Below, in pieces: positions 1 to 64,000 of a stretch of 64,000 bases of DNA. Made by a program: the position numbers and the translations under genes. Each line of letters opens with the position of its first letter. Position 1 is the first letter of the stretch. The DNA is from Hyunsoonleella jejuensis (GTDB taxonomy: Bacteria; Bacteroidota; Bacteroidia; Flavobacteriales; Flavobacteriaceae): positions 1,302,001 through 1,366,000 of the forward strand of contig NZ_FOFN01000001.1 in assembly GCF_900111025.1 (NCBI RefSeq), written 5' to 3'. A model generated the notes under the pieces. It had not been told where the DNA came from, ran no database searches, and saw only the letters and a list, made by a program, of their open reading frames with translations.

Positions 1-2
1 AT

Positions 3-794
3 GCGAACTTGATTTTTAATAATTCTGCCGCTTATTCAGGTAGCACCTTATTTCTAGGCGCTTTGTTTTTTGCCTTTCAGATTTATGGTGATTTTTCGGG
101 CTACTCAGATATTGCAATTGGTACTGCGAGACTGTTTGGTTTTAATTTGAAACAGAATTTTGCGTTTCCATATTTCTCAAGAGATATTGCTGAGTTTTGG
201 AGACGTTGGCATATATCTTTATCTACTTGGTTTAGAGATTATCTATATATTCCGCTAGGAGGTAGTAGGGGCAGTACATGGAATAAAATAAGAAATACTT
301 TTGTGATTTTTGTAGTTAGTGGGTTCTGGCATGGTGCCAATTGGACGTTTATTGTATGGGGTCTTTTGAATGCGCTTTACTTCTTGCCATTGCTACTTGG
401 TAAACGCAATAGGAATCATTTAAACGTCGTTGCACAGGATAGTGTGTTGCCAAATATTAAAGAGTGTTTAGGTATGTTACTTACTTTTTTACTTACCGTT
501 TTGGCTTGGATATTTTTTAGAGCAGAAAATATAACTCATGCATTTAATTACATACAGGAAATGCTATTAAAAGATTTTTTTACAATTCCTTTGATAAGAC
601 CTAAAGATATCATCATTCTTGTTTTTGTTTTTATGATAATAGAATGGATTGGTAGAAAACACCAATATGCTATTGAAGTATTGTTTAGGAATAAATCAAG
701 ACTATTAAAATGGAGTTTTTATATGATTTTGATGGCTTTAGTATTACTTTTTAGTAATGAAACACCACAAGAATTCATCTATTTTCAGTTTTAA
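3..794 (+). CDS. MBOAT family O-acyltransferase, C-terminal part
   Basis: This is the C-terminal part of a membrane-bound O-acyltransferase of the AlgI/DltB type, which moves acyl (usually acetyl) groups across the membrane onto extracellular glycans. The reading frame is open to the window edge, so the N-terminus lies upstream. The visible segment has several hydrophobic helices, the DFSGYSDIAIG stretch typical of the family, the RDIAEFWRRWHISLSTWFRDY block, and the FWHGANW motif whose His is the invariant catalytic residue of MBOAT proteins. The stop codon abuts the start of the SGNH-like gene, the usual AlgI/AlgJ-like arrangement. I infer that the pair O-acetylates the polysaccharide made by the locus that follows. 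The family is certain; the acceptor is unknown. Confidence 0.9.
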   Translation, partial: ANLIFNNSAAYSGSTLFLGALFFAFQIYGDFSGYSDIAIGTARLFGFNLKQNFAFPYFSRDIAEFWRRWHISLSTWFRDYLYIPLGGSRGSTWNKIRNTFVIFVVSGFWHGANWTFIVWGLLNALYFLPLLLGKRNRNHLNVVAQDSVLPNIKECLGMLLTFLLTVLAWIFFRAENITHAFNYIQEMLLKDFFTIPLIRPKDIIILVFVFMIIEWIGRKHQYAIEVLFRNKSRLLKWSFYMILMALVLLFSNETPQEFIYFQF

Positions 795-1697
795 ATGAGG
801 CAATTTTTAAAACATATATGCGTATTTGGTTTGTTGTTTTTTCTTGTAGAAAAAGGGAGTTTCTTTCTACTTAAAGAGGCAAAAAACAATCAAGCTGATA
901 AACGTTTAGAATATGTTATTGATGGAAAAATGCATAAGGATATTGTGATTTTTGGTTCGTCTATCGGGGCAGGAAATATACTGGCTGGTGAAATTCAAAA
1001 AGTTCAGAAACTCGACACTTATAATTTATCTTATCACGGTTCCGATGTAGTGTTGCACAAGTTTTTGTTAGAATCACTTTTGAAATATAATAAGGCTCCT
1101 AAAAAAGTAATTTTGGTAGTTGATAACCCTTTCTATTTCAAAAAAAACGCTCTAACTTTTAGAGATGATGTTTTAAAACCGTTGTCTCAATACGATTTTG
1201 TAAACAATGCACTTATTGAAACGGGCAACCAACCCTATTACAGCAAATTTTTGTATTTGGGAAGGTTGAATAAAAACATGATTAGTTTCAAGCAAAAATC
1301 TGGTAATAAAAATAACCCCCTAGATAGTTTTGGTTCACAGCCTTTGTTGAAGCTTGATAAGCATCCTTCGAACATTGAAAAGATTGGAAACAACTATACA
1401 ACTAATGTGGAAGACCAATTTAAAGTAGAGGCATTTGAGGATCTTCAAAAGTTATGTAAACAAAATAAAATTGAATTAATATGTGTATTGCCTCCAAGCT
1501 ACAGAACACATAATACAGTTTTTGTTAATCGTCTTAAGAGACTTATTGATAAAAATGTGAGTAAAGTATTTGTTTATAACACATCAAACAAGGCGTATCT
1601 TGATAGTTTAAATTATTATGATAATGCCCATTTAAATATTACTGGAGCCAAAATTTTCACTTCAGAACTAAACGATTACCTGTCTTCTTTAGATTAA
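795..1697 (+). CDS. SGNH/GDSL-like membrane-anchored protein, MBOAT partner
   Basis: A 300-residue protein with one N-terminal membrane anchor (about residues 8-26) and an extracytoplasmic SGNH-like domain. The nucleophile block is IFGSSIGAGN (Ser at 55 or 56), and the C-terminal catalytic block is DNAHLN (Asp 276, His 279). This layout matches DltD/AlgJ-type partners that hand acyl groups from an MBOAT protein to the glycan. The ATG follows the MBOAT stop codon with no gap, so the two genes are almost certainly cotranscribed. The gene ends 18 bp from the convergent membrane-protein gene. The role in polysaccharide O-acetylation is inferred from pairing and motifs; overall similarity to characterised members could not be measured here. 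Confidence 0.7.
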   Translation: MRQFLKHICVFGLLFFLVEKGSFFLLKEAKNNQADKRLEYVIDGKMHKDIVIFGSSIGAGNILAGEIQKVQKLDTYNLSYHGSDVVLHKFLLESLLKYNKAPKKVILVVDNPFYFKKNALTFRDDVLKPLSQYDFVNNALIETGNQPYYSKFLYLGRLNKNMISFKQKSGNKNNPLDSFGSQPLLKLDKHPSNIEKIGNNYTTNVEDQFKVEAFEDLQKLCKQNKIELICVLPPSYRTHNTVFVNRLKRLIDKNVSKVFVYNTSNKAYLDSLNYYDNAHLNITGAKIFTSELNDYLSSLD

Positions 1698-1715
1698 CGC
1701 GTTTTTTCAATAGAA

Positions 1716-3041
1716 TTAAAAGATGCTTGGGGCCACTTTTCTTAAAACATCAGAAAGTAAATTACTATCCGTAAAAATAAATTTTGTTTGATATATTAAA
1801 AGCAAAATTAAGTTGATATTCAATATCCTTTCTGATTTTATTTTGAGTTTTAACCATTCGGGATTTTCCAGCAGTTGATGGAAAAATAGAATCCCTAAAA
1901 ATATAAAACTAGTATACCATCGTATTTCTAAACTAGTTAAAACAACAAAGCAAAGTAAAAATGTGTAGCTCCATAAAAAAAGAAAAAACGATTTGGTAAA
2001 TTTAAGCTCCTCTCTAATGTGTTTTTCTTTTTTCAGCATTTTGTAACTGAAAGCTAAAATAACAAAAAGGCCTAATCCAAAAAACCTAAAAAATATAGCG
2101 TGAAGTGTAAACCACAACTCATTAAAAAATTCTTTAATGCTATAACTCCAATTAAACGTTACACTTTCAATAAAAGTCTTTGGCAAATGAGCACTTCCGT
2201 AAGTATCAATATAATTTTGAAGTTCTTCCCAAGTTATTCTTGTATGTTCCGGAATTTTATTTTCGTAAATGTAGATTTGAGATACATAGTTTAATTGTGC
2301 CCATGTTAACCCGTTTTCTGGATCTTTATTAATTGAAGAAAGTGATTTATTAGCCAATAAAGATGGAGCGTGTAAACAAAACCCAACCATTAAGGCAATT
2401 GCACCAACTTTCATCATGGTTTTGAAATCTCGATATAGAAAGAAAATATACCCTGGAAGTATAATAAATGCTGAGATTCTTGTACCAATAATCAACCCAA
2501 TTATAATACCAAGAAATAAAATATGTTTGATTTTTGTTTCTACGTGAATATTATAAAGTAGTGTTACAGAATAAATAACCAGCAGATGTAAAAAGTCATC
2601 GTTTATTCCTTGCCAAAATATTCTATAGCCCAAAAAATTAATAATTAGAATTAAACTTGAATATAGGAATATGCCATTAAGTTTTAGTTTGTTTTTGGCA
2701 AAATTGTAAAGTAAAATAACTGAAATGATGGTGCATATGAGAGAGACTATTCTGAAACCATTCAAAGGATTTTCCAACAATAAAGTGAATGGATAAGAGG
2801 CTAAAAAAAATGAAGGTGAAAAGTTGCCTGCCATCCATTCAGCTAGAAAGCCATTAGCTTCAATGTTATCAATAGCCTTTAGAAAACTGTTTTCATCTCC
2901 GTATGGAACATGCAATCTGGTAAAGGTTTCAGTTCTAAGAACAAAGTAAACTATTGTAGAAATACAACTAAAAAGAAGTAATCGTTTTGTGTTCCAAAAA
3001 GAAGAGTTCAATATGTTAGGCATTGCTATACATTTGTTCAA
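1716..3041 (-). CDS. Polytopic membrane protein, GT-C glycosyltransferase-like
   Basis: A 441-residue protein with about ten hydrophobic helices and a periplasmic-looking loop after the first helix (RLHVPYGDENSFLKAID). An acidic residue in that first loop is typical of GT-C fold enzymes (ArnT/PMT type) that use polyprenyl-phosphate sugars. It is the only gene in the first 25 kb on the minus strand. It resembles the + strand gene at 10291-11583 in layout and in a shared loop (W-Q-NY followed by an IP-H-like turn), so the two look like distant paralogs. The start at MNKCIAMPN could instead be the ATG six codons later. I recognise no specific family name; GT-C is an inference from topology and context. 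Confidence 0.55.
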   Translation of the reverse strand: MNKCIAMPNILNSSFWNTKRLLLFSCISTIVYFVLRTETFTRLHVPYGDENSFLKAIDNIEANGFLAEWMAGNFSPSFFLASYPFTLLLENPLNGFRIVSLICTIISVILLYNFAKNKLKLNGIFLYSSLILIINFLGYRIFWQGINDDFLHLLVIYSVTLLYNIHVETKIKHILFLGIIIGLIIGTRISAFIILPGYIFFLYRDFKTMMKVGAIALMVGFCLHAPSLLANKSLSSINKDPENGLTWAQLNYVSQIYIYENKIPEHTRITWEELQNYIDTYGSAHLPKTFIESVTFNWSYSIKEFFNELWFTLHAIFFRFFGLGLFVILAFSYKMLKKEKHIREELKFTKSFFLFLWSYTFLLCFVVLTSLEIRWYTSFIFLGILFFHQLLENPEWLKLKIKSERILNINLILLLIYQTKFIFTDSNLLSDVLRKVAPSIF

Positions 3042-3233
3042 AAGTAATTAAAAATATAATTCAGAGTTCCATTTTAAAGTCAGACAAGATAAAAGTGAAA
3101 GACTGCTCCGTAATAGTAAAAAAACAGAGGCAGATTTTTTTAAAAACACTCCTTTTATCCTTAAGAACATTACTTTCATCCTAAAAAAAGTGTATTTTAG
3201 CGATTGTTACATAAGATTCAATCATTTGCCTCT

Positions 3234-4388
3234 ATGAAGAAAATCGGTTTTATCCCTTTAAGAAAAAACTCTAAAGGAATCCTAGGAAAAAACAAGCGTA
3301 AAATGGTGGGCAGACCACTTTTTACTTGGGTTTTAGGAGAAGCTATTCAATCTAGTCTAGATATGGTTTATGTGTATACCGATGATGAGTCTATTATTAG
3401 TTTTATCGAAAAGGAATATCATTACACTAATAAAATTAAGGCTTTAAAACGTTCTGATGCATCGGCTACTGATACAGCTTCTACTGAAAGTGCGATGTTG
3501 GAATTCGCAGAAAAAATAGATTATAATTTTGATGTATTTTGTGTATTACAAGCAACGTCGCCATTTACAAAAGCGATTGATATTGAAAATTGTTTAAGTA
3601 AGATTGAAGAGGGAAAGGATTCTGCCTTAACGGTAGTTAATACACATAGATTTGTTTGGAATGAGGACGGCACGCCAGTTAATTACAATCCTAAATCACG
3701 CCCAAGACGACAAGATTTTGAAGGGCTACTAATAGAAAACGGAGCCGTATACTCTTGTACAAAAGATGTATTGCAAAAGCATAAAAATAGATTAGGAAGT
3801 GATGTTGGTGTCGTAGAAATGCCGGAAGAAAGCTTACACGAAATTGACTCTGAAGCAGATTGGATAGTCGTTGAAAATTTGTTGATAGAGCGACAAAAAC
3901 GAGACAAACATCCTGAAAAAATAACCCATCTAGTTTTAGATGTTGATGGTGTTTTTACCGATGGCACCATTAGTTATACAAAAGATGGGGAGCATACCAA
4001 AAATTTTGATATGCGAGATGGTATGGGATTGGAGATTTTAAGACAATATGGTGTAGAGGTAATGGTGATGACAAGTGAGCAATCTGAACTTGTGGCAAAA
4101 CGTATGCAAAAACTACAAATTCAACATGTTTTTTTAGGAGTTAAAGATAAGTACACGTTATTACAACATCTTGCTACAAGTAAAAAGTTTTCACTAAAGA
4201 ATGTCGCCTATGTTGGTGATGATGTAAACGATATGGCTAACATTTGTAGTGTTGGTTGGTCTTTTGCCCCAAATAATGCCATGGATGAGATTAAAATAGT
4301 AGCAGATGTGGTCCTTTCAAAGAATTCTGGAGCAGGCGCCATACGTGAAGCTTGCCAATTTATTAAAAACTACAATAAACGCTTTTAG
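3234..4388 (+). CDS. neuA: CMP-nonulosonate cytidylyltransferase fused to HAD phosphatase
   Basis: A two-domain protein of 384 residues. The N-terminal 225 or so form an acylneuraminate cytidylyltransferase: an IPLRKNSKGILGKN nucleotide-binding loop near the start, then LQATSPF. This activity makes CMP-activated nine-carbon acids. The C-terminal part is a KdsC-like HAD phosphatase with LVLDVDGVFTDG (nucleophile Asp about 235) and VGDDVND, expected to remove a phosphate from a 9-phosphate intermediate. A TTG at 3204 extends the frame upstream, but I prefer the ATG at 3234 because the conserved MKKIGFIPLR starts there. It lies 9 bp from the synthase gene, so the pair supplies a CMP-nonulosonate. 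Whether the sugar is KDN, Neu5Ac, legionaminic or pseudaminic acid cannot be told. Confidence 0.85.
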   Translation: MKKIGFIPLRKNSKGILGKNKRKMVGRPLFTWVLGEAIQSSLDMVYVYTDDESIISFIEKEYHYTNKIKALKRSDASATDTASTESAMLEFAEKIDYNFDVFCVLQATSPFTKAIDIENCLSKIEEGKDSALTVVNTHRFVWNEDGTPVNYNPKSRPRRQDFEGLLIENGAVYSCTKDVLQKHKNRLGSDVGVVEMPEESLHEIDSEADWIVVENLLIERQKRDKHPEKITHLVLDVDGVFTDGTISYTKDGEHTKNFDMRDGMGLEILRQYGVEVMVMTSEQSELVAKRMQKLQIQHVFLGVKDKYTLLQHLATSKKFSLKNVAYVGDDVNDMANICSVGWSFAPNNAMDEIKIVADVVLSKNSGAGAIREACQFIKNYNKRF

Positions 4389-4397
4389 GAAAACCCT

Positions 4398-5273
4398 ATG
4401 AACACTTACAAAACACCTTATGTTATTGCAGAAATTGGTTGTAATCACAAAGGCGACATTGAAATTGCTAAAGAACTGATAAAAGTTGCAAAAATATTCT
4501 GTGATGCCGATGCCGTAAAGTTTCAAAAGCGCAATAATAAAGAATTACTAACTGAAGAGCAATACAATACACCACACCCTAACCCTGCGAATTCTTATGG
4601 TAAAACCTATGGAGAGCATCGCGAGTATTTAGAGTTCAATGTAGAACAACATAAAACTTTGAAAGACTTCTGTGAAGACATCGGAATCGATTATTCTACA
4701 TCTGTATGGGATGTCTCCTCTGCGAAAGAAATAGCATATCTTAATCCAAAATTTATCAAGATACCTTCAGCTTGTAACAACAACACTAAAATGTTGAAAT
4801 GGTTGTGCGAAAATTATATGGGAGAAATTCATATTTCAACGGGTATGACTACAAAATCAGAAATTGATGATTTGGTTAATCTCTTTAAAGCACACAATAG
4901 AAATAGAGATTTAGTATTGTATAATTGTACATCAGGTTATCCAGTACCTTTTGAAGATGTATGCTTGTTAGATATAAATTTGCTTATCGAAAAGTATGGA
5001 AAAGAGGTAAAGCATATTGGTTTTTCTGGTCATCATTTAGGAATAGCGGTTGATGTTGCAGCGTACACGTTAGGTGCCAATATAATTGAGCGTCACTATA
5101 CCTTAGATAGAACTTGGAAAGGTACAGACCATGCGGCATCTTTAGAACCCATGGGGCTTAGGAAGTTGTCTAGAGACTTGAGAGCTGTACACAGTGCCTT
5201 GAGCTTTAAAAATCAAGATATTTTACCAATAGAAAAAGTACAACGTGATAAGTTAAAAAATCAAAAAGGCTAA
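4398..5273 (+). CDS. neuB: NeuB-type nonulosonic acid synthase without SAF domain
   Basis: This enzyme condenses phosphoenolpyruvate with a hexosamine or hexose to give a nine-carbon acid. The TIM-barrel signatures are present: AEIGCNHKGD near the N-terminus, KFQKR, KIPSACNNN, HISTGM, a GFSGHHLG loop, and HYTLDRTWKGTDHAASLEP. At 291 residues it stops right after the barrel, so the C-terminal antifreeze-like (SAF) domain of typical bacterial NeuB/PseI/LegI (about 340-350 residues) is missing. No frameshifted SAF remnant is visible, because the next gene starts 14 bp later. The upstream neighbour carries a fused phosphatase, so a phosphorylated substrate and product are plausible. Family confidence is high; substrate is inferred. 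Confidence 0.85.
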   Translation: MNTYKTPYVIAEIGCNHKGDIEIAKELIKVAKIFCDADAVKFQKRNNKELLTEEQYNTPHPNPANSYGKTYGEHREYLEFNVEQHKTLKDFCEDIGIDYSTSVWDVSSAKEIAYLNPKFIKIPSACNNNTKMLKWLCENYMGEIHISTGMTTKSEIDDLVNLFKAHNRNRDLVLYNCTSGYPVPFEDVCLLDINLLIEKYGKEVKHIGFSGHHLGIAVDVAAYTLGANIIERHYTLDRTWKGTDHAASLEPMGLRKLSRDLRAVHSALSFKNQDILPIEKVQRDKLKNQKG

Positions 5274-5287
5274 TTTTTAGAAAAAAC

Positions 5288-6688
5288 ATGAAAAAAAAGA
5301 TTTTTGTTTTTTTTCCTGATGGTGTGGGTTTACGAAATTTTGCTTTTACCGATTTTAAAACTATTGGCGAGCAAAAAGGTTTTGATATTACCTATTGGAA
5401 CAATACCATTTTTTCGCTTAAAGATAATTTAGGTTTTGATGAAGTAAAGATTGAAAATCATCAATTACATCCGTTAACACCAATTTACTCTCGAGCGAGA
5501 AAACGATGTGAACTCAATGTTTCAAGAGATAAATTTAATGATGATGTTTATCCAACCTACAAATTTCCTTTCAATTATAAGGGATTAAAAAATATAGGGA
5601 AGAGCCTGTTTACCAAATTGTTAATTGGATTGTATTCTTCTGAAAAAGGTGTAGAACGTATTCGTGAAAAAATAAACGCTTTAGAGCGAAAAAATCCAAA
5701 ATATACCTATTGCAAAGCACAACTTGTAAAGCATAAACCCGATTTGATATTTTGTACCACCCAGCGTGCCACACAATCTATTAGTGCGCTGTTGGCTGCA
5801 AAAGATTTGGGAATACCAACGGTAGCTTTTGTGTATTCATGGGATAATGTGCCCAAAGCAATGCAAGTTGTGGAAACCGATTATTATTGTGTTTGGAGCG
5901 CCCATATGAAGCGTGAGGTTTTACAGTATTATCCCTTTGTTAAAGAACATCAGGTATTTGTAACTGGAACACCTCAGTTTGAACCGCATTATGACGACAG
6001 TTTAAGGTTAACTAGAAATACTTTTTTTGAAGCACATAATTTAGATGTGAACAAAAAATACATATGTTTTTCGGGGGATGATGAAACCACTTCTCCATTA
6101 GATCAGTATTATCTAGAAGATTTAGCAAATGCCGTTAGAAGTTTAAACGAAAACGGATACAACCTTGGCATTATTTACCGAAAATGTCCTGTAGATTTTA
6201 CGAAACGATATGAGCCTGTAATCGGAGCAAATAAAGATATTATTGAAGTTTTAGATCCAATTTGGAAGCAAGTTGGCGACCAATGGAATCAAGTATTACC
6301 TGCAAAGGAAGATTTTAAAATGTTGTACAATGTTTGCGAACATAGCGAATTCGTAACCAACGTTTGTTCTTCAACAGTCTTTGATTTTGTAGCTCATAAT
6401 AAATCCTGTATCTACTACAATTATGAACAGCCACAATTAAAGAAAGGTATTCGTGATATTGGTCAGAATTATAAGTACGTGCATTTCCGAAGTATGCCTA
6501 GTGATAAGGCTGCTGTATTTTGCAGAGATAAAAATGATTTAGAAGATTTGGTAAAACGTATCTTAGATGGTGAATTATCAAATGTAGAGGAAGGTAAAAA
6601 GTGGTATGAAGTTATAGTTGGAAAAACACCAACAAAAGCATCAGAAAACATTTGGAAGGCCATAGATTCAATTTTGAACAAGAAATAA
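5288..6688 (+). CDS. Putative GT-B fold glycosyltransferase of the nonulosonate cassette
   Basis: A soluble 466-residue protein with no signal peptide or membrane helix. The first 200 residues look like a Rossmann half (IFVFFPDGVGLRN; then KPDLIFCTTQRA and GIPTVAFVYSWDNVP). The second half has YICFSGDDET, LGIIYRKCP and a late FVTNVCSSTVFDFVA segment like the nucleotide-sugar-binding half of GT-B enzymes (compare CDP-glycerol transferase and UDP-glycosyltransferase layouts). It starts 14 bp after the synthase gene, so a natural guess is transfer of the CMP-activated acid, but I see no motif that proves a sialyltransferase. It could equally add another sugar. I could not assign a CAZy family. 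Confidence 0.5.
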   Translation: MKKKIFVFFPDGVGLRNFAFTDFKTIGEQKGFDITYWNNTIFSLKDNLGFDEVKIENHQLHPLTPIYSRARKRCELNVSRDKFNDDVYPTYKFPFNYKGLKNIGKSLFTKLLIGLYSSEKGVERIREKINALERKNPKYTYCKAQLVKHKPDLIFCTTQRATQSISALLAAKDLGIPTVAFVYSWDNVPKAMQVVETDYYCVWSAHMKREVLQYYPFVKEHQVFVTGTPQFEPHYDDSLRLTRNTFFEAHNLDVNKKYICFSGDDETTSPLDQYYLEDLANAVRSLNENGYNLGIIYRKCPVDFTKRYEPVIGANKDIIEVLDPIWKQVGDQWNQVLPAKEDFKMLYNVCEHSEFVTNVCSSTVFDFVAHNKSCIYYNYEQPQLKKGIRDIGQNYKYVHFRSMPSDKAAVFCRDKNDLEDLVKRILDGELSNVEEGKKWYEVIVGKTPTKASENIWKAIDSILNKK

Positions 6689-6689
6689 T

Positions 6690-7355
6690 TTGGACAATTA
6701 TTATAATAAAATAAAAGAAGAGTTTTTAGTTGAAGAACCATCGCTTTTTAGATTTGGAAGTATTGGTGATGGTGGTTATTATTTGAAACCAGAAACTATA
6801 AAGTCTTCAGGTATATTAATTAGCGGCGGTATTTCATCTAATTTAGAATTTGAATACGATATATTTCGTTTCAATAAAACCATTGATATAGTAATGATTG
6901 ACCCGACTGTATCTGGTTTTAAATTAATTTTTAAAGGCCTTGCGAGGATTTTTTTTAAAAAACCAGATAAAATTAGATATCTGTTTAATGCCTTAATTTT
7001 TAATTATCTTGTACAACAGAAACGCTGCAACCATTTAAAGTTATGGCTAAAAAAACCGGTTAGTCTATTAAAATTTATAGAAACTAAAGTAAGCACTGAT
7101 AGTAAAATATTGTTGAAGTTAGATATTGAAGGTGGTGAATATGATTTTTTGGATGAGATTAGCACCAATTTAGATGAATTTTCAGCAATGGTATTTGAAT
7201 TTCATGATATGCATCTTCATCATCAAAAGGTGCATAGTTTTATAAAAGAATGTCATGCACAATTTAGTTTAGTGTTTATGGGTGAGAATCCTTCTGGAGG
7301 ATATAATGACAAGGGTGAACCAAAATGCATAGAGATTACGTTAGAAAGAAAGTAG
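6690..7355 (+). CDS. FkbM-like SAM-dependent methyltransferase
   Basis: A 221-residue soluble protein. The clearest signature is LLKLDIEGGEYDFLDEI, the D-x-E-G-x-E block of FkbM-type methyltransferases, followed by FEFHDMHLH. An N-terminal RFGSIGDGGYYL and a central MIDPT complete a Rossmann-like core. The start is a TTG one base after the previous stop. No usable ATG occurs before the conserved core, so the TTG start (or translational readthrough coupling) is supported. It probably O-methylates a sugar of the glycan, as FkbM proteins in polysaccharide loci often do. Substrate unknown. Confidence 0.65.
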   Translation: MDNYYNKIKEEFLVEEPSLFRFGSIGDGGYYLKPETIKSSGILISGGISSNLEFEYDIFRFNKTIDIVMIDPTVSGFKLIFKGLARIFFKKPDKIRYLFNALIFNYLVQQKRCNHLKLWLKKPVSLLKFIETKVSTDSKILLKLDIEGGEYDFLDEISTNLDEFSAMVFEFHDMHLHHQKVHSFIKECHAQFSLVFMGENPSGGYNDKGEPKCIEITLERK

Positions 7356-7363
7356 AATAATAT

Positions 7364-8299
7364 ATGGCTAACCATCCAGAAATATCATTTGTAAGTCCGG
7401 TTTATAAAGCAGAAAACATACTGGAAGAACTTGTGTCTGAAGTTCAAAAAGTTATGGCTAAGTTGAATAAAACTTACGAGATTATTTTAGTAGACGATAG
7501 AAGTCCAGATGATAGTTGGAGAGTAATGAAAGCACTTTCGGCAAAATTTCCGGAAGTAAAAAGTATAAGATTAAGCCGAAATTTTGGACAACATCCAGCG
7601 ATAATGGCAGGCTTATCTTCGGCCAAAGGCAATTGGGTTGTGGTGATGGATTGTGATATGCAAGACCAGCCTAAGGAAGTAGAGAAATTATATAATAAAG
7701 CCTTGGAAGGATTTGATGCAGTGCTAGCGCAACGGATAGATAGAAAAGATAGTTTCTTTAAGAGACTATCTTCTAAACTATATGCAAAAACATACGCCTA
7801 TTTTACCAATACTAATTACGATAACACTGTAGCTAATTTTGGGATATACAAACAAAAGGTTATAGCGTCTATTTTGGAGGTTAATGATTATATAAAATAT
7901 TTTCCTCTTTTCGTAAAATTTGTAGGTTACAATACAATAGCTATAGAAGTTGAGCATAATAGTAGAGAAGATGGTAAGTCATCGTATTCAATAGCTGCCT
8001 TGGTTTCATTAGCCTTTAATACTATTATTTCATTTTCCAATAAACCATTAAAGCTTTTTGTAAAATTCGGAATGCTTATTTCGCTTATTTCATTTATTGC
8101 TGGAATATATACTATTTATAAATATTTCGAAGGAGCTATTGAGGTATTGGGGTATAGTTCGCTAATTGTTTCCATATGGTTTCTTTCAGGAGTTATTATT
8201 ACTATTATTGGGGTTACAGGTATATATGTTGGTAAAATTTTTAATCAAATTAAGGACAGACCTGTCTACATTATTGATAAAACTATAAATGTAAAATAA
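7364..8299 (+). CDS. GT2 glycosyltransferase, GtrB/DPM1-like (polyprenyl-phosphate sugar synthase)
   Basis: A 311-residue enzyme with a typical GT-A domain (ISFVSPVYKAENI, IILVDDRSPDDSW, MDCDMQDQP) and two C-terminal membrane helices (about 228-250 and 262-285). This is the architecture of GtrB, ArnC and bacterial Dpm1-like synthases that transfer a sugar from a nucleotide donor to undecaprenyl phosphate on the cytoplasmic face. Such donors feed GT-C enzymes that act outside, and the window encodes three GT-C-like membrane proteins, which would make a functional set. Its last base is the A of the next ATG (TAATG overlap). The sugar is unknown. Confidence 0.85.
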   Translation: MANHPEISFVSPVYKAENILEELVSEVQKVMAKLNKTYEIILVDDRSPDDSWRVMKALSAKFPEVKSIRLSRNFGQHPAIMAGLSSAKGNWVVVMDCDMQDQPKEVEKLYNKALEGFDAVLAQRIDRKDSFFKRLSSKLYAKTYAYFTNTNYDNTVANFGIYKQKVIASILEVNDYIKYFPLFVKFVGYNTIAIEVEHNSREDGKSSYSIAALVSLAFNTIISFSNKPLKLFVKFGMLISLISFIAGIYTIYKYFEGAIEVLGYSSLIVSIWFLSGVIITIIGVTGIYVGKIFNQIKDRPVYIIDKTINVK

Positions 8300-9180
8300 T
8301 GGGGATTACACTTTTTTTAATGTCTCAAAAGGGATTAGCAGTATTAAATGCTGTAATCGAAAATAAATTTACAGAAATTATTGATAAAGTAGTAGTGGGT
8401 ACAGATAAAAACGTTGTTAATGATTTTAGTAAAAACATTGTGCAACTTTGTGAAAAAGAAAAACTTTCATATTGCTACAGATTAGATGATTATACTGTAA
8501 ATACTGAATTTAGTATTGCTATATCGTGGAGATGGTTAATAAACCTACCAAAAAATAAGAAGTTAATTGTTTTACACGATTCACTTTTACCAAAATATAG
8601 AGGCTTTGCCCCCTTGGTTAATGCTCTTAAAAATGGAGAAAAATTTATAGGAGTTACTGCCTTGTATGCTTCAAAAGAGTATGATAGAGGAGATATCATT
8701 AAGCAACAAAAAATTGAAATTTTATATCCTATAAAAATAGAACAAGCCATTTTAAAGGTGAGTGCTTTATATCAAGAAATCGTAGTTGATCTTTTTAAAG
8801 ATTTAAATAATAACAAAACCCTTGACCCTAAATCCCAGGATAATAGCGAGGCAACTTACAGTTTATGGTTAGATGAACAAGATTATAAAATAGACTGGAC
8901 AAAGGAAGCATCTTACATTGAAAGATTTGTTAATGCCACTGGTTTTCCATATAAAGGGGCGAAGAGCGTTCTCAACGGAGAATGGGTTACTATTGTTTCA
9001 GTAAAACAAATTGAGGATGTATATGTTGAAAATAGAGATGTTGGAAAAACAATTTTTTTAAGAGAAGGGAAACCTGTAGTTGTTTGCGGAAGAGGTTTAT
9101 TAATAATTCAGGAAGCAAAGTATAATAAAAACAATAAAAGTATATTCCCTTTAAAATCATTCAGAAACAGATTTCTATGA
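8299..9180 (+). CDS. Formyltransferase family protein (sugar N-formyltransferase-like)
   Basis: A 293-residue protein of the Fmt/PurN fold, which transfers formyl from 10-formyl-tetrahydrofolate. HDSLLPKYRG (His 93) and the YDRGDI loop (Asp 129) match the catalytic His and Asp, and IGVTAL lies between them. The catalytic Asn that normally sits two residues before the His is Val 91 here. The C-terminal third (ASYIERFVNATGFPYKGA) resembles the Fmt-like C-terminal domain seen in sugar formyltransferases such as ArnA and FdtF types. Overlap of 4 bp with the following WecE-type aminotransferase gene suggests its 4-amino sugar is the substrate. Family is secure; activity is uncertain because of the missing Asn. 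Confidence 0.75.
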   Translation: MGITLFLMSQKGLAVLNAVIENKFTEIIDKVVVGTDKNVVNDFSKNIVQLCEKEKLSYCYRLDDYTVNTEFSIAISWRWLINLPKNKKLIVLHDSLLPKYRGFAPLVNALKNGEKFIGVTALYASKEYDRGDIIKQQKIEILYPIKIEQAILKVSALYQEIVVDLFKDLNNNKTLDPKSQDNSEATYSLWLDEQDYKIDWTKEASYIERFVNATGFPYKGAKSVLNGEWVTIVSVKQIEDVYVENRDVGKTIFLREGKPVVVCGRGLLIIQEAKYNKNNKSIFPLKSFRNRFL

Positions 9181-10289
9181 AAATACCCTTTAACAAACCT
9201 TACTTTACTGGAATGGAAACATTTTACATTGAAGATGCTGTTAAAAGAGGTATGATTTCTGGTAACGGTTATTACACCAAAAAATGTCAAGCTTTTTTTC
9301 AAGATACCTTTGGTTTTAAAAAGGCATTACTCACTACTTCCTGTACCGATGCTCTAGAGATGTGTGCTATATTGGCAAATATAAAGGATGGAGACGAAGT
9401 AATAGTTCCTAGTTATACGTTTGTTTCCACTGCGCTAGCTTTTGTACGTCAAGGTGCCAATATTGTTTTTGCCGATTCTAAAGCAGACAACCCAAATATT
9501 GATGAAGCAAAAATAGAAGCCTTAATTACTAGTAAAACAAAAGCTATAGTTGTTGTTCACTATGCGGGTATAGCCTGTAATATGGAGGCTATTATGAAAA
9601 TTGCAAATAATCATAATTTATTAGTGATAGAAGATGCAGCTCAAGCTATTTGTTCGAAATATAACGGAAAGTATTTAGGAAGTATTGGTCATATGGCTAC
9701 ATTTTCATTCCATGAAACAAAAAATATAATTTCAGGTGAAGGCGGTTTATTGGCAATTAATGATGATCGATTTATTGATCGTGCTGAGATTATTTGGGAA
9801 AAAGGTACAAATAGAGCAGAGTTTTTTAGAGGAGAAGTAAATAAATATGGATGGGTTGATACTGGTTCATCATTTTTACCTTCAGAAATTATAGCAGCTT
9901 TTCTTTGGGCACAAATTGAGAATATTGATAAAATTCAAAAAAAAAGATTAGAACATTGGCATTATTATCATGATGCTTTAAGAGATTGGGCAGAAAAAAA
10001 TCAAATTCAACTTATGCCAAAACCAAAAACAGAAACTAACAATGCGCATATGTTTTATTTGGTTTGTAAAACTACCAAACAAAGAGAGGCAATTATTAAA
10101 CATTTAAAGTCAAGGAATATTTTGTCTGTTTTCCATTATTTAAGTCTGCATATTAGTCGATACTATATAGAAAGGCATGATGGGAGAAGTTTACCAAATA
10201 GTGATAAATTTTCAGAACGGCTATTAAGGTTGCCTATGTTTTATGAGTTGGATGTAAAGAGAGTAGTGGATAACGTTCTTGTATTTTAA
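9177..10289 (+). CDS. wecE: DegT/DnrJ/EryC1-type sugar aminotransferase, WecE-like
   Basis: A PLP-dependent nucleotide-sugar aminotransferase of 370 residues. Visible family marks are TTSCTDALEM, VIVPSYTFVSTA, IEDAAQAI, and SFHETKN with Lys 182 in the place of the PLP lysine. GEGG follows, and the C-terminal LPMFYEL matches the usual LPM-Y/F ending. The HETKN form rather than HQFKN/HPTKN favours WecE (dTDP-4-amino-4,6-dideoxygalactose transaminase) over PseC or ArnB groups. The first four bases overlap the formyltransferase gene (ATGA). Together the two would give a 4-formamido-4,6-dideoxyhexose, but the dTDP-sugar dehydratase needed upstream is not in the window. Confidence 0.85.
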   Translation: MKIPFNKPYFTGMETFYIEDAVKRGMISGNGYYTKKCQAFFQDTFGFKKALLTTSCTDALEMCAILANIKDGDEVIVPSYTFVSTALAFVRQGANIVFADSKADNPNIDEAKIEALITSKTKAIVVVHYAGIACNMEAIMKIANNHNLLVIEDAAQAICSKYNGKYLGSIGHMATFSFHETKNIISGEGGLLAINDDRFIDRAEIIWEKGTNRAEFFRGEVNKYGWVDTGSSFLPSEIIAAFLWAQIENIDKIQKKRLEHWHYYHDALRDWAEKNQIQLMPKPKTETNNAHMFYLVCKTTKQREAIIKHLKSRNILSVFHYLSLHISRYYIERHDGRSLPNSDKFSERLLRLPMFYELDVKRVVDNVLVF

Positions 10290-10290
10290 T

Positions 10291-11583
10291 ATGAGGTATT
10301 TTAATAATGTAAGTATTCTAACTAAAACTCTATTGGGAGTTTTTATAGCTACTTGGGGTGTTAACATAATATACTCTAATATTGATTTTTCAATTGAAAA
10401 CGTTGGAGATCCAGACGGATACTTTATTGCTTTTGACTTTTATTTAAGCCATGACTATTCTACTACTATTACGAAAGGCTCTAGCTATTTGTTTAATGTA
10501 GCTAATCATTTCTTTTTTAAATTATGTAATGATACTAAAACGGCATTCTTTCTAACGAACTTAACTTCACAATTGTTAGTTTTACTATTAGGCGTTTTGT
10601 TATTGTTAAGACTAAATAGAAAAATAAACTTTAAATTTTTTTATTCAGTTTTATCCATATATATATTAAACATTTTGAGCTTTAAAGCATTTAGATATTC
10701 TAATAATGATATTTTTCAAACTGTTTTTTTTATGCTAATAGTTTTCTCTTTTTTTTTAGTTTATTTCAGAGAAAAAAAATACTATTACTTGTATTTTATT
10801 ATTGGCATTCTTTGCGGTATTTGTACATTAATCAGACCAACATCTCAAATTATAATAGTTGTTGCCTTGTTTTCAGTTGTTTTAATGGAATTCTTAAAGA
10901 AGAAACCAATTTTGTCCTATTCTAAATCTTTATTGTTTTTTTTAATTCCATTATTTTCAATAGTGGTTGTGTGTCATTACCCTTCAATAAAAGAAAAAGG
11001 GAAACTAGGCTTTTATGATAAAAATTTCAGTTCAGGGGCTAATTGGGTTCAACGTAATTATTTAGCCACTAAAAAAATGCAAGCTGGAGAGTTGCCCATT
11101 CATAAAAATTCAATTTTTAGAGCAACCCCTTTTTCCGCGGTAAATCAATACTTGTTAAAGAATGGTGAAAATTCACTTCCTAAAAATCAAAAAGAGTTTT
11201 TAATAAAAGATCCATTATTGATAGTTCAATTATCAGTTTACAATCTTGGTTTTTTAGCGTTAAAATATTTTAGATTTTATGGGTTTTTATTAATTTTTCC
11301 ATTTCTATATTTATTTACCAAACCCTATTTAAGTTTACGCAAATATCCGTTTTACGTGTTTTTATTTGCAATGGTATTAATTTCCACTATTGTATTAACC
11401 TTAATGGAGTTTAGATGGGTAATAGGGTATGATATATTATTGTGTATATGTATTTTGGTAAGCCTGAAATATTTTAATACTACTTCATTAAAGAGTAAAT
11501 TACCTTATATTTTAAATGGAAGTTTAATAATTGTATCTATTTTTAACATATTGCTCACATTTTTTATAAAATCTAGTTATTGA
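10291..11583 (+). CDS. Polytopic membrane protein, GT-C-like
   Basis: About 430 residues with ten or so hydrophobic helices. An acidic first loop (VGDPDGYFIAFDF) follows helix 1, and a large loop in the middle (SGANWVQRNYLATKK) is shared in outline with the minus-strand protein at 1716-3041. No named domain is recognised. I chose the ATG at 10291 over an upstream TTG at 10279 that lies inside the aminotransferase gene. Topology and the position between a sugar-modifying pair and the glycosyltransferase run suggest a polyprenyl-phosphate-sugar-dependent transferase. A transporter role cannot be excluded. Confidence 0.55.
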   Translation: MRYFNNVSILTKTLLGVFIATWGVNIIYSNIDFSIENVGDPDGYFIAFDFYLSHDYSTTITKGSSYLFNVANHFFFKLCNDTKTAFFLTNLTSQLLVLLLGVLLLLRLNRKINFKFFYSVLSIYILNILSFKAFRYSNNDIFQTVFFMLIVFSFFLVYFREKKYYYLYFIIGILCGICTLIRPTSQIIIVVALFSVVLMEFLKKKPILSYSKSLLFFLIPLFSIVVVCHYPSIKEKGKLGFYDKNFSSGANWVQRNYLATKKMQAGELPIHKNSIFRATPFSAVNQYLLKNGENSLPKNQKEFLIKDPLLIVQLSVYNLGFLALKYFRFYGFLLIFPFLYLFTKPYLSLRKYPFYVFLFAMVLISTIVLTLMEFRWVIGYDILLCICILVSLKYFNTTSLKSKLPYILNGSLIIVSIFNILLTFFIKSSY

Positions 11584-12740
11584 TGCATATCGCCTTTTTA
11601 ACCCCAGAATATCCACATCCAAAAATAGTATCTAGTGCGGGTATTGGCACTAGTGTTAAAAATTTGGTGGATGCTTTGGTTAAAAAAGGTAATGAAGTAT
11701 CTGTTTTCGTGTACCAACAAAACACATCTGAGGTCTTTAAACAAGATAATATTACCATTCATTTAATAGCTAAAAAGAGATTTAAAATTTGTACTTGGTA
11801 TTATTATCGAAAGCATGTCCAAAAGTATATTACCACCATTATTTCAAAAGAACATATAAGTATTATTGAAGCTCCAGATTGGACAGGTATAACTGCTTTT
11901 ATGAGATTTAGGATACCCTTGGTGATTCGATTTCATGGTACAGACGCTTACTTTTGTAAATTGGAACAACGAAAACAAAAGTTTAAAAATTTTGTTTTTG
12001 AAAAATTGGCACTTATAGGCGCCACTGCTTATATTTCACCAACCCAGTACGCTAAAAAAGAAACGGCTAAACTATTTTCTTTAAATGAAGATAAAATATC
12101 AGTAATACCTAATGGCATTGATATTGAGGTTTTTAATAATGAAGAGCCTAATCAATTTATTGAAAAAACTTTACTTTATATTGGAACAATTATAAGAAAA
12201 AAAGGTGTTTTTGATCTTGTAGGTGCCTTCAATAACATAATTGAAGAAGCACCTGATGCTACCTTAATATTAATTGGAAGTGATAGTGCTGATGTAGAAA
12301 CTGGTAGTAGTTCTACTTATCAATTAGTTCAAAAAAAGTTGTCTGAAAAAGCCAAACTAAATGTGAAATACCTAGGTAAAGTACCTTATTCCAAAGTGGT
12401 TACTTATATTAAAAAAGCGCATATTTGTGTGTTTCCAAGTTATGCAGAAACTTTTGGAATGGTAACCGTAGAATGTATGGCTATGCATAAGCCGGTGGTA
12501 AATACCAATATAGGTTGGGCTAATGAGATTATTGATGATGATATCAACGGTTATTTAATTCATCCAAGTGAAACTATGGTTTATAAGGACAGAATATTAA
12601 CTCTTTTTAAGGATAAACCGTTATGTTTAAATGTCGGAAAATCTGCAAGACAAAAAGCGGAAAGTACTTTTAATATTGATATAATTGCAGAAAAAAATAT
12701 TCACTTTTATAGATCAGTAATTTCAGAAAGTAAATATTAA
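11583..12740 (+). CDS. GT4 family glycosyltransferase
   Basis: A 385-residue retaining GT-B enzyme. It starts with a glycine-rich acceptor-side loop (FLTPEYPHPKIVSSAGIGTSVKN) and has the GT4 donor-side block PNGIDIEVF, GTIIRKKGV and PSYAETFGMVTVECMA, whose E-x7-E pattern binds the nucleotide sugar. It overlaps the previous stop as TGATG and its own stop overlaps the next ATG as TAATG. The enzyme is cytoplasmic, adding one sugar to the lipid-linked repeat unit. Donor and acceptor are unknown. Confidence 0.88.
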   Translation: MHIAFLTPEYPHPKIVSSAGIGTSVKNLVDALVKKGNEVSVFVYQQNTSEVFKQDNITIHLIAKKRFKICTWYYYRKHVQKYITTIISKEHISIIEAPDWTGITAFMRFRIPLVIRFHGTDAYFCKLEQRKQKFKNFVFEKLALIGATAYISPTQYAKKETAKLFSLNEDKISVIPNGIDIEVFNNEEPNQFIEKTLLYIGTIIRKKGVFDLVGAFNNIIEEAPDATLILIGSDSADVETGSSSTYQLVQKKLSEKAKLNVKYLGKVPYSKVVTYIKKAHICVFPSYAETFGMVTVECMAMHKPVVNTNIGWANEIIDDDINGYLIHPSETMVYKDRILTLFKDKPLCLNVGKSARQKAESTFNIDIIAEKNIHFYRSVISESKY

Positions 12741-13696
12741 TGCGGGTAAAAATGCTAAAGCAGTTCTTAAGTAGAAAGAAAAAGGATTTTTTGATCTTTT
12801 CTCATTACCTGAAATACTTTAGTTTGAAAGAAAATAAAAGGAAGTGCATAGTTGTTTGTTTTGATGGTTTGTTTCCTCATGGAGGTTTGGTAGATCGTTT
12901 AAAAGGCATTGTTTCATTTTATCAAATAGCTAGAGAGCTAGATTATGATTTCAAAATTTTATTTGACAATCCTTTTGAATTGAAAATGTTTTTGGTACCT
13001 AATAGTATTGATTGGAGCATTAAAAGAGACAATATAAAATGGCATCCTACTAAAACAAGGTGTCTTTATTTTATCAATAATTTTGATGCGAATCCTTTGG
13101 AAATCATTAAAAAGTCGAAAGCAAATCGATTCTACGTTTATGCTAATATTGACTATTCTAAAGTCACTTTTCCCAACTTAAAGCAAGAAGATTTAGATGA
13201 GAATTGGCGCAAAAATTTTGATGCCTTGTTCAAAAAAAGTAACCTGCTTGAAGAAAAACTCAATGCTATTTCCGCAGAACCATTTATAGCCTTCCATTCG
13301 CGCTTTACAAGTTTAATGGGTGACTTTAAAGATACAACTACTAAAGTGCTCTCAATTGATGAAAAGGAACAACTAAGCGAAACACTATTGAAAATAATAG
13401 AAAGAGTTACGAAGGGAGAAGGAGAGAAAGCTTATTTGTTTTCTGATAGTATCAACTTTATACATAAGATTAAACAACAAATTAATATCAATACGGTTGA
13501 TGGTAATCCGTTTCATATGGATAATTTTGATAAGGCTAAAAACACCGAAGGACATTTAAAAACCATGGTTGATTTTTTTCTTATGTCTAAAAGTAAAAAG
13601 ATATATTTTTTAAAAGTAGCTCCAATGTATCATAGTAGTTTCTCTAAATATGCAGCTGTAATAGGTAACACAGAGTTTGAGCTTTTGGAATCATGA
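12740..13696 (+). CDS. Putative fucosyltransferase-like protein
   Basis: A 318-residue soluble protein. GGLVDRLKGIVSFYQIA resembles the G-G-L-x-D-R-L-x-G motif at the N-terminus of NodZ/FUT8-type and related fucosyltransferases. AFHSRFTSLMGDF may correspond to their H-x-R donor-binding region, and LFSDSINFI and HLKTMVDFFLMSKSKKIYF resemble the D-S and final motif of that clan. I therefore infer a GT-B fold fucosyl- or related deoxyhexosyltransferase, but this rests on short motifs. It overlaps both neighbours (TAATG and ATGA), so it is part of the same translation-coupled run. Confidence 0.5.
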   Translation: MRVKMLKQFLSRKKKDFLIFSHYLKYFSLKENKRKCIVVCFDGLFPHGGLVDRLKGIVSFYQIARELDYDFKILFDNPFELKMFLVPNSIDWSIKRDNIKWHPTKTRCLYFINNFDANPLEIIKKSKANRFYVYANIDYSKVTFPNLKQEDLDENWRKNFDALFKKSNLLEEKLNAISAEPFIAFHSRFTSLMGDFKDTTTKVLSIDEKEQLSETLLKIIERVTKGEGEKAYLFSDSINFIHKIKQQININTVDGNPFHMDNFDKAKNTEGHLKTMVDFFLMSKSKKIYFLKVAPMYHSSFSKYAAVIGNTEFELLES

Positions 13697-15240
13697 TAAT
13701 AATAGTACATCAAAATAAGATAGTCGTAAAAGTACTAGATACAAATTTGCATGTAGTTGATAATACTTGTATTGGACATACTATTACTAAATCTATTGTA
13801 ACACTTTCGAAAAATTTTTCAGATGAATTAATTATCTGGTGCAATGAAAGCTATTTGAAAAATCTTAATATAGCTGAATTCTCTACTATTTTTCACCATA
13901 GACGTATTCTGGCTACCTATAATCCTTCAGAACACACTTTTTTGCCAAAACAAATAGGGTATGTAGAGCGTTCCTTCGTTTTAAAAATCAATAAAAGGGT
14001 AACCTATTCTACATGGTTTATGGATAGCAGTGTTGGCGGAATCTACGCTGAAGTGATTATTAGCTTAGAAGAACACTTAAATTTTAATGTTGATTTTGAT
14101 TATTTTTTGAATTCTCTTGCTAAACGAGCTATAGCCGAAGGTTTGTTCTGTTATTCTGAGCCTAAATTATTATTAGAAAGCACAAAACCTATAACCAATA
14201 CAGTACAGGCTTCAACGTATGTGCTATTTAAATTTGTAAAGCAACATTACAAATGGGTTTGGGTGTTTTTTCTTTTTTTATCCTATTTGATTTATGAAAG
14301 GAAATTAAAAGTATTATCGTTATTAAAAGCATTGTTTTATAAACAGTTGTGTGCAGATTTTGACTTAGAACAGATACCAGTTAAATCGAACAGAAAGGTT
14401 ATAACTAAAAAGGAAATCGACGTAATTATACCTACAATAGGGAGAAAGCCATATTTGTATGATGTTTTAAAAGACTTATCTAACCAAACATTAAAGCCTA
14501 AAAGAATAATTATTATTGAACAGAACCCGTTGGAAGGCTCTATTTCGGAATTGGATTATCTAAGTAATGAAGATTGGCCTTTTAAAATCAAGCATATCTT
14601 TACACATCAAGCAGGGGTTTGTAATGCTCGAAATATTGCTTTAGAACACATTGAGAACGATTGGGTTTTTCTTGCCGATGATGATATTAGAATAAATCTA
14701 GACTTTTTTGAGAAGTCTTTCGAGGGAATTACAGCCTATGGTAATTCAATAATTAATTTTGCTTGCCTGCAACCAAACCAGAGTCAAATATATCTAAAAA
14801 TACATCAAACCTCAGTTTTTGGATCTGGATCAAGTATGTTGAAAAATCAAGTTTTAAAAGTTTTAAAATTTAATACGGCGTATGAGCATGGTTTCGGGGA
14901 GGATAATGATTTCGGCATGCAGATACGTAATAAAGGTTATGATGTGATTTATTTCCCAAATATAAAAATCACTCATTTAAAAGCGCCCGTTGGAGGTTAT
15001 CGTACTAAAATGAAACAGCCATGGGAGAATGAAAAATTTCAACCAAAGCCTTCACCTACAATTCAATTGTTGTATCAAAGTTATTTTACCAAAGCGCAAA
15101 TATTAGGTTATAAATTATTGTTAGGTTTACGTAGTTATAAAAATAGTGCTACAAAAAATCCTTTTAAGTACATAAGAATTTATAAAGCACAATGGCAGCA
15201 AAGTGAATACTGGTGCCATAAACTTAAGTCGCAAAATTAA
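13693..15240 (+). CDS. GT2 glycosyltransferase with an N-terminal uncharacterised domain
   Basis: A 515-residue protein in two parts. Residues 1 to about 185 form a domain I do not recognise, ending in a single hydrophobic segment WVWVFFLFLSYLIY (about 190-203). Residues 240-480 are a GT2 (GT-A fold) domain with VIIPTIGRKPYLYDVL, IIIEQNP, HQAGVCNARN and the metal-binding LADDDIR. A FGEDNDFGMQIR segment holds the likely catalytic acidic residues. GT2 enzymes usually start directly with the nucleotide-binding strand, so the long N-terminal part is unusual. The start codon overlaps the previous stop (ATGA). Confidence 0.75.
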   Translation: MIIIVHQNKIVVKVLDTNLHVVDNTCIGHTITKSIVTLSKNFSDELIIWCNESYLKNLNIAEFSTIFHHRRILATYNPSEHTFLPKQIGYVERSFVLKINKRVTYSTWFMDSSVGGIYAEVIISLEEHLNFNVDFDYFLNSLAKRAIAEGLFCYSEPKLLLESTKPITNTVQASTYVLFKFVKQHYKWVWVFFLFLSYLIYERKLKVLSLLKALFYKQLCADFDLEQIPVKSNRKVITKKEIDVIIPTIGRKPYLYDVLKDLSNQTLKPKRIIIIEQNPLEGSISELDYLSNEDWPFKIKHIFTHQAGVCNARNIALEHIENDWVFLADDDIRINLDFFEKSFEGITAYGNSIINFACLQPNQSQIYLKIHQTSVFGSGSSMLKNQVLKVLKFNTAYEHGFGEDNDFGMQIRNKGYDVIYFPNIKITHLKAPVGGYRTKMKQPWENEKFQPKPSPTIQLLYQSYFTKAQILGYKLLLGLRSYKNSATKNPFKYIRIYKAQWQQSEYWCHKLKSQN

Positions 15241-16268
15241 TGCTTAAACTTTACACAAATACTAGTTTTTTAATCGAAACATATAGAAAAGATGTTTTTC
15301 CTATATTGTTTGATTTGGTGTTTAAAGAGAACGCTAGTTTGTTGGCTAAATATCAATTAGTTACTGAAATTTGTGAAGCTGATATTGTTGTCTTTCCAAC
15401 AGATTATAGTATTTTTTTAAAGCACGAAACTGAATTTTTAGACTTATTGAAAGATGCGAAGGAGTATAAAAAACCAATTTGGATTTACACTGCCGGAGAT
15501 TATGGTTTTACCAATTATATTTCAAATGCTTATACTTTTAGATTAGGAGGTTTTGATAGTAAGCTAGACCAAAAAACATTTATAACACCTTCGTTTATTA
15601 ATGATCCATACGCCATTTATTTAAAACAAGAGTTCTATCCTCTGAAAAAAGAAGTTAAACCTAGTATTGGTTTTGTAGGGCATGCTCAGTCAGGATTTTT
15701 AAAATATTTAAAGGAATATAGTAATCACTTAAAATATAGATTGAAAAGAATTTTTAAGCAAATACAGGCAGATAAGCAACCTTTTTATCCTTCTAGCGTA
15801 AAACGCGCTAAGTATTTGAGACAATTGTCTTTGAATATGGGTTTAGAGTCAAATTTCATACTTCGAAATAAGTATAGGGCAGGTTTGCAAACCCCCGAAA
15901 CCCAAAACGAAAGTACATCGCAATTTTACAAGAACATATTCGAGAATGCTTACACGGTTTGTTTGCGAGGTGTTGGCAATTTTTCAGTACGATTTTATGA
16001 AACCCTAGCAGTAGGTCGTATACCTATTGTTATTAATACAGATTGCAGGCTCCCTTTAGAAGATAGGATAGATTGGACCAAACACTGCTTAATTATTGAT
16101 GAAAATAGCCGAAAACCATTAGGGGAGCATATTTTAGAGTTTCATAATAGTTTGTCTCATGTACAATTTGAAGATATCCAAAAATCTAATAGAGCACTGT
16201 GGTTAAACTATTTACATCGCGAAGCTTACTTTTTAGAAATATATCAACTATTTAAATCAAAGGTTTAA
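15240..16268 (+). CDS. Exostosin/GT47-like glycosyltransferase
   Basis: A 342-residue soluble protein. The C-terminal block CLRGVGNFSVRFYETL, VGRIPIVINTD and LPLEDRIDW closely follows the exostosin (GT47) donor-site signature, in which a phenylalanine or arginine-rich loop is followed by a G-x-I-P-V strand. The N-terminal half (ADIVVFPTDYSIFL, WIYTAGDYG) fits the acceptor half of a GT-B fold. Bacterial members of this family occur in capsule and O-antigen loci. The start overlaps the previous stop (TAATG). Linkage and donor sugar are unknown. Confidence 0.7.
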   Translation: MLKLYTNTSFLIETYRKDVFPILFDLVFKENASLLAKYQLVTEICEADIVVFPTDYSIFLKHETEFLDLLKDAKEYKKPIWIYTAGDYGFTNYISNAYTFRLGGFDSKLDQKTFITPSFINDPYAIYLKQEFYPLKKEVKPSIGFVGHAQSGFLKYLKEYSNHLKYRLKRIFKQIQADKQPFYPSSVKRAKYLRQLSLNMGLESNFILRNKYRAGLQTPETQNESTSQFYKNIFENAYTVCLRGVGNFSVRFYETLAVGRIPIVINTDCRLPLEDRIDWTKHCLIIDENSRKPLGEHILEFHNSLSHVQFEDIQKSNRALWLNYLHREAYFLEIYQLFKSKV

Positions 16269-16270
16269 TA

Positions 16271-17269
16271 ATGGATATGTCTTTTTCACTAATCATCTGT
16301 ACCTATAAGCGCCCTAAGGCGTTAGTGACACTATTGAATTCGGTTGTAAACCAAACCTCATACCCAAATGAAATTATTGTGGTGGATGGTTCTGAAGATG
16401 AAAATACTGAAAAGGTCTTATCTGAAGGAAAATATACAAATCTAAAGTATTTTAAAGTTGATGCACCCCATAGAGGTTTAACTAAGCAGCGCAATTTTGG
16501 GATTAAACAAGTAGATAATACTTCAAAAATTATATGTTTTTTAGATGATGATGTGGTGTTAGAGGTCGATTATTTCAGACAATTACTATCTACGTATTAT
16601 AGCTACCCTAAAGCCCTTGCTGTTGGAGGATATATTACTAATGAAGTTAATTGGGAAAAGACAGATAACAGCAAAAGTTCTAAAAAGTTTTATTATGATG
16701 GATGGATGCGAAACGAGCCATCACGATTTAAAATAAGGCGAAAGTTTGGGCTTGCACCAGATACTAAACCAGGATATTTACCAACGTTTGCTCACGGACG
16801 TTCTGTTAGCTTTTTACCTCCATCTGGAAAAGTGTATATGGTAGAACAAATTATGGGAGGTGTTTCTAGCTACAAAAAAGAAGTTTTTGATACCTTAAAA
16901 TTTTCAACTTACTTTGAAGGTTATGGGCTTTATGAAGACGCAGATTTTTCTCTAAGATTATCACTGCTAGGTGAATTATATATAAATACCAAAGCAAGAT
17001 TAGCACATTTTCATGATGGTTCAGGGCGACCCAATCAATATAATTATGGAAAAATGGTAGTAAGAAACGGCTGGTATGTATGGCGTATAAAACATCCCAA
17101 TCCAAACGTAAAGGCTAGAATTAAGTTTCACGTAACTTCGTTTTTGCTAACATTAATTAGAGCAAGTAACGTTTTAACTTCAAAGGAAAAGAAAAAAGCA
17201 TTTACGGAAACAATAGGTAGAAGTGCTGGATGGTTTTCCCTTATATTTAACAAACCGAAACTACAATAA
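16271..17269 (+). CDS. GT2 family glycosyltransferase
   Basis: A 332-residue GT-A fold enzyme starting directly with FSLIICTYKRPKALVTLL. The signatures are IIVVDGSEDENT, RGLTKQRNFGI, the metal-binding FLDDDVVL, and YEDADFSLRL as the likely base-containing loop. HFHDGSGRPN near residue 250 and a short C-terminal helical tail complete it. It resembles rhamnosyltransferase-like GT2 enzymes of polysaccharide loci, but the sugar cannot be fixed. Start chosen at the ATG 2 bp after the previous stop; a second ATG two codons on is equally usable. Confidence 0.88.
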   Translation: MDMSFSLIICTYKRPKALVTLLNSVVNQTSYPNEIIVVDGSEDENTEKVLSEGKYTNLKYFKVDAPHRGLTKQRNFGIKQVDNTSKIICFLDDDVVLEVDYFRQLLSTYYSYPKALAVGGYITNEVNWEKTDNSKSSKKFYYDGWMRNEPSRFKIRRKFGLAPDTKPGYLPTFAHGRSVSFLPPSGKVYMVEQIMGGVSSYKKEVFDTLKFSTYFEGYGLYEDADFSLRLSLLGELYINTKARLAHFHDGSGRPNQYNYGKMVVRNGWYVWRIKHPNPNVKARIKFHVTSFLLTLIRASNVLTSKEKKKAFTETIGRSAGWFSLIFNKPKLQ

Positions 17270-18387
17270 TGCGCTTTTTAATCGTCACTCATGTTTTACA
17301 CAAGAAAGACAAAACCGATTGGTTTGCTTATGCCCCTTATGTTAGGGAGATGAATTTATGGCTAAAATATGCTGATGAGGTAGAAATTGTTTCACCATTA
17401 ACTGAAGAGGAATCTTCGGTAATAGATATTGCATATAAACACGATAACATTTTTTTTACTAAAATACCAATAATAGCGTTCGTTACAGTAGGGAGGAGTT
17501 TACTATCCCTATTGTCTATACCATTTATCTTATTGCAATTGTTTAAGGCCTGTAAAAGAGCAGATCACATTCATTTACGTTGCCCAGGAAATATTGGGTT
17601 ATTAGGCTGTTTAGTGCAAATATTTTTTCCGAAGAAAATAAAAACAGCAAAATATGCCGGAAATTGGGATCCAAATGCAAAACAGCCTTTAAGCTACAAG
17701 TTTCAAAAAAGAATACTATCAAATACTTTTTTAACAAAACGAATGACAACTATCGTTTACGGCGAATGGGAAAATCAAACTAAAAACATAAAACCATTTT
17801 TTACAGCAACCTATAAGAATGAAGATATAATTGAGCTAACACCGAGAGATTACTCTAATAAATTAAACTTTGTTTTTGTTGGAAGTTTGGTGCAAGGGAA
17901 ACGTCCATTATTTGCCATAAAAGTTATAGAAGCACTTCATAAAAAAAACTATAATGTTTCTTTAGATATTTATGGTGATGGTGTTTTAAAAGATGAATTA
18001 GCTTTATATATTGAAGATAAAACATTAGAAGGCATTGTTGCATTACATGGTAATAAAGACAAGGAAGCCATTAAGAGTGCTTTACAAACTTCGCATTTTA
18101 TTATTTTAGCTTCAAAATCTGAGGGATGGCCCAAAGTTGTGGCTGAAGGTATGTTTTTTGGTGTTATTCCTATTGCTACATCGGTTTCTTGTATACCAGA
18201 TATGTTAGGCAATGGAAAGCGGGGAATTTTAATTTCGGAAGAACTAAACGGCGCTGTTAGTCGTATTGAAAGCCATTTGCAACAAGAAGATAGTTTGATA
18301 GAAATATCAAAGTTTGCCGCTAGATGGTCTCAACGGTATACAATTGAGCGATTTGAAGAAGAGATAAAAAAACTAATTAAAGCTTAA
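17269..18387 (+). CDS. GT4 family glycosyltransferase
   Basis: A 372-residue GT-B enzyme. The N-terminal acceptor half includes HIHLRCPGNIGLLG; the donor half has FVFVGSLVQGKRP, LDIYGDGVLKDEL and ILASKSEGWPKVVAEGMFFG. The last carries the S-E-G-x-P-x4-E pattern of GT4. One hydrophobic stretch near residues 70-92 may sit at the membrane surface. It overlaps the GT2 upstream and the GT4 downstream by one base each (TAATG), indicating a single coupled mRNA. Product linkage unknown. Confidence 0.85.
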   Translation: MRFLIVTHVLHKKDKTDWFAYAPYVREMNLWLKYADEVEIVSPLTEEESSVIDIAYKHDNIFFTKIPIIAFVTVGRSLLSLLSIPFILLQLFKACKRADHIHLRCPGNIGLLGCLVQIFFPKKIKTAKYAGNWDPNAKQPLSYKFQKRILSNTFLTKRMTTIVYGEWENQTKNIKPFFTATYKNEDIIELTPRDYSNKLNFVFVGSLVQGKRPLFAIKVIEALHKKNYNVSLDIYGDGVLKDELALYIEDKTLEGIVALHGNKDKEAIKSALQTSHFIILASKSEGWPKVVAEGMFFGVIPIATSVSCIPDMLGNGKRGILISEELNGAVSRIESHLQQEDSLIEISKFAARWSQRYTIERFEEEIKKLIKA

Positions 18388-19457
18388 TGCGAGTACTTCA
18401 AATTATTGATACATTAGAAGCTGGTGGAGCAGAACGTGTTGCGGTAAATTTGGCAAATGCGTTGGTTGAAGAAGTTGATGAATCGTTTTTATGTGCTACT
18501 CGAAAGGAAGGTGCTCTAAAATCTATCTTAAAACAAGAAGTACAATATCTCTTTTTAAATAGAAGTTCTACTTTAGATATTCAAGCTCTAGTAAAGTTGC
18601 ACAAATTTGTTAAACGGAACAATATCACACACATACATGCGCATGCCTCATCATTTTTTATTGCAACAATAATAAAATTTTTAAGACCTAAATTAAAACT
18701 CGTGTGGCACGATCATTATGGCAAAAGTGAGTTTTTAAAGCAGCGGCCAAAAACTATTTTAAAGATATGCTCAAGTTTTTTTGATCATATTTTTAGTGTA
18801 AATTATAGGTTGAAGGATTGGTCAGAAGAAAAATTAAAAGCAACATCTGTTAGTTATTTGCCTAATTACGCAGAGTTGGATAATCAACCTGAAAAAACTG
18901 TACTAAAAGGTGAAGCAAATAAACGGATTGTGTGTTTAGCTAACTTAAGACCACAGAAAGATCACCTCACACTTTTAAAAGCATTTCAACAATTAATTGG
19001 AATATATAACAATTGGAGTTTACATTTAATAGGTCAGGATTTTAGGGATGATTATTCTAAAGTAATAAAAGCTTTTATAGTTGATAGTGCTTTAGAGGAA
19101 AAAGTTTTTGTTTACGGGAGTTGTCCCGATGTTTCAGCGATTTTGAAACAATGTGATATTGGAGTACTATCTTCAAAGTCTGAAGGTTTACCTTTGGCAT
19201 TGATTGAATACGGACTAGCTGAACTTCCTGTTGTAGCCACACGTGTTGGCGATTGTCATCTTGTGATTTCAGATGAAAAAGAAGGGCAACTAGTAAAACC
19301 TCAAGATGTTTTAGAGTTGAAAAAGGCACTTGAAAACTATATCAATCATCCGGAAAACGCTAAATTGGCAGGAGAGTTTTTGAAATTAAATGTAAAAAAC
19401 AACTTTTCTAAAGAAGCTACAATACATAAAATTATTAGTATTTATAAATCTATTTAA
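18387..19457 (+). CDS. GT4 family glycosyltransferase
   Basis: A 356-residue GT-B enzyme with the classical GT4 start VLQIIDTLEAGGAERVAVNLA, whose G-G-A-E-R loop contacts the nucleotide sugar. The middle contains THIHAHASSF. The C-terminal half has IVCLANLRPQKDHLTLLKAF, LIGQDFRDDY, VYGSCPDV and LSSKSEGLPLALIEYG. It lies one base overlapped with the preceding GT4, which differs strongly in sequence, so this is not a recent duplicate. It probably acts just before polymerisation, as the Wzy-like gene follows after 6 bp. Confidence 0.88.
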   Translation: MRVLQIIDTLEAGGAERVAVNLANALVEEVDESFLCATRKEGALKSILKQEVQYLFLNRSSTLDIQALVKLHKFVKRNNITHIHAHASSFFIATIIKFLRPKLKLVWHDHYGKSEFLKQRPKTILKICSSFFDHIFSVNYRLKDWSEEKLKATSVSYLPNYAELDNQPEKTVLKGEANKRIVCLANLRPQKDHLTLLKAFQQLIGIYNNWSLHLIGQDFRDDYSKVIKAFIVDSALEEKVFVYGSCPDVSAILKQCDIGVLSSKSEGLPLALIEYGLAELPVVATRVGDCHLVISDEKEGQLVKPQDVLELKKALENYINHPENAKLAGEFLKLNVKNNFSKEATIHKIISIYKSI

Positions 19458-19463
19458 GCTTTA

Positions 19464-20795
19464 ATGATTAAATCAGGAAAGATTAATAAAGAAATAGAGT
19501 TTTTATTTAAGGCAATTTACATTAAGATAGCTTTGGTGTTAATGGTGGTATCTTACTTTTATAATTTACCAGTATTAAAATATAGTGCTATTGGTGAAAA
19601 TGAGCTGAGATTGTACGATTTAGTAGGTTTAGTAATATTATTTGTTGTAGTTAATAATTTCAAACTTATTAGAATTTATATTAAATCTAAAACATATTTT
19701 AAATATCTACATGCATTTATACTTTGGGCTGGTTTTAGTCTGATATTTAATTTAATATTTAGTCTTTATAAAGCTCGACCTTTATGGTTTGTTCAAACGT
19801 GTTTATATTATTACCATTTATTAGTTTTCTTCTATACTGCGATACTTATGGCTATGTATTTAAGAAAACGGTCTAATTATAAATATATAGCAAGTTTAAT
19901 ATTATTATTAGCAATAGCCGAAGCTGTAGTTGTCTTTGGTCAGCATGCAGGTGTAGTGCCATTTTTGTGGAATGATATTTACAAATCGTCTTACGGTGGA
20001 TTTTTATCAGGAGCACTTGGACCTAATAAAATTAATTTAGGGATGAATATGTTTTTTTCATTCATTTTTGCAACTGGACTAATATTACAGCCACAGATAA
20101 AAGTAAATAAGCTACTTATTTTTGGTGCTTTATTAACATCACTTGCTGCAATTGGTGTTTCTGGTTCTAGAACTACCTATTTAGCGCTTATTGTATTTAT
20201 ATGTTATTTGTTTGTATCCAAAACAAAGAAGTTTTTTGGTTTGTCAATAATTATTTCTTTAGGAGTTATTATTGCATTTTTTTTGAATTTAGAGTTAATT
20301 GAAACTATTACAACTACCATTGAGAATAGAGTAGTGAATAAGGTGAGCGACCCTCGTTTGTTAAGTGGTGAAAATTTAGATGTCGGAGAATTATATGAGG
20401 ATTTGGGTTCTGGACGTAAAGAACTATCTATTCGGTACTTATATTACTTGCTAGAAAATCCACTAATAATACCTCTTGGTATTGGTTTAAATAACCGGCT
20501 TCTTATTCAATCATCGGCTCATAATATTTATTTAAGTCTAATTAATGAAGTGGGATTGGTTGGACTTTTCTTATATATGAAATGGATTATTAATTATTTA
20601 TATTTAAAATTTGGGAGGCTTGTTTCATTAAAATCCGCACTTAGTGGTTTAATATTAGCAATGTTAGTTACCTTGTTTTTTGGAGAACATTTATATATTT
20701 ACCGCTCCTTATTCACTATTTTAGGATACTTTTTATTAATTGTGGTAATGCTCATAGCACCACGTTATTATTTTATGAATGCTCGAAAAAAGTAA
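19464..20795 (+). CDS. O-antigen ligase/Wzy polymerase family protein
   Basis: A 443-residue polytopic protein with about eleven predicted membrane helices and a large loop near residues 280-345 (VSDPRLLSGENLDVGELYEDLGSGRKELS). IGVSGSRTTYLALIV and SSAHNIYLSLINEVG match the helix that follows the big periplasmic loop in Wzy/WaaL proteins, where S-x-H-N-x-Y/F-L is the family hallmark. It is expected to join lipid-linked repeat units in the periplasm. Position in the glycosyltransferase run favours Wzy over WaaL, but the sequence does not separate them. Its end overlaps the next gene by 17 bp. Confidence 0.8.
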   Translation: MIKSGKINKEIEFLFKAIYIKIALVLMVVSYFYNLPVLKYSAIGENELRLYDLVGLVILFVVVNNFKLIRIYIKSKTYFKYLHAFILWAGFSLIFNLIFSLYKARPLWFVQTCLYYYHLLVFFYTAILMAMYLRKRSNYKYIASLILLLAIAEAVVVFGQHAGVVPFLWNDIYKSSYGGFLSGALGPNKINLGMNMFFSFIFATGLILQPQIKVNKLLIFGALLTSLAAIGVSGSRTTYLALIVFICYLFVSKTKKFFGLSIIISLGVIIAFFLNLELIETITTTIENRVVNKVSDPRLLSGENLDVGELYEDLGSGRKELSIRYLYYLLENPLIIPLGIGLNNRLLIQSSAHNIYLSLINEVGLVGLFLYMKWIINYLYLKFGRLVSLKSALSGLILAMLVTLFFGEHLYIYRSLFTILGYFLLIVVMLIAPRYYFMNARKK

Positions 20796-21717
20796 AATAG
20801 CTGCAGTTATACCTTATTATAATGCTTCGAAGCAAATTAAGAGTGTAATAAAAAAGCTGCCTGATTTTATTGATGTAGTTTATATTGTGGACGATTGTGG
20901 TGCCGAACCGATACCGAGTGAATTAGACAATAATGAAAAGGTTGTTATTTTTAAAAATCAAATTAATTTGGGGGTAGGAGGCGCCACTAAGGAAGGATTT
21001 AAAAAGGCAATTAATGATGAAGTGGATGTTGTTGTTAAGGTTGATGCCGATGGCCAAATGGATACAGCATATATAAAAGATTTGGTAGAGGCTATAATAC
21101 ATGAAAAAGCAGAGTACGCTAAAGGCAATAGGTTTAGAGATTTTAAAGCACTGAATAAAATGCCTTTTGGAAGAAAGATGGGGAATTTAGTGTTGTCTTT
21201 CCTAGTCAAAGCAGCTACTGGCTATTGGAATAACTTTGACCCTACTAACGGCTTTTTTGCCATAGAGGTAAATACTCTAAAGCATTTAAATTTTAATAAT
21301 ATTTCAAACCGATATTATTTTGAAACATCATTAATTGCAGAGCTTTATTTTCAAGAAGCTAGAATTTATGATGTGTCAATGCCCGCAATTTACGGTGACG
21401 AAAAATCGAATATGAAGGTTTGGAAGATGCCATTCGTATTTCTCCCAAGACTATTTAAAACTTTCGTGAAACGCATAATTAAATCTTATTTTGTTTACGA
21501 TTTTAATATGTCATCTATATACATATTAATTGGGATACCACTATTTTTATTTGGTGTAATTTATGGTTCATACACATGGTGGTTTTACAGTTCACAAGAT
21601 ATTTTTGCGCCAACAGGAACTATCATGCTTGTAACGCTTACCATAATTTTAGGGTTTCAATTGTTGCTACAAGCCATACATTATGATATAACTAAAGCAC
21701 CAAAATCTTTAAAATGA
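20779..21717 (+). CDS. GT2 glycosyltransferase with C-terminal membrane helices
   Basis: A 312-residue enzyme. The GT-A domain has IAAVIPYYNASKQI, YIVDDCGAEP, LGVGGATKEG and KVDADGQMD, the metal-binding motif of polyprenyl-phosphate mannosyl/glucosyltransferase-like GT2s. Two hydrophobic segments near residues 245-265 and 275-297 anchor the C-terminus. The ATG at 20779 lies 17 bp inside the polymerase gene. The conserved first strand begins at residue 7, so no later start is possible. It may load a sugar onto undecaprenyl phosphate for the GT-C-like protein encoded next. Confidence 0.82.
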   Translation: MLEKSKIAAVIPYYNASKQIKSVIKKLPDFIDVVYIVDDCGAEPIPSELDNNEKVVIFKNQINLGVGGATKEGFKKAINDEVDVVVKVDADGQMDTAYIKDLVEAIIHEKAEYAKGNRFRDFKALNKMPFGRKMGNLVLSFLVKAATGYWNNFDPTNGFFAIEVNTLKHLNFNNISNRYYFETSLIAELYFQEARIYDVSMPAIYGDEKSNMKVWKMPFVFLPRLFKTFVKRIIKSYFVYDFNMSSIYILIGIPLFLFGVIYGSYTWWFYSSQDIFAPTGTIMLVTLTIILGFQLLLQAIHYDITKAPKSLK

Positions 21718-23303
21718 AAGTATTGAGTGGGCCAAAAATAGCTCTAGTGATTTTGCTTAATCTTACAATAGCTATTGCTTACTTTTTAGATAATTTAAAT
21801 GCAAATTACAGCGAATTATCTTCAGATATTCAAAATATCATTCCTGTAGCCCAAAAGTTTGATAATCCAGATTTATTTAAGAATGATTTATATCTCAATG
21901 ATATTAATAATGTTAAATACTACACACCGTTTTATGTACAAACATTACGATTTGTTGCAAAATTCACAAAGCATAACTATGTTCAGGCTATCAATGTAAT
22001 TGGTTTAATTTGCCATTTGCTTTTTGGTATACTTTGGTTTTTTCTCGTATTTAAATTTGTAAATAATTATTGGATAGCGCTCTTGGTTTCAGTTATGATG
22101 CGGGGAGTAGTCTGGTTACCAGGACTTGAAATTTGGGGTATTTCAGATTTATGGACTATGATGCCTCGAACAATATATATATCTTTATTACCGATTCCAT
22201 TTCTATTGATTTCAAACTCTTTTAAACATCTAGTTTTAGCGAGTTTTATAATTGGACTTATTTTCAATTTCCACCCTATAACTGGTCTTGGGGGTGTTTT
22301 AGGTTTTGTGCTATTTTTAGTGTTGCTCTTATATTTTTATCCTAAACTTAGGAATAATTGTACTTTATCAAGACTAGCTTTGTTGATAGTTGTATTGGTT
22401 TTTGGGATTTTACCTTTTATACTTACTTATTTTGGTAAAACATCATCTGAACTTACTTATGATTTAAATGCTTTTAATGAAGCTTTTAAAACACGAATAC
22501 CAGAATACTTTAGAAATTCATTTTTATTTTTAAGACAATGGTTAAGTTTTAAAACTTGGTTTTTTCTTTTGCCATTAATTGGTTTTCTTGGTATTGTACT
22601 TAAAGATAAATTAGATACAAGAAAGCCCAAATTATTGTTTATTCTTACTCTATTGCTATTTTTTATTCCAACTTTTAGTATTCCTGTAGAACAAGCGCTT
22701 AATAGTTTTTTTGATTTAAATTTAAGAATGTCGTTTCAATTAGTGCGTATGCAGAAGGTTGCCATAATACCAGGTTTTTTCGCTTTAGCGTTTGTTTTAA
22801 ATTATGTTTTCTCTAAAATACTGCCCCAACAAATACTGCCGTTTTTCTTTATTCTTTATCTATGTTTATTGGTATTCTCTGAAAGCGAGTTGTTTAAGAA
22901 TGTGCCCTTTCTAGGAGATGACATTTCAAAATCTATATTACCTCATAATTTAAGTGCTTTCACTCTTGATAATGATAAAGAATTGGCTATCGATAGAATG
23001 GCAAATTTTATAACCCAAAATACCGATATTAATACTGTAATTTGTGGTAGTCATGTTTTAAGGGGTTCAGTAAAAAGATCTATAATTTTTGATGGTAAAG
23101 GTACTTCAATGCTTATTGAAGGAAATCCCAAGCAGTTTTTAGAATGGCAAGAACGCCTAAAAAGGATTAATAATTTTGAAACTATGGAGGAGGTTGTAAG
23201 TTATCTAAAGTATTTTGGAACGAATTATTATGTTACTACGAATACAGTAAAAGATTGTGAATTAGTGCATGTGGAAGGAAATCTAAAACTATATAAACTC
23301 TAG
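21714..23303 (+). CDS. Polytopic membrane protein, GT-C-like
   Basis: A 529-residue protein. An N-terminal helix is followed by a periplasmic-looking loop with acidic residues (SELSSDIQNIIPVAQKFD), then about ten more helices and a soluble C-terminal tail from about residue 425 (LAIDRMANFITQNT to the end). This matches membrane glycosyltransferases that use polyprenyl-phosphate sugars and have a C-terminal periplasmic domain. The start overlaps the previous stop (ATGA), pairing it with the GT2 that could make its donor. No named family was recognised, so the function is inferred from topology and pairing. Confidence 0.55.
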   Translation: MKVLSGPKIALVILLNLTIAIAYFLDNLNANYSELSSDIQNIIPVAQKFDNPDLFKNDLYLNDINNVKYYTPFYVQTLRFVAKFTKHNYVQAINVIGLICHLLFGILWFFLVFKFVNNYWIALLVSVMMRGVVWLPGLEIWGISDLWTMMPRTIYISLLPIPFLLISNSFKHLVLASFIIGLIFNFHPITGLGGVLGFVLFLVLLLYFYPKLRNNCTLSRLALLIVVLVFGILPFILTYFGKTSSELTYDLNAFNEAFKTRIPEYFRNSFLFLRQWLSFKTWFFLLPLIGFLGIVLKDKLDTRKPKLLFILTLLLFFIPTFSIPVEQALNSFFDLNLRMSFQLVRMQKVAIIPGFFALAFVLNYVFSKILPQQILPFFFILYLCLLVFSESELFKNVPFLGDDISKSILPHNLSAFTLDNDKELAIDRMANFITQNTDINTVICGSHVLRGSVKRSIIFDGKGTSMLIEGNPKQFLEWQERLKRINNFETMEEVVSYLKYFGTNYYVTTNTVKDCELVHVEGNLKLYKL

Positions 23304-23316
23304 TTAGTTCATAAAT

Positions 23317-24321
23317 TTGAAAAACATTCTTTACATAGGAAATCAATTATCAAATAAAACTGCAACTACGATAGAAACTTTGAGTGCTCTATTACGGTCA
23401 GAAGGGTTTAGCGTTACCACAGCTTCAAATAAAAAAAACAAAATACTGAGATTGTGGGATATGCTATTTCACATTATCAAATACAGGAAATCTACCGATT
23501 ATGTTTTAATAGACACTTACAGTACAACCAACTTTTATTATGCATACCTATGTAGCATGATGTGCCAACTTTTCAAACTGAAATACATTCCCATTTTGCA
23601 TGGGGGCAACTTGCCTGAGCGATTAAAAACTTCTCCGCAGCTTTCAAAGCAGATTTTCAAAAACGCTCATATTAATGTATCACCTTCAAAGTTTTTAATG
23701 TTGAGTTTTCAAAAATCGGGATTTAAAAATATAATTCATATTCCCAACACCATAGAATTGAAACACTATAATTTTAAGGAACGAGATTTAGATGAAATTC
23801 ACCTGCTTTGGGTGCGTTCATTTTCAAACATATACAATCCAAAATTAGCTGTAGAAATTTTAAAATCGCTGAAACTAGATAACATAAAGGCGAGTTTATG
23901 TATGGTAGGACCAGACAACGACGGCAGCTTATCTGAAACAAAAAGATTAGCAAATGATTTAGGTATTGAAGTTGAATTTACGGGAAAGTTATCAAAACCT
24001 GAATGGCACAAAAAAGCAGAAAAATTCAATGTTTTTATTAATACTACAACTGTTGATAATATGCCCGTAAGTGTTATAGAAGCTATGGCTTTAGGGTTGC
24101 CAGTGGTAACTACAAATGTTGGTGGATTGCCTTATTTAATTGAAAATAATGTGGATGGTATTTTGGTGGAATCTAATAATGTAATAGAATTTAAGAAAGC
24201 TATCTTAAAGTTGAAGAAGGATGTGGTTTTCTTATCGCAAATAACAAATAGAGCTAGACAAAAAGCTGAACAATTTGATTGGAATACAGTAAAGCACCAA
24301 TGGTTTTCCATTCTTTCTTAA
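23317..24321 (+). CDS. GT4 family glycosyltransferase
   Basis: A 334-residue GT-B enzyme. Residues 1-15 (KNILYIGNQLSNKTA) form the first Rossmann strand; YIPILHGGNLPERL lies in the acceptor half. The donor half has LLWVRSFSNIYNPKLA, SLCMVGPDNDG, VEFTGKLSKPEWHKKA and MPVSVIEAMALGLPVVTTNVGG, with the E-x7-type GT4 pattern. The start is a TTG at 23317. No ATG precedes the first strand in frame, and the next in-frame methionine would remove about 48 residues. It lies 13 bp after the membrane protein and is the last glycosyltransferase before the initiating enzyme. Confidence 0.85.
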   Translation: MKNILYIGNQLSNKTATTIETLSALLRSEGFSVTTASNKKNKILRLWDMLFHIIKYRKSTDYVLIDTYSTTNFYYAYLCSMMCQLFKLKYIPILHGGNLPERLKTSPQLSKQIFKNAHINVSPSKFLMLSFQKSGFKNIIHIPNTIELKHYNFKERDLDEIHLLWVRSFSNIYNPKLAVEILKSLKLDNIKASLCMVGPDNDGSLSETKRLANDLGIEVEFTGKLSKPEWHKKAEKFNVFINTTTVDNMPVSVIEAMALGLPVVTTNVGGLPYLIENNVDGILVESNNVIEFKKAILKLKKDVVFLSQITNRARQKAEQFDWNTVKHQWFSILS

Positions 24322-24374
24322 CATTTTATAAAATTACTTGCTATATTTGATTGCCCATTAAGCCTCTCAAATTA

Positions 24375-25766
24375 ATGCCAAAAGCAAGCATACATTTTAA
24401 TATTTCTGAACGAAAAATCTTGCTGAGAATTTTTGATGTTGTTGCTGTCCTCTTGTTACTTTATGTTGTTAGTAATACTTTTGATTTTGATTATTTTACC
24501 ATTACCCATGAAAACTGGACATGGATTCTTGTATTGGTGCTTTATATAGCGATTTTTGGTTCTATTTTTGAGTTATATGATTTACAAACTTCTAGTAAGT
24601 TTGAAAAGATTTGGGTCAACATTTTGTTAACTACATCTACTACTGTACTATTTTATTTATTAACGCCTTTTTTTACTCCCGTTTTGCCAGAAAACAGGTT
24701 ACAGATACTCTATTTCTTTATTTCAATATTAATTGCCCTACTCATTTGGCGCTTTGCGTACATTAACTTTGTAACCTCTCCAAGATTTTATAAAAAGGCT
24801 TTATTGGTTGGAGAGACTTCCAATATTACTGCGATTTTAAAAACATTTAACGACGCAGACCCCAATTACAAAATCGTAGGTTTTATAAATTGCGAAATTG
24901 ATAAGAGTGAAAAGGTCAAGTTCAAAGGGTTGCGAGAGTATCATCCCAAGCAGATTTATCAGATCATTAAGGATGAACATATTTCAGAGGTAGTTATCGC
25001 AAGTTACAATTCAGAAAATATAACACCAGATATTTATACCGATCTTATTACACTGCTTGAAGGTGGTGTGCCCATTAAGGAATACACACAAGTTTATGAG
25101 GAACTAACCCAGCGCGTTCCCGTACAATTTGTTGGAAAGGATTTTTATAAATATTTTCCATTTAGCCGAAGCAATCAAAACAAGATGTACCTTTTTTTTC
25201 ATCGTTTTTTTGATATTTTAATTTCGGTCGTGGGAATTATTTTAGGATTAGTTTTTGTACCATTTGTGTTTCTTGGCAATCTAATTGCAAATAAGGGTCC
25301 AATGTTTTACATACAGGAGCGTATTGGAAAAAATGGTAATCTTTTCAATATAATTAAATATCGCACTATGATTACCAATGCTGAAAAAAATGGTGCAGTT
25401 TGGGCTAAAAAAAACGATACTAGAATTACACCTTTTGGTAAGTTTATGCGTAATACAAGAATTGATGAAATTCCGCAATTTATAAATGTATTAAAAGGCG
25501 ATATGAGTTTGATTGGACCAAGACCTGAAAGACCTCATTTCGTTAGAGAGCTTTCGCAAATTTTACCATTTTATGAAACCAGGCATATTGTAAAACCCGG
25601 TTTAACAGGATGGGCTCAGGTAAAAACTAGATATGGTTCTTCGGTTGACGATAGTTTGTTAAAATTGCAATACGATCTTTTCTATATAAAACATAGAAGT
25701 TTTGTTTTAGACGTAAATATTTTGGTTAAAACACTAAGTACTATAATTTTCTTTAGGGGGCAGTAA
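24375..25766 (+). CDS. Undecaprenyl-phosphate sugar-1-phosphate transferase (WcaJ/WbaP-type)
   Basis: A polyprenyl glycosylphosphotransferase that starts repeat-unit synthesis by moving a sugar-1-phosphate to undecaprenyl phosphate. The N-terminal half has four hydrophobic helices and a CoA-binding-like Rossmann domain (KALLVGETSNITAIL). The C-terminal catalytic bacterial sugar transferase domain has the re-entrant helix, then IQERIGKNGN, FNIIKYRTM, TRIDEIPQFINVLKGDMSLIG, PRPERP and KPGLTGWAQV. I chose the ATG at 24375; a TTG at 24351 would add eight residues. It ends the locus and overlaps the convergent lnb-like gene by 14 bp. The sugar (Gal, Glc or an amino sugar) is unknown. Confidence 0.9.
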   Translation: MPKASIHFNISERKILLRIFDVVAVLLLLYVVSNTFDFDYFTITHENWTWILVLVLYIAIFGSIFELYDLQTSSKFEKIWVNILLTTSTTVLFYLLTPFFTPVLPENRLQILYFFISILIALLIWRFAYINFVTSPRFYKKALLVGETSNITAILKTFNDADPNYKIVGFINCEIDKSEKVKFKGLREYHPKQIYQIIKDEHISEVVIASYNSENITPDIYTDLITLLEGGVPIKEYTQVYEELTQRVPVQFVGKDFYKYFPFSRSNQNKMYLFFHRFFDILISVVGIILGLVFVPFVFLGNLIANKGPMFYIQERIGKNGNLFNIIKYRTMITNAEKNGAVWAKKNDTRITPFGKFMRNTRIDEIPQFINVLKGDMSLIGPRPERPHFVRELSQILPFYETRHIVKPGLTGWAQVKTRYGSSVDDSLLKLQYDLFYIKHRSFVLDVNILVKTLSTIIFFRGQ

Positions 25767-26928
25767 TTGTAGGTTTTGAATATTTTATCAAATAAATATA
25801 TCTGATAAAAAGTGCAATTAATAAAGGTATCAATCCTATGGCAAATACTTGCACCCCTGTTATCCAATGAAAAATCAATAGGCAAAGTAAAATCACTAAA
25901 AACTTTAAATACTTATTAAACCAATTACTCATCTTATTTTTAAAAAGCTGAAATAGTATAATAATATTCAATGGGTTTGCCCATAGTAAATTATAGTTGT
26001 TCTGAGTGGTTTGATGATCTGTAGCAAACCACAAAAGCAAAATCATAATTCCAGCTAAACCTGTAATACTAAAAAGAATAATGTCTAAAACTTTTGTGCG
26101 CTTTTGTTTTTTATAATCCTTATAAGTAATGAAAACAATGAGTAATGCTATTGCCCCGAAAATAAATAACGGACTCAAGAAAAAGTTTGAGTTTGCATTT
26201 TTAGGAGTTGCCTCATACAAAACTCTGCTTCCCTTTACTAAAGGTGTTTTTTTGCTATTTATAGTGGCGTTTTCAAAAAAAGCATAAATATTCTTTGGTA
26301 AAAACATGTGCTGTTCAGGAGTAGCGTATCTATCAATAACTGACCCAAGCGCTAAATCTATTCCTAAACTCCCCCATGAATTCTTATTCAAATTATTTTG
26401 AATTAAAGTTCTAAATGTCGCTTCTTGATAGTTTTTCGGAATATTAAAGGTGATAGGGTTCTCAGTGGCAATTTCTGTTACGTCTTTAATTTTTGTAGCA
26501 CAATTATCAAACAAAAAGTCATATAAATATCTGCGATTTTTGGGTTTGTAGTTTTCTGTGAGGTAAGCAAAAAGCTTTTGTTTTTCAACAAAAGTTAAAT
26601 TCAAGGTTTGTGATTTGATACTTCTATTTTGCTCCATGTAGGCTCTATAGAAATCGTTAAATGTATTCAAGCCAATTAGATAGTTGAGCTTCCCTTGGGC
26701 AAACTTCAAAATAAAATTAGGCGCCTCAAAGTCGTAAACACCATAATTAAATACAATATCATACCCTTTTGTGTTATCCTTAATTCTAAATCCGCTGTGT
26801 CCGAATGCATCGTTTAGTGTATTGCCTGGGCCAACAGTAAGCACACTTATTTCTGCACTTTCAGAAAGTTCTTGTGCAGGTAGTAAAAAAGAGTAAAAAA
26901 GAGTAAAAAATACTAGAAGATATCGCAT
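25753..26928 (-). CDS. DUF4105 / Lnb-type lipoprotein N-acyltransferase-like membrane protein
   Basis: A 391-residue protein with a signal peptide (residues 1-18), a periplasmic domain of about 210 residues, and five C-terminal membrane helices. The periplasmic domain carries the DUF4105 marks FGHSGFRI and FDNCATKIKD; the His and Cys look like a papain-type pair. DUF4105 proteins in Bacteroides were reported as the lipoprotein N-acyltransferase Lnb, so lipoprotein maturation is the likely role. The start overlaps the stop of the PorV/PorQ-like gene (TAATG). The first codons contain a 10-bp tandem repeat. Specific activity in this organism is inferred from the family. Confidence 0.75.
   Translation of the reverse strand: MRYLLVFFTLFYSFLLPAQELSESAEISVLTVGPGNTLNDAFGHSGFRIKDNTKGYDIVFNYGVYDFEAPNFILKFAQGKLNYLIGLNTFNDFYRAYMEQNRSIKSQTLNLTFVEKQKLFAYLTENYKPKNRRYLYDFLFDNCATKIKDVTEIATENPITFNIPKNYQEATFRTLIQNNLNKNSWGSLGIDLALGSVIDRYATPEQHMFLPKNIYAFFENATINSKKTPLVKGSRVLYEATPKNANSNFFLSPLFIFGAIALLIVFITYKDYKKQKRTKVLDIILFSITGLAGIMILLLWFATDHQTTQNNYNLLWANPLNIIILFQLFKNKMSNWFNKYLKFLVILLCLLIFHWITGVQVFAIGLIPLLIALFIRYIYLIKYSKPTITAP
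26882..26910 (-). repeat. 10-bp tandem repeat, about three units, inside a signal-peptide coding region
   Basis: The + strand reads AGTAAAAAAG twice and then AGTAAAAAA, giving 2.9 perfect units. It covers codons 7-16 of the lnb-like gene, in the hydrophobic part of the signal peptide. Because the unit is not a multiple of three, gain or loss of one unit would shift the frame. Whether it varies in nature is unknown. Confidence 0.8.
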
Positions 26929-28025
26929 TATCTAAAGATACTAAAATCAAGTTTTAAAGAAAACACGTTAGAATAAAGTGCCACACTTTGGTCGCCAATA
27001 TCGGTAAACGCATAATCAATCTGTACACCATTATATTTAAATCCTAATCCAAAACTTGGCTGAAAGGTTAACTGCTCGGAATTGTCAATTTGTAATTCAT
27101 TTTGAAAATTACCCATACCGCCCCTTAAATATACCATATCTACGTAACTAAATTCGAAACCTAACGCGGGATTTACACTTGCAAATGCTGAGGAGAAAAC
27201 ATCATTATTTTCTTCAAATCGTATATTAAGATTAGCAGATGCTAAAAGTGTATAATCGTAGTGGAATGTCATTAATTTTGAAATTCCAATTTGTAATTTG
27301 GGAATAGTTATTTCGGTAGTTTCGGGCAACTCTTGGTTTTGTCCTTCAACAGCGTCTCTTATAGTCTCAAACTCACCTTCATCGATAGCCCAAGCATTAA
27401 AAGTGGTTGTAATATCTCGTGCCATTACACCAAATTTCCAATCATTTTGTGTTTCAAATTGTACACCTACATCCAGACCAAATCCCCAAGACGATGCAAA
27501 ATCTCCAATAATTCTTCGGATTACCTTAGCATTTACTCCATAATTTAAACCTTGCACAGGCATTTTTCTCGCGTAAGAAAACGTAAGGCCATAATCTGCG
27601 GTAGAGAATAAGCTAATTCTATCGTAATTAATATTCCCTTGTTCATCAATAAGTTGTGTGGTGTTTAAAATGTCATCGACTGCAAATCTTATTAACGAAA
27701 TTCCAATAGCACTTCTATTATCTAAAGGCATTGCGAAAGCAGCATAATCATAATTGGCAATATTGGCAAAATAACTGGAGTGCATAAGTGCCAATTGGTT
27801 GTCTTCTATATGTACCAATCCAGCTGGATTCCAGTAACCAGCATTTACATCATTAGAATGCGCCGTAACTGCACTGCTCATTCCCAAAGCACCAGCATCT
27901 ACACCAATATTCATAAACTCGTTAGAGTATTTTCTAACGGTTTGACTTAGTAGTGAAAACGATATTAAACTTAATAATGCGGTTATGTAATATCTCAATC
28001 GCAATTTTTTTACAAAGATGCACAT
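26928..28025 (-). CDS. PorV/PorQ family outer-membrane beta-barrel protein
   Basis: A FadL-like barrel protein of about 365 residues. After an N-terminal signal segment (YYITALLSLISFSLLSQ) comes NIGVDAGALGMSSAVTAHSNDVNAG, then YWNPAGL, the hallmark start of PorV/PorQ-type proteins (alpha-helical plug, G-A-x-x-x-G-M-x-x-A, and N-P-A-G-L). Alternating strands follow to the end (LKLDFSIFR). PorQ-like proteins are accessory to the type IX secretion system, and cargo with T9SS sorting domains is encoded further along. I prefer the ATG at 28025 to the one at 28058, because it puts basic residues just before the signal helix. Coupled to the lnb-like gene downstream. Confidence 0.75.
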   Translation of the reverse strand: MCIFVKKLRLRYYITALLSLISFSLLSQTVRKYSNEFMNIGVDAGALGMSSAVTAHSNDVNAGYWNPAGLVHIEDNQLALMHSSYFANIANYDYAAFAMPLDNRSAIGISLIRFAVDDILNTTQLIDEQGNINYDRISLFSTADYGLTFSYARKMPVQGLNYGVNAKVIRRIIGDFASSWGFGLDVGVQFETQNDWKFGVMARDITTTFNAWAIDEGEFETIRDAVEGQNQELPETTEITIPKLQIGISKLMTFHYDYTLLASANLNIRFEENNDVFSSAFASVNPALGFEFSYVDMVYLRGGMGNFQNELQIDNSEQLTFQPSFGLGFKYNGVQIDYAFTDIGDQSVALYSNVFSLKLDFSIFR

Positions 28026-28145
28026 TATACATTTTTTATCATAACATATACAGGACAAAACAAGGCGTTTAGCTTTTTGTCACTTTCTTATCTTAGACAA
28101 AAGTTAACCTATAAACTACAAAATGTAGCAGATATTGCACAATAC

Positions 28146-28177
28146 TTGCAAGAGACTAAAATTGTTTGTTATTTTTA
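28146..28177 (+). promoter_or_regulatory. Candidate flavobacterial promoter of pssA
   Basis: TTG at 28146-28148 and TATTTTTA at 28170-28177 are separated by 21 bp. This fits the Bacteroidota pattern TTG-N17-23-TAnnTTTG with one mismatch at the last base. The start codon lies 15 bp downstream. Confidence 0.4.
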
Positions 28178-28192
28178 CCAAAACATTAATTT

Positions 28193-28939
28193 ATGAAGCA
28201 ATATATACCCAATGGATTAACACTTCTAAATTTATTTTGCGGCAGTATTGCAGTGATTTATGTTGTGAACGATAATTTTGTTGCAACGGCTTTGTTTGTG
28301 TTTTTAGGTATATTCTTTGACTTTTTTGATGGATTTGCAGCAAGAAAACTAAATGTACAAAGTGAGTTGGGTTTACAACTAGATTCGTTAGCTGATGTGG
28401 TAACTAGTGGTTTGGTACCGGGAATTGTGATGTTTAAGTTGTTAGGTTTAACTCAAGTAGGATGGTTTGATAACTATCAAAATGATGTTCAAACGTTTTT
28501 ATATGAATTAACGGGCGGAAGTTTTTTGCCAATTGTAGGATTAACAGTAACCTTGGCATCAGCCTACAGGCTGGCGAAATTCAATATAGATTCAGAACAA
28601 CAAAGTTACTTTAGAGGGTTGCCAACACCAGCAAATGCGCTTTTAATTATCTCTTTACCTTTAATTTTAGAATTTCAAAATAATGATATTATCAATGCTA
28701 TTATCCTTAACAAATGGTTTTTAATTGGGTTGACGATTTTTAGCTGTTGGATTTTGAACTCTAACGTAAAACTCTTCGCTTTAAAGTTTAAAGACTATAG
28801 TTTTAAAGCTAATGCCACAAGGTACATCTTCATAATTTTATGCTTGGTATTGCTTATTGTATTGCATTTTGCCGCAATACCTGTTATTATATTGCTTTAC
28901 ATTGGTATGTCTATGCTAGATAACCTTACCTCAAAATAA
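28193..28939 (+). CDS. pssA: CDP-diacylglycerol--serine O-phosphatidyltransferase
   Basis: A 248-residue integral membrane enzyme that makes phosphatidylserine, the precursor of phosphatidylethanolamine. The CDP-alcohol phosphatidyltransferase signature D-G-x2-A-R-x8-G-x3-D-x3-D is intact in DGFAARKLNVQ followed by SELGLQLDSLAD. Six to seven hydrophobic helices fill the rest, and the N-terminus YIPNGLTLLNLFCGSIAV is typical of PssA. Its start is well supported by the promoter-like site just upstream. The DUF808 gene follows after 13 bp, probably on the same mRNA. Confidence 0.92.
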   Translation: MKQYIPNGLTLLNLFCGSIAVIYVVNDNFVATALFVFLGIFFDFFDGFAARKLNVQSELGLQLDSLADVVTSGLVPGIVMFKLLGLTQVGWFDNYQNDVQTFLYELTGGSFLPIVGLTVTLASAYRLAKFNIDSEQQSYFRGLPTPANALLIISLPLILEFQNNDIINAIILNKWFLIGLTIFSCWILNSNVKLFALKFKDYSFKANATRYIFIILCLVLLIVLHFAAIPVIILLYIGMSMLDNLTSK

Positions 28940-28952
28940 TTAATAAAAAAAT

Positions 28953-29849
28953 ATGGCTTCAGGATTTTTTGCACTGTTAGATGATATAGCTGCCTTAATG
29001 GATGATGTGGTGGTAATGAGTAAGATTTCCACTAAGAAAACAGCAGGAATTCTAGGCGACGATTTGGCTGTAAATGCTGAAAAGGCCACGGGATTTGTGG
29101 CTTCTCGGGAGTTACCCGTGTTATGGGCCATTACTAAAGGTTCTGCACTTAACAAATTAATTATTTTGCCCGTAGCTTTCCTTTTAAGTGCTTTTGTGCC
29201 CATTGCGGTAACGGTTGCTTTGGTACTTGGGGGGTTGTACTTGGCGTACGAAGGAGCTGAAAAAATTTATGAGTATTTTTTCCATAAAAGTCATATAGAT
29301 GCGCATAGGGTCTACACTAAAAATCCGTTAACCAAAGAAGAACAAGAAATTGCTGAAAAAAAGAAAATTAAATCCGCCATTTTTACCGATTTCATATTGT
29401 CTGTTGAAATTGTAATTATTGCTCTAGGAACCGTAATGGGGCGCGATATTTTATTTCAAATTTTGGTAGTATCTATTGTCTGTATTGTTGCCACTGTTGG
29501 TGTTTATGGTATCGTAGCGCTGATAGTTAGAATGGATGATTTTGGTTACAGATTGGTAAAATTAGGTAAGGAAAAAGGTGCGTTAAATCACATTGGAAAT
29601 TTCCTAATTCGTGCTTTACCAATTGTTATCAAAAGTTTAGCAGTAATAGGTACAATTGCTTTGATTTTGGTTGCTGGAGGTATCTTTGTGCATCACATAG
29701 AATTTATCCACCACTTAGTAGAAACTGTAAGTTTACCTTCAATAGTCATTGAGTTTATTGTTGGATTGCTAGTGGGAATACTTGCCGTGGTGTTAGTAAA
29801 TGGGTTTAAATATATTTTGAAAGCTATTAAGGATAAAAAGAAGAACTAA
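28953..29849 (+). CDS. DUF808 (YedI-like) inner-membrane protein
   Basis: A 298-residue protein closely following the DUF808/YedI pattern: [20 protein letters not shown] at the N-terminus, then [28 protein letters not shown], and four or five membrane helices. YedI-type proteins have no established biochemical role. It is probably cotranscribed with pssA, which hints at an envelope function without proving it. Its stop overlaps the convergent lptB stop by 4 bp, so the two transcripts must run into each other. Confidence 0.85.
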
Positions 29850-30586
29850 TCTCTAATCTTCTTCTTGCGTAGTTCAAAATTCTGACCCAAATATACTTTT
29901 CGTACCATGGCATCTTCTGCCAATTCTTCTGGTACACCAGCTTTTAAAATACCACCTTCAAACATTAAATAAGTTCTGTCTGTAATGGCAAGGGTTTCTT
30001 GTACGTTGTGATCGGTTATTAAAATACCGATGTTCTTTTTGGTAAGTTGTGCTACGATACGCTGAATATCTTCTACAGCTACAGGGTCTACTCCTGCAAA
30101 TGGTTCATCTAAAAGAATAAAACTCGGGTCGGTTGCCAGGGCGCGTGCAATTTCAGTACGGCGACGCTCCCCACCTGAGAGTAAATCGCCTCTGTTTTTT
30201 CGAATATGCCCCAAACCAAATTCCTCAATAAGAGATTCCATTTTCATGTGTTGCTCTTTTTTGCTCAATTTCGTAAGCTGTAACACACTCAAAATATTAT
30301 CTTCAATACTTAATTTTCTGAATACTGAAGCTTCCTGGGCCAAATACCCAATACCGTTTTGTGCACGCTTGTACATTGGGTATTTAGTGATTTCGGTATT
30401 ATCTAGATAAATATGGCCGCCGTTTGGTTTTATAAGACCTACAATCATATAAAAGGATGTAGTTTTACCAGCACCGTTGGGCCCTAAAAGACCAACAATT
30501 TCCCCTTGATTTACCTCAAGAGAAACGTCTTTTACTACTTTTCGTCCGCTGTAGGACTTCATTAAATTTTCGGCTCTTAGAATCAT
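29846..30586 (-). CDS. lptB: LPS export ABC transporter ATP-binding protein
   Basis: A 246-residue ABC ATPase that powers extraction of lipopolysaccharide from the inner membrane by LptFG. Walker A is GPNGAGKTT, the Q-loop is in [14 protein letters not shown], the signature is [16 protein letters not shown], and Walker B is [13 protein letters not shown], followed by the switch His in [17 protein letters not shown] and GERRR are the specific marks of LptB rather than amino-acid transporters. LptF/G/C genes are not adjacent. LPS made with the sugar locus would depend on this system. Confidence 0.93.
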
Positions 30587-31018
30587 GGGTGCAATTACGG
30601 GAATTTTAATTAATTGTGGAAATTGTATGCGATGTATAACGTTTCGTTAACGGTTTTTGTTGTTCAATTTTGTGATATGTTGGGGTTGGCGCGTTTAGAT
30701 TATAAAGAAAAACCATGATTTTTAATTGTTCATTTTGCCTTGATGCAAAACGAACCAAAAGATCACGGTCAAGTCAAGGAATTTTTCATTTCTTATTGAA
30801 ATGAAAACCGATTTGAAAACTCCGTGTCGAACTGCGTTCTCCTGTTCTCGGAGCTTTTCTTCATCTATTCTGCGCCTTGACGCTCAATTCTACGAATTGA
30901 CTAGGGTGTTGACTTTGTATTATTTTACCTTTTATTCAGAATTTGTTTTTAATTTTCTAAAATTTAAGCCAAAAAAACCTGCGGATAAGAAATAATTGGG
31001 GTCATGGAATTATTTTTG
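30587..31018. other. Gene-free stretch with several inverted repeats
   Basis: No convincing gene here. The DNA holds a perfect 10-bp inverted repeat with a 5-nt loop (30783-30792 and 30798-30807), a CCTTGA/TCAAGG pair (30738-30743 and 30774-30779) and a CTCCG/CGGAG pair (30820-30824 and 30849-30853). From memory, a sequence like that at 30731-30860 recurs in noncoding DNA of other flavobacteria, but I could not check this. A 64-codon frame at 30801 has no homology that I recognise. The A+T-rich part near 30600-30680 would hold the lptB promoter. Confidence 0.55.
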
Positions 31019-31117
31019 CAAGCTAACCCCACGCTAGGGATTGAACGGCATGTTTGAAATCCCCGACGCAGGAGGGATTGAGTAGTGAAAGCCCGACCCT
31101 TGTGGTAGCGCCCAAAT
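31019..31117 (-). repeat. Dispersed noncoding repeat, copy 1 (downstream of the AhpD-like gene)
   Basis: Read on the minus strand it starts with TATTTGGGCGCTA five bases after the stop codon of the AhpD-like gene, continues with AAGGGTCGGGCTTT, and ends with CTAGCGTGGGGTTAGCTT. Inside, AATCCC (31058-31063) and GGGATT (31074-31079) can form a hairpin, and AGGGATTGA occurs twice (31036 and 31073). A second, more decayed copy lies at 35679-35775 in the same orientation relative to its upstream gene. It is richer in G+C than its surroundings. The function is unknown; a structured 3' RNA element, REP-like element or MITE are options. Confidence 0.65.
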
Positions 31118-31121
31118 AGTT

Positions 31122-31466
31122 TTACTGATTTTCTAAGGCATCCCAAAACTCGTAAGCGCGACGTAAATGTGGAATTACTATGGTGCCTCCAACCAATGTT
31201 GCAATACTTAAAGCTTCGACTACTTCTTCTTTCTTTAAGCCTAGTTTATAGCTCGTTTCTAAATGGTATTTTACACAATCGTCGCATCGTAACACTGCAG
31301 ATGCTACAAGTCCTAAAAGTTCTTTAGTTTTAATATCTAAAGCACCTTCTGCATAGGCGTTAGTGTCTAGATTAAAAATGCGTTTAATAACTTTATTGTT
31401 GTCTGACAAAATTTTATCGTTCATCTTGGAACGATAGGCATTAAATTCTTCAACCGGATTAGACAT
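31122..31466 (-). CDS. Carboxymuconolactone decarboxylase/AhpD-like protein
   Basis: A small all-helical protein of 114 residues. The redox-type motif RCDDCVKYH (C-x2-C-x3-H) and LGLKKEEVVEALSIA match the AhpD-like branch of the carboxymuconolactone decarboxylase family. Such proteins reduce peroxides or act as disulfide partners; lone members are rarely characterised. Its start overlaps the tatC gene by 8 bp, so kdsD, tatC and this gene form one minus-strand operon. The noncoding repeat begins immediately after its stop. Confidence 0.85.
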   Translation of the reverse strand: MSNPVEEFNAYRSKMNDKILSDNNKVIKRIFNLDTNAYAEGALDIKTKELLGLVASAVLRCDDCVKYHLETSYKLGLKKEEVVEALSIATLVGGTIVIPHLRRAYEFWDALENQ

Positions 31467-32283
31467 GGGCTTTGGCTTTTTTACGTTGACCTTTTATAAC
31501 GAGTTTTGAAATATAAATACTCACCTGATATAACACTAGAATTGGAATGGCCACTATAATTTGACTAGCAATATCTGGAGGCGTGATTATAGCGGAGAGT
31601 ATTAAAACGATAACTAAGGCGTACTTTCTATATTTTTTTAGGAACTCTGGTGTAACTAAACCTACTTTGGTTAAAAAGTAAATGATAATGGGCAATTCAA
31701 AAATTAGGCCGGAAGCTAAAACAGAAGCCCTCACCAAACCAATGTAGGAACTGATATCTATTTGATTATCTACTTTGGTTGAAATACTGTAATTAGCTAA
31801 AAAGTTAATGGAAAGTGGGCATATAATATAATAGCCAAATAATACACCTAGGAAGAACAAAAATGAAGATATGATTATAAATCCACGGGAATGCTTACGT
31901 TCTTTAGCATGCATTGCAGGGCTTATGAATTTCCATAATTCAAAAATTACATATGGAAACGAAATGATAAAACCTCCGAGTATTGCTGTCCAAATATCGG
32001 CAGAAAATTGTCCTGCCATAGTCCTGTTTTGCAGTATTAACGGAATTTTATCACCACAAAATGTAGTATCCACGTTAATAAAATTGGCACATTTGCACAA
32101 GAAATCGTAGGTAGGGAACGTCATTTCTAGCGGTGCAAAAATAATTTCATCAAAAATAAATCTGCTCGATAAAAAAGCAATCGTGCCAACAACAACTATA
32201 GCTATTACAATTCTAATTAAATGCCAGCGTAATTCTTCTAGATGGTCTAAAAAAGACATCTCGTTTACATCTTTCTTTGCCAT
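31459..32283 (-). CDS. tatC: Sec-independent protein translocase TatC
   Basis: A 274-residue six-helix membrane protein, the twin-arginine signal receptor of the Tat pathway. The N-terminus MSFLDHLEELRWHLIRI is the conserved TatC start, and PYVIFELWKFISPAMHAKERKHS is the first cytoplasmic loop signature, followed by FFLGVLFGYY. A periplasmic loop of about 50 residues with three cysteines (FLCKCANF, FCGDK) is longer than in E. coli TatC. No tatA is next to it. It overlaps kdsD by one base and the AhpD-like gene by 8 bp. Confidence 0.92.
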   Translation of the reverse strand: MAKKDVNEMSFLDHLEELRWHLIRIVIAIVVVGTIAFLSSRFIFDEIIFAPLEMTFPTYDFLCKCANFINVDTTFCGDKIPLILQNRTMAGQFSADIWTAILGGFIISFPYVIFELWKFISPAMHAKERKHSRGFIIISSFLFFLGVLFGYYIICPLSINFLANYSISTKVDNQIDISSYIGLVRASVLASGLIFELPIIIYFLTKVGLVTPEFLKKYRKYALVIVLILSAIITPPDIASQIIVAIPILVLYQVSIYISKLVIKGQRKKAKAHV

Positions 32284-33248
32284 TATATAATACCTTCTTT
32301 TACTAAATCGTGTAAATGGATAACGCCAGCGTATTTGCCGTTGTCTTCAACTAAAAGTTGGGTTATCTCATTATCCTCCATGAGTTCTTTTGCGTCAATA
32401 GCCATAGCATCTTGCGCAATGCGTTTAGGATTTTCACTCATAATATCTTTCGCTGTTAATGCCGCAAAATTATCAGTTTTACTTAACATTCTTCGTAAAT
32501 CCCCATCAGTAATTACACCAACAATGCTATCGTTTTCTACTACTGCAGTTACACCTAATAATTTTTCTGAAATTTCAACAATAACATCTTTTATGCTCGC
32601 ATTGGCATCAACTTGAGGTTTTTGGTTTACCGACGAAATATCGTTCACCCTTAAATATAGTCTTTTCCCTAATGAACCTCCTGGATGATATTTCGCAAAG
32701 TCTTTACTAGAGAATCCGCGCTTTTCTAATAGGCAAATAGCAAGCGCATCACCCATAACCAATTGAGCAGTTGTGCTTGTGGTTGGGGCTAGATTATTTG
32801 GGCAAGCTTCTTTTTCAACATAGGTATTTAAAACAAAATCGGCTTGCTGACCTAAAAAGGATATACTGTTTCCAGTAATAGCTATCATTTTATTTTTGGC
32901 CCTCTTTATTAAAGGTACTAGTACTTTTATTTCAGGAGTATTGCCACTTTTAGAAATGCAAATAACTACATCATCTTTTAAGATTAGACCTAAATCGCCA
33001 TGAATAGCATCGGCTGCATGCATGAAAATAGCAGGCGTGCCAGTGGAATTTAGTGTTGCCACAATTTTACTAGCAATTATAGCACTTTTACCAATACCTG
33101 TAATAACTACCCGTCCTTTAGAATTAAAAATAAGGTTTACGGCATTGGCAAAATCGTCATCAATTAAAGTAGATAAATGTAAGATGGCATTTGCCTCTAT
33201 CTCTATAGTTTGTTTTGCCGCAGCTATAATTCCTGCTTTACTATTCAA
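32283..33248 (-). CDS. kdsD: Arabinose-5-phosphate isomerase (KpsF/GutQ family)
   Basis: A 321-residue enzyme converting ribulose-5-phosphate to arabinose-5-phosphate, the first step to Kdo for LPS or capsule. The N-terminal SIS domain has VVITGIGKSAIIASKI, the ATLNSTGTPAIFMHAADAIHGDLG block with the family's catalytic His, and ISKSGNTPEI. Two CBS domains fill residues 205-321 (VIVGVITDGDLRRML and ITQLLVEDNGKYAGVIHLHDL). It is far from the sugar locus, as is common for a core Kdo gene. Start chosen at MNSKAGIIAAA; an inverted repeat TTGTTA/TAACAA lies about 40 bp upstream. Confidence 0.9.
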   Translation of the reverse strand: MNSKAGIIAAAKQTIEIEANAILHLSTLIDDDFANAVNLIFNSKGRVVITGIGKSAIIASKIVATLNSTGTPAIFMHAADAIHGDLGLILKDDVVICISKSGNTPEIKVLVPLIKRAKNKMIAITGNSISFLGQQADFVLNTYVEKEACPNNLAPTTSTTAQLVMGDALAICLLEKRGFSSKDFAKYHPGGSLGKRLYLRVNDISSVNQKPQVDANASIKDVIVEISEKLLGVTAVVENDSIVGVITDGDLRRMLSKTDNFAALTAKDIMSENPKRIAQDAMAIDAKELMEDNEITQLLVEDNGKYAGVIHLHDLVKEGII

Positions 33249-33451
33249 AATCTTTATGTTTTAATGTAATTGTACTCAATTAAAGATTTTGTTATCTTTA
33301 ACAATAGTCAATTTAAAATTTTATTGTAAATTCAAGTTTCGTTACAAAACTAACGAAAAAAAGAATGAGGACTCTCCATATTGATTGCTAAATTAATAAG
33401 TAAATGAAGCAACGTATGATAATTAATTAGTTAATAAATTTTCAAGATTTT

Positions 33452-35656
33452 ATGTCTATCGCAGAAGCCGATTTGCACGATGCACTAAAAAAGTATTTTG
33501 GATTTAATAAATTTAAAGGTCTCCAAGAAGGCGTTATTAAAAGTGTTTTAGAAGGGAATCACACCTTTGTGATAATGCCCACAGGTGGTGGCAAATCATT
33601 ATGTTACCAGTTACCAGCATTAATGGAAGAAGGTACTGCTATTGTGGTGTCTCCGCTTATAGCACTCATGAAGAATCAAGTGGATGCCATTAGAGGTGTT
33701 TCAAATGAAGATGGTATTGCACATGTTTTAAATTCATCACTTAATAAAACCGAGGTAAAGCGCGTTAAGGAAGATATTACCAACGGTATTACAAAGTTGC
33801 TGTATGTAGCCCCAGAATCGCTAACCAAAGAGGAGAATGTAGAGTTTTTACGTAGTGTGAAAATCTCTTTTATGGCAATTGATGAGGCACATTGTATTAG
33901 TGAATGGGGGCACGATTTTAGACCAGAATACCGCAATCTAAGACATATTATTGGTCGTATAGGAGACAATATCCCTATTATAGGTTTAACCGCTACGGCA
34001 ACACCAAAAGTGCAAGAAGACATTATTAAAAACCTTGGTATTTCTGGGGCAACAACTTTTAAGGCATCTTTTAATAGACCAAATTTATTTTACGAAGTAC
34101 GCCCAAAAACCAAGAACGTAGATGTAGATATTATTAGGTTTATAAAGCAGAATGAAGGCAAATCGGGGATTGTATATTGCTTAAGTAGAAAACGTGTGGA
34201 AGAGTTGGCACAGGTGCTACAGGTAAACGGAATTAAAGCAGTGCCATATCACGCTGGTTTAGATGCCAAAACACGATCTAGCCATCAAGACATGTTTCTA
34301 ATGGAAGACGTGGATGTGGTTGTGGCAACCATTGCCTTTGGTATGGGTATAGATAAGCCTGATGTACGTTTTGTAATCCATCACGATATTCCGAAAAGCA
34401 TAGAAAGTTATTACCAAGAGACAGGTCGCGCCGGTAGAGATGGTGGCGAAGGCCATTGTTTGGCATATTACGCTTACAAGGACATTGAGAAACTCGAAAA
34501 ATTCATGTCTGGTAAGCCGGTTGCGGAACAAGAAATAGGCCATGCGCTGTTACAGGAAGTAGTTGCTTTTGCAGAAACGTCTATTTCTAGGCGTAAATTT
34601 ATATTGCATTATTTTGGGGAAGAATTCGATAACGCTACGGGAGAAGGTGGCGATATGGACGATAATGTGCGCAACCCAAAAAAGCAGGTAGAAGCTAAAG
34701 ACAATGCTAAAATATTATTAGAAATTGTAAAAGGTACTAATGCCAAATACAAATCTAAAGATCTTGTAAATGTTATTGTTGGTAAAGAAAACGCACTTAT
34801 AAATTCCCATAAAACAAACGAACAACCGTTTTTTGGTAAGGGCAAACATGAGGATTCTAAATATTGGATGGCACTTTTGCGACAATTGCTAGTTGCTGGC
34901 TACTTAAAAAAGGATATTGAAACCTATGGTGTTATAAAATTGAATCCGGAAGGCAAAGAATTTATAAAAAATCCAAAGTCATTTATGATGACAGAAGACC
35001 ATGTGTTTGATGAAAAACAAGACGATTCTGGTATCATTACCAATGCTAAAGGCGGAGGAGGTGTAGCCGATGAAACCCTAATGGGCATGCTCAAGGATTT
35101 ACGAAAAAAGAATGCTAAAAAGCTAGGTGTCCCGCCCTTTGTTATCTTTCAAGATCCTTCTTTGGAAGATATGGCGCTCAAGTATCCTATAACAATTTCA
35201 GAGCTAAGTAATGTGCATGGTGTGGGCGATGGCAAAGCCAAAAAATACGGAAAAGATTTCGTTACGCTTATCGCCAATTATGTTGAAGAAAACGATATTA
35301 CACGTCCAGACGATCTTGTTGTAAAATCCACAGGGAGCAACTCTGCAAACAAATTGTACATTATTCAAAATGTAGATAGGAAGTTGCCTCTAGATGATAT
35401 CGCCTCCTCAAAAGGCATGTCTATGGAAGACTTTATTAAAGAAATGGAGGTTATCGTATTCTCGGGTACTAAACTTAACATTAGCTATTGGATTGATGAA
35501 ATTCTAGATGAAGACCAGCAAGAAGAAATACACGACTATTTCATGGAATCGGAAACCGATAGCATTGACGAAGCAATAGAGGAATTTGATGGGGATTACG
35601 ACGATGAGGAACTACGCTTATACCGTATTAAGTTTATAAGCGAGGTAGCTAATTAA
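33452..35656 (+). CDS. recQ: ATP-dependent DNA helicase RecQ, lacking zinc cysteines
   Basis: A 734-residue 3'-5' helicase for recombination and fork repair. Helicase motifs are complete: MPTGGGKSLCYQLPA, MAIDEAHCISEWGHDFRPEY, GLTATA, GIVYCLSRK, and QETGRAGRDG. An HRDC-like domain lies around residues 545-630 (ADETLMGMLKDLRKKNAKKLG), followed by an acidic tail. In the region where RecQ normally has four zinc-binding cysteines (residues about 377-403), this protein reads SISRRKFILHYFGEEF and then GEGGDMDDN, with no cysteine. A winged-helix RQC region appears to follow. The start is preceded by a long A+T-rich leader. The noncoding repeat copy 2 begins about 23 bp after the stop. Confidence 0.93.
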   Translation: MSIAEADLHDALKKYFGFNKFKGLQEGVIKSVLEGNHTFVIMPTGGGKSLCYQLPALMEEGTAIVVSPLIALMKNQVDAIRGVSNEDGIAHVLNSSLNKTEVKRVKEDITNGITKLLYVAPESLTKEENVEFLRSVKISFMAIDEAHCISEWGHDFRPEYRNLRHIIGRIGDNIPIIGLTATATPKVQEDIIKNLGISGATTFKASFNRPNLFYEVRPKTKNVDVDIIRFIKQNEGKSGIVYCLSRKRVEELAQVLQVNGIKAVPYHAGLDAKTRSSHQDMFLMEDVDVVVATIAFGMGIDKPDVRFVIHHDIPKSIESYYQETGRAGRDGGEGHCLAYYAYKDIEKLEKFMSGKPVAEQEIGHALLQEVVAFAETSISRRKFILHYFGEEFDNATGEGGDMDDNVRNPKKQVEAKDNAKILLEIVKGTNAKYKSKDLVNVIVGKENALINSHKTNEQPFFGKGKHEDSKYWMALLRQLLVAGYLKKDIETYGVIKLNPEGKEFIKNPKSFMMTEDHVFDEKQDDSGIITNAKGGGGVADETLMGMLKDLRKKNAKKLGVPPFVIFQDPSLEDMALKYPITISELSNVHGVGDGKAKKYGKDFVTLIANYVEENDITRPDDLVVKSTGSNSANKLYIIQNVDRKLPLDDIASSKGMSMEDFIKEMEVIVFSGTKLNISYWIDEILDEDQQEEIHDYFMESETDSIDEAIEEFDGDYDDEELRLYRIKFISEVAN

Positions 35657-35678
35657 GAAAAAACCAAGGTTTTATTTT

Positions 35679-35775
35679 ATTTGGGCGCTATCTTGTAGGG
35701 TCGGGTTTGGCGTTTATTTTAAAGGTAGCCAAAGGCTATATCTCTTTTAGAACGTTGTTGCTAGGGGTAAGCTTT
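35679..35775 (+). repeat. Dispersed noncoding repeat, copy 2 (downstream of recQ)
   Basis: It shares with copy 1 the opening ATTTGGGCGCTA, then AGGGTCGGG, and a closing GCTAGGGGTAAGCTT, in the same order and spacing (about 97 bp). The interior has diverged and instead forms a short hairpin TAGCC-AAA-GGCTA (35726-35738). It lies on the sense strand of recQ just as copy 1 lies on the sense strand of its upstream gene. Confidence 0.6.
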
Positions 35776-35802
35776 AACTTAAGTTCTATCAAAACTTTAA
35801 AA

Positions 35803-35850
35803 AGAATGCTGTCACAATACCCTGCTCGGGTATTTCTGATGCCTTTTTAA
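35803..35850. terminator. Bidirectional terminator between recQ and the amidohydrolase gene
   Basis: A 7-bp perfect stem AATACCC (35816-35822) and GGGTATT (35828-35834) with loop TGCTC is flanked by AAAAAG on the left and CTTTTT on the right. It therefore gives a U-rich tail in either direction for the two convergent genes. Confidence 0.65.
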
Positions 35851-36854
35851 TTTTTATGATGTCTCTCAATTTCTTCTTCACTTAAGCGCAAAAATCTAGC
35901 AGCATTATTATAGAGAATATCTCTTTTTTGGGAGTCTGTTAAAAAAGGAGCTTCATTAATCACAAAAATAGATCGTTCTATGACACCAGGCCAAACCATT
36001 TGGTCAGAACCAAACATAACTCGATTACCAAAACCTGCATCAACGATTGCTTTAAGCCACTTATAAAACGCTTCCCTTGGTTGAGTGAAAACAATTACGC
36101 CTACATCGAGATGAACTTGCGGATGTGCGTACAAAACAGCAAGGAGATCATCGAGCATTGGATATCCACCGTGCATTATGTAAAGCCTAAGTTTAGGGTG
36201 CTTAACTAACACCTCTTCTAAAGTAAGTGGACTGTGCATACTAGCTCGATATTTTGAAGCCCCCAAGTAAATGACACCTGGAGGTCCAGGTCCTACATGT
36301 ATACCTACTGGAATATCTATCTCTTCGGCCAATGCAAAATATGGTTGCAGTTTTTCATCATTAGGGTATATTCCTGCATATTGAGTTGTCAGCTCTCCTA
36401 AAACCATTAATTCACCTTTTTCGTGGAGCGATCTTAAAGAATCGGTTGAAGGTGTATTTGAATTAATTGACATTTCGATGGCTGGGTACAGACGATTAGG
36501 TTTTAGGGAGCGCCATTTCGCAACACGATCAACAGGTCCACTCAATACACCGTATATGTTCCACTTATCCAATACATCAAACGTCTCCTGCATTAATGCT
36601 TCATCCGTTGTTGGCGACCATACAGGATTATCGCACGGTGGTTCTTTTAGCATGCGTAAAAAAACATCAGAATATGGTTCAATAGGATCCCAAACAGGCA
36701 TTGGATAAATAGGAGTGCATATGGCAACAGGTGGTGGGCCTTGTCTGTCAACAGGGTGTGCATGTAGTTGCATATCTATAATTGGAAGATTCTCTTGCCC
36801 CAAAATTGGTTGCACATAAATGCCTATAAATAAGAATAAAAGTATAACCTTCAT
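35847..36854 (-). CDS. Secreted amidohydrolase (amidohydrolase_2 family)
   Basis: A 335-residue protein with a signal peptide (residues 1-19, cleavage after ILGQ or nearby) and a metal-dependent TIM-barrel amidohydrolase domain. IIDMQLHAHP supplies the first metal-binding H-x-H, IGIHVGPGP and LYIMHGGYP the next His residues, and MFGSDQMVW the final Asp. Members decarboxylate or hydrolyse aromatic and other small substrates. No pathway neighbours give a substrate. It is monocistronic, with a bidirectional terminator at its 3' end. Confidence 0.8.
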   Translation of the reverse strand: MKVILLFLFIGIYVQPILGQENLPIIDMQLHAHPVDRQGPPPVAICTPIYPMPVWDPIEPYSDVFLRMLKEPPCDNPVWSPTTDEALMQETFDVLDKWNIYGVLSGPVDRVAKWRSLKPNRLYPAIEMSINSNTPSTDSLRSLHEKGELMVLGELTTQYAGIYPNDEKLQPYFALAEEIDIPVGIHVGPGPPGVIYLGASKYRASMHSPLTLEEVLVKHPKLRLYIMHGGYPMLDDLLAVLYAHPQVHLDVGVIVFTQPREAFYKWLKAIVDAGFGNRVMFGSDQMVWPGVIERSIFVINEAPFLTDSQKRDILYNNAARFLRLSEEEIERHHKN

Positions 36855-37043
36855 TTTATATTATTTTTATTAATACGCTCTGTGAATTGCTGTGATTACC
36901 TACATATAGGGGGCTCAGGCATATTAGTCATCAAACGAAGATAGACCAAAATTTCCATAAAGTCAAGTAGTTCGTTTTATCATCTGCAGTGTTTTTGCGC
37001 TACAAAAATGCTAAAACATCAATCTAAAATCCCAAATCCTTCC

Positions 37044-37051
37044 TATATTTG
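37044..37051 (+). promoter_or_regulatory. Promoter -7 element TATATTTG of the cyclophilin-FKBP gene
   Basis: TATATTTG followed by C is a perfect TAnnTTTG element. It lies inside an apparent upstream extension of the reading frame and 22 bp before the ATG at 37074, so it argues for that ATG as the true start. No clear -33 TTG is seen. Confidence 0.55.
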
Positions 37052-37073
37052 CACCTCATTAAAAATCAATACA

Positions 37074-38006
37074 ATGCAAGACGGATTATACGCAAAATTC
37101 AATACATCAAAAGGTGAAATACTCGTAGCGTTAGAGTACAAAAAAACACCGGGAACGGTAGGAAACTTTGTGGCTTTGGCTGAAGGTAATTTAGAAAATT
37201 CGGTAAAACCACAAGGCACACCATACTATGATGGATTAAAATTCCATAGGGTAATTCCAGATTTTATGATACAAGGTGGATGCCCTAACGGAACAGGTGC
37301 TGGAAACCCAGGTTATCAGTTTGATGACGAGTTTCACCCAGATTTAAAACACGATGGTCCAGGTGTGCTGTCTATGGCAAATGCAGGTCCTGGGACTAAT
37401 GGAAGCCAGTTTTTCATCACGCATACAGAAACCGCTTGGTTAGATGGTAAACATACTGTTTTTGGAAAAGTAACCGAAGGACAAGACGTTGTTGATGCTG
37501 TTGCGCAAGGTGATACTATTGAGCATTTAGAAATTGTAAGAGTAGGAGCAGAGGCAGAGGCCTTTAATGCTATAGAAGCGTTTAGGACATTTGAAGGGTC
37601 TAGAGAAAAACGATTAGCCGAAGAACGTGCAAAACAAGAAGCAGAATTAGAAAAAGTAGCTGCTGGATTTGAAAAAACCGACAGTGGTTTGCGTTACCAA
37701 ATTATTCAAAAAGGTGATGGTGTTAAAGCTGAAAAAGGTAAAACGGTTTCCGTACATTACAAAGGGCAACTTATGGATGGTACTGTTTTCGATTCGTCAT
37801 ACAAAAGAAATCAACCTATAGATTTTCCATTAGGTGTTGGTCAAGTAATCTCAGGTTGGGATGAAGGTATCAGCTTATTAAATGTTGGTGATAAGGCACG
37901 TTTGGTAATCCCAAGTCATTTGGCATATGGGAGCCGTGGTGCTGGCGGTGTAATTCCACCAGATGCTAATTTAATTTTTGACGTAGAGTTAATGAATGTT
38001 AAGTAG
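37074..38006 (+). CDS. Dual-family peptidylprolyl isomerase: cyclophilin fused to FKBP
   Basis: A 310-residue cytoplasmic foldase with two unrelated prolyl isomerase domains. Residues 1-165 are a cyclophilin ([37 protein letters not shown]). Residues 195-310 are an FKBP domain ([54 protein letters not shown]). A charged helical linker joins them ([19 protein letters not shown]). The ATG at 37074 is preferred over one 66 bp upstream because a promoter element lies between the two. No signal peptide is present. A strong terminator follows. Confidence 0.92.
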
Positions 38007-38031
38007 AGTTACCACAACAACATAAAGATTT

Positions 38032-38063
38032 AAAAAAAAGTACCCACTAAGGGTGCTTTTTTT
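38032..38063 (+). terminator. Rho-independent terminator of the cyclophilin-FKBP gene
   Basis: The stem AAAAAAAAG-T-ACCC pairs with GGGT-G-CTTTTTTT, including one T-G wobble, around the loop ACTAA. It starts 25 bp after the stop codon and ends in a run of T. Confidence 0.8.
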
Positions 38064-38132
38064 AATTCTGACCTCATGGACGTTTAATTACTAATTTTAT
38101 CGAGTATTTTTAATCAATTAATGCGGTGTGCG

Positions 38133-38140
38133 TAGTTTTG
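38133..38140 (+). promoter_or_regulatory. Promoter -7 element TAGTTTTG just before a GTG start
   Basis: A perfect TAnnTTTG element followed by C. It ends 4 bp before the GTG at 38145, which would put the transcription start at or beside the start codon. Confidence 0.5.
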
Positions 38141-38144
38141 CGTA

Positions 38145-38567
38145 GTGGTAAGTATTAAAGAAACAACGTTATATCCTGAAGTTCTCAAAGAGCTTAATTA
38201 TTCTTTTGGGGATGTGTTTATCTTTTCTGGTTTTGTTGTTTCCGAAATTAAAAGTGGAGTGAATTTAAGCTGTAAACAACATGCAAAACATATTGTAGAT
38301 GATGTATCTTGTTATTTGGGTACAGATGGGAGTGACATAATTTATATCTCCAACCGCATTAATTCTTATGCTGTTATGGCAGTAGATTGGTTAAAATTCT
38401 TTAAAAGTAGCTATTACTTAAAAGCATATTATATTGTTTCTAATAGTCCTACTAGCAAAATTAGCATCATGGTGGAAAACTTGTTTTTCAACAATAAAAT
38501 AAAAAGCTTTAGTTCTTTGTTTGAAGCTGTAAATTGGGCAAAAAATGGGGCTGTAGAAGTTGCCTAA
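38145..38567 (+). CDS. Hypothetical protein, possibly leaderless
   Basis: A 140-residue soluble protein with no signal peptide. Alternating strands and helices (LNYSFGDVFIFSGFVVSEI, SDIIYISNRINSY, KAYYIVSNSPTS) recall small STAS/SpoIIAA-like domains, but I cannot assign it to a family. The only reasonable start is GTG at 38145, because no ATG occurs until residue 80. A perfect -7 element ends 4 bp before it. The next gene starts 48 bp downstream on the same strand and could be cotranscribed. Confidence 0.6.
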   Translation: MVSIKETTLYPEVLKELNYSFGDVFIFSGFVVSEIKSGVNLSCKQHAKHIVDDVSCYLGTDGSDIIYISNRINSYAVMAVDWLKFFKSSYYLKAYYIVSNSPTSKISIMVENLFFNNKIKSFSSLFEAVNWAKNGAVEVA

Positions 38568-38615
38568 TCATAATTATTACTTTATTTTAGAAGAGTACTT
38601 TTAAAACAAAATTAG

Positions 38616-39161
38616 GTGACAGCGGAAGCACTAGAACAGTTAAAATATCCTATCGGAAAATTTGAATGCCCTTACCCAATAACCGAAGCTGATATTTTAG
38701 ATTGGATTTCAACGTTAGAAAAATTTCCCATAAAATTTGAAGCTTTAGTGAAACATCTTACTAAAGCTCAATTAGATACTCCTTACAGGCCAAATGGATG
38801 GACGATTAGGCAAGTTGTGCACCATGTTTCAGATAGTCATCACCACAGCTATACTAGATTTAAATGGGCATTAACTGAAGATAGACCCCTTATTAAAGCC
38901 TACAATGAGGCAGATTGGGCAGAACTTTCGGATAGTAAAACTGCACCGATACAAATGTCTATCGAACATTTAAAGGCTATTCATTATAAACTCGTGCATT
39001 TGTTGAGAAGTTTGTCGAATGCAGATTTAAAGAAGAGTTTTATTCATCCTGAAACCAAAACCGAAGTATTTTTAGACTATAATATTGGTAATTATGCGTG
39101 GCATAGTAATCATCACTATGCTCATATAGAGCACCTTTTAAAACGTAAAGGCTGGTTATAA
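38616..39161 (+). CDS. DinB/YfiT-like putative metal-dependent hydrolase or thiol transferase
   Basis: A 181-residue four-helix-bundle protein closely matching the YfiT pattern: YPIGKFECPYPIT at the N-terminus, RPNGWTIRQVVHHVSDSHHHSY, and YAWHSNHHYAHIEHL near the C-terminus. The first His of VHHVSDS and the two His of WHSNHH are the likely nickel/zinc ligands of the DinB superfamily. YfiT-like proteins in Bacillus belong to the bacillithiol transferase group. The start is GTG at 38616, since the conserved start follows within ten residues. Its stop abuts the next ATG. Confidence 0.85.
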   Translation: MTAEALEQLKYPIGKFECPYPITEADILDWISTLEKFPIKFEALVKHLTKAQLDTPYRPNGWTIRQVVHHVSDSHHHSYTRFKWALTEDRPLIKAYNEADWAELSDSKTAPIQMSIEHLKAIHYKLVHLLRSLSNADLKKSFIHPETKTEVFLDYNIGNYAWHSNHHYAHIEHLLKRKGWL

Positions 39162-39647
39162 ATGATAAGACCGTTACATAAGAACGACACACATGCGTTA
39201 CTGAATATTTACAATTATTATGTAATGAATACAGTAGCGACCTTTGATATTGAAGCATTAAATTTTGAAGTGTTTAATGAAAAAATTCAGAGTATAAATG
39301 CTGAGTATCCTTTTTTGGTTTACGAAGACGATAATACCATTTTAGGATTTGCTTATGCTAGTAGGTTTAGGCCTAAACCGGCTTATAATTTCACCGTAGA
39401 ATCTACGATTTATGTAGACCATAAGGCACATGGTAAACATATAGGGTCTATGCTTTATAATGCACTTATTGATGAACTAAAGAATACCGATACACATACC
39501 GTACTAGGTGTACTAACCATACCTAATGATGCTAGTGTAAAGCTTCATGAAAAATTTGGTTTTAAGGCAGTAGCACACTTGAAGGAAGTGGGCTTAAAAT
39601 TTGGAAAATGGCATGATGTTGGAATTTATCAGCTTAAACTTAACTAG
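39162..39647 (+). CDS. GNAT family N-acetyltransferase (PAT-like)
   Basis: A 161-residue acetyltransferase resembling phosphinothricin/methionine sulfoximine N-acetyltransferases: IRPLHKNDTHALLNIYNYYV, TIYVDHKAHGKHIGSMLYNALI (acetyl-CoA-binding loop, with a K-H-I-G in place of the usual R/Q-G-x-G), then GVLTIPNDASVKLHEKFGF. It starts directly after the YfiT-like stop with no gap. Substrate is unknown; amino-acid-like amines are typical. Confidence 0.82.
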   Translation: MIRPLHKNDTHALLNIYNYYVMNTVATFDIEALNFEVFNEKIQSINAEYPFLVYEDDNTILGFAYASRFRPKPAYNFTVESTIYVDHKAHGKHIGSMLYNALIDELKNTDTHTVLGVLTIPNDASVKLHEKFGFKAVAHLKEVGLKFGKWHDVGIYQLKLN

Positions 39648-39751
39648 GGTTATCAGGACAAGGAAATTTATGTCAGTTTAAGTGATTTTATTTCGATTTT
39701 AATAGAGAGAAATAAAATTGTAACGAAAATAAAATAAATTTTGACCAATAA

Positions 39752-39799
39752 TGTTCTCGATACTAAATTCTTTCAGAATTTCACTCGAAATGACAGGTA
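39752..39799. repeat. Small hairpin-bearing repeat-like sequence between convergent genes
   Basis: TTCTCGATAC is followed by a perfect inverted repeat AAATTCT-TTC-AGAATTT (39765-39781) and then CACTCGAAATGACAGG. The layout (TTCTCGA, hairpin, ACTCGAAATGACA) resembles short dispersed elements I recall from flavobacterial intergenic DNA. No second copy is in the window, so the repeat status is not shown here. It may serve as a bidirectional terminator. Confidence 0.4.
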
Positions 39800-39820
39800 T
39801 AAAATATTATTTTTAAGATC

Positions 39821-40378
39821 TTAAACCTTCCATTTTATATTACAACCAATACTTGGTTTTTGAGGCGCTGTATTTTCTTTACCTTTAATCAAACAATCCA
39901 AGGCGTGTTTTAAATCATTTCCTGTTAGTGGAATACCATTTCCAGGTCTGGAGTCGTCTAGCTGCCCTCTATAAACCAATTTTAACTCTGAATTAAAAAG
40001 ATATAAATCAGGAGTACAAGCAGCATCATACGCTTTAGCTACATCTTGTGTTTCATCGTATAGGTATGGAAAAGGATAGCCTTCGGTTTTGGCATGAATC
40101 TTCATTTTATCAGGACCATCCTGTGGGTAATTTTCAACATCATTACTAGAAATGGCAATAAAGGCTATGCCTTTAGATTGGTAAGTTTTAGCGATAGCTA
40201 CCAATTCAGAATTCACATGGATTACAAAAGGACAGTGGTTGCAAATAAAGAGTATCACCGTGCCATGTTCACCTTTTACATCATCTAAACTTAAAAATTT
40301 ATCTGAAACAGTGTCTAAAAGTGAAAAATCTGGGGCCTTAGTTCCTAGTGGAAGCATATTTGAAGGTGTTCTTGCCAT
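39821..40378 (-). CDS. Thioredoxin-fold redoxin (AhpC/TSA-like)
   Basis: A 185-residue protein without signal peptide. The thioredoxin fold is shown by APDFSLLDTVSDKFLSLDDVKG, then VILFICNHCPFVIHV carrying the C-x2-C redox pair (CNHC), AFIAISSNDVENYP, and CTPDLYLFN with the cis-Pro. This is the common cytosolic thioredoxin-family protein of Bacteroidota, often annotated as a peroxiredoxin-like or thiol-disulfide isomerase; the true substrate is unknown. It is divergent from csaA, with only 50 bp between the two starts. Confidence 0.85.
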   Translation of the reverse strand: MARTPSNMLPLGTKAPDFSLLDTVSDKFLSLDDVKGEHGTVILFICNHCPFVIHVNSELVAIAKTYQSKGIAFIAISSNDVENYPQDGPDKMKIHAKTEGYPFPYLYDETQDVAKAYDAACTPDLYLFNSELKLVYRGQLDDSRPGNGIPLTGNDLKHALDCLIKGKENTAPQKPSIGCNIKWKV

Positions 40379-40392
40379 AATTGATATGATGT

Positions 40393-40424
40393 TTGTTCAA
40401 ATTTCGTAATAATTTATATCTTTA
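40393..40424 (+). promoter_or_regulatory. Candidate promoter of csaA, abutting its start codon
   Basis: TTG at 40393-40395 and TATCTTTA at 40417-40424 are 21 bp apart, the same spacing as at pssA, with one mismatch to TAnnTTTG. The ATG of csaA follows after only 4 bp, which suggests a leaderless transcript. Confidence 0.4.
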
Positions 40425-40428
40425 AAAA

Positions 40429-40764
40429 ATGAGCGAAGCAATATCTTTTGAAGATTTCACTAAAGTTGATTTACGCGTGGGAACCATTATTGAAGTCAAC
40501 GATTTCCCCGAAGCGAGAAATCCTGCCTTTCAACTCACTATTGATTTTGGGGATTTAGGTATAAAGAAATCATCGGCTCAAATAACTGCGCTGTATGAGA
40601 AAAAAGATTTGTTGCACAAACAAATTGTTGCGGTAGTTAACTTTCCTAAAAAACAAATTGCCCAATTTATGAGTGAGTGTTTGGTTATGGGGGCTGTTAA
40701 TGGTAAAGATGTTGTTTTACTCAATCCAGAGATTAAAGTAAAAAACGGCAGTATCGTTTCTTAG
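40429..40764 (+). CDS. csaA: tRNA-binding domain protein CsaA
   Basis: A 111-residue OB-fold protein of the CsaA type. ISFEDFTKVDLRVGTIIEVNDFPEARNPAF is the conserved start, followed by KKSSAQITALYEKKDL and VVNFPKKQIAQFMSECLVMGA. CsaA dimers bind tRNA and have been described as export-related chaperones. It stands alone between a divergent promoter and a perfect bidirectional terminator. Gene identity is secure; its physiological role is not well defined in any organism. Confidence 0.92.
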   Translation: MSEAISFEDFTKVDLRVGTIIEVNDFPEARNPAFQLTIDFGDLGIKKSSAQITALYEKKDLLHKQIVAVVNFPKKQIAQFMSECLVMGAVNGKDVVLLNPEIKVKNGSIVS

Positions 40765-40790
40765 TTATTGTAATAACTTTTTGATAGAAT

Positions 40791-40823
40791 AAAAAAACCG
40801 CTATGATTCATAGCGGTTTTTTT
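40791..40823. terminator. Perfect bidirectional terminator between csaA and the PUR/DUF3276 gene
   Basis: AAAAAAACCGCTATG (40791-40805) pairs with its exact complement (40809-40823) around the loop ATT. The A and T runs at the ends make it work in both directions for these convergent genes. Confidence 0.9.
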
Positions 40824-40843
40824 AAATATGTTAAAGTCGAGGT

Positions 40844-41230
40844 TTAAATGTCGTCAAAATCAATATCAGTGAAACTCTCAGTTGGTTTTGTGTCTTCCGT
40901 TGATGTTTCAGATTCAGAGTTTTCGTAATCTTTTTTAAAGTCTTTTTGATGACGCTCGCTAATAACTTCGTTGCCTTTTTCACTTATAATGTAGTCTGTC
41001 ATTTCAGCAAGAATCTCCTTAAATTCTGAAAAATCTTCCTTATATAAATAAATTTTATGTTTCTTATAGTGGTAAGAACCATCATCGTTTGTAAACTTCT
41101 TACTTTCAGTAATTGTTAGGTAATAATCATCAGCTTTTGTAGCTCTTACATCAAAAAAATATGTGCGTCTTCCTGCTCGTAATACTTTAGAAAAAATTTC
41201 CTCTTTCTCCATCATGCCGTTGTGATTCAT
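40844..41230 (-). CDS. PUR family nucleic-acid-binding protein (DUF3276)
   Basis: A 128-residue protein. EEIFSKVLRAGRRTYFFDVR, YYLTITESKK and HKIYLYKEDFSEF follow the PUR-alpha-like single-stranded nucleic-acid-binding repeat, here one repeat of about 75 residues. The C-terminal 45 residues are acidic and Ser/Thr-rich and probably disordered. The family is nearly universal in Bacteroidota and spirochaetes; the best-studied relative, BpuR of Borrelia, binds RNA and DNA. An ATG four codons further in (MMEKEEIF) is an alternative start. Confidence 0.88.
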   Translation of the reverse strand: MNHNGMMEKEEIFSKVLRAGRRTYFFDVRATKADDYYLTITESKKFTNDDGSYHYKKHKIYLYKEDFSEFKEILAEMTDYIISEKGNEVISERHQKDFKKDYENSESETSTEDTKPTESFTDIDFDDI

Positions 41231-41374
41231 TATAATTTAAGATTAATTTAATAACTTCTTGTTAACATCAAAAATCTAAAAAAAACCGAAACTAACCAAC
41301 ATTTTTTAATTATTCTTTTCAGAAACCCGTATTTATTGTGCAAAATTCAACGTTTTTGTAAAGCGATGATATAA

Positions 41375-43135
41375 CTAGTTGACCTTGTTTTCGTTGGTTT
41401 CGCTTAGTTGTTTTAAATAGAGATGTTGGTAATAGCCATCAATATCAATAAGGGTATCATGCGTACCGGCTTGCACAATTTCACCATCTTCCAACACAAT
41501 AATTTTATCTGCATTTTTGGCAGATGACACCCGATGGCTTACAATAATCGTTGTTTTTCCTTGTGATATTTTAAAGAGATTTTTTAGTATTTTTTCTTCT
41601 GTCTCAGTGTCTACAGCAGACAAACAATCATCAAAAAGAAGAATTTGAGGTGATTTAATAATAGCTCTTGCAATGGATACACGTTGCTTTTGTCCGCCAG
41701 ATAGTGTAATGCCACGTTCGCCCAAAACCGTATCGTAGCCTTTATTAAAGCTTATGATGTTTTTATGTACCTGTGCGTTTTTAGCAGCTGCAATAACCTC
41801 CTCATCTGTGGCGTCCTCTTTTCCAAATTTAATGTTGTTTTTTATAGAATCTGAAAACAGAAATGCATCTTGTGGGACATATCCAATACTTTCCCTCAAG
41901 TCTGATAGATTGTGGTTATGTATTTGAATACCATTCAAAAGAATTTGCCCTTCATCAATATCGTAAAGCCTACCAACCAAATCTAAAATTGTAGACTTTC
42001 CAGACCCTGTTTTTCCTAGAATAGCTAAGGTTTCACCAGCTTTAATATCAAAAGAAACGCCTTTTAACGCTTGAATATTAGTATCATCATATGTGAATGA
42101 AACATTTTTGAATGAAATATCACCAGTAATCTTGGTATGGCCTTCTACTTCATTTTTAATTTCAGGCTCAATCTTTAAAAACTCATTAATACGTTTTTGC
42201 GATGCTTCAGCTTGTTGTACAATTGAAGTCACCCAACCTACAGTGGCTACAGGCCATGTAAGCATATTAACGTAAATAATAAACTCCGCAATGGTTCCCA
42301 AACTTTCAATTTCACCACTAATGTATTGCATACCGCCTATGTAAATAACAAGAAGGTTACTTGTACCGATGAGTAAAATCATCATTGGAAAAAACAATGC
42401 TTGCACCTTAACAAGATGTAACTGCTTTTCTTTACTTGTGGTGGATAAGGCGTCGAAATCACTTGAGATTTTTGGTTCAATACCATACGCTTTAATTACC
42501 GAAATTCCACTAAAGGACTCTTGGGTAAATGTGGAAAGTTTAGATAAATATTCCTGTACTATTGTGCTGCGTTTATGAATTTCTTTACTTAGTTTATAAA
42601 TAATAACAGATAGAATTGGTAATGGTATAACGGTATAAAGGGTTAAAGTAGGTGCTTGGTTAAACATGTAAATTAATGCAATAACAAAAAGAGTTACCGT
42701 ATTGATGCTGTACATAATTGCAGGACCAGCATACATACGAACTCTACCTACGTCTTCACTAATACGGTTCATCAAATCACCCGTTCTATTCTTTTTATAA
42801 AAGTTGAGCGATAGTTTTTGGTATTGGGCATAAACTTCATTTTTCAAGTCATATTCAATGTAACGCGAAACATTAATAATGGTTTGTCGCATTAAAAACG
42901 TAAAAAGGCCTGCAATAATCGCCGCTCCAATAATATAAAGAATCGCTTCAAGCAACTCTCCCCTTATCTGTTGTTCGTTTAGCCCCGCTTTATTTTCTAT
43001 AATTTCAAAAATACGCCTGATGTAGCGCGGTGTAAAGAGCAAAAAAATACGGGCTACGATAGTAATTACAACCCCAATAAGTAAATGGGTTTTGTATTTT
43101 AAAAAGTATTTATTGAGGTGTTGGAGTTCTTTCAC
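41375..43135 (-). CDS. ABC transporter, fused permease and ATPase (exporter type)
   Basis: About 586 residues: a six-helix type I ABC exporter membrane domain (residues 1-310), then an ATPase domain with Walker A LGKTGSGKST, the Q-loop GYVPQDAFLFSDS, signature TLSGGQKQRVSIARA, Walker B ILLFDDCLSAVD and switch His VSHRVSS. It resembles MsbA/lipid- and multidrug-type exporters (MdlB-like). The half-transporter would form a homodimer unless a partner exists elsewhere. I prefer the GTG at 43135 (then KELQHLNKYF) to a TTG 24 bp upstream. Substrate unknown. It is divergent from nusB. Confidence 0.9.
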   Translation of the reverse strand: MKELQHLNKYFLKYKTHLLIGVVITIVARIFLLFTPRYIRRIFEIIENKAGLNEQQIRGELLEAILYIIGAAIIAGLFTFLMRQTIINVSRYIEYDLKNEVYAQYQKLSLNFYKKNRTGDLMNRISEDVGRVRMYAGPAIMYSINTVTLFVIALIYMFNQAPTLTLYTVIPLPILSVIIYKLSKEIHKRSTIVQEYLSKLSTFTQESFSGISVIKAYGIEPKISSDFDALSTTSKEKQLHLVKVQALFFPMMILLIGTSNLLVIYIGGMQYISGEIESLGTIAEFIIYVNMLTWPVATVGWVTSIVQQAEASQKRINEFLKIEPEIKNEVEGHTKITGDISFKNVSFTYDDTNIQALKGVSFDIKAGETLAILGKTGSGKSTILDLVGRLYDIDEGQILLNGIQIHNHNLSDLRESIGYVPQDAFLFSDSIKNNIKFGKEDATDEEVIAAAKNAQVHKNIISFNKGYDTVLGERGITLSGGQKQRVSIARAIIKSPQILLFDDCLSAVDTETEEKILKNLFKISQGKTTIIVSHRVSSAKNADKIIVLEDGEIVQAGTHDTLIDIDGYYQHLYLKQLSETNENKVN

Positions 43136-43278
43136 TTGTATTTGGAAAACGAATAGCAAATATACATCAATAAAAGCATATTAAAATCACCACTGCCTTT
43201 CGGAACTGTTAAATAATAGCTAAAAGAAATTAACTATAACAAATGCTTAAATAACCATATGAATTAGTAAAATAGTTT

Positions 43279-43286
43279 TATTTTTG
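43279..43286 (+). promoter_or_regulatory. Promoter -7 element TATTTTTG upstream of nusB
   Basis: A perfect TAnnTTTG followed by C, 52 bp before the nusB start. It lies in the divergent region shared with the ABC exporter. Confidence 0.5.
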
Positions 43287-43338
43287 CCTCCATAAAAGGT
43301 AAAATAGACATTATACGTTTTAATTTAAGTTCTTTGTA

Positions 43339-44286
43339 ATGATGCTAAACAGACGACATATTCGTGTAAAAGTAATGCAGACCATTTATGCTTTTAATGG
43401 TAGTGAAAGTGACGATTTAAAAAAAGATGAAAAATTCCTGCTGTTTAGTATAGAGAACATGCACAATCTTTATCTGCTTATCATGTCATTATTGCTTGAA
43501 GTGCAAAAGCGAGCAGCACAGGACTTAGAAAAAAAGCAAAAGAAACATTTAGCAACTTCAGAAGACAAAAACCCTAACAGAAAATTTGTAAACAATCAGG
43601 TGTTTCAAGCTATTCTTGAAAATGAAACATTAAAAAACAGTTTAGAACATAATAAGACGATTAACTGGGACCTAGACAGTGAGTATGTTGATATTGTTTT
43701 TAAAGCGATCGTTAAGAGTGAAGTATATCAGGATTATATGCGAACACGAACATCAGATTTCAAGGAGGACAAGGATTTCTTTATTGATGTATTTAAGGAG
43801 ATAATTGCACCCAACGATAAACTTTATGATTATATTGAAGATAAAAACTTAACATGGTTGGATGATTTGCCAACGGTAAACACTACCATTTTAAAACTCA
43901 TAAGGAAATTAAAACCTAATAGTGCTGAGGCACATTTTAGTCCTAAGTTATATAAGGATTCAGAAGACAAACAATTTGCAATAGATTTATTCAAGAAAAC
44001 AATTTTGAATGCTGCAACTATAAACGAAGAAATTGCACAAAAAACCAAAAATTGGGATGCTGATAGAATTGCAAATTTAGATTATGTTTTGTTGCAAATG
44101 GGCATTTGCGAGTTACACTACTTTCCGTCTATTCCGGTAAAGGTTACAATTAACGAGTATTTAGAGATTGCAAAGGAATATTCCACACCTAAAAGCAGCA
44201 TATTTATTAACGGTATTTTAGATAAATTAGTTAAAGAATATAAAAAAGAAGGGAAGTTGAACAAAGTTGGTCGTGGGTTGATGTAA
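43339..44286 (+). CDS. nusB: Transcription antitermination protein NusB, extended form
   Basis: A 315-residue protein, more than twice the length of E. coli NusB (about 140). The N-terminus LNRRHIRVKVMQTIYAF is the NusB start, and the C-terminal 110 residues hold the rest (NWDADRIANLDYVLLQMGICELHYFPSIPVKVTINEYLEIAKEYSTPKSSIFINGILDKL). The roughly 170 extra residues in between are charged and helical, as in other Bacteroidota. It works with NusE in rRNA antitermination. The DUF1573 lipoprotein and YajC genes follow on the same strand, but each gap or promoter suggests separate starts. Confidence 0.92.
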   Translation: MMLNRRHIRVKVMQTIYAFNGSESDDLKKDEKFLLFSIENMHNLYLLIMSLLLEVQKRAAQDLEKKQKKHLATSEDKNPNRKFVNNQVFQAILENETLKNSLEHNKTINWDLDSEYVDIVFKAIVKSEVYQDYMRTRTSDFKEDKDFFIDVFKEIIAPNDKLYDYIEDKNLTWLDDLPTVNTTILKLIRKLKPNSAEAHFSPKLYKDSEDKQFAIDLFKKTILNAATINEEIAQKTKNWDADRIANLDYVLLQMGICELHYFPSIPVKVTINEYLEIAKEYSTPKSSIFINGILDKLVKEYKKEGKLNKVGRGLM

Positions 44287-44338
44287 AAGAATCCCTGTTA
44301 ATAAGCTATTAAAAGTTTTTAAACAGTTAAATAATTGC

Positions 44339-44346
44339 TATTTTTG
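44339..44346 (+). promoter_or_regulatory. Promoter -7 element TATTTTTG of the DUF1573 lipoprotein gene
   Basis: A perfect TAnnTTTG, 29 bp before the ATG at 44376. Its presence means the lipoprotein-yajC pair can be transcribed independently of nusB. Confidence 0.5.
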
Positions 44347-44375
44347 ACACACCAAATCATATAAATAAAAGAATT

Positions 44376-44849
44376 ATGAGAAAAGTAATTTTAGGTTTAA
44401 GCACATTATGTTTAGTAGCGTTTACAAGTTGTAAAGAAGATGCTACTAAAAAAATAAGTGAAACAAACGTAGCTAAGGCTGCACAGAGAGATGCTGTATC
44501 ATCAAAATTCCCAGTATTAACTTTTGATAAAAAGGAACACGATTTTGGTGAAATTGAAGCTAGAACACAAGTAGAGACTGTTTTTAAATATAAAAACACT
44601 GGTGAAGCACCGTTGGTTATTACAGATATAAAAAGTACTTGTGGGTGTACTGTACCAAAAGACTGGAGCAGAGAGCCTTTAGCTCCAGGTGGAGAAGGTC
44701 AGTTTACTGTAAAGTTTAATGGAAGCGGCACTAACAAGGTTTCTAAATCAATTAATATTACAGCTAATACCGAAAGTGGTAGAGAAAGTGTAAAAATTAC
44801 GGCGTTTGTTAAGCCAGATCCAAATAAAGCTAAACCAGCACAAAGTTAA
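44376..44849 (+). CDS. DUF1573 lipoprotein
   Basis: A 157-residue lipoprotein. The signal peptide ends in the lipobox AFTSC with the lipidated Cys at 19. The mature protein starts C-K-E-D, which matches the K-(D/E)2 pattern reported as a surface-export signal for Bacteroidota lipoproteins. The rest is a DUF1573 immunoglobulin-like domain (HDFGEIEARTQVETVFKYKN, GEAPLVITDIKSTCGCTVP, LAPGGEGQFTVKF). It lies 10 bp before yajC. The role of DUF1573 proteins is unknown; surface exposure here is an inference from the signal. Confidence 0.88.
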   Translation: MRKVILGLSTLCLVAFTSCKEDATKKISETNVAKAAQRDAVSSKFPVLTFDKKEHDFGEIEARTQVETVFKYKNTGEAPLVITDIKSTCGCTVPKDWSREPLAPGGEGQFTVKFNGSGTNKVSKSINITANTESGRESVKITAFVKPDPNKAKPAQS

Positions 44850-44859
44850 AATATAAAAC

Positions 44860-45159
44860 ATGGGAGAAGGAGGTTTTGGCAGTTTATTGCCATTTGTATT
44901 AATGTTTGTGGTTATTTATTTCTTTATGATAGCCCCACAAATGAAACGCGCAAAGAAAGAAAAGAAATTTGCTGCCGAATTGAAAAAAGGCGATAGAATT
45001 GTTACCAAAAGCGGTTTGCACGGTAAGGTTGCGGAGCTTAATGATAAAGATAACTCGTGTATTATCGAAACTTTGGCAGGAAAGCTAAAATTTGATCGTT
45101 CTGCGATTTCTATGGAGATGAGTTCTAAACTTAATGCCCCGGCAACAGCTAAAAAATAA
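44860..45159 (+). CDS. yajC: Preprotein translocase subunit YajC
   Basis: A 99-residue protein with one membrane helix (about 9-26: LLPFVLMFVVIYFFMIAPQ) followed by KRAKKEKKF, LKKGDRIVTKSGLHGKV and a short basic tail. YajC associates with SecDF of the Sec translocon; secDF is not adjacent. Cotranscription with the DUF1573 lipoprotein gene is likely (10-bp gap), and a strong hairpin terminator follows. Confidence 0.93.
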   Translation: MGEGGFGSLLPFVLMFVVIYFFMIAPQMKRAKKEKKFAAELKKGDRIVTKSGLHGKVAELNDKDNSCIIETLAGKLKFDRSAISMEMSSKLNAPATAKK

Positions 45160-45182
45160 AGTTCTTAAAAGACTTAGATTTA

Positions 45183-45210
45183 AAAGGCTTTCCAATTTGG
45201 AAAGCCTTTG
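45183..45210. terminator. Bidirectional terminator downstream of yajC
   Basis: AAAGGCTTTCC (45183-45193) and GGAAAGCCTTT (45199-45209) form an 11-bp perfect stem with loop AATTT. It separates yajC from the convergent YdeI-like gene. Confidence 0.85.
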
Positions 45211-45223
45211 TTATATGAAAAAC

Positions 45224-45823
45224 TTAACAGTTTTTGTACTTATCGTGCAGACCAGCACCATTGAGAATCAGCGGAATAATTTTTTCTAAACGTTTTTGTT
45301 TAGTGGTTTCTCGTTTTGCTGTGGCTATATATTCGCAATATTCGCGTTGTTTGTAATTTGATAAACCTTTAAAGCTGGATTTTAAATCAGAATTGTGTTT
45401 AAAAGCTTCCTCGAGCTCTTTTGGAATTTCTACTTCTTTTTTACTTCTATTAGGTTTTACTTCCTTACCTAACTTTTGGTTCTCAATTGCTTCTTTTACA
45501 TATGCTAAAACTATTCTCTTATCAATATCTGCCTTAGTTTCAAAACGCATTTGCCGCATTGCTTTGGTTTTGCCATCTTGAGCATTTTGTAATATGTTTA
45601 AGTCATCTTTAAGAAATACACCATTAAAGAACCAAATTCCAAAGTGGTTTTTAAATGCACCTATCCCTAGCACATTTTTATTATGTAAGGTGTAAACGGG
45701 TAAACTCCATTTTATGGATTCCTCTAATTTGGTAGAAAGTATAATTGAACGCAAATACTCTAGAGCTTTACTGTAATGCCCGTTTTCTACTATGTATTCT
45801 TCAACAGAGCTTACTTTTTTCAT
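45224..45823 (-). CDS. YdeI/OmpD-associated (DUF1801-type) protein
   Basis: A 199-residue cytosolic protein. The N-terminal two thirds match the DUF1801 fold (IKWSLPVYTLHNKNVLGIGAFKNHFGIWFFNG), and the C-terminal part is a YdeI-like helical module (VEIPKELEEAFKHNSDLKSSFKGLSNYKQREYCEYI, AKRETTKQKRL). Such proteins are widespread, usually stress- or antibiotic-associated by name only; no activity is known. It lies 12 bp after pepT on the same strand, so the two may be cotranscribed. Confidence 0.82.
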   Translation of the reverse strand: MKKVSSVEEYIVENGHYSKALEYLRSIILSTKLEESIKWSLPVYTLHNKNVLGIGAFKNHFGIWFFNGVFLKDDLNILQNAQDGKTKAMRQMRFETKADIDKRIVLAYVKEAIENQKLGKEVKPNRSKKEVEIPKELEEAFKHNSDLKSSFKGLSNYKQREYCEYIATAKRETTKQKRLEKIIPLILNGAGLHDKYKNC

Positions 45824-45835
45824 TTAGCTAACTTT

Positions 45836-47080
45836 TCAATTAGAATGTCTCTGCGATGTTAATTCTGCAATCTTACAAATTACCTCAGTTGCTTTAATCA
45901 TGCTTTCCACAGGCACATATTCGTAGCGCCCATGAAAGTTGTGCCCTCCTGCAAAGATATTAGGACAAGGTAATCCCATGTAGCTCAATTGAGATCCGTC
46001 GGTACCTCCTCTAATGGCTTTTATTAATGGAGTAATGCCTAATGCTTTCATTGCTTCCTCAGCAATATCAACAATATGCATTACAGGCTCAATTTTTTCG
46101 CGCATGTTATAGTATTGGTCTTTTATTTCGGTAGTTATTACTTCTCTTCCGTATTGCGAATTCAATTCGTTTGTCAACTTTTGCATTACTTCTTTACGTG
46201 CTTCAAAATGCCCTTTATCATGGTCGCGAATAATATATTGTAGTGTAGTTTCATCAACCTCACCATTTATATCATGTAAGTGGAAAAAACCTTGGTAGCC
46301 TTCAGTATGTTCTGGGGTTTCAATTCTCGGTAAAGAGTTAATGAATTCAGTAGCAATGTACATTGAGTTTACCATTTTACCTTTGGCGTAACCTGGATGC
46401 ACAATTTTGCCTTTTACCTTTACCACAGCACTTGCTGCGTTAAAGTTTTCATATTCTAATTCACCTATTTGGCTACCATCCATTGTATATGCCCAATCAG
46501 CTCCAAATTTTTCAACATCAAACTTGTGTGCGCCTCTACCAATTTCTTCATCTGGTGTAAAGCCAACCCTAATTTTGCCATGCTTAATTTCAGGATGATT
46601 GATTAAATATTCCATTGCCGAAACTATTTCGCAAATGCCGGCTTTGTCATCGGCACCTAAGAGTGTGGTCCCGTCTGTTGTAATTAGGGTTTGACCGATG
46701 TATTGTTTCAAGTCCTCAAAATAATCGGGAGATAAAATGATGTTTTCTTTTTTATTCAGTACAATGTCTCCTCCGTGGTAATTTTCAATAGTTTGTGGAT
46801 TTACATTTGCACCTGTAAAATCAGGTGAAGTATCAAAGTGCGAAATAAAACCAATGGTCGGTACCTTGTGTTCCACGTTACTAGGAAGTGTCGCCATAAC
46901 ATAAGCGTGCTCATCAATAGTAACTTCTTGCATGCCAATTGTTTTTAATTCTTCAGTAAGTTTATTGGCTAAATCCCATTGCTTTCCGGTGCTCGGAGTT
47001 GTGTTTGAAGTTGGGTCGGATTCAGTATCTATGGTAACGTAGCTTATAAATCGTTTTATAATGTCTTCTTTTGAAATCAT
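45836..47080 (-). CDS. pepT: Peptidase T (tripeptide aminopeptidase)
   Basis: A 414-residue M20 family dizinc aminopeptidase that releases the N-terminal residue of tripeptides in the cytosol. Metal ligands and catalytic residues are all visible: [49 protein letters not shown] and [14 protein letters not shown]. Length equals that of E. coli PepT. It is divergent from pyrD, with 157 bp between the starts. Confidence 0.95.
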
Positions 47081-47215
47081 TGAAATGAATTTTGCTTTAG
47101 TGTTTTGTATTGAAATAGGGAGTTATTTAGTTCATTCTAATTTACAATTATTTATTGAAATCTGTAATGAAAGAGGCGCACTTAATATCAATTTTTTATT
47201 TACAGTATTTCCACC

Positions 47216-47223
47216 TATTTTTG
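47216..47223 (+). promoter_or_regulatory. Promoter -7 element TATTTTTG of pyrD
   Basis: A perfect TAnnTTTG followed by C, 14 bp before the pyrD ATG, giving a leader of only about 10 nt. Confidence 0.5.
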
Positions 47224-47237
47224 CATAAATATTACTG

Positions 47238-48275
47238 ATGTATAAAGCACTTCTCCGACCACTATTCTTTGCGTTTGATCCTGAGAAAATTCATCATTTC
47301 ACTTTTAGTCTCATAAAATTTGCATCTAAAATACCTGGATTACCAGGGTTGTTTAGAAGTTTATATGTAGTTGATGATAAACGTTTAGAGCGCGACCTTT
47401 TTGGTTTAAAATTTAAAAATCCTGTAGGTCTTGCGGCTGGTTTTGACAAAAATGCTGTTTTATACAATGAACTTGCAAATTTTGGATTTGGGTTTATTGA
47501 AATAGGAACGGTAACACCTAAAGGACAGGAAGGCAACCCTAAAAAGCGTTTATTTCGATTAAAAGAGGATAAAGGCATTATTAATAGAATGGGTTTTAAT
47601 AATGAAGGATTGGAAGCTGCGATTACCCAATTAAAGAAGAATAAAGGAAAGCTAATAATTGGTGGAAACATTGGTAAAAACACCGCCACTAAACCCGAAG
47701 ATTATACCAAGGATTATTTGGAATGTTTTAATGCACTGCATCCTTATGTAGACTATTTTGTGCTAAACGTAAGTTGCCCCAATGTTGGCAGTCATGCGAA
47801 GCTGAATGATAAAGATTATCTCGAGGAATTGATTGGCGCAGTTAAAAAAGCGAACAATACTTTTGAAATTCAAAAACCAATTGTTTTAAAAATAGCACCA
47901 GATTTGAATGATGGTCAGCTAGATGAAATTATAGAATTAGTAAAAAGTACCAAGCTTGATGGTGTAATAGCTAGTAATACTTCTATAGATAGAAGTGGAC
48001 TGAAAGCTTCAAAAGAAATGTTAGAAACAATTGGTAATGGCGGATTAAGCGGACAACCCATTAAAGAAAAAAGCACAGGAGTTATAAAATATCTTTCAGA
48101 GAAAAGTAATAACGCATTCCCAATTATTGGAGTAGGAGGTATTCATTCTGCGGATGATGCAATAGAAAAGCTAGAGGCAGGCGCCCATTTGGTACAAATT
48201 TATACGGGTTTTATTTATGAGGGGCCTAGTTTGATAAGACGTATTAATAAGGCCATCTTAAAAACTAAAGAATAA
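47238..48275 (+). CDS. pyrD: Dihydroorotate dehydrogenase (quinone), class 2
   Basis: A 345-residue FMN enzyme oxidising dihydroorotate in pyrimidine synthesis. Class 2 is shown by the N-terminal membrane-associating helices ([21 protein letters not shown]). The core has [65 protein letters not shown] and [11 protein letters not shown] with the closing [10 protein letters not shown]. Its stop codon directly abuts the stop of the convergent M43 protease gene, leaving no room for a terminator. Confidence 0.95.
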
Positions 48276-50273
48276 TTACTTAATAAACTGTTTTACCTCC
48301 ATGTTTTTCCCGCTTATAACAGTAACGAGGTAAGAACCTTTAGGTAATTGAGACACATCTATTTGTTCGTTACCAGTAATTTTTCCTGTTAAAAAAACTT
48401 GACCAACTAAATTTGAAACAGTAAAATAATCTTCGGGATTTCTTTTTTCAGAAATGGTAGAAATATTTAAGACACCATTAGTAACAGGATTAGGAAATAA
48501 TTTTAAAGTTGGTTTATTGTTGCCCTTGTCGGCAATCGCATTGCCCGTTATACTTACGCCATCAATTGCAATATCTCCACTCCAGCTATAACCACGAATT
48601 GCTCTAAAATGTATATTTATAGTTTGCCCATAAAACCGTGATAAATTGACGTATTGTGCAATAAAATCGTCTGATTGACTAGTTTGTTGCTCTCCAATTA
48701 ACGCAGGAATAATATCAGCAATATAGTCGTTTTCTGTTTCTATATCCACGTGAAGTTCACCAATGTGGTCTCCATACATATGGTAGAAAAATTCTAATTG
48801 TGCGTTTTTCTGGTTAATATTAATACAGGGTGAAACGAACTCTGCAATATCACCTTCTTTTGCTCCTGATGCTTCTGTATAAATGTACTTTCCGTTACTT
48901 TTTTTACTAGTTTTATCCTTTATGGGGCCAGTGTTGCTAGATACTGTTTCTCCTGAATTTACTAACCAGTTAAATCCATTTCCAGAAAGATCAATAGCCG
49001 ACCAACCATCTGAACTTGCAAAATCAAAGCTATCAAAATCTACATTTAAGGTTGCGTCTTCCTCTGTTCCAACTTTAATGATTTGAGAAAATGTTTTACT
49101 AATAGAGCCTACTTTACCTTCTTCTCCCTCCTTATATACAATATTTCCAGTGGTGATTGTTAGGGTTACGTCATAAACGCCTTTAGTATATGTATGCACA
49201 GGGTTTTGTACTCTATAGTCTGTAACATTATCCCCGTCAACATCCCATTGCCATGAAGTTGCACCAACACTGGTGTCAGTAAAATTTACGGTTAGTTCGT
49301 TCCCGCATTCTTGAAAACTATTAGCTGTAAAATTTACATTCGCAGAAGGACAAGATAAATACTGTCTGGCCGATTTATAGAATGCATAAATTCTGGCTAA
49401 CTGCTGTTCTGAGAAATGAGATTTACAGCTAGGTCTCGTATAGGACATTATATTTTTTGTGTCTGGCTTGTAAACGTCGCCATGGGCATCGGTTAAACTT
49501 CCTGTATATTCACAATTGCTATTTACACAGTCGGTTGATAGTTTAGGATCTGCTGGTGTATCACAAATCATATCCCCGTCAGTATCACAATTAGAGCCAT
49601 CCACCAACTCAGAAGTTAATGCATTACTATCAAGCCCATGTGTATGCATTAATGAAAAGAAATGCCCTAATTCATGCGCCAAAGATGTGCCATTTGTGCC
49701 GCAGCCATTACTCATTACTATAACATCAGAACCACCAAATGTGTTAGAATAACCACAAAGGCTAAAACCAGGAGTAACTTCAACATACTCTGTAAAATAA
49801 ATATTTATAACGCCAGGGACATAGCTGTTTTCTGTTAAATCTATTTCTTGATTCCTGTTAAATTTATAATAGTAATCGTCATTATTTATATAATTTATAC
49901 CATCACATAAAAAGAATTCCATGTATGCATCAGCGTAAATCACATTTAAGTCAGTAATAGCTTTGTATAATTCATCCAACTCTAAACCTCCGTTGCCGGA
50001 AGAAGAACGAATAATATGTGCTTTTACTGGAATGGAATTTAAAGACGTAGGGGTGGTGTTTTTATCTGTTTTAGATGTTTTATTTTTATCTAAAATAGAG
50101 AAATACTCATTTTCATAAACTTTAATGTTGTCTTGAAAACCTTTAAGAAATAATAATGATTCGTTATCGATTTCTGTACCGCAAAAACTTGAAGGACTCT
50201 GACCGTGAATAGATGCCCCTAACGATAAAAATATCGTGAGTACAGAAAGACTCTTTTTTAGGCAAAACTTCAT
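48276..50273 (-). CDS. Secreted M43-type zinc metalloprotease with PKD and T9SS sorting domains
   Basis: A 665-residue protein with a signal peptide (1-24) and a pro-region. The metalloprotease domain has AHELGHFFSLMH (H-E-x2-H-x5-H, about residue 200) and the Met-turn NIMSYTRPSC (about 275), as in the pappalysin/cytophagalysin family M43. A PKD-like domain (TSWQWDVDGDNVTDY, about 310-395) and a MAM/jelly-roll-like region (IDGVSIT) follow. The last 80 residues are a T9SS type A sorting domain (KLFPNPVTNGVLNIS, NLVGQVFL, LPKGSYLVTV). It is expected to be secreted and to degrade extracellular protein. Confidence 0.9.
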   Translation of the reverse strand: MKFCLKKSLSVLTIFLSLGASIHGQSPSSFCGTEIDNESLLFLKGFQDNIKVYENEYFSILDKNKTSKTDKNTTPTSLNSIPVKAHIIRSSSGNGGLELDELYKAITDLNVIYADAYMEFFLCDGINYINNDDYYYKFNRNQEIDLTENSYVPGVINIYFTEYVEVTPGFSLCGYSNTFGGSDVIVMSNGCGTNGTSLAHELGHFFSLMHTHGLDSNALTSELVDGSNCDTDGDMICDTPADPKLSTDCVNSNCEYTGSLTDAHGDVYKPDTKNIMSYTRPSCKSHFSEQQLARIYAFYKSARQYLSCPSANVNFTANSFQECGNELTVNFTDTSVGATSWQWDVDGDNVTDYRVQNPVHTYTKGVYDVTLTITTGNIVYKEGEEGKVGSISKTFSQIIKVGTEEDATLNVDFDSFDFASSDGWSAIDLSGNGFNWLVNSGETVSSNTGPIKDKTSKKSNGKYIYTEASGAKEGDIAEFVSPCININQKNAQLEFFYHMYGDHIGELHVDIETENDYIADIIPALIGEQQTSQSDDFIAQYVNLSRFYGQTINIHFRAIRGYSWSGDIAIDGVSITGNAIADKGNNKPTLKLFPNPVTNGVLNISTISEKRNPEDYFTVSNLVGQVFLTGKITGNEQIDVSQLPKGSYLVTVISGKNMEVKQFIK

Positions 50274-50362
50274 GGGGCGTTTAGTTTAAATCAAAAGTAC
50301 CCCATAGAGCGAAACCATTATAATAAAAACGTTAACAGTATTTTTTTATCGATAATGTGTTA

Positions 50363-51283
50363 TTACTCTACTATCAATTTTTGAGTTTTACTATGTCCTG
50401 CTTCATTATTGAGTTTTATAAGGTAAATACCTGAAGTTAAATTTGATACATCAACTTCAAGATTTCCAATATTTCTCCTAACTAACAACGTTTTACTCAA
50501 TTCACCTAAAATGTTGAAGATTTGTACACTTTTTAATTTAGCGCTGGCTATGTTTTTTAGAGTAAGAATGTCATTCACTGGATTAGGAAAAACGGTTATA
50601 TTTTCAAAGTTAGAATTATCATTTGTACTTAAAACAGAAGCTAGTGTTATTGAGAGTTCGGCAACTCTAGTATTATCAAACGGGGCAACACCACTTAAGC
50701 TGGTAATCGTACCTCCGGATGTTGCAGGATTAGATAAGGAATATGTTGTACCTTCTTCCGTGCCAGCATCATAGGGAAATAGGTCTATGGTTACGGATGT
50801 TTTCCAATTACCGTTTTCTCTCAAATCTAAGCCGTTTACAACAATAATCCAGTCGGGGCTAGGTGCAATCATAGAAAGCATTGTTATTAATGGGAAATCT
50901 TCGCTTACTTGAAACCCGTTTAAAGTAATTTTATTAGTTGGTTCATTGAGAAACAAGCCACCTGCATCAAAAAACTGTTCTGCATTATTAGAATCAATAG
51001 CATTTTGCACATCAACGGTTTCAAATACATTTGAATTTCCGGTTTCAGCGATGTTTTCAACGCCAATAGTAGCGGTGCCTCCAAGCACAACAAAAGTAAC
51101 ATTGCTATTATGGTTAACACCTACTAAAGGAGACCAGTGTGCATTGCTACCAGGAAATGTTGTGCCTACACTGTGATTTGTTGAATTCCAATAATTTGTA
51201 AATTCAATATTATACGTGGCAACGCTTTGAGCATTACATAAAGAACAAGCAAGAAAAGTAAATAGTGTTGTAATTTTTTTCAT
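50363..51283 (-). CDS. Secreted spondin-domain protein with T9SS sorting domain
   Basis: A 306-residue protein with a signal peptide (1-18, ending CNAQ). Residues 20-220 match a spondin N-terminal domain: ATYNIEFTNYWNST, HWSPLVGVNHNSN, and GTATIGVENIAETGN. The final 75 residues form a T9SS type A sorting domain (VFPNPVNDILTLKN, IFNILGEL, LTSGIYLIKL). Spondin domains bind surfaces or matrix in animals; bacterial members have no settled role. It lies 89 bp upstream of the M43 protease gene on the same strand and may share its regulation. A dyad element lies just upstream. Confidence 0.8.
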   Translation of the reverse strand: MKKITTLFTFLACSLCNAQSVATYNIEFTNYWNSTNHSVGTTFPGSNAHWSPLVGVNHNSNVTFVVLGGTATIGVENIAETGNSNVFETVDVQNAIDSNNAEQFFDAGGLFLNEPTNKITLNGFQVSEDFPLITMLSMIAPSPDWIIVVNGLDLRENGNWKTSVTIDLFPYDAGTEEGTTYSLSNPATSGGTITSLSGVAPFDNTRVAELSITLASVLSTNDNSNFENITVFPNPVNDILTLKNIASAKLKSVQIFNILGELSKTLLVRRNIGNLEVDVSNLTSGIYLIKLNNEAGHSKTQKLIVE

Positions 51284-51310
51284 ACGAATCGTTTTTGCTG
51301 AATTATTGCA

Positions 51311-51350
51311 TGAATGTTCAGTCGTTTGAAATTGTAACGACTTACATTCA
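51311..51350. promoter_or_regulatory. Dyad-symmetric element between the spondin gene and HMG-CoA lyase
   Basis: The arm TGAATGT-TCA-GTCGTT (51311-51326) is matched by the complement of AACGAC-TT-ACATTCA (51336-51350). The two halves pair at 13 positions, with a small internal mismatch, around a 9-bp centre. It lies 28 bp upstream of one start and 44 bp upstream of the other. It could be an operator for a dimeric regulator or an RNA hairpin in a 5' leader. Confidence 0.55.
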
Positions 51351-51393
51351 GAAAAATAATAGTATTTTTAGCTTCTAGAATCTTAAATATTAA

Positions 51394-52257
51394 ATGTCAA
51401 AATCCATTAAAATAATTGAATGTCCTCGTGATGCTATGCAAGGGATAAAGCAGTTTATTCCAACGGATAAGAAGGTGCAATATATTCAGTCATTATTGCG
51501 CGTCGGATTTGACACTATAGATTTTGGAAGTTTCGTGTCTCCAAAAGCAATTCCGCAAATGGTGGATACTGCCAAGGTATTATCACAACTAGATTTAAGT
51601 AAAACTACAAGCAAACTTTTAGCAATAATTGCAAATACTAGGGGTGCAACTGATGCAGCAAAACATAAAGAAATAGACTATTTAGGGTATCCATTTTCAA
51701 TTTCTGAAAATTTCCAGATGCGTAATACACACAAAACCATTGCGCAATCGGTAGGTGTGCTCAATGAAATTTTAGAAATTGCAAATAGTACTAATAAAAA
51801 GGTGGTAGTTTACATTTCTATGGGATTTGGTAATCCTTATGGCGATCCTTGGAATGTTGATATTGTTGGTGAATGGACTCAAAAGTTAGCTGATATGGGC
51901 GTAAAAATATTATCATTAAGTGATACCGTTGGAACATCAAACCCTGATAGCATTTCTTATTTGTTCTCCAATTTAATTCCAAAATATCCTAATGTTGAGT
52001 TTGGGGCGCACTTGCATACCACGCCATCGTCTTGGTTTGAAAAAGTAGATGCCGCCCATGAAGCCGGATGTTATCGATTTGATGGTGCTATTAAAGGATT
52101 TGGAGGATGCCCTATGGCGAAGGATGAGCTAACCGGGAATATGCCTACAGAAAAACTCTTATCCTATTTTACTTCAAAAAATAAAAATAATTTGGACGCA
52201 TTAAGTTTTGAAAGTGCTTACAATGAGGCTTTAAAGATTTTTGACAATTATCATTGA
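51394..52257 (+). CDS. Hydroxymethylglutaryl-CoA lyase
   Basis: A 287-residue TIM-barrel enzyme that splits HMG-CoA to acetoacetate and acetyl-CoA, the last step of leucine breakdown. IIECPRDAMQGIKQFIP is the active-site strand (normally E-x-P-R-D-x-x-Q), VGFDTIDFGSFVSPKAIPQM follows, and LSDTVG, GAHLHTT and GFGGCPMAKDELTGNMPTE carry the metal His residues and the catalytic Cys. It stands alone rather than in a leucine operon. Its leader contains the dyad element. Confidence 0.9.
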   Translation: MSKSIKIIECPRDAMQGIKQFIPTDKKVQYIQSLLRVGFDTIDFGSFVSPKAIPQMVDTAKVLSQLDLSKTTSKLLAIIANTRGATDAAKHKEIDYLGYPFSISENFQMRNTHKTIAQSVGVLNEILEIANSTNKKVVVYISMGFGNPYGDPWNVDIVGEWTQKLADMGVKILSLSDTVGTSNPDSISYLFSNLIPKYPNVEFGAHLHTTPSSWFEKVDAAHEAGCYRFDGAIKGFGGCPMAKDELTGNMPTEKLLSYFTSKNKNNLDALSFESAYNEALKIFDNYH

Positions 52258-52648
52258 TAAAATTTGAAATTACAAGGTATAAGGCAACTATAAAAGTATC
52301 TTAACTTACCAGTATCTGGTATTACAGCACTAATTTGTCTTTCTGAAAAGACCACGACTAAATTGCTTGCTAATTATTTTAAAACATAAATTATTAATTT
52401 CGAACGAAACTTTAAATTTTTCTATTAGAAGTACGACTACAGAGTGCTTGTATTAAAAAATAAACAAATAAACGATTATAAATAGCTATGTTATTATTGC
52501 CAATTTATCTAATAAATGGACTACTTTTTTTAAGTTGACTCAAATAGATAGTTAAGGTAATATTTATATTAACAAAACCTAGTGAATGGACTTCATTAAT
52601 CAATGGATATTTTGTAGATTAGCAGTCCAAAAAAATTAATTAAAAATT
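52258..52648. other. Gene-free stretch upstream of gltA
   Basis: A 391-bp A+T-rich region with no plausible gene on either strand. It must hold the gltA promoter; ATATTTTGTAG near 52604-52613 is close to, but one base short of, a TAnnTTTG element. TTGACT at about 52534 has no matching downstream box. I see no riboswitch or repeat. Confidence 0.5.
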
Positions 52649-53938
52649 ATGTCAGATACAGCTACCCTAGAATTTAACGGTAAAAAATATGAATTTCCGA
52701 TTGAAGTAGGAACAGAGAATGAAGTGGCAATAGATATAAAAACATTGCGCGGTGTTACGAATGGATTAATAACGTTAGATTCTGGTTACAAAAATACAGG
52801 TTCGTGTAAGAGTGCTATAACATTTCTAGATGGAGAAAAGGGCGTGTTAAGGTATCGTGGATACACCATCGAGGAACTTGCTGAAAAAGCGGATTTTCTC
52901 GAAGTTTCTTATTTGTTAATTTTTGGAGATTTACCAACTTCAGAACAATTAGAAAAATTCCATTCTGATATAAAGAAACATAGCGTTGTTGATGATGACG
53001 TAAAAAAGATTTTAGATGCGTTTCCAAAATCTGCACATCCTATGGGAGTGTTGTCTTCACTTACCAGTGCCTTAACAGCGTTTAACCCATCTTCAGTAAA
53101 TGTAAATTCTGAAGAGGATATGTATAACTCAGTTGTTCGTATTCTTGGAAAGTTTCCCATTTTAGTTGCTTGGACTATGCGTAAAAAGTCAGGGTTGCCA
53201 TTATATTATGGAGATTCTTCATTAGGATACGTAGAAAACATTCTGAAAATGATGTTTAAACAGCCCAATGAAGAGAGATATATACAAAATCCTATACTTA
53301 TAAATGCACTCGATAAGTTATTGATTCTTCATGCAGACCACGAACAAAATTGCTCTACTTCCACAGTAAGAATCACAGGGTCATCACATGCTGGTTTATT
53401 TGCTTCTCTTTCGGCAGGTATTTCTGCGCTATGGGGACCGCTGCATGGTGGTGCTAATCAAGCAGTTTTAGAAATGCTTGAGGCAATAAAGGAAGACGGA
53501 GGAGATACTAAAAAGTATATGGCAAAAGCAAAGGATAAGGAAGATCCGTTCCGTTTAATGGGCTTTGGCCACAGAGTATATAAGAATTTCGACCCTCGTG
53601 CCAGAATTATCAAAAAGGCTGCGGATGAAGTTTTAGGAGATTTAGGTGTTGAAGATCCTATTTTAGATATAGCTAAAGGTTTAGAAAAAGAAGCCTTGGA
53701 AGACCAATATTTTGTAGATAGAAAACTATATCCGAATGTCGATTTCTATTCTGGAATTATTTATCGCGCTATGGGTATCCCGACGGATATGTTTACAGTA
53801 ATGTTTGCATTAGGGCGCTTACCAGGTTGGATTGCGCAGTGGCGTGAAATGAGATTAAATAAAGAACCAATAGGTCGCCCAAGGCAATTGTACATTGGTG
53901 AAACACAAAGAAGTTTTAAGCCAATCGAAAAAAGATAA
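52649..53938 (+). CDS. gltA: Citrate synthase
   Basis: A 429-residue type II (hexameric-length) citrate synthase, the entry enzyme of the TCA cycle. The N-terminal extension (about residues 1-55: ATLEFNGKKYEFPIEVGTE) is typical of GltA. Catalytic features are GSSHAGLFASLSAGISALWGPLHGGAN (His about 267) and MGFGHRVYKNFDPRA (His about 307), with the Asp in YPNVDFYSG. It is monocistronic with its own terminator. Confidence 0.96.
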   Translation: MSDTATLEFNGKKYEFPIEVGTENEVAIDIKTLRGVTNGLITLDSGYKNTGSCKSAITFLDGEKGVLRYRGYTIEELAEKADFLEVSYLLIFGDLPTSEQLEKFHSDIKKHSVVDDDVKKILDAFPKSAHPMGVLSSLTSALTAFNPSSVNVNSEEDMYNSVVRILGKFPILVAWTMRKKSGLPLYYGDSSLGYVENILKMMFKQPNEERYIQNPILINALDKLLILHADHEQNCSTSTVRITGSSHAGLFASLSAGISALWGPLHGGANQAVLEMLEAIKEDGGDTKKYMAKAKDKEDPFRLMGFGHRVYKNFDPRARIIKKAADEVLGDLGVEDPILDIAKGLEKEALEDQYFVDRKLYPNVDFYSGIIYRAMGIPTDMFTVMFALGRLPGWIAQWREMRLNKEPIGRPRQLYIGETQRSFKPIEKR

Positions 53939-53964
53939 AAACAGTGAATATTTAGAATATTATT

Positions 53965-54000
53965 AAGCTTCATGCAAAAAACATGAAGCTTTTTCTTTTT
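53965..54000 (+). terminator. Rho-independent terminator of gltA
   Basis: AAGCTTCATG (53965-53974) pairs with CATGAAGCTT (53982-53991) around CAAAAAA, followed by TTTCTTTTTT. It starts 27 bp after the gltA stop. Confidence 0.85.
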
Positions 54001-54044
54001 TAAGCATTATTTTTAAGAATAATTTAAAATAGCGTAATTCTTCT

Positions 54045-54052
54045 TAGTTTTG
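54045..54052 (+). promoter_or_regulatory. Promoter -7 element TAGTTTTG of the amidinotransferase-family gene
   Basis: A perfect TAnnTTTG followed by C, 38 bp before the ATG. The same TAGTTTTG-CG core occurs at 38133. Confidence 0.5.
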
Positions 54053-54090
54053 CGACTGGTTAACTTACAGTTATAATTAGTACGTTTTAA

Positions 54091-55005
54091 ATGATACAAT
54101 TAAATATCAAAAATGAAATATCCAGATTGCGTTCAGTAGTTTTAGGAACTGCGCAAAGTAATGGCCCAATTCCAAAAATTGAAGATTGTTATGATCCCAA
54201 AAGTATAGAGCACATCAAAGCAGGTACATATCCAAAAGAAGCTGATATGATTCAGGAGATGAACTCGGTACTTCAGGTTTTTAAAAAGTATGATGTAGAG
54301 GTGTATCGTCCAGAAATTATTAAAAATTGTAACCAAATCTTCTCTCGTGACATAGCTTTTGTAATTGATGATATTATGATAGAGGCTAACATTTTACCCC
54401 ATAGGGAAGAAGAAGTTCATGCTATTGACTACATATGGAACCAAGTTGCGGAAGATAAGCGCATTATTTTGCCAGAAGATTGTCATGTGGAAGGAGGTGA
54501 TGTAATGCCTTGGAACGATTATCTTTTCATGGGAACCTATACAGGAGATGATTATTCGGAATTAATTACGGCCCGCACAAATATTCAAGCAGTTAATGCC
54601 ATTCAAAATTTGTTTCCGAAGAAAAAGGTAAAAGCTTTCAACTTAAGAAAATCCAATACTAATCCAAGAGAAAATGCATTGCATTTAGATTGTTGCTTTA
54701 ATCCACTAGGTAAGGGAAAAGCAATAATACATAAGAATGGATTTTTAGTGGAAAGCGAATATGATTGGCTCATAAATTTCTTTGGAAGAGAGAATGTTTT
54801 TGAGATAACGAAAGATGAAATGTATGAGATGTACAGTAATGTATTTTCAATTTCTGAAGATGTTATTATTTCTGAGCAGAATTTCACACGTTTGAATGAT
54901 TGGTTGAGACAACAAGGTTTTATGGTTGAAGAAGTGCCTTATGCAGAAATAGGAAAACAAGAAGGGCTTCTGCGTTGCACAACTTTGCCATTGTTTAGAG
55001 ATTAG
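54091..55005 (+). CDS. Amidinotransferase/arginine deiminase superfamily protein
   Basis: A 304-residue guanidino-modifying enzyme. Expected active-site elements are present: FSRDIAFVIDD, CHVEGGDVMPW (E-G-G-D), LHLDCCFNPLG carrying the catalytic His, and the C-terminal nucleophile region LLRCTTLPLFRD with Cys 297. R-x-V-V-L-G at the N-terminus (LRSVVLGTAQ) is usual for glycine amidinotransferase-like members. It could hydrolyse arginine or a methylated/peptidyl derivative, or transfer an amidino group. ArgS and a second superfamily member (ctlX-like) lie within 6 kb. Confidence 0.82.
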   Translation: MIQLNIKNEISRLRSVVLGTAQSNGPIPKIEDCYDPKSIEHIKAGTYPKEADMIQEMNSVLQVFKKYDVEVYRPEIIKNCNQIFSRDIAFVIDDIMIEANILPHREEEVHAIDYIWNQVAEDKRIILPEDCHVEGGDVMPWNDYLFMGTYTGDDYSELITARTNIQAVNAIQNLFPKKKVKAFNLRKSNTNPRENALHLDCCFNPLGKGKAIIHKNGFLVESEYDWLINFFGRENVFEITKDEMYEMYSNVFSISEDVIISEQNFTRLNDWLRQQGFMVEEVPYAEIGKQEGLLRCTTLPLFRD

Positions 55006-55096
55006 CCAATACATATAAACTTAGAATAGTGAATATTAATAAAATTTTATATTAAGTAGGTTTTAACTACAATACAAATATATAGCTGTACATAAC

Positions 55097-55888
55097 TTAT
55101 CTCATATAATTATTGGGTTTTTCTAATATATACCAATCATCAAACAAAGAATGTTCAGTATGTATTCTGTAATATCCCTTAGATGTTAATAGATTAAAAA
55201 TTTTATCGCGCAAATCTGTGTAGTTATGTTCCACTGTAATAACCCTAAACTTGTATTGATCAAAGTCAAAACTGTTTAAAATAATATATTCACTGCCTTC
55301 AGTATCAATTGATAAGTAGTCTATTATTTTAGGGGCATTATATTTGAGCAATAAATCGTTCAAGGAAATGGTAGTAACTGTATAGCTATTGCCAGCATTT
55401 CTTGTTTTTGAATGAGAATCGGTATCTCCATAACCTACAATGGTTGAAAGCGTATGGCTATCAGCTTCCTGAAATTGGAGAATCTCACCCGTTTTGTGCC
55501 AAACACAGTTTTTTTCTATAAATGCTGTTCTGTTTTTTTCTAGGGCATTATGCCAATACTTGCCTGGTTCAGCAAGAATGCCACGCCAGTTAAATTCTTT
55601 TTCTAAAAGAAAAGTATTGCTCATGGAAACACCATCTGTTGAACCAAACTCTACAAAAAAGCCATCTGTTTTAAAATTTAATTCCATCAGTACAAACAAG
55701 TCTTGTTTAATTTGGGCTTTTGATTTTTGTCTAAACTTTAAATAATTAGCAGCAACATCAGAAGAGTACTGCAAAATTAATTTATATTCGTTTGCTATTT
55801 TTTCATCTCTAATCAATCTGTTCAGAGTTGATGTTTTTATTAAATCATAGTTAAAACTTTTGAAGAGTTTTTTCAGGAGTTTTTTCAT
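55097..55888 (-). CDS. FkbM family methyltransferase
   Basis: A 263-residue soluble SAM-dependent methyltransferase. FFVEFGSTDGVSMSNTFLLEKEFNWRG is the FkbM motif I region, WRGILAEPG and ISLNDLL follow, and DYLSIDTEGSEYIIL is the classical D-x-E-G-x-E block, with HNY after it. It is clearly a canonical FkbM member, unlike the divergent one at 6690. It sits alone on the minus strand between two amidinotransferase-family genes, away from any sugar locus. The substrate is unknown. Confidence 0.85.
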   Translation of the reverse strand: MKKLLKKLFKSFNYDLIKTSTLNRLIRDEKIANEYKLILQYSSDVAANYLKFRQKSKAQIKQDLFVLMELNFKTDGFFVEFGSTDGVSMSNTFLLEKEFNWRGILAEPGKYWHNALEKNRTAFIEKNCVWHKTGEILQFQEADSHTLSTIVGYGDTDSHSKTRNAGNSYTVTTISLNDLLLKYNAPKIIDYLSIDTEGSEYIILNSFDFDQYKFRVITVEHNYTDLRDKIFNLLTSKGYYRIHTEHSLFDDWYILEKPNNYMR

Positions 55889-56006
55889 AGAACAGGTTAA
55901 ATAGTTTTAGGGTTTCCTAAAACTTTACGGCCTTCAATTTACCTGTTTTTTTAATAGGGCTCTAATAAATTCTATAAAAATAAAACACTTCTAATTTAAA
56001 TAAGTA

Positions 56007-56014
56007 TATTTTTG
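56007..56014 (+). promoter_or_regulatory. Promoter -7 element TATTTTTG of the ctlX-like gene
   Basis: A perfect TAnnTTTG, 18 bp before the ATG at 56033. Confidence 0.5.
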
Positions 56015-56032
56015 TTTGATAAAGATTTGTAA

Positions 56033-56977
56033 ATGAGCCAGACTACAAATACAATATTAATGGTGCGTCCTGTTAATTTCAGGATGAATGAGCAAACGGC
56101 TGTAAATAACTATTACCAAGAGCCAATTAATGGTGTTTTGCCAGAAACCATTAATACTAAAGCCCAGAAAGAGTTTGATATTTATGTTGAAAAGTTAAGG
56201 GGTATAGGTGTAAAGGTAATTGTTGTTGATGACAGAATAGAAACTGATACGCCTGATTCTATCTTTCCTAACAATTGGGTGTCTTTTCATCAAAACGGCA
56301 ATGTAGGGCTATATCCAATGTTTGCTGAGAATAGGCGTTTAGAGCGTAGAGAGGATATTTTAGCAACCTTGGAAGATGAAGGCTTTATCATTAATAATAT
56401 TCTAGATTATACAAGTGCAGAGGAAGAAGATGTTTTTTTAGAAGGAACTGGTAGTATTATTTTAGATCGTGTAAACCGAAAGGCCTACTGTGCCTTGTCA
56501 CCAAGAGCAAACGAAGATTTATTTATTGAGTTTTGTGAGGATTTTGAGTATTTGCCTGTAATTTTTGTAGCTAATCAAACAGTGAATGGGGCACGTAAGC
56601 CTATTTATCATACTAATGTTATGATGTGTATTGCGGAAAACTTTGCAATAGTTTGCTTGAGTAGTATAGACGATAAGAAAGAACGTAAAAACGTAATAAA
56701 ACAATTAAAGGAAGATGGAAAGGAAATTATTGATATTACTGAGGCTCAAGTAGAGCACTTCGCTGGAAATATGTTACAAGTTAGAGGTGCGAATAATCAG
56801 CGGTATTTAATAATGAGTCAAGCTGCTCACGATAGTTTAACCAAACGTCAAATTGAAAGGATAGAAAAACACTGTAAAATATTGTCAAGTAATTTAGAAA
56901 CTATTGAAACGTGTGGAGGAGGCAGTGCAAGGTGTATGATGGCTGAGGTATTTTTACCTAAGCTCGACTTAACGTAA
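56033..56977 (+). CDS. ctlX: Citrulline-utilisation hydrolase CtlX-like (arginine deiminase-related)
   Basis: A 314-residue protein of the amidinotransferase fold. VRPVNFRMNEQTAVNNYYQ at the start, SIFPNNWVSFH, FLEGTGSIILDR, PIYHTNVMMCIAENFAIVC and CGGGSARCMMAEVF (nucleophile Cys near residue 304) are the marks of the CtlX/arginine deiminase-related group. In Francisella CtlX supports growth on citrulline-containing peptides. It differs strongly from the superfamily member at 54091, so the two are not a recent duplication. The name is a family-level match only. Confidence 0.82.
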   Translation: MSQTTNTILMVRPVNFRMNEQTAVNNYYQEPINGVLPETINTKAQKEFDIYVEKLRGIGVKVIVVDDRIETDTPDSIFPNNWVSFHQNGNVGLYPMFAENRRLERREDILATLEDEGFIINNILDYTSAEEEDVFLEGTGSIILDRVNRKAYCALSPRANEDLFIEFCEDFEYLPVIFVANQTVNGARKPIYHTNVMMCIAENFAIVCLSSIDDKKERKNVIKQLKEDGKEIIDITEAQVEHFAGNMLQVRGANNQRYLIMSQAAHDSLTKRQIERIEKHCKILSSNLETIETCGGGSARCMMAEVFLPKLDLT

Positions 56978-57074
56978 TTTTTAACCTTCAGATTTGTTGT
57001 ATAATCGTAATTACACAGAATTTAAAGCGATAAGGCACAAAAAAGCAAAACAAAACTTATTAATTGGCTGATAT

Positions 57075-59135
57075 TTAGTCGCCGTTGGGTTTGGTTTTTG
57101 GCAATTGAACATAAAATGTGCTGCCAGTATTCACTGTGCTTTCAACCCATATTTTACCGCCATTAAGTTCAACTAATTCTTTGCAAATTGAAAGTCCAAG
57201 TCCGGTACCCTTTTCGTTATTAGTACCCATAGTAGTGTAAGTATTACTTTTAAACAGCTTTTCAAGATTATGCTTTGGAATACCAACGCCGGTATCAGCA
57301 ACACTTATAATACAGCTACCATTACTAATATGATTAGACACCGTTATAGAATCACCTTTTCTAGAGAATTTTAATGCATTCGCTAGAAGGTTTTGAATCA
57401 CAATTTCAATCATGCTTCTGTCTGCATAGGCAAAATCTCTAAGTGAATGGTCTATAAGTTCTATGCCCTTGTTTTCTATACGTTGTTCAATTAGTTTTAT
57501 TTTCTCTTCAAATACTTCTTGGATATCAAATAAACTCGGACTGGGTTTAAGCGACTGCATTTGAGACTTAGACCAATTGAGAAGATTAAAAAGTAATAAT
57601 GACGCATTATTTGCATTTTCGCTCAACTCTGGTATTAAATTATCAAACTCTTCTCTTGATAAAGAGCCATCTTTTAACAAGTCAATGAAGCCATTGATTG
57701 ATGAAAGTGAATCCTTTAAATCGTGTGATACGATAGAGAACAGTTTGTCTTTTACATTGTTTACGTTTTCCAAATGCTTGGTTTGTTCAATAAACGCTTC
57801 GTTCTGTAACTGTGTTTTAAGGTTTTTTTCCTCAAGCTCTTGCACATATTTTAGGCTATTATTTCGTTTTAAATAGATTAAAACAAGAAATACACATACA
57901 ATCGCTAAAATTCCTAAGAGGATGTAGAAGAATAATTTGAATTTTTTAAGTTTATCGTCGTTTCCTGAAGGAATAATGTTTTTTGATTCCGCTTGAGGTT
58001 TAGTTTCTGGAGCATCAAAATTTAAACTCAAGTCTTTTGGCGTAATATCAAGTGTTTTAGTTACGCTATTATTTTTATTAATGCTGTCTTTTAAACTGTA
58101 AAAGCGTCGTTGCCAAACAAAAGCCCTGTCAAACCTTCTCGTTGTAGAGTCTAGAGCCTTCATTAGGCCGTAATATTTCAAAAGCTCATCAGTATCCTTC
58201 AGTTTTTTAGCTAATATACCTGCTTCATATAATTGTTGCTCTGCAGTGCGAAGTCTTCCCTGGTTTAGGTTTAGTTTTCCCAAGTTGTTTAGCGTGGTTA
58301 CTAAATTACTTTCGTTATTACTTCTTCTATTTATCGTTAAACCTTGAATTAAATATTTAGCGGCAGAATCGTAATCGTTAAAGGCTAAATACTCACCACC
58401 AAGTTTTGGTAAGACGTTGCTTTTTATAGAATCGGTTTTTCCTGTAACACCATTTAAAACTTTTTCAAAAAACTCAATAGCTTTTCTGTGTTCTTTAGAT
58501 TTGGAATATAACTCCGCAAGTAATAAGCTAGATGCGCTAATACCTGTTGCATCATTCAATTGTTCTTGAATATCCAGCGCTTTTAAATTATATTCAATGG
58601 ATTTATCAACGTTGTTGAGTTTGTAGTAGGTTTTTCCTAAACTAGCATAAGCTGAACGTAATTCTTGTCGTAAACCTCTGCGTTCTAATTCTCTAATGGC
58701 AGATAAGGAATATTGCAAGCCTTTATCAAAATTGCCTCTCTCCATTTCAATCAACCCAATGCTATTATTAACTTTTGCAATATTTAAGGTGTCCTTAAGG
58801 ACATTAAATAAGGTTTTGGCTTTGGTATAGCCGTCCATAGCATTTATATAATCATTTTTTTCGGCATATATTAATGCTTTGTAGTAGGTAACTTTGGCTA
58901 TACCTTTTTTGTAGTTGATGTCTGAAGATAGTTTGTCGCTCAACTTAATGTATTGAAGTGCACGCTCATAATCTTGAGCGTCGTATAGAAGTTTTATAAT
59001 TTTTAGGGAGGTATCTACCTTAAGGGAGTCATTCGTTTCGAACCCTAACGCTATAGATAAGCTATCTAGCTCCTTGGTTTGAGAAAAACCAAAGAATACG
59101 GTAAAGAATATAATTAGAGTAATTATTCTCCTCAT
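57075..59135 (-). CDS. TPR-containing sensor histidine kinase
   Basis: A 686-residue membrane kinase. A signal peptide (1-18) precedes about 330 residues of TPR repeats (for example YINAMDGYTKAKTLFNV, FDKGLQYSLSAIREL, VDKSIEYNLKALDIQE) placed in the periplasm. One membrane helix (about 397-417), a coiled coil, and the kinase core follow: H-box FSIVSHDLKDSLSSINGF (phospho-His about 470), N-box IQNLLANALKFS, G1 ADTGVGIP and G2 GTGLGLSI. No response regulator gene is adjacent, so it is an orphan kinase in this window. Signal unknown. Confidence 0.92.
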   Translation of the reverse strand: MRRIITLIIFFTVFFGFSQTKELDSLSIALGFETNDSLKVDTSLKIIKLLYDAQDYERALQYIKLSDKLSSDINYKKGIAKVTYYKALIYAEKNDYINAMDGYTKAKTLFNVLKDTLNIAKVNNSIGLIEMERGNFDKGLQYSLSAIRELERRGLRQELRSAYASLGKTYYKLNNVDKSIEYNLKALDIQEQLNDATGISASSLLLAELYSKSKEHRKAIEFFEKVLNGVTGKTDSIKSNVLPKLGGEYLAFNDYDSAAKYLIQGLTINRRSNNESNLVTTLNNLGKLNLNQGRLRTAEQQLYEAGILAKKLKDTDELLKYYGLMKALDSTTRRFDRAFVWQRRFYSLKDSINKNNSVTKTLDITPKDLSLNFDAPETKPQAESKNIIPSGNDDKLKKFKLFFYILLGILAIVCVFLVLIYLKRNNSLKYVQELEEKNLKTQLQNEAFIEQTKHLENVNNVKDKLFSIVSHDLKDSLSSINGFIDLLKDGSLSREEFDNLIPELSENANNASLLLFNLLNWSKSQMQSLKPSPSLFDIQEVFEEKIKLIEQRIENKGIELIDHSLRDFAYADRSMIEIVIQNLLANALKFSRKGDSITVSNHISNGSCIISVADTGVGIPKHNLEKLFKSNTYTTMGTNNEKGTGLGLSICKELVELNGGKIWVESTVNTGSTFYVQLPKTKPNGD

Positions 59136-59551
59136 ACAATGCTTAATTATAGCTTTTTAAAAAGCTATTATTTAAAGAAGCTTGGTTGAGGGAAATCAAT
59201 TTGTCTTCTAAAATTCTATAAAAATTCAATTTGTGTCAATAATAGCTTCGGCTAACAAAAGTTGTAAAAAGGGTTATTATATTCTAATTTATAGGTTTTT
59301 CTACCAAAAAATTAGATAAAGAGCGAGCCGTTTTTTTTAAAAAAATCGACGAATAGATTAAGTGCAAAAAACATAGAAAAACGACACTTTTATCGATGAA
59401 ATGCATAAGCCGCTTTTTTAGGTTTTAACAAATTAAAATTTCGTGTTTAACTAAAAATTAAGAATAATTTTATGAAGTACTTGTTTCATAATTAAATACT
59501 CTTAAACTTGGTTTAAAAATTCTATCTTTGGGCACTTATTAATAAAGAAAA
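59136..59551. other. Gene-free divergent region between the histidine kinase and argS
   Basis: A 416-bp A+T-rich stretch. It holds a -7 element for argS near its right end. An 11-codon frame (10 residues, then a stop) at 59396 contains two Arg codons but lies upstream of that element, so I do not call it a leader peptide. Nothing else was recognised. Confidence 0.5.
59523..59530 (+). promoter_or_regulatory. Promoter -7 element TATCTTTG of argS
   Basis: A perfect TAnnTTTG, 21 bp before the ATG at 59552. A TTG lies 12 bp upstream of it, which is too close for the usual -33 spacing. Confidence 0.5.
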
Positions 59552-61342
59552 ATGGCACTTCAAGACCTTTTAGATAATCAAGTAAAGCAAGCAGTTTCAG
59601 AACTGTATCAAGTAACGTTAGAATCTGTTGAATTTCAAGCAACCAGAAAAGAGTTTGCAGGAGATATAACTATTGTCGTTTTTCCTATGCTACGGGTTAT
59701 TAAGGGTAATCCAGTACAAATTGGTTCAGCTATTGGAGAGCATTTGGTTCAACATGTCAATGAGGTTAAAAATTATAATGTCGTAAAAGGCTTTTTAAAT
59801 ATAGAAATTAACGATTCGTACTACATAGAATTCTTTAATTCAATATGTAACAATGTTAATTATGGTTTTGTGCATAGTACTGAAAACGAAGATGCTATCA
59901 TGGTAGAATACTCATCGCCAAATACTAATAAACCATTACATCTTGGTCATATTAGAAACAATTTGTTGGGATATAGCGTTGCCGAAATTTTAAAAGCATC
60001 AGGTAAAAAAGTTTATAAAACCCAAATAATTAACGATAGGGGTATACATATTTGCAAAAGTATGTTGGCATGGAAACGTTTTGGAAATGGAGAAACCCCA
60101 GAAAGCTCTGGGTTAAAAGGTGACAAACTCGCTGGGAACTATTATGTGAAGTTTGATAAAGAATATAAAAAACAAATACAAGATTTAGTTGCTGGCGGTA
60201 AAAGTGAAGCGGAAGCTAAGCAAGAAGCGCCTATTCTTCTTGAGGCACAAGAAATGTTACGCAAATGGGAAGCTGGAGATGAAGAAACAGTTACACTTTG
60301 GAATAAAATGAACGGATGGGTTTATGAAGGATTTGATGTTACCTATAAGAATTTAGGAGTAGATTTCGATGTGCTTTATTATGAAAGCGATACCTATTTA
60401 TTAGGAAAAGATTTTGTAACGGAAGGCTTAAAGAGTGGCGTATTTTGCAAAGAAGAGGACGGCTCGGTTTGGTGTGATTTGACTAACGAGGGTCTTGATA
60501 AAAAAATAGTGCTGCGTGCTGATGGTACCGCAGTTTATATGACTCAAGATATTGGTACGGCCATTCAGCGTATTAAAGACTATCCAGATGTTGGTGGGAT
60601 GGTTTATACCGTTGGAAATGAGCAAGATTACCATTTCCAGGTACTATTCCTAATTTTAAATAAACTTGGGTTTGATTGGGCTAAAAATCTCTATCATTTA
60701 AGTTATGGTATGGTAGATTTACCTAGTGGGAAAATGAAAAGTAGGGAAGGTACTGTAGTAGATGCAGATGATTTAATTGAAGATATGGCCAAAACTGCTG
60801 AAGAGATTTCAGAAGAATTAGGAAAGCTTGATGGTTATACTAAAGAAGAAAAGCAACAGCTATACAAAACAATTGGTTTAGGTGCATTAAAATATTATAT
60901 ATTAAAAGTAGATCCTAAAAAACGTATTTTATTTGATCCAAAAGAATCCATAGATTTTCAAGGAAATACAGGGCCTTTTATTCAATATACCTATGCTAGA
61001 ATTCAGTCAATTTTAAGAAAATTTAATTCTGAAAAAAATACGAATGACACACCAAGTGTTGTTGATATATCCCTTCATGAAAAAGAAAAGGAATTAATCA
61101 AACAGCTTCAATTATTCCCGGAAGTCATTCAAAATGCTGCGCAACAACATAGTCCTGCATTAATAGCTAATTATACCTATGATTTGGTAAAAGAGTTTAA
61201 TTCATTTTATCAAAATGTTTCCATTCTGGGAGCAGTCAATGAAAACGAAAAAGTGTTTCGTGTACAACTTTCAAAGGCGGTAGCTACTACAATCAAAAAT
61301 GGTTTTGATGTCTTAGGGATTGATGTTCCAGAGCGCATGTAA
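59552..61342 (+). CDS. argS: Arginyl-tRNA synthetase
   Basis: A 596-residue class I synthetase charging tRNA-Arg. The N-terminal Add1 domain (residues 1-115) precedes the HIGH-like motif in VEYSSPNTNKPLHLGHIRNN. GNEQDYHFQVLF and the KMSKS counterpart MKSREGTVVDADDL follow. The C-terminal DALR anticodon-binding domain ends in the expected ArgS style (LSKAVATTIKNGFDVLGIDVPERM). It is a single gene with its own promoter. Confidence 0.96.
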   Translation: MALQDLLDNQVKQAVSELYQVTLESVEFQATRKEFAGDITIVVFPMLRVIKGNPVQIGSAIGEHLVQHVNEVKNYNVVKGFLNIEINDSYYIEFFNSICNNVNYGFVHSTENEDAIMVEYSSPNTNKPLHLGHIRNNLLGYSVAEILKASGKKVYKTQIINDRGIHICKSMLAWKRFGNGETPESSGLKGDKLAGNYYVKFDKEYKKQIQDLVAGGKSEAEAKQEAPILLEAQEMLRKWEAGDEETVTLWNKMNGWVYEGFDVTYKNLGVDFDVLYYESDTYLLGKDFVTEGLKSGVFCKEEDGSVWCDLTNEGLDKKIVLRADGTAVYMTQDIGTAIQRIKDYPDVGGMVYTVGNEQDYHFQVLFLILNKLGFDWAKNLYHLSYGMVDLPSGKMKSREGTVVDADDLIEDMAKTAEEISEELGKLDGYTKEEKQQLYKTIGLGALKYYILKVDPKKRILFDPKESIDFQGNTGPFIQYTYARIQSILRKFNSEKNTNDTPSVVDISLHEKEKELIKQLQLFPEVIQNAAQQHSPALIANYTYDLVKEFNSFYQNVSILGAVNENEKVFRVQLSKAVATTIKNGFDVLGIDVPERM

Positions 61343-61552
61343 GCTTTAATTCTCATCAAACCGTAAGCTAAATTTGTTTTTTTCTACCGCAGGAATCATG
61401 TTGATTATCTAGTATATTTTTTTAAGGTAAATTCTTATAATTTCAAAGGGATAATTCGTTTCATCTTAATTTATGTTTAATAAAACGATTAAAAAGTTAA
61501 ACATAAATATTTTTTGTTTAACTTTACATCATAAAACATAAACAGCAAAAAA

Positions 61553-63514
61553 ATGAAAGAAAGCTTATCCATCCAAAACCCCAAATCTGTTTCGTTATTT
61601 TTATTTATAATTTTCTTCTTCTCTGTAAGCGCATTCGCCAGTACCGACTGCGGTCTCATTGCAGGGTTTGAATTTTCTAACGGGAATGAATCTGTTACTT
61701 TAGAGGATCAACAGACATACGATATTAATAACTTGCCTGAGAATTTTTACGTCAATTTAAATGTTGATGGCTATTCACAAAGCGCACGATTTACTGTTGA
61801 GAATCTTGAAACTGGCAGTAGACATACTATTACTGAAAATCTTTTACCGTATACCTTTCCAGCGGGAAACGGTTCTTGGCATTTAGGATTAGGAACTTTC
61901 AAAATTACTGCAAAACTATATAAATTTGATTTAGGCTGGGGCTTTAAATGTGATTCTAAAAGTGTAACGTTTACAATTAATGAAGGTGGTCAACCCTGTA
62001 CGGCAGATGCGGGCACACTGACTGCCGATGCGGGCACGGTAACCCTAACGGGCGACAGTGCAACCATCAGCGCAACGCCAGATGGCAACGTCGTGGTGCC
62101 AGAGGGCTACAGCAAGCTATTTGTACTGACCTCGGGCGACGATTTAGTGATCGAAGCGGTAGGCGCAGAGCCAAGTTTCCCGGTAACAGCAGCGGGCAAG
62201 TACACGATCCACACCTTGGTATATGACGGAAGGGAGGACAGCCCTAACTTTTTGAACCTTGGCGTAGTGACCTTGGGAGAGACCACGGGAGGCGCAGTAT
62301 TAGGTTTGGTGATTGACAATGGCCTATGTGCCGCACTGGATGTAGCGGGCGCACCGGTAATGGTAGAGACCTGTACGGCAGATGCGGGCACACTGACTGC
62401 CGATGCGGGCACGGTAACCCTAACGGGCGACAGTGCAACCATCAGCGCAACGCCAGATGGCAACGTCGTGGTGCCAGAGGGCTACAGTAAGCTATTTGTA
62501 CTGACCTCGGGCGACGATTTAGTGATCGAAGCGGTAGGCGCAGAGCCAAGTTTTCCGGTAACAGCAGCGGGCAAGTACACGATCCATACCTTGGTATATG
62601 ACGGAAGGGAGGACAGCCCTAACTTTTTGAACCTTGGCGTAGTGACCTTGGGAGAGACCACGGGAGGCGCAGTATTAGGTTTGGTGATTGACAATGGCCT
62701 ATGTGCCGCACTGGATGTAGCGGGCGCACCGGTAATGGTAGAAGTTGAAGAAGAAGTCTGTGAAGCTTCCTCTGGCAAAATGTACTCACCCAAACCTATA
62801 CAATGCTTAAATGGTGGTGAAGCAACAATTTCTGCTCAATTTAATCAACAACCATACATTCCTGAAGGATATCAACAATTGTATGTATTAACCGAGGCAT
62901 ATTCTTTAACAATTCTACAAGTTTCAGAAACACCTGAATTTGAAGTAGATCATAGAGGCTTCTACCGTATTCATAGTTTGGTGTATAACCCAGGTACGCT
63001 AGACTTAAGTATTGTTCAGTTTGGTGTAACAACAGGTTTTGATGTATTAGGTTTAATTGAAGCAAATAACATCTGTGCATCATTAGATGTAAGAGGCGCT
63101 ATTAGTCTAGTGATTGGTTCTAGATGGTTCTGCTATTTCTTTAATAAATACAGAGCTAGAAACGGTAACAATAATGGAAAAGGATTAAATGATGATGATT
63201 TAGCAGGATATATTAATGCCTTTGACAATTATGATGAATTCGAAGCATCTTTTGTAGAGCAAAATGATGAAGTACGATTCTATCCAAACCCAGTAGTTAA
63301 TAATTTAAATGTTGAAATTAGATTATTTGAAAATGAAGACATGAATTATAACATTATGGATGTAAGAGGTAGAATGATTATGAGTGGTTCCGCGGAAGCA
63401 TTAAAATTTGGAAAGTTTACTTTAAATACAAATCAATTTGCAAAAGGAATGTATATCGTGAATTTTGTATCAGAGTTTAGAACAATAACCAAAAAAATAA
63501 TTATTGAGAAGTAA
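61553..63514 (+). CDS. T9SS-secreted surface protein with three repeat domains, two nearly identical
   Basis: A 653-residue secreted protein. A signal peptide (about 1-32, ending SAFAS) precedes an N-terminal domain of about 115 residues. Three copies of a 120-125-residue domain follow (residues 149-273, 274-398 and about 403-520). Each has a Cys start, an IPEGY/VPEGY turn, a Y-x-L-F/Y-V-L-T strand and a final C-A-x-L-D-V-x-G-A. Copies 1 and 2 are identical in protein; copy 3 is diverged. A T9SS type A sorting domain ends it (RFYPNPVVNNLNVE, GMYIVNF). It is probably an adhesin-like or matrix protein; no enzymatic motif is seen. Confidence 0.85.
   Translation: MKESLSIQNPKSVSLFLFIIFFFSVSAFASTDCGLIAGFEFSNGNESVTLEDQQTYDINNLPENFYVNLNVDGYSQSARFTVENLETGSRHTITENLLPYTFPAGNGSWHLGLGTFKITAKLYKFDLGWGFKCDSKSVTFTINEGGQPCTADAGTLTADAGTVTLTGDSATISATPDGNVVVPEGYSKLFVLTSGDDLVIEAVGAEPSFPVTAAGKYTIHTLVYDGREDSPNFLNLGVVTLGETTGGAVLGLVIDNGLCAALDVAGAPVMVETCTADAGTLTADAGTVTLTGDSATISATPDGNVVVPEGYSKLFVLTSGDDLVIEAVGAEPSFPVTAAGKYTIHTLVYDGREDSPNFLNLGVVTLGETTGGAVLGLVIDNGLCAALDVAGAPVMVEVEEEVCEASSGKMYSPKPIQCLNGGEATISAQFNQQPYIPEGYQQLYVLTEAYSLTILQVSETPEFEVDHRGFYRIHSLVYNPGTLDLSIVQFGVTTGFDVLGLIEANNICASLDVRGAISLVIGSRWFCYFFNKYRARNGNNNGKGLNDDDLAGYINAFDNYDEFEASFVEQNDEVRFYPNPVVNNLNVEIRLFENEDMNYNIMDVRGRMIMSGSAEALKFGKFTLNTNQFAKGMYIVNFVSEFRTITKKIIIEK
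61995..62742 (+). repeat. Near-perfect 375-bp tandem duplication inside the surface-protein gene
   Basis: Unit 1 (61995-62367) and unit 2 (62370-62742) have a period of 375 bp. They differ at only three positions (62113/62488, 62179/62554, 62212/62587), each C in unit 1 and T in unit 2, all silent. The unit is G+C-rich (66 of the first 104 bases from 61997), against about 32% in a 60-base sample of the third copy. The duplication is in frame. Confidence 0.95.
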
Positions 63515-63537
63515 TTATTTGAGATTATAATTAACTT

Positions 63538-63565
63538 AAAGCCGCAATTGTATTGCGGCTTTTTA
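63538..63565. terminator. Bidirectional terminator after the surface-protein gene
   Basis: AAAGCCGCAAT (63538-63548) pairs with ATTGCGGCTTT (63552-63562) around TGT, followed by TT. It separates two convergent genes. Confidence 0.88.
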
Positions 63566-63568
63566 CTT

Positions 63569-64000
63569 TTAAAAAACAACCCGAAAACTAACGTTAGGTG
63601 TTAAGCCCAATGAAATATTCTCAATGGGTGTCACATTGTTGTTTTCATTTAAAATGTAATATCTGTTTAAGATGTTTTGTTTGTTTAAAACATTCCATAG
63701 TGAAGTACCTATAACGGCTCTTATACCTTCCGAAAGGTTAAAATTGTAAGTAGCTGAAACATCTGCGCGCATATAATCCTCTAAACGCGAAGCATTAGGA
63801 CTGGCATAATTGATGCGCGTATCATTTTCGTTTTGTTCGAATGTGGGTAATGTAGTTGGTCTTCCAGAAAACCAGTTAAAACCGGCTGCAAGTTTAAAAT
63901 CTCTATAGGTATAGGTGCCGGCAAAAGTTAGTGAATGACGAATATCAGCATTGTTAGGAAATGGCTGTCCGTTGTTTAGGGTTGGAAAGGTATAATTATT
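63569..64000 (-). CDS. TonB-dependent receptor, C-terminal part
   Basis: The minus-strand frame is open from the window edge to the stop at 63569. It encodes the last beta-strands of an outer-membrane receptor: HSLTFAGTYTYRDFKLAAGF, NWFSGRPTTLP, then RLEDYMRADVSATYNF, WNVLNKQNILNRYY, and the terminal FRVVF with an aromatic last residue. W-N-V-L-N-K-x-N and the R-A-D-V-S-A-x-Y strand are typical of CarboxypepD_reg-like TonB receptors in flavobacteria. The plug and most of the barrel lie outside the window, so the substrate cannot be guessed. Confidence 0.88.
   Translation of the reverse strand, partial: NNYTFPTLNNGQPFPNNADIRHSLTFAGTYTYRDFKLAAGFNWFSGRPTTLPTFEQNENDTRINYASPNASRLEDYMRADVSATYNFNLSEGIRAVIGTSLWNVLNKQNILNRYYILNENNNVTPIENISLGLTPNVSFRVVF

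Follow-up and report, generated by a model that had tools for sequence, protein, structure and literature searches.

The two near-identical units that form a tandem repeat at positions 61995–62742 of the window are, in our leading explanation, the homogenised core of an old array in which gene conversion between units favours G and C, and we give this reading a probability of about one half. The window is the whole stretch of 64,000 nt that was analysed, taken from Hyunsoonleella jejuensis (assembly GCF_900111025.1, contig NZ_FOFN01000001.1, positions 1,302,001–1,366,000). We propose that these units would form the core of a tandem array of a beta-sandwich-like domain in a putative T9SS-exported protein, and that unequal crossing-over together with gene conversion would add, remove and overwrite units, the recombination itself being suggested by the pattern between species. 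Core units would then stay near-identical within a genome, and the terminal unit would evolve as a normal orthologue, possibly because it is too diverged to pair. Recombination would favour G/C over A/T at mismatches (GC-biased gene conversion, a repair bias that we infer), and core units would climb to a GC3 of 50–75% in an AT-rich genome, in several lineages, and would fall back once outside the core.

A two-unit repeat in a gene for a predicted T9SS cargo

Tandem Repeats Finder places at 61995–62742 a repeat of period 375 and 2.0 copies, with 99% matches, no indels and a score of 1475; the remaining two of its three rows in the window have periods of 21 and 10. The two-unit repeat of the original prediction is thus confirmed, far beyond chance. 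It lies in an open reading frame of 653 aa on the plus strand (61553–63514; all features below are on this strand unless stated), whose product is predicted to be a secreted repeat protein from its T9SS tail. The frame begins with a signal-peptide-like N-terminus (61553–61642), a hydrophobic stretch ending SAFAS that was recognised by eye in the translation, followed by an unrepeated N-terminal domain (61643–61996); with 61553–61996 as query, this part is 48–70% identical in L006, L008, L009, L012, L014, L046 and L077. Unit 1 (61997–62371, 125 codons) and unit 2 (62372–62743, 124 codons), delimited by repeat, identity and composition data, encode identical protein sequences. Three silent C/T differences had been claimed between them, and all three are present (AGC/AGT, TTC/TTT and CAC/CAT, unit 1 having the C and unit 2 the T at each), as is a fourth silent difference, GAG/GAA, at the last codon, where the match ends. 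Unit 3 (62759–63112), a terminal unit that identity, tree and composition mark as orthologous across species, had been called strongly diverged, in agreement with its protein identity of 44% to units 1 and 2. The frame closes with a predicted T9SS type A sorting domain at residues 577–651 (63281–63505; PF18962, E 3.6e-13; TIGR04183, E 5.6e-11), and the TIGR04183 match scores 42.3 bits against a cut-off of 23, so the proposed sorting tail of a T9SS surface protein is supported by both families. The upstream neighbour, argS (59552–61342; TIGR00456, E 1.4e-130), served as locus marker.

Antisense to the units, the minus strand holds open frames of 118 aa (62107–62463) and 103 aa (62482–62793), which probably reflect the high GC and low T of the sense strand.

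The module is ∼125 aa long and, in an alignment of 40 rows, cysteine 111 is invariant and cysteine 1 nearly so. No Pfam or NCBIfam family was found for it, in that no family was matched by more than one of the 40 members scanned at E 0.01; PF13573 (SprB) and PF02494 (HYR) matched neither these members (E up to 0.01) nor the whole protein (E up to 1). Among solved structures the module profile had no credible match, the best having E 0.24. A structure model (pLDDT 94.6) consists mainly of strands with one ten-residue helix, and a Foldseek search of the PDB gave nothing at E 0.001 or better, the best match being a PKD domain at E 0.033 and TM 0.36; because these matches are weak, the model suggests no more than a loose Ig/FnIII/PKD-like beta-sandwich. 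Long frames with tandem modules are likewise a feature of T9SS type A cargo proteins of the SprB or HYR type in Flavobacteriaceae. The likeness of the window protein to the SprB and HYR frames concerns these modules, and the predicted T9SS type A tail is a feature of the window protein; unlike the SprB and HYR modules, however, the module of the window lacks a Pfam or NCBIfam family and a credible match among solved structures. At the cell surface, the protein probably acts as a spanning or binding element, a putative role in which the number of units would set its length.

Concerted evolution of the array

Of 395 genomes of the family, 34 contain the module at E 1e-10; 22 of these entered our locus set (12 were left out), and a peptide-pattern scan found it in 42 loci of other genomes, which belong to Bacteroidota judging by record titles. 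Of the 11 other genomes of the genus, 8 carry it, with as many as 11 units per array, and it was not found in G004, G006 and G011. The gene argS adjoins the repeat gene in L006, L009, L014, L046 and L077 and lies ∼3.6 kb upstream of it in L008 and L012; these are the 7 loci with argS upstream among the 62 searched, all from this genus, and in L090, from another genus, argS is on the same stretch but not upstream. The number of units had been expected to vary among related strains, and it differs between species of the genus, from two (L077, at a contig end) to eleven (L006). Because contigs of relatives end within the array in L007, L046, L076, L077, L083, L087, L089, L091 and L092, unit numbers in such drafts are lower bounds; some further frames are open at the end of the locus, which marks the limit of the fetched stretch and not a contig end. 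A search for additional units elsewhere in the H. jejuensis genome, which the original prediction had proposed as a check, found only the three described here.

In the tree, core units group by genome, and terminal units form a clade of their own across species. We picked 12 arrays to compare core identity within a genome with the best match outside it, and in 10 of them the former was higher; in the other two, L006 and L008, two types of unit are pooled, and one type of L006 is shared with L009 at 0.948. Units 1 and 2 of the window are 0.989 identical to each other, compared with 0.747 for the best outside match. Terminal units of the window, L006, L007 and L008 are 0.73–0.78 identical between species, compared with 0.45–0.54 to the other units of their own array. 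Units thus resemble each other more inside one genome than across species, and the unit that does not exchange follows orthology, the two marks of concerted evolution. Hence it is well supported that units 1 and 2 are part of an old array under concerted evolution, most simply through recombination between units. In prokaryotic duplicated genes, concerted evolution likewise leaves copies within a genome more alike than orthologues, according to PMC6053082; the system described there is one of duplicated genes such as tuf, whereas here the units are domains inside one gene, and no mention of GC content or of the word biased was found in that paper.

The duplication had been described as very recent. 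Near-identity of the two units stands, but recent origin as claimed is not supported, since related species have arrays of this unit in their orthologues of the gene, and the units are closer to each other than to their best match outside; near-identity therefore dates the last homogenisation and not the origin of the array. All three differing sites carry C in the cores of L006, L008 and L014, but L076 and L077, the closest relatives by protein (82%), have T at two of them, the first and the third, so that the relatives point both ways as to which of the two units changed.

GC3 and homogenisation

The GC3 of units 1 and 2 is 60 and 56%, respectively, against 19% in unit 3 and about 25–26% in other genes of the window, and their overall GC is 56–57% against 33% in the surroundings. 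This GC-rich composition was absent from the original prediction. Within single loci of other genomes, units 2–5 of L006 have a GC3 of 51–55% compared with 16–23% in its other seven, units 1–4 of L008 have 54–58% compared with 22–32% in the others, and values of 71–75% and 24–29% occur in the same gene in L014. In L086, a single-contig genome, nine units have 58–65% and the last unit 18%.

Silent GC excess rose with the best identity of a unit within its array (Spearman rho 0.49; 238 units, 44 locus groups), and GC3 excess, after correction for amino acid and local codon usage, was −0.03 to −0.04 at identities <0.8 and +0.127 at ≥0.95. These counts follow removal of units that covered <95 profile columns, contained N or had a broken frame, and of single-unit groups, which have no identity value; near-duplicate organisms (e.g. 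L032, L033 and L035) are counted separately, and a single MAG is the source of both L024 and L029. The core lay above the other units in all 15 of the 44 groups that hold both classes and so entered the paired test (Wilcoxon 6e-5); L014, with an identity of 0.898 and thus under the 0.9 cut, is outside this test and outside the high-GC set used for codon comparison. Permutation within arrays gave p 2e-4 for the relation between GC and identity, and rho was 0.44 without this genus (190 units). Phylogenetic contrasts (n = 180) gave r 0.33 for GC3 (p 7e-6) and were positive for C4 (p 0.022), G4 (p 0.0011) and NNR-G (p 0.0003). At two-fold sites, raw means in the most homogenised class rose by 0.13 for C and by 0.146 for G.

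Four-fold sites of the cores of the window, L006, L007 and L008 differ between species at 0.47–0.54 (6 pairs), compared with 0.67–0.70 expected if they were independent, and L014 differs from those four cores at 0.55–0.70 (expected 0.73–0.77). Because the cores have undergone much four-fold change and GC is still high, high GC has been kept through silent change. Moreover, 20 high-GC core units (from L086, L006, L008, the window and L007) have a GC3 of 0.577, compared with 0.211 in 29 frames of the ribosomal region, and the codon shares of the two sets are 0.40 and 0.02 for CTG and 0.44 and 0.07 for GGC. Codon optimisation for high expression is hence unlikely, as the genomes' own ribosomal regions avoid the codons most used in the cores.

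Loss of T at silent sites

The strongest raw signal is a loss of T at four-fold sites (rho −0.65); in the most homogenised class the change is −0.24 for T and +0.14 for A. After phylogenetic correction, T was still down and A was flat, and the contrast for NNY-C was not significant (p 0.11). Next-base context was ruled out as the cause of T loss, as allowing for it moved the value only from −0.242 to −0.248. When homogenised units were compared with their nearest non-homogenised relative, T loss alone was significant (p 0.007, 21 clusters). The T/A asymmetry is not part of the GC-biased gene conversion hypothesis as it is understood, that bias being strand-symmetric. The strand-symmetric loss of A and T expected under GC-biased gene conversion is absent at four-fold sites, and a purely strand-symmetric GC bias is thus insufficient as a full account, given that T is lost there without loss of A. 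Some homogenised arrays show little GC excess (L085 +0.03, L090 0.00, L080 −0.04 and L094 +0.01), and units 8 and 9 of L008 (L008:8233–8961), which are 98% identical, are AT-rich with a GC3 of 26% and have no T loss.

These observations bear on an explanation in which ordinary concerted evolution is combined with selection at silent sites against U-rich mRNA, spurious promoters or unfavoured codons, multiplied by copy number, so that T-poor and partly GC-rich units would arise without any repair bias. We regard it as a possibility to be taken seriously, although a doubtful one. It draws on the prominence of T loss among the raw signals, on the recurrence of this loss in repeats of other types (26 of 33 arrays and all 8 clusters) and on its strand asymmetry, the remainder of the same genes showing little T change (−0.012, 39 genes). 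However, the codons favoured in the cores differ from those of the ribosomal region, and neither the A-to-G gains at NNR codons nor the four-fold gains of G that persist after correction are explained by avoidance of T. For the T/A asymmetry taken by itself, copy-number-multiplied selection against U-rich sequence and a transcription-oriented repair bias may both be candidates.

Direction of silent changes

Silent changes were polarised by parsimony in four GC-rich cores of our choice, ranges below giving the results of two outgroup sets; 5–18 sites per comparison were ambiguous, and near-saturated sites can mislead such counts. The core branch of L014 carries 25 W>S and 4 S>W changes, that of L086 23 and 2, the core of the window 10–24 and 2–3, and that of L006 9–16 and 1. 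Outside the GC-rich core of L006, L006_7 has 10–19 S>W and 0 W>S changes, and L006_8 has 12–21 S>W and 1–2 W>S. Two further cores do not fit this direction: the branch of the L012 core, which is homogenised as well, carries 10 S>W changes and no W>S, and the L078 core has 6 S>W and 5 W>S. Singletons in three high-GC cores, which are unpolarised, comprise 22 S>W and 13 W>S changes, with a rate ratio of 1.22 (p 0.59); in ten lower-GC cores the per-site S>W rate is 2.37 times that of W>S.

The correlation of GC with identity alone gives no direction, and composition might be the cause of homogenisation and not its effect, GC-rich or T-poor units recombining more readily. We consider this unlikely, as GC-rich cores gain GC along their own branches and L006_7 and L006_8 lose it. 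GC-biased gene conversion, for its part, accounts for the main direction of change, for the gains at two-fold sites, for a composition that does not follow codon preference and for the fall in GC of units outside the core; it leaves the T/A asymmetry and the L012 core unexplained.

Origin of the GC-rich units

Units with 56–57% GC amid surroundings of 33% would also fit the recent duplication of a GC-rich unit that had been acquired horizontally from a GC-rich bacterium. The closest full-length relatives of the protein that we found are, however, from the same genus (82%, with 79% for the best among the 42 loci), the units nest among same-genus relatives from which their four-fold sites are far diverged, and GC-rich and AT-rich units of one clade coexist in the same gene. 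No GC-rich donor carrying the same units at >90% DNA identity was found in the peptide-pattern scan, which reaches close relatives only. Horizontal acquisition thus appears improbable. An assembly artefact, with one real unit duplicated or many collapsed into two, is very improbable: in relatives, the contigs that carry the array frequently break off within it and unit number is probably underestimated in drafts, but units 1 and 2 carry three distinguishing differences, and relatives assembled as single contigs hold 8 and 10 units (G180, corresponding to L085, and G249, corresponding to L086, respectively).

Relation to known systems

GC-biased gene conversion in bacteria is debated, mainly through genome-wide correlations that selection can mimic. 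In the present array, units that recombine and units that have diverged are parts of the same mRNA and the same protein, and expression and gene-level selection are therefore held constant, which makes the array a natural test case for this debated bias in DNA recombination. According to Lassalle et al. 2015 (PMC4450053), GC3 in bacteria increases with intragenic recombination; this increase is independent of the AU-ending optimal codons and may even run against them. Our observations are similar in that GC rises with recombination, here seen as homogenisation, independently of codon preference. The comparison of Lassalle et al. was between whole genes, whereas ours is between units of one frame, with the diverged units as internal control; no mention of tandem, paralog or duplicat was found in their paper. 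In mammals, near-identical repeats of X-chromosome palindromes that are kept alike by conversion show a GC bias, according to the portion of PMC8981503 available to us; those are palindromes in a eukaryote, and the array of the window consists of direct repeats in a bacterium. Judged by titles and the starts of abstracts, none of the papers listed in our literature search dealt with how homogenised repeat units of bacterial surface genes are composed in their bases.

If GC-biased conversion between units is correct, GC-rich islands in AT-rich genomes would not necessarily originate from horizontal acquisition.

Other repeat families

For comparison with other families, we picked 60 stretches among the SprB and HYR matches listed, choosing those with long frames or many matches; filtering left 33 repeat frames, of which 18 fall in a single homology cluster. 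In 26 of the 33 frames the repeats had less T than the non-repeated remainder (p 5e-5), and in 22 they had more G+C (p 0.006), a weaker rise in GC than in the module of the window. Taken over the 8 homology clusters, T was lower in all 8 (p 0.008), and the difference in GC was not significant (p 0.11). The scatter of GC3 was about three times as large in repeats as in non-repeat parts (sd 0.149 compared with 0.051), some arrays being AT-rich. A steady rise of GC across all repeat families was not found, GC3 of the repeats varying widely. Silent-site drift is common among the homogenised repeats of this sample, and GC rises in many of them but not in all.

We tentatively extend these observations to homogenising repeats in secreted proteins of Flavobacteriaceae at large, which might be pushed away from the base composition of their genome by a recombination-linked bias with strand-asymmetric loss of silent T from the coding strand. 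This would be a second, transcription-oriented bias atop GC-biased conversion, and it would become visible because diverged units of the same gene act as built-in controls; we think this broader proposal is more speculative than established. Separately, L099 and L113 contain very long low-complexity repeats with a GC3 of 5–9%, far under that of other frames of the same stretch.
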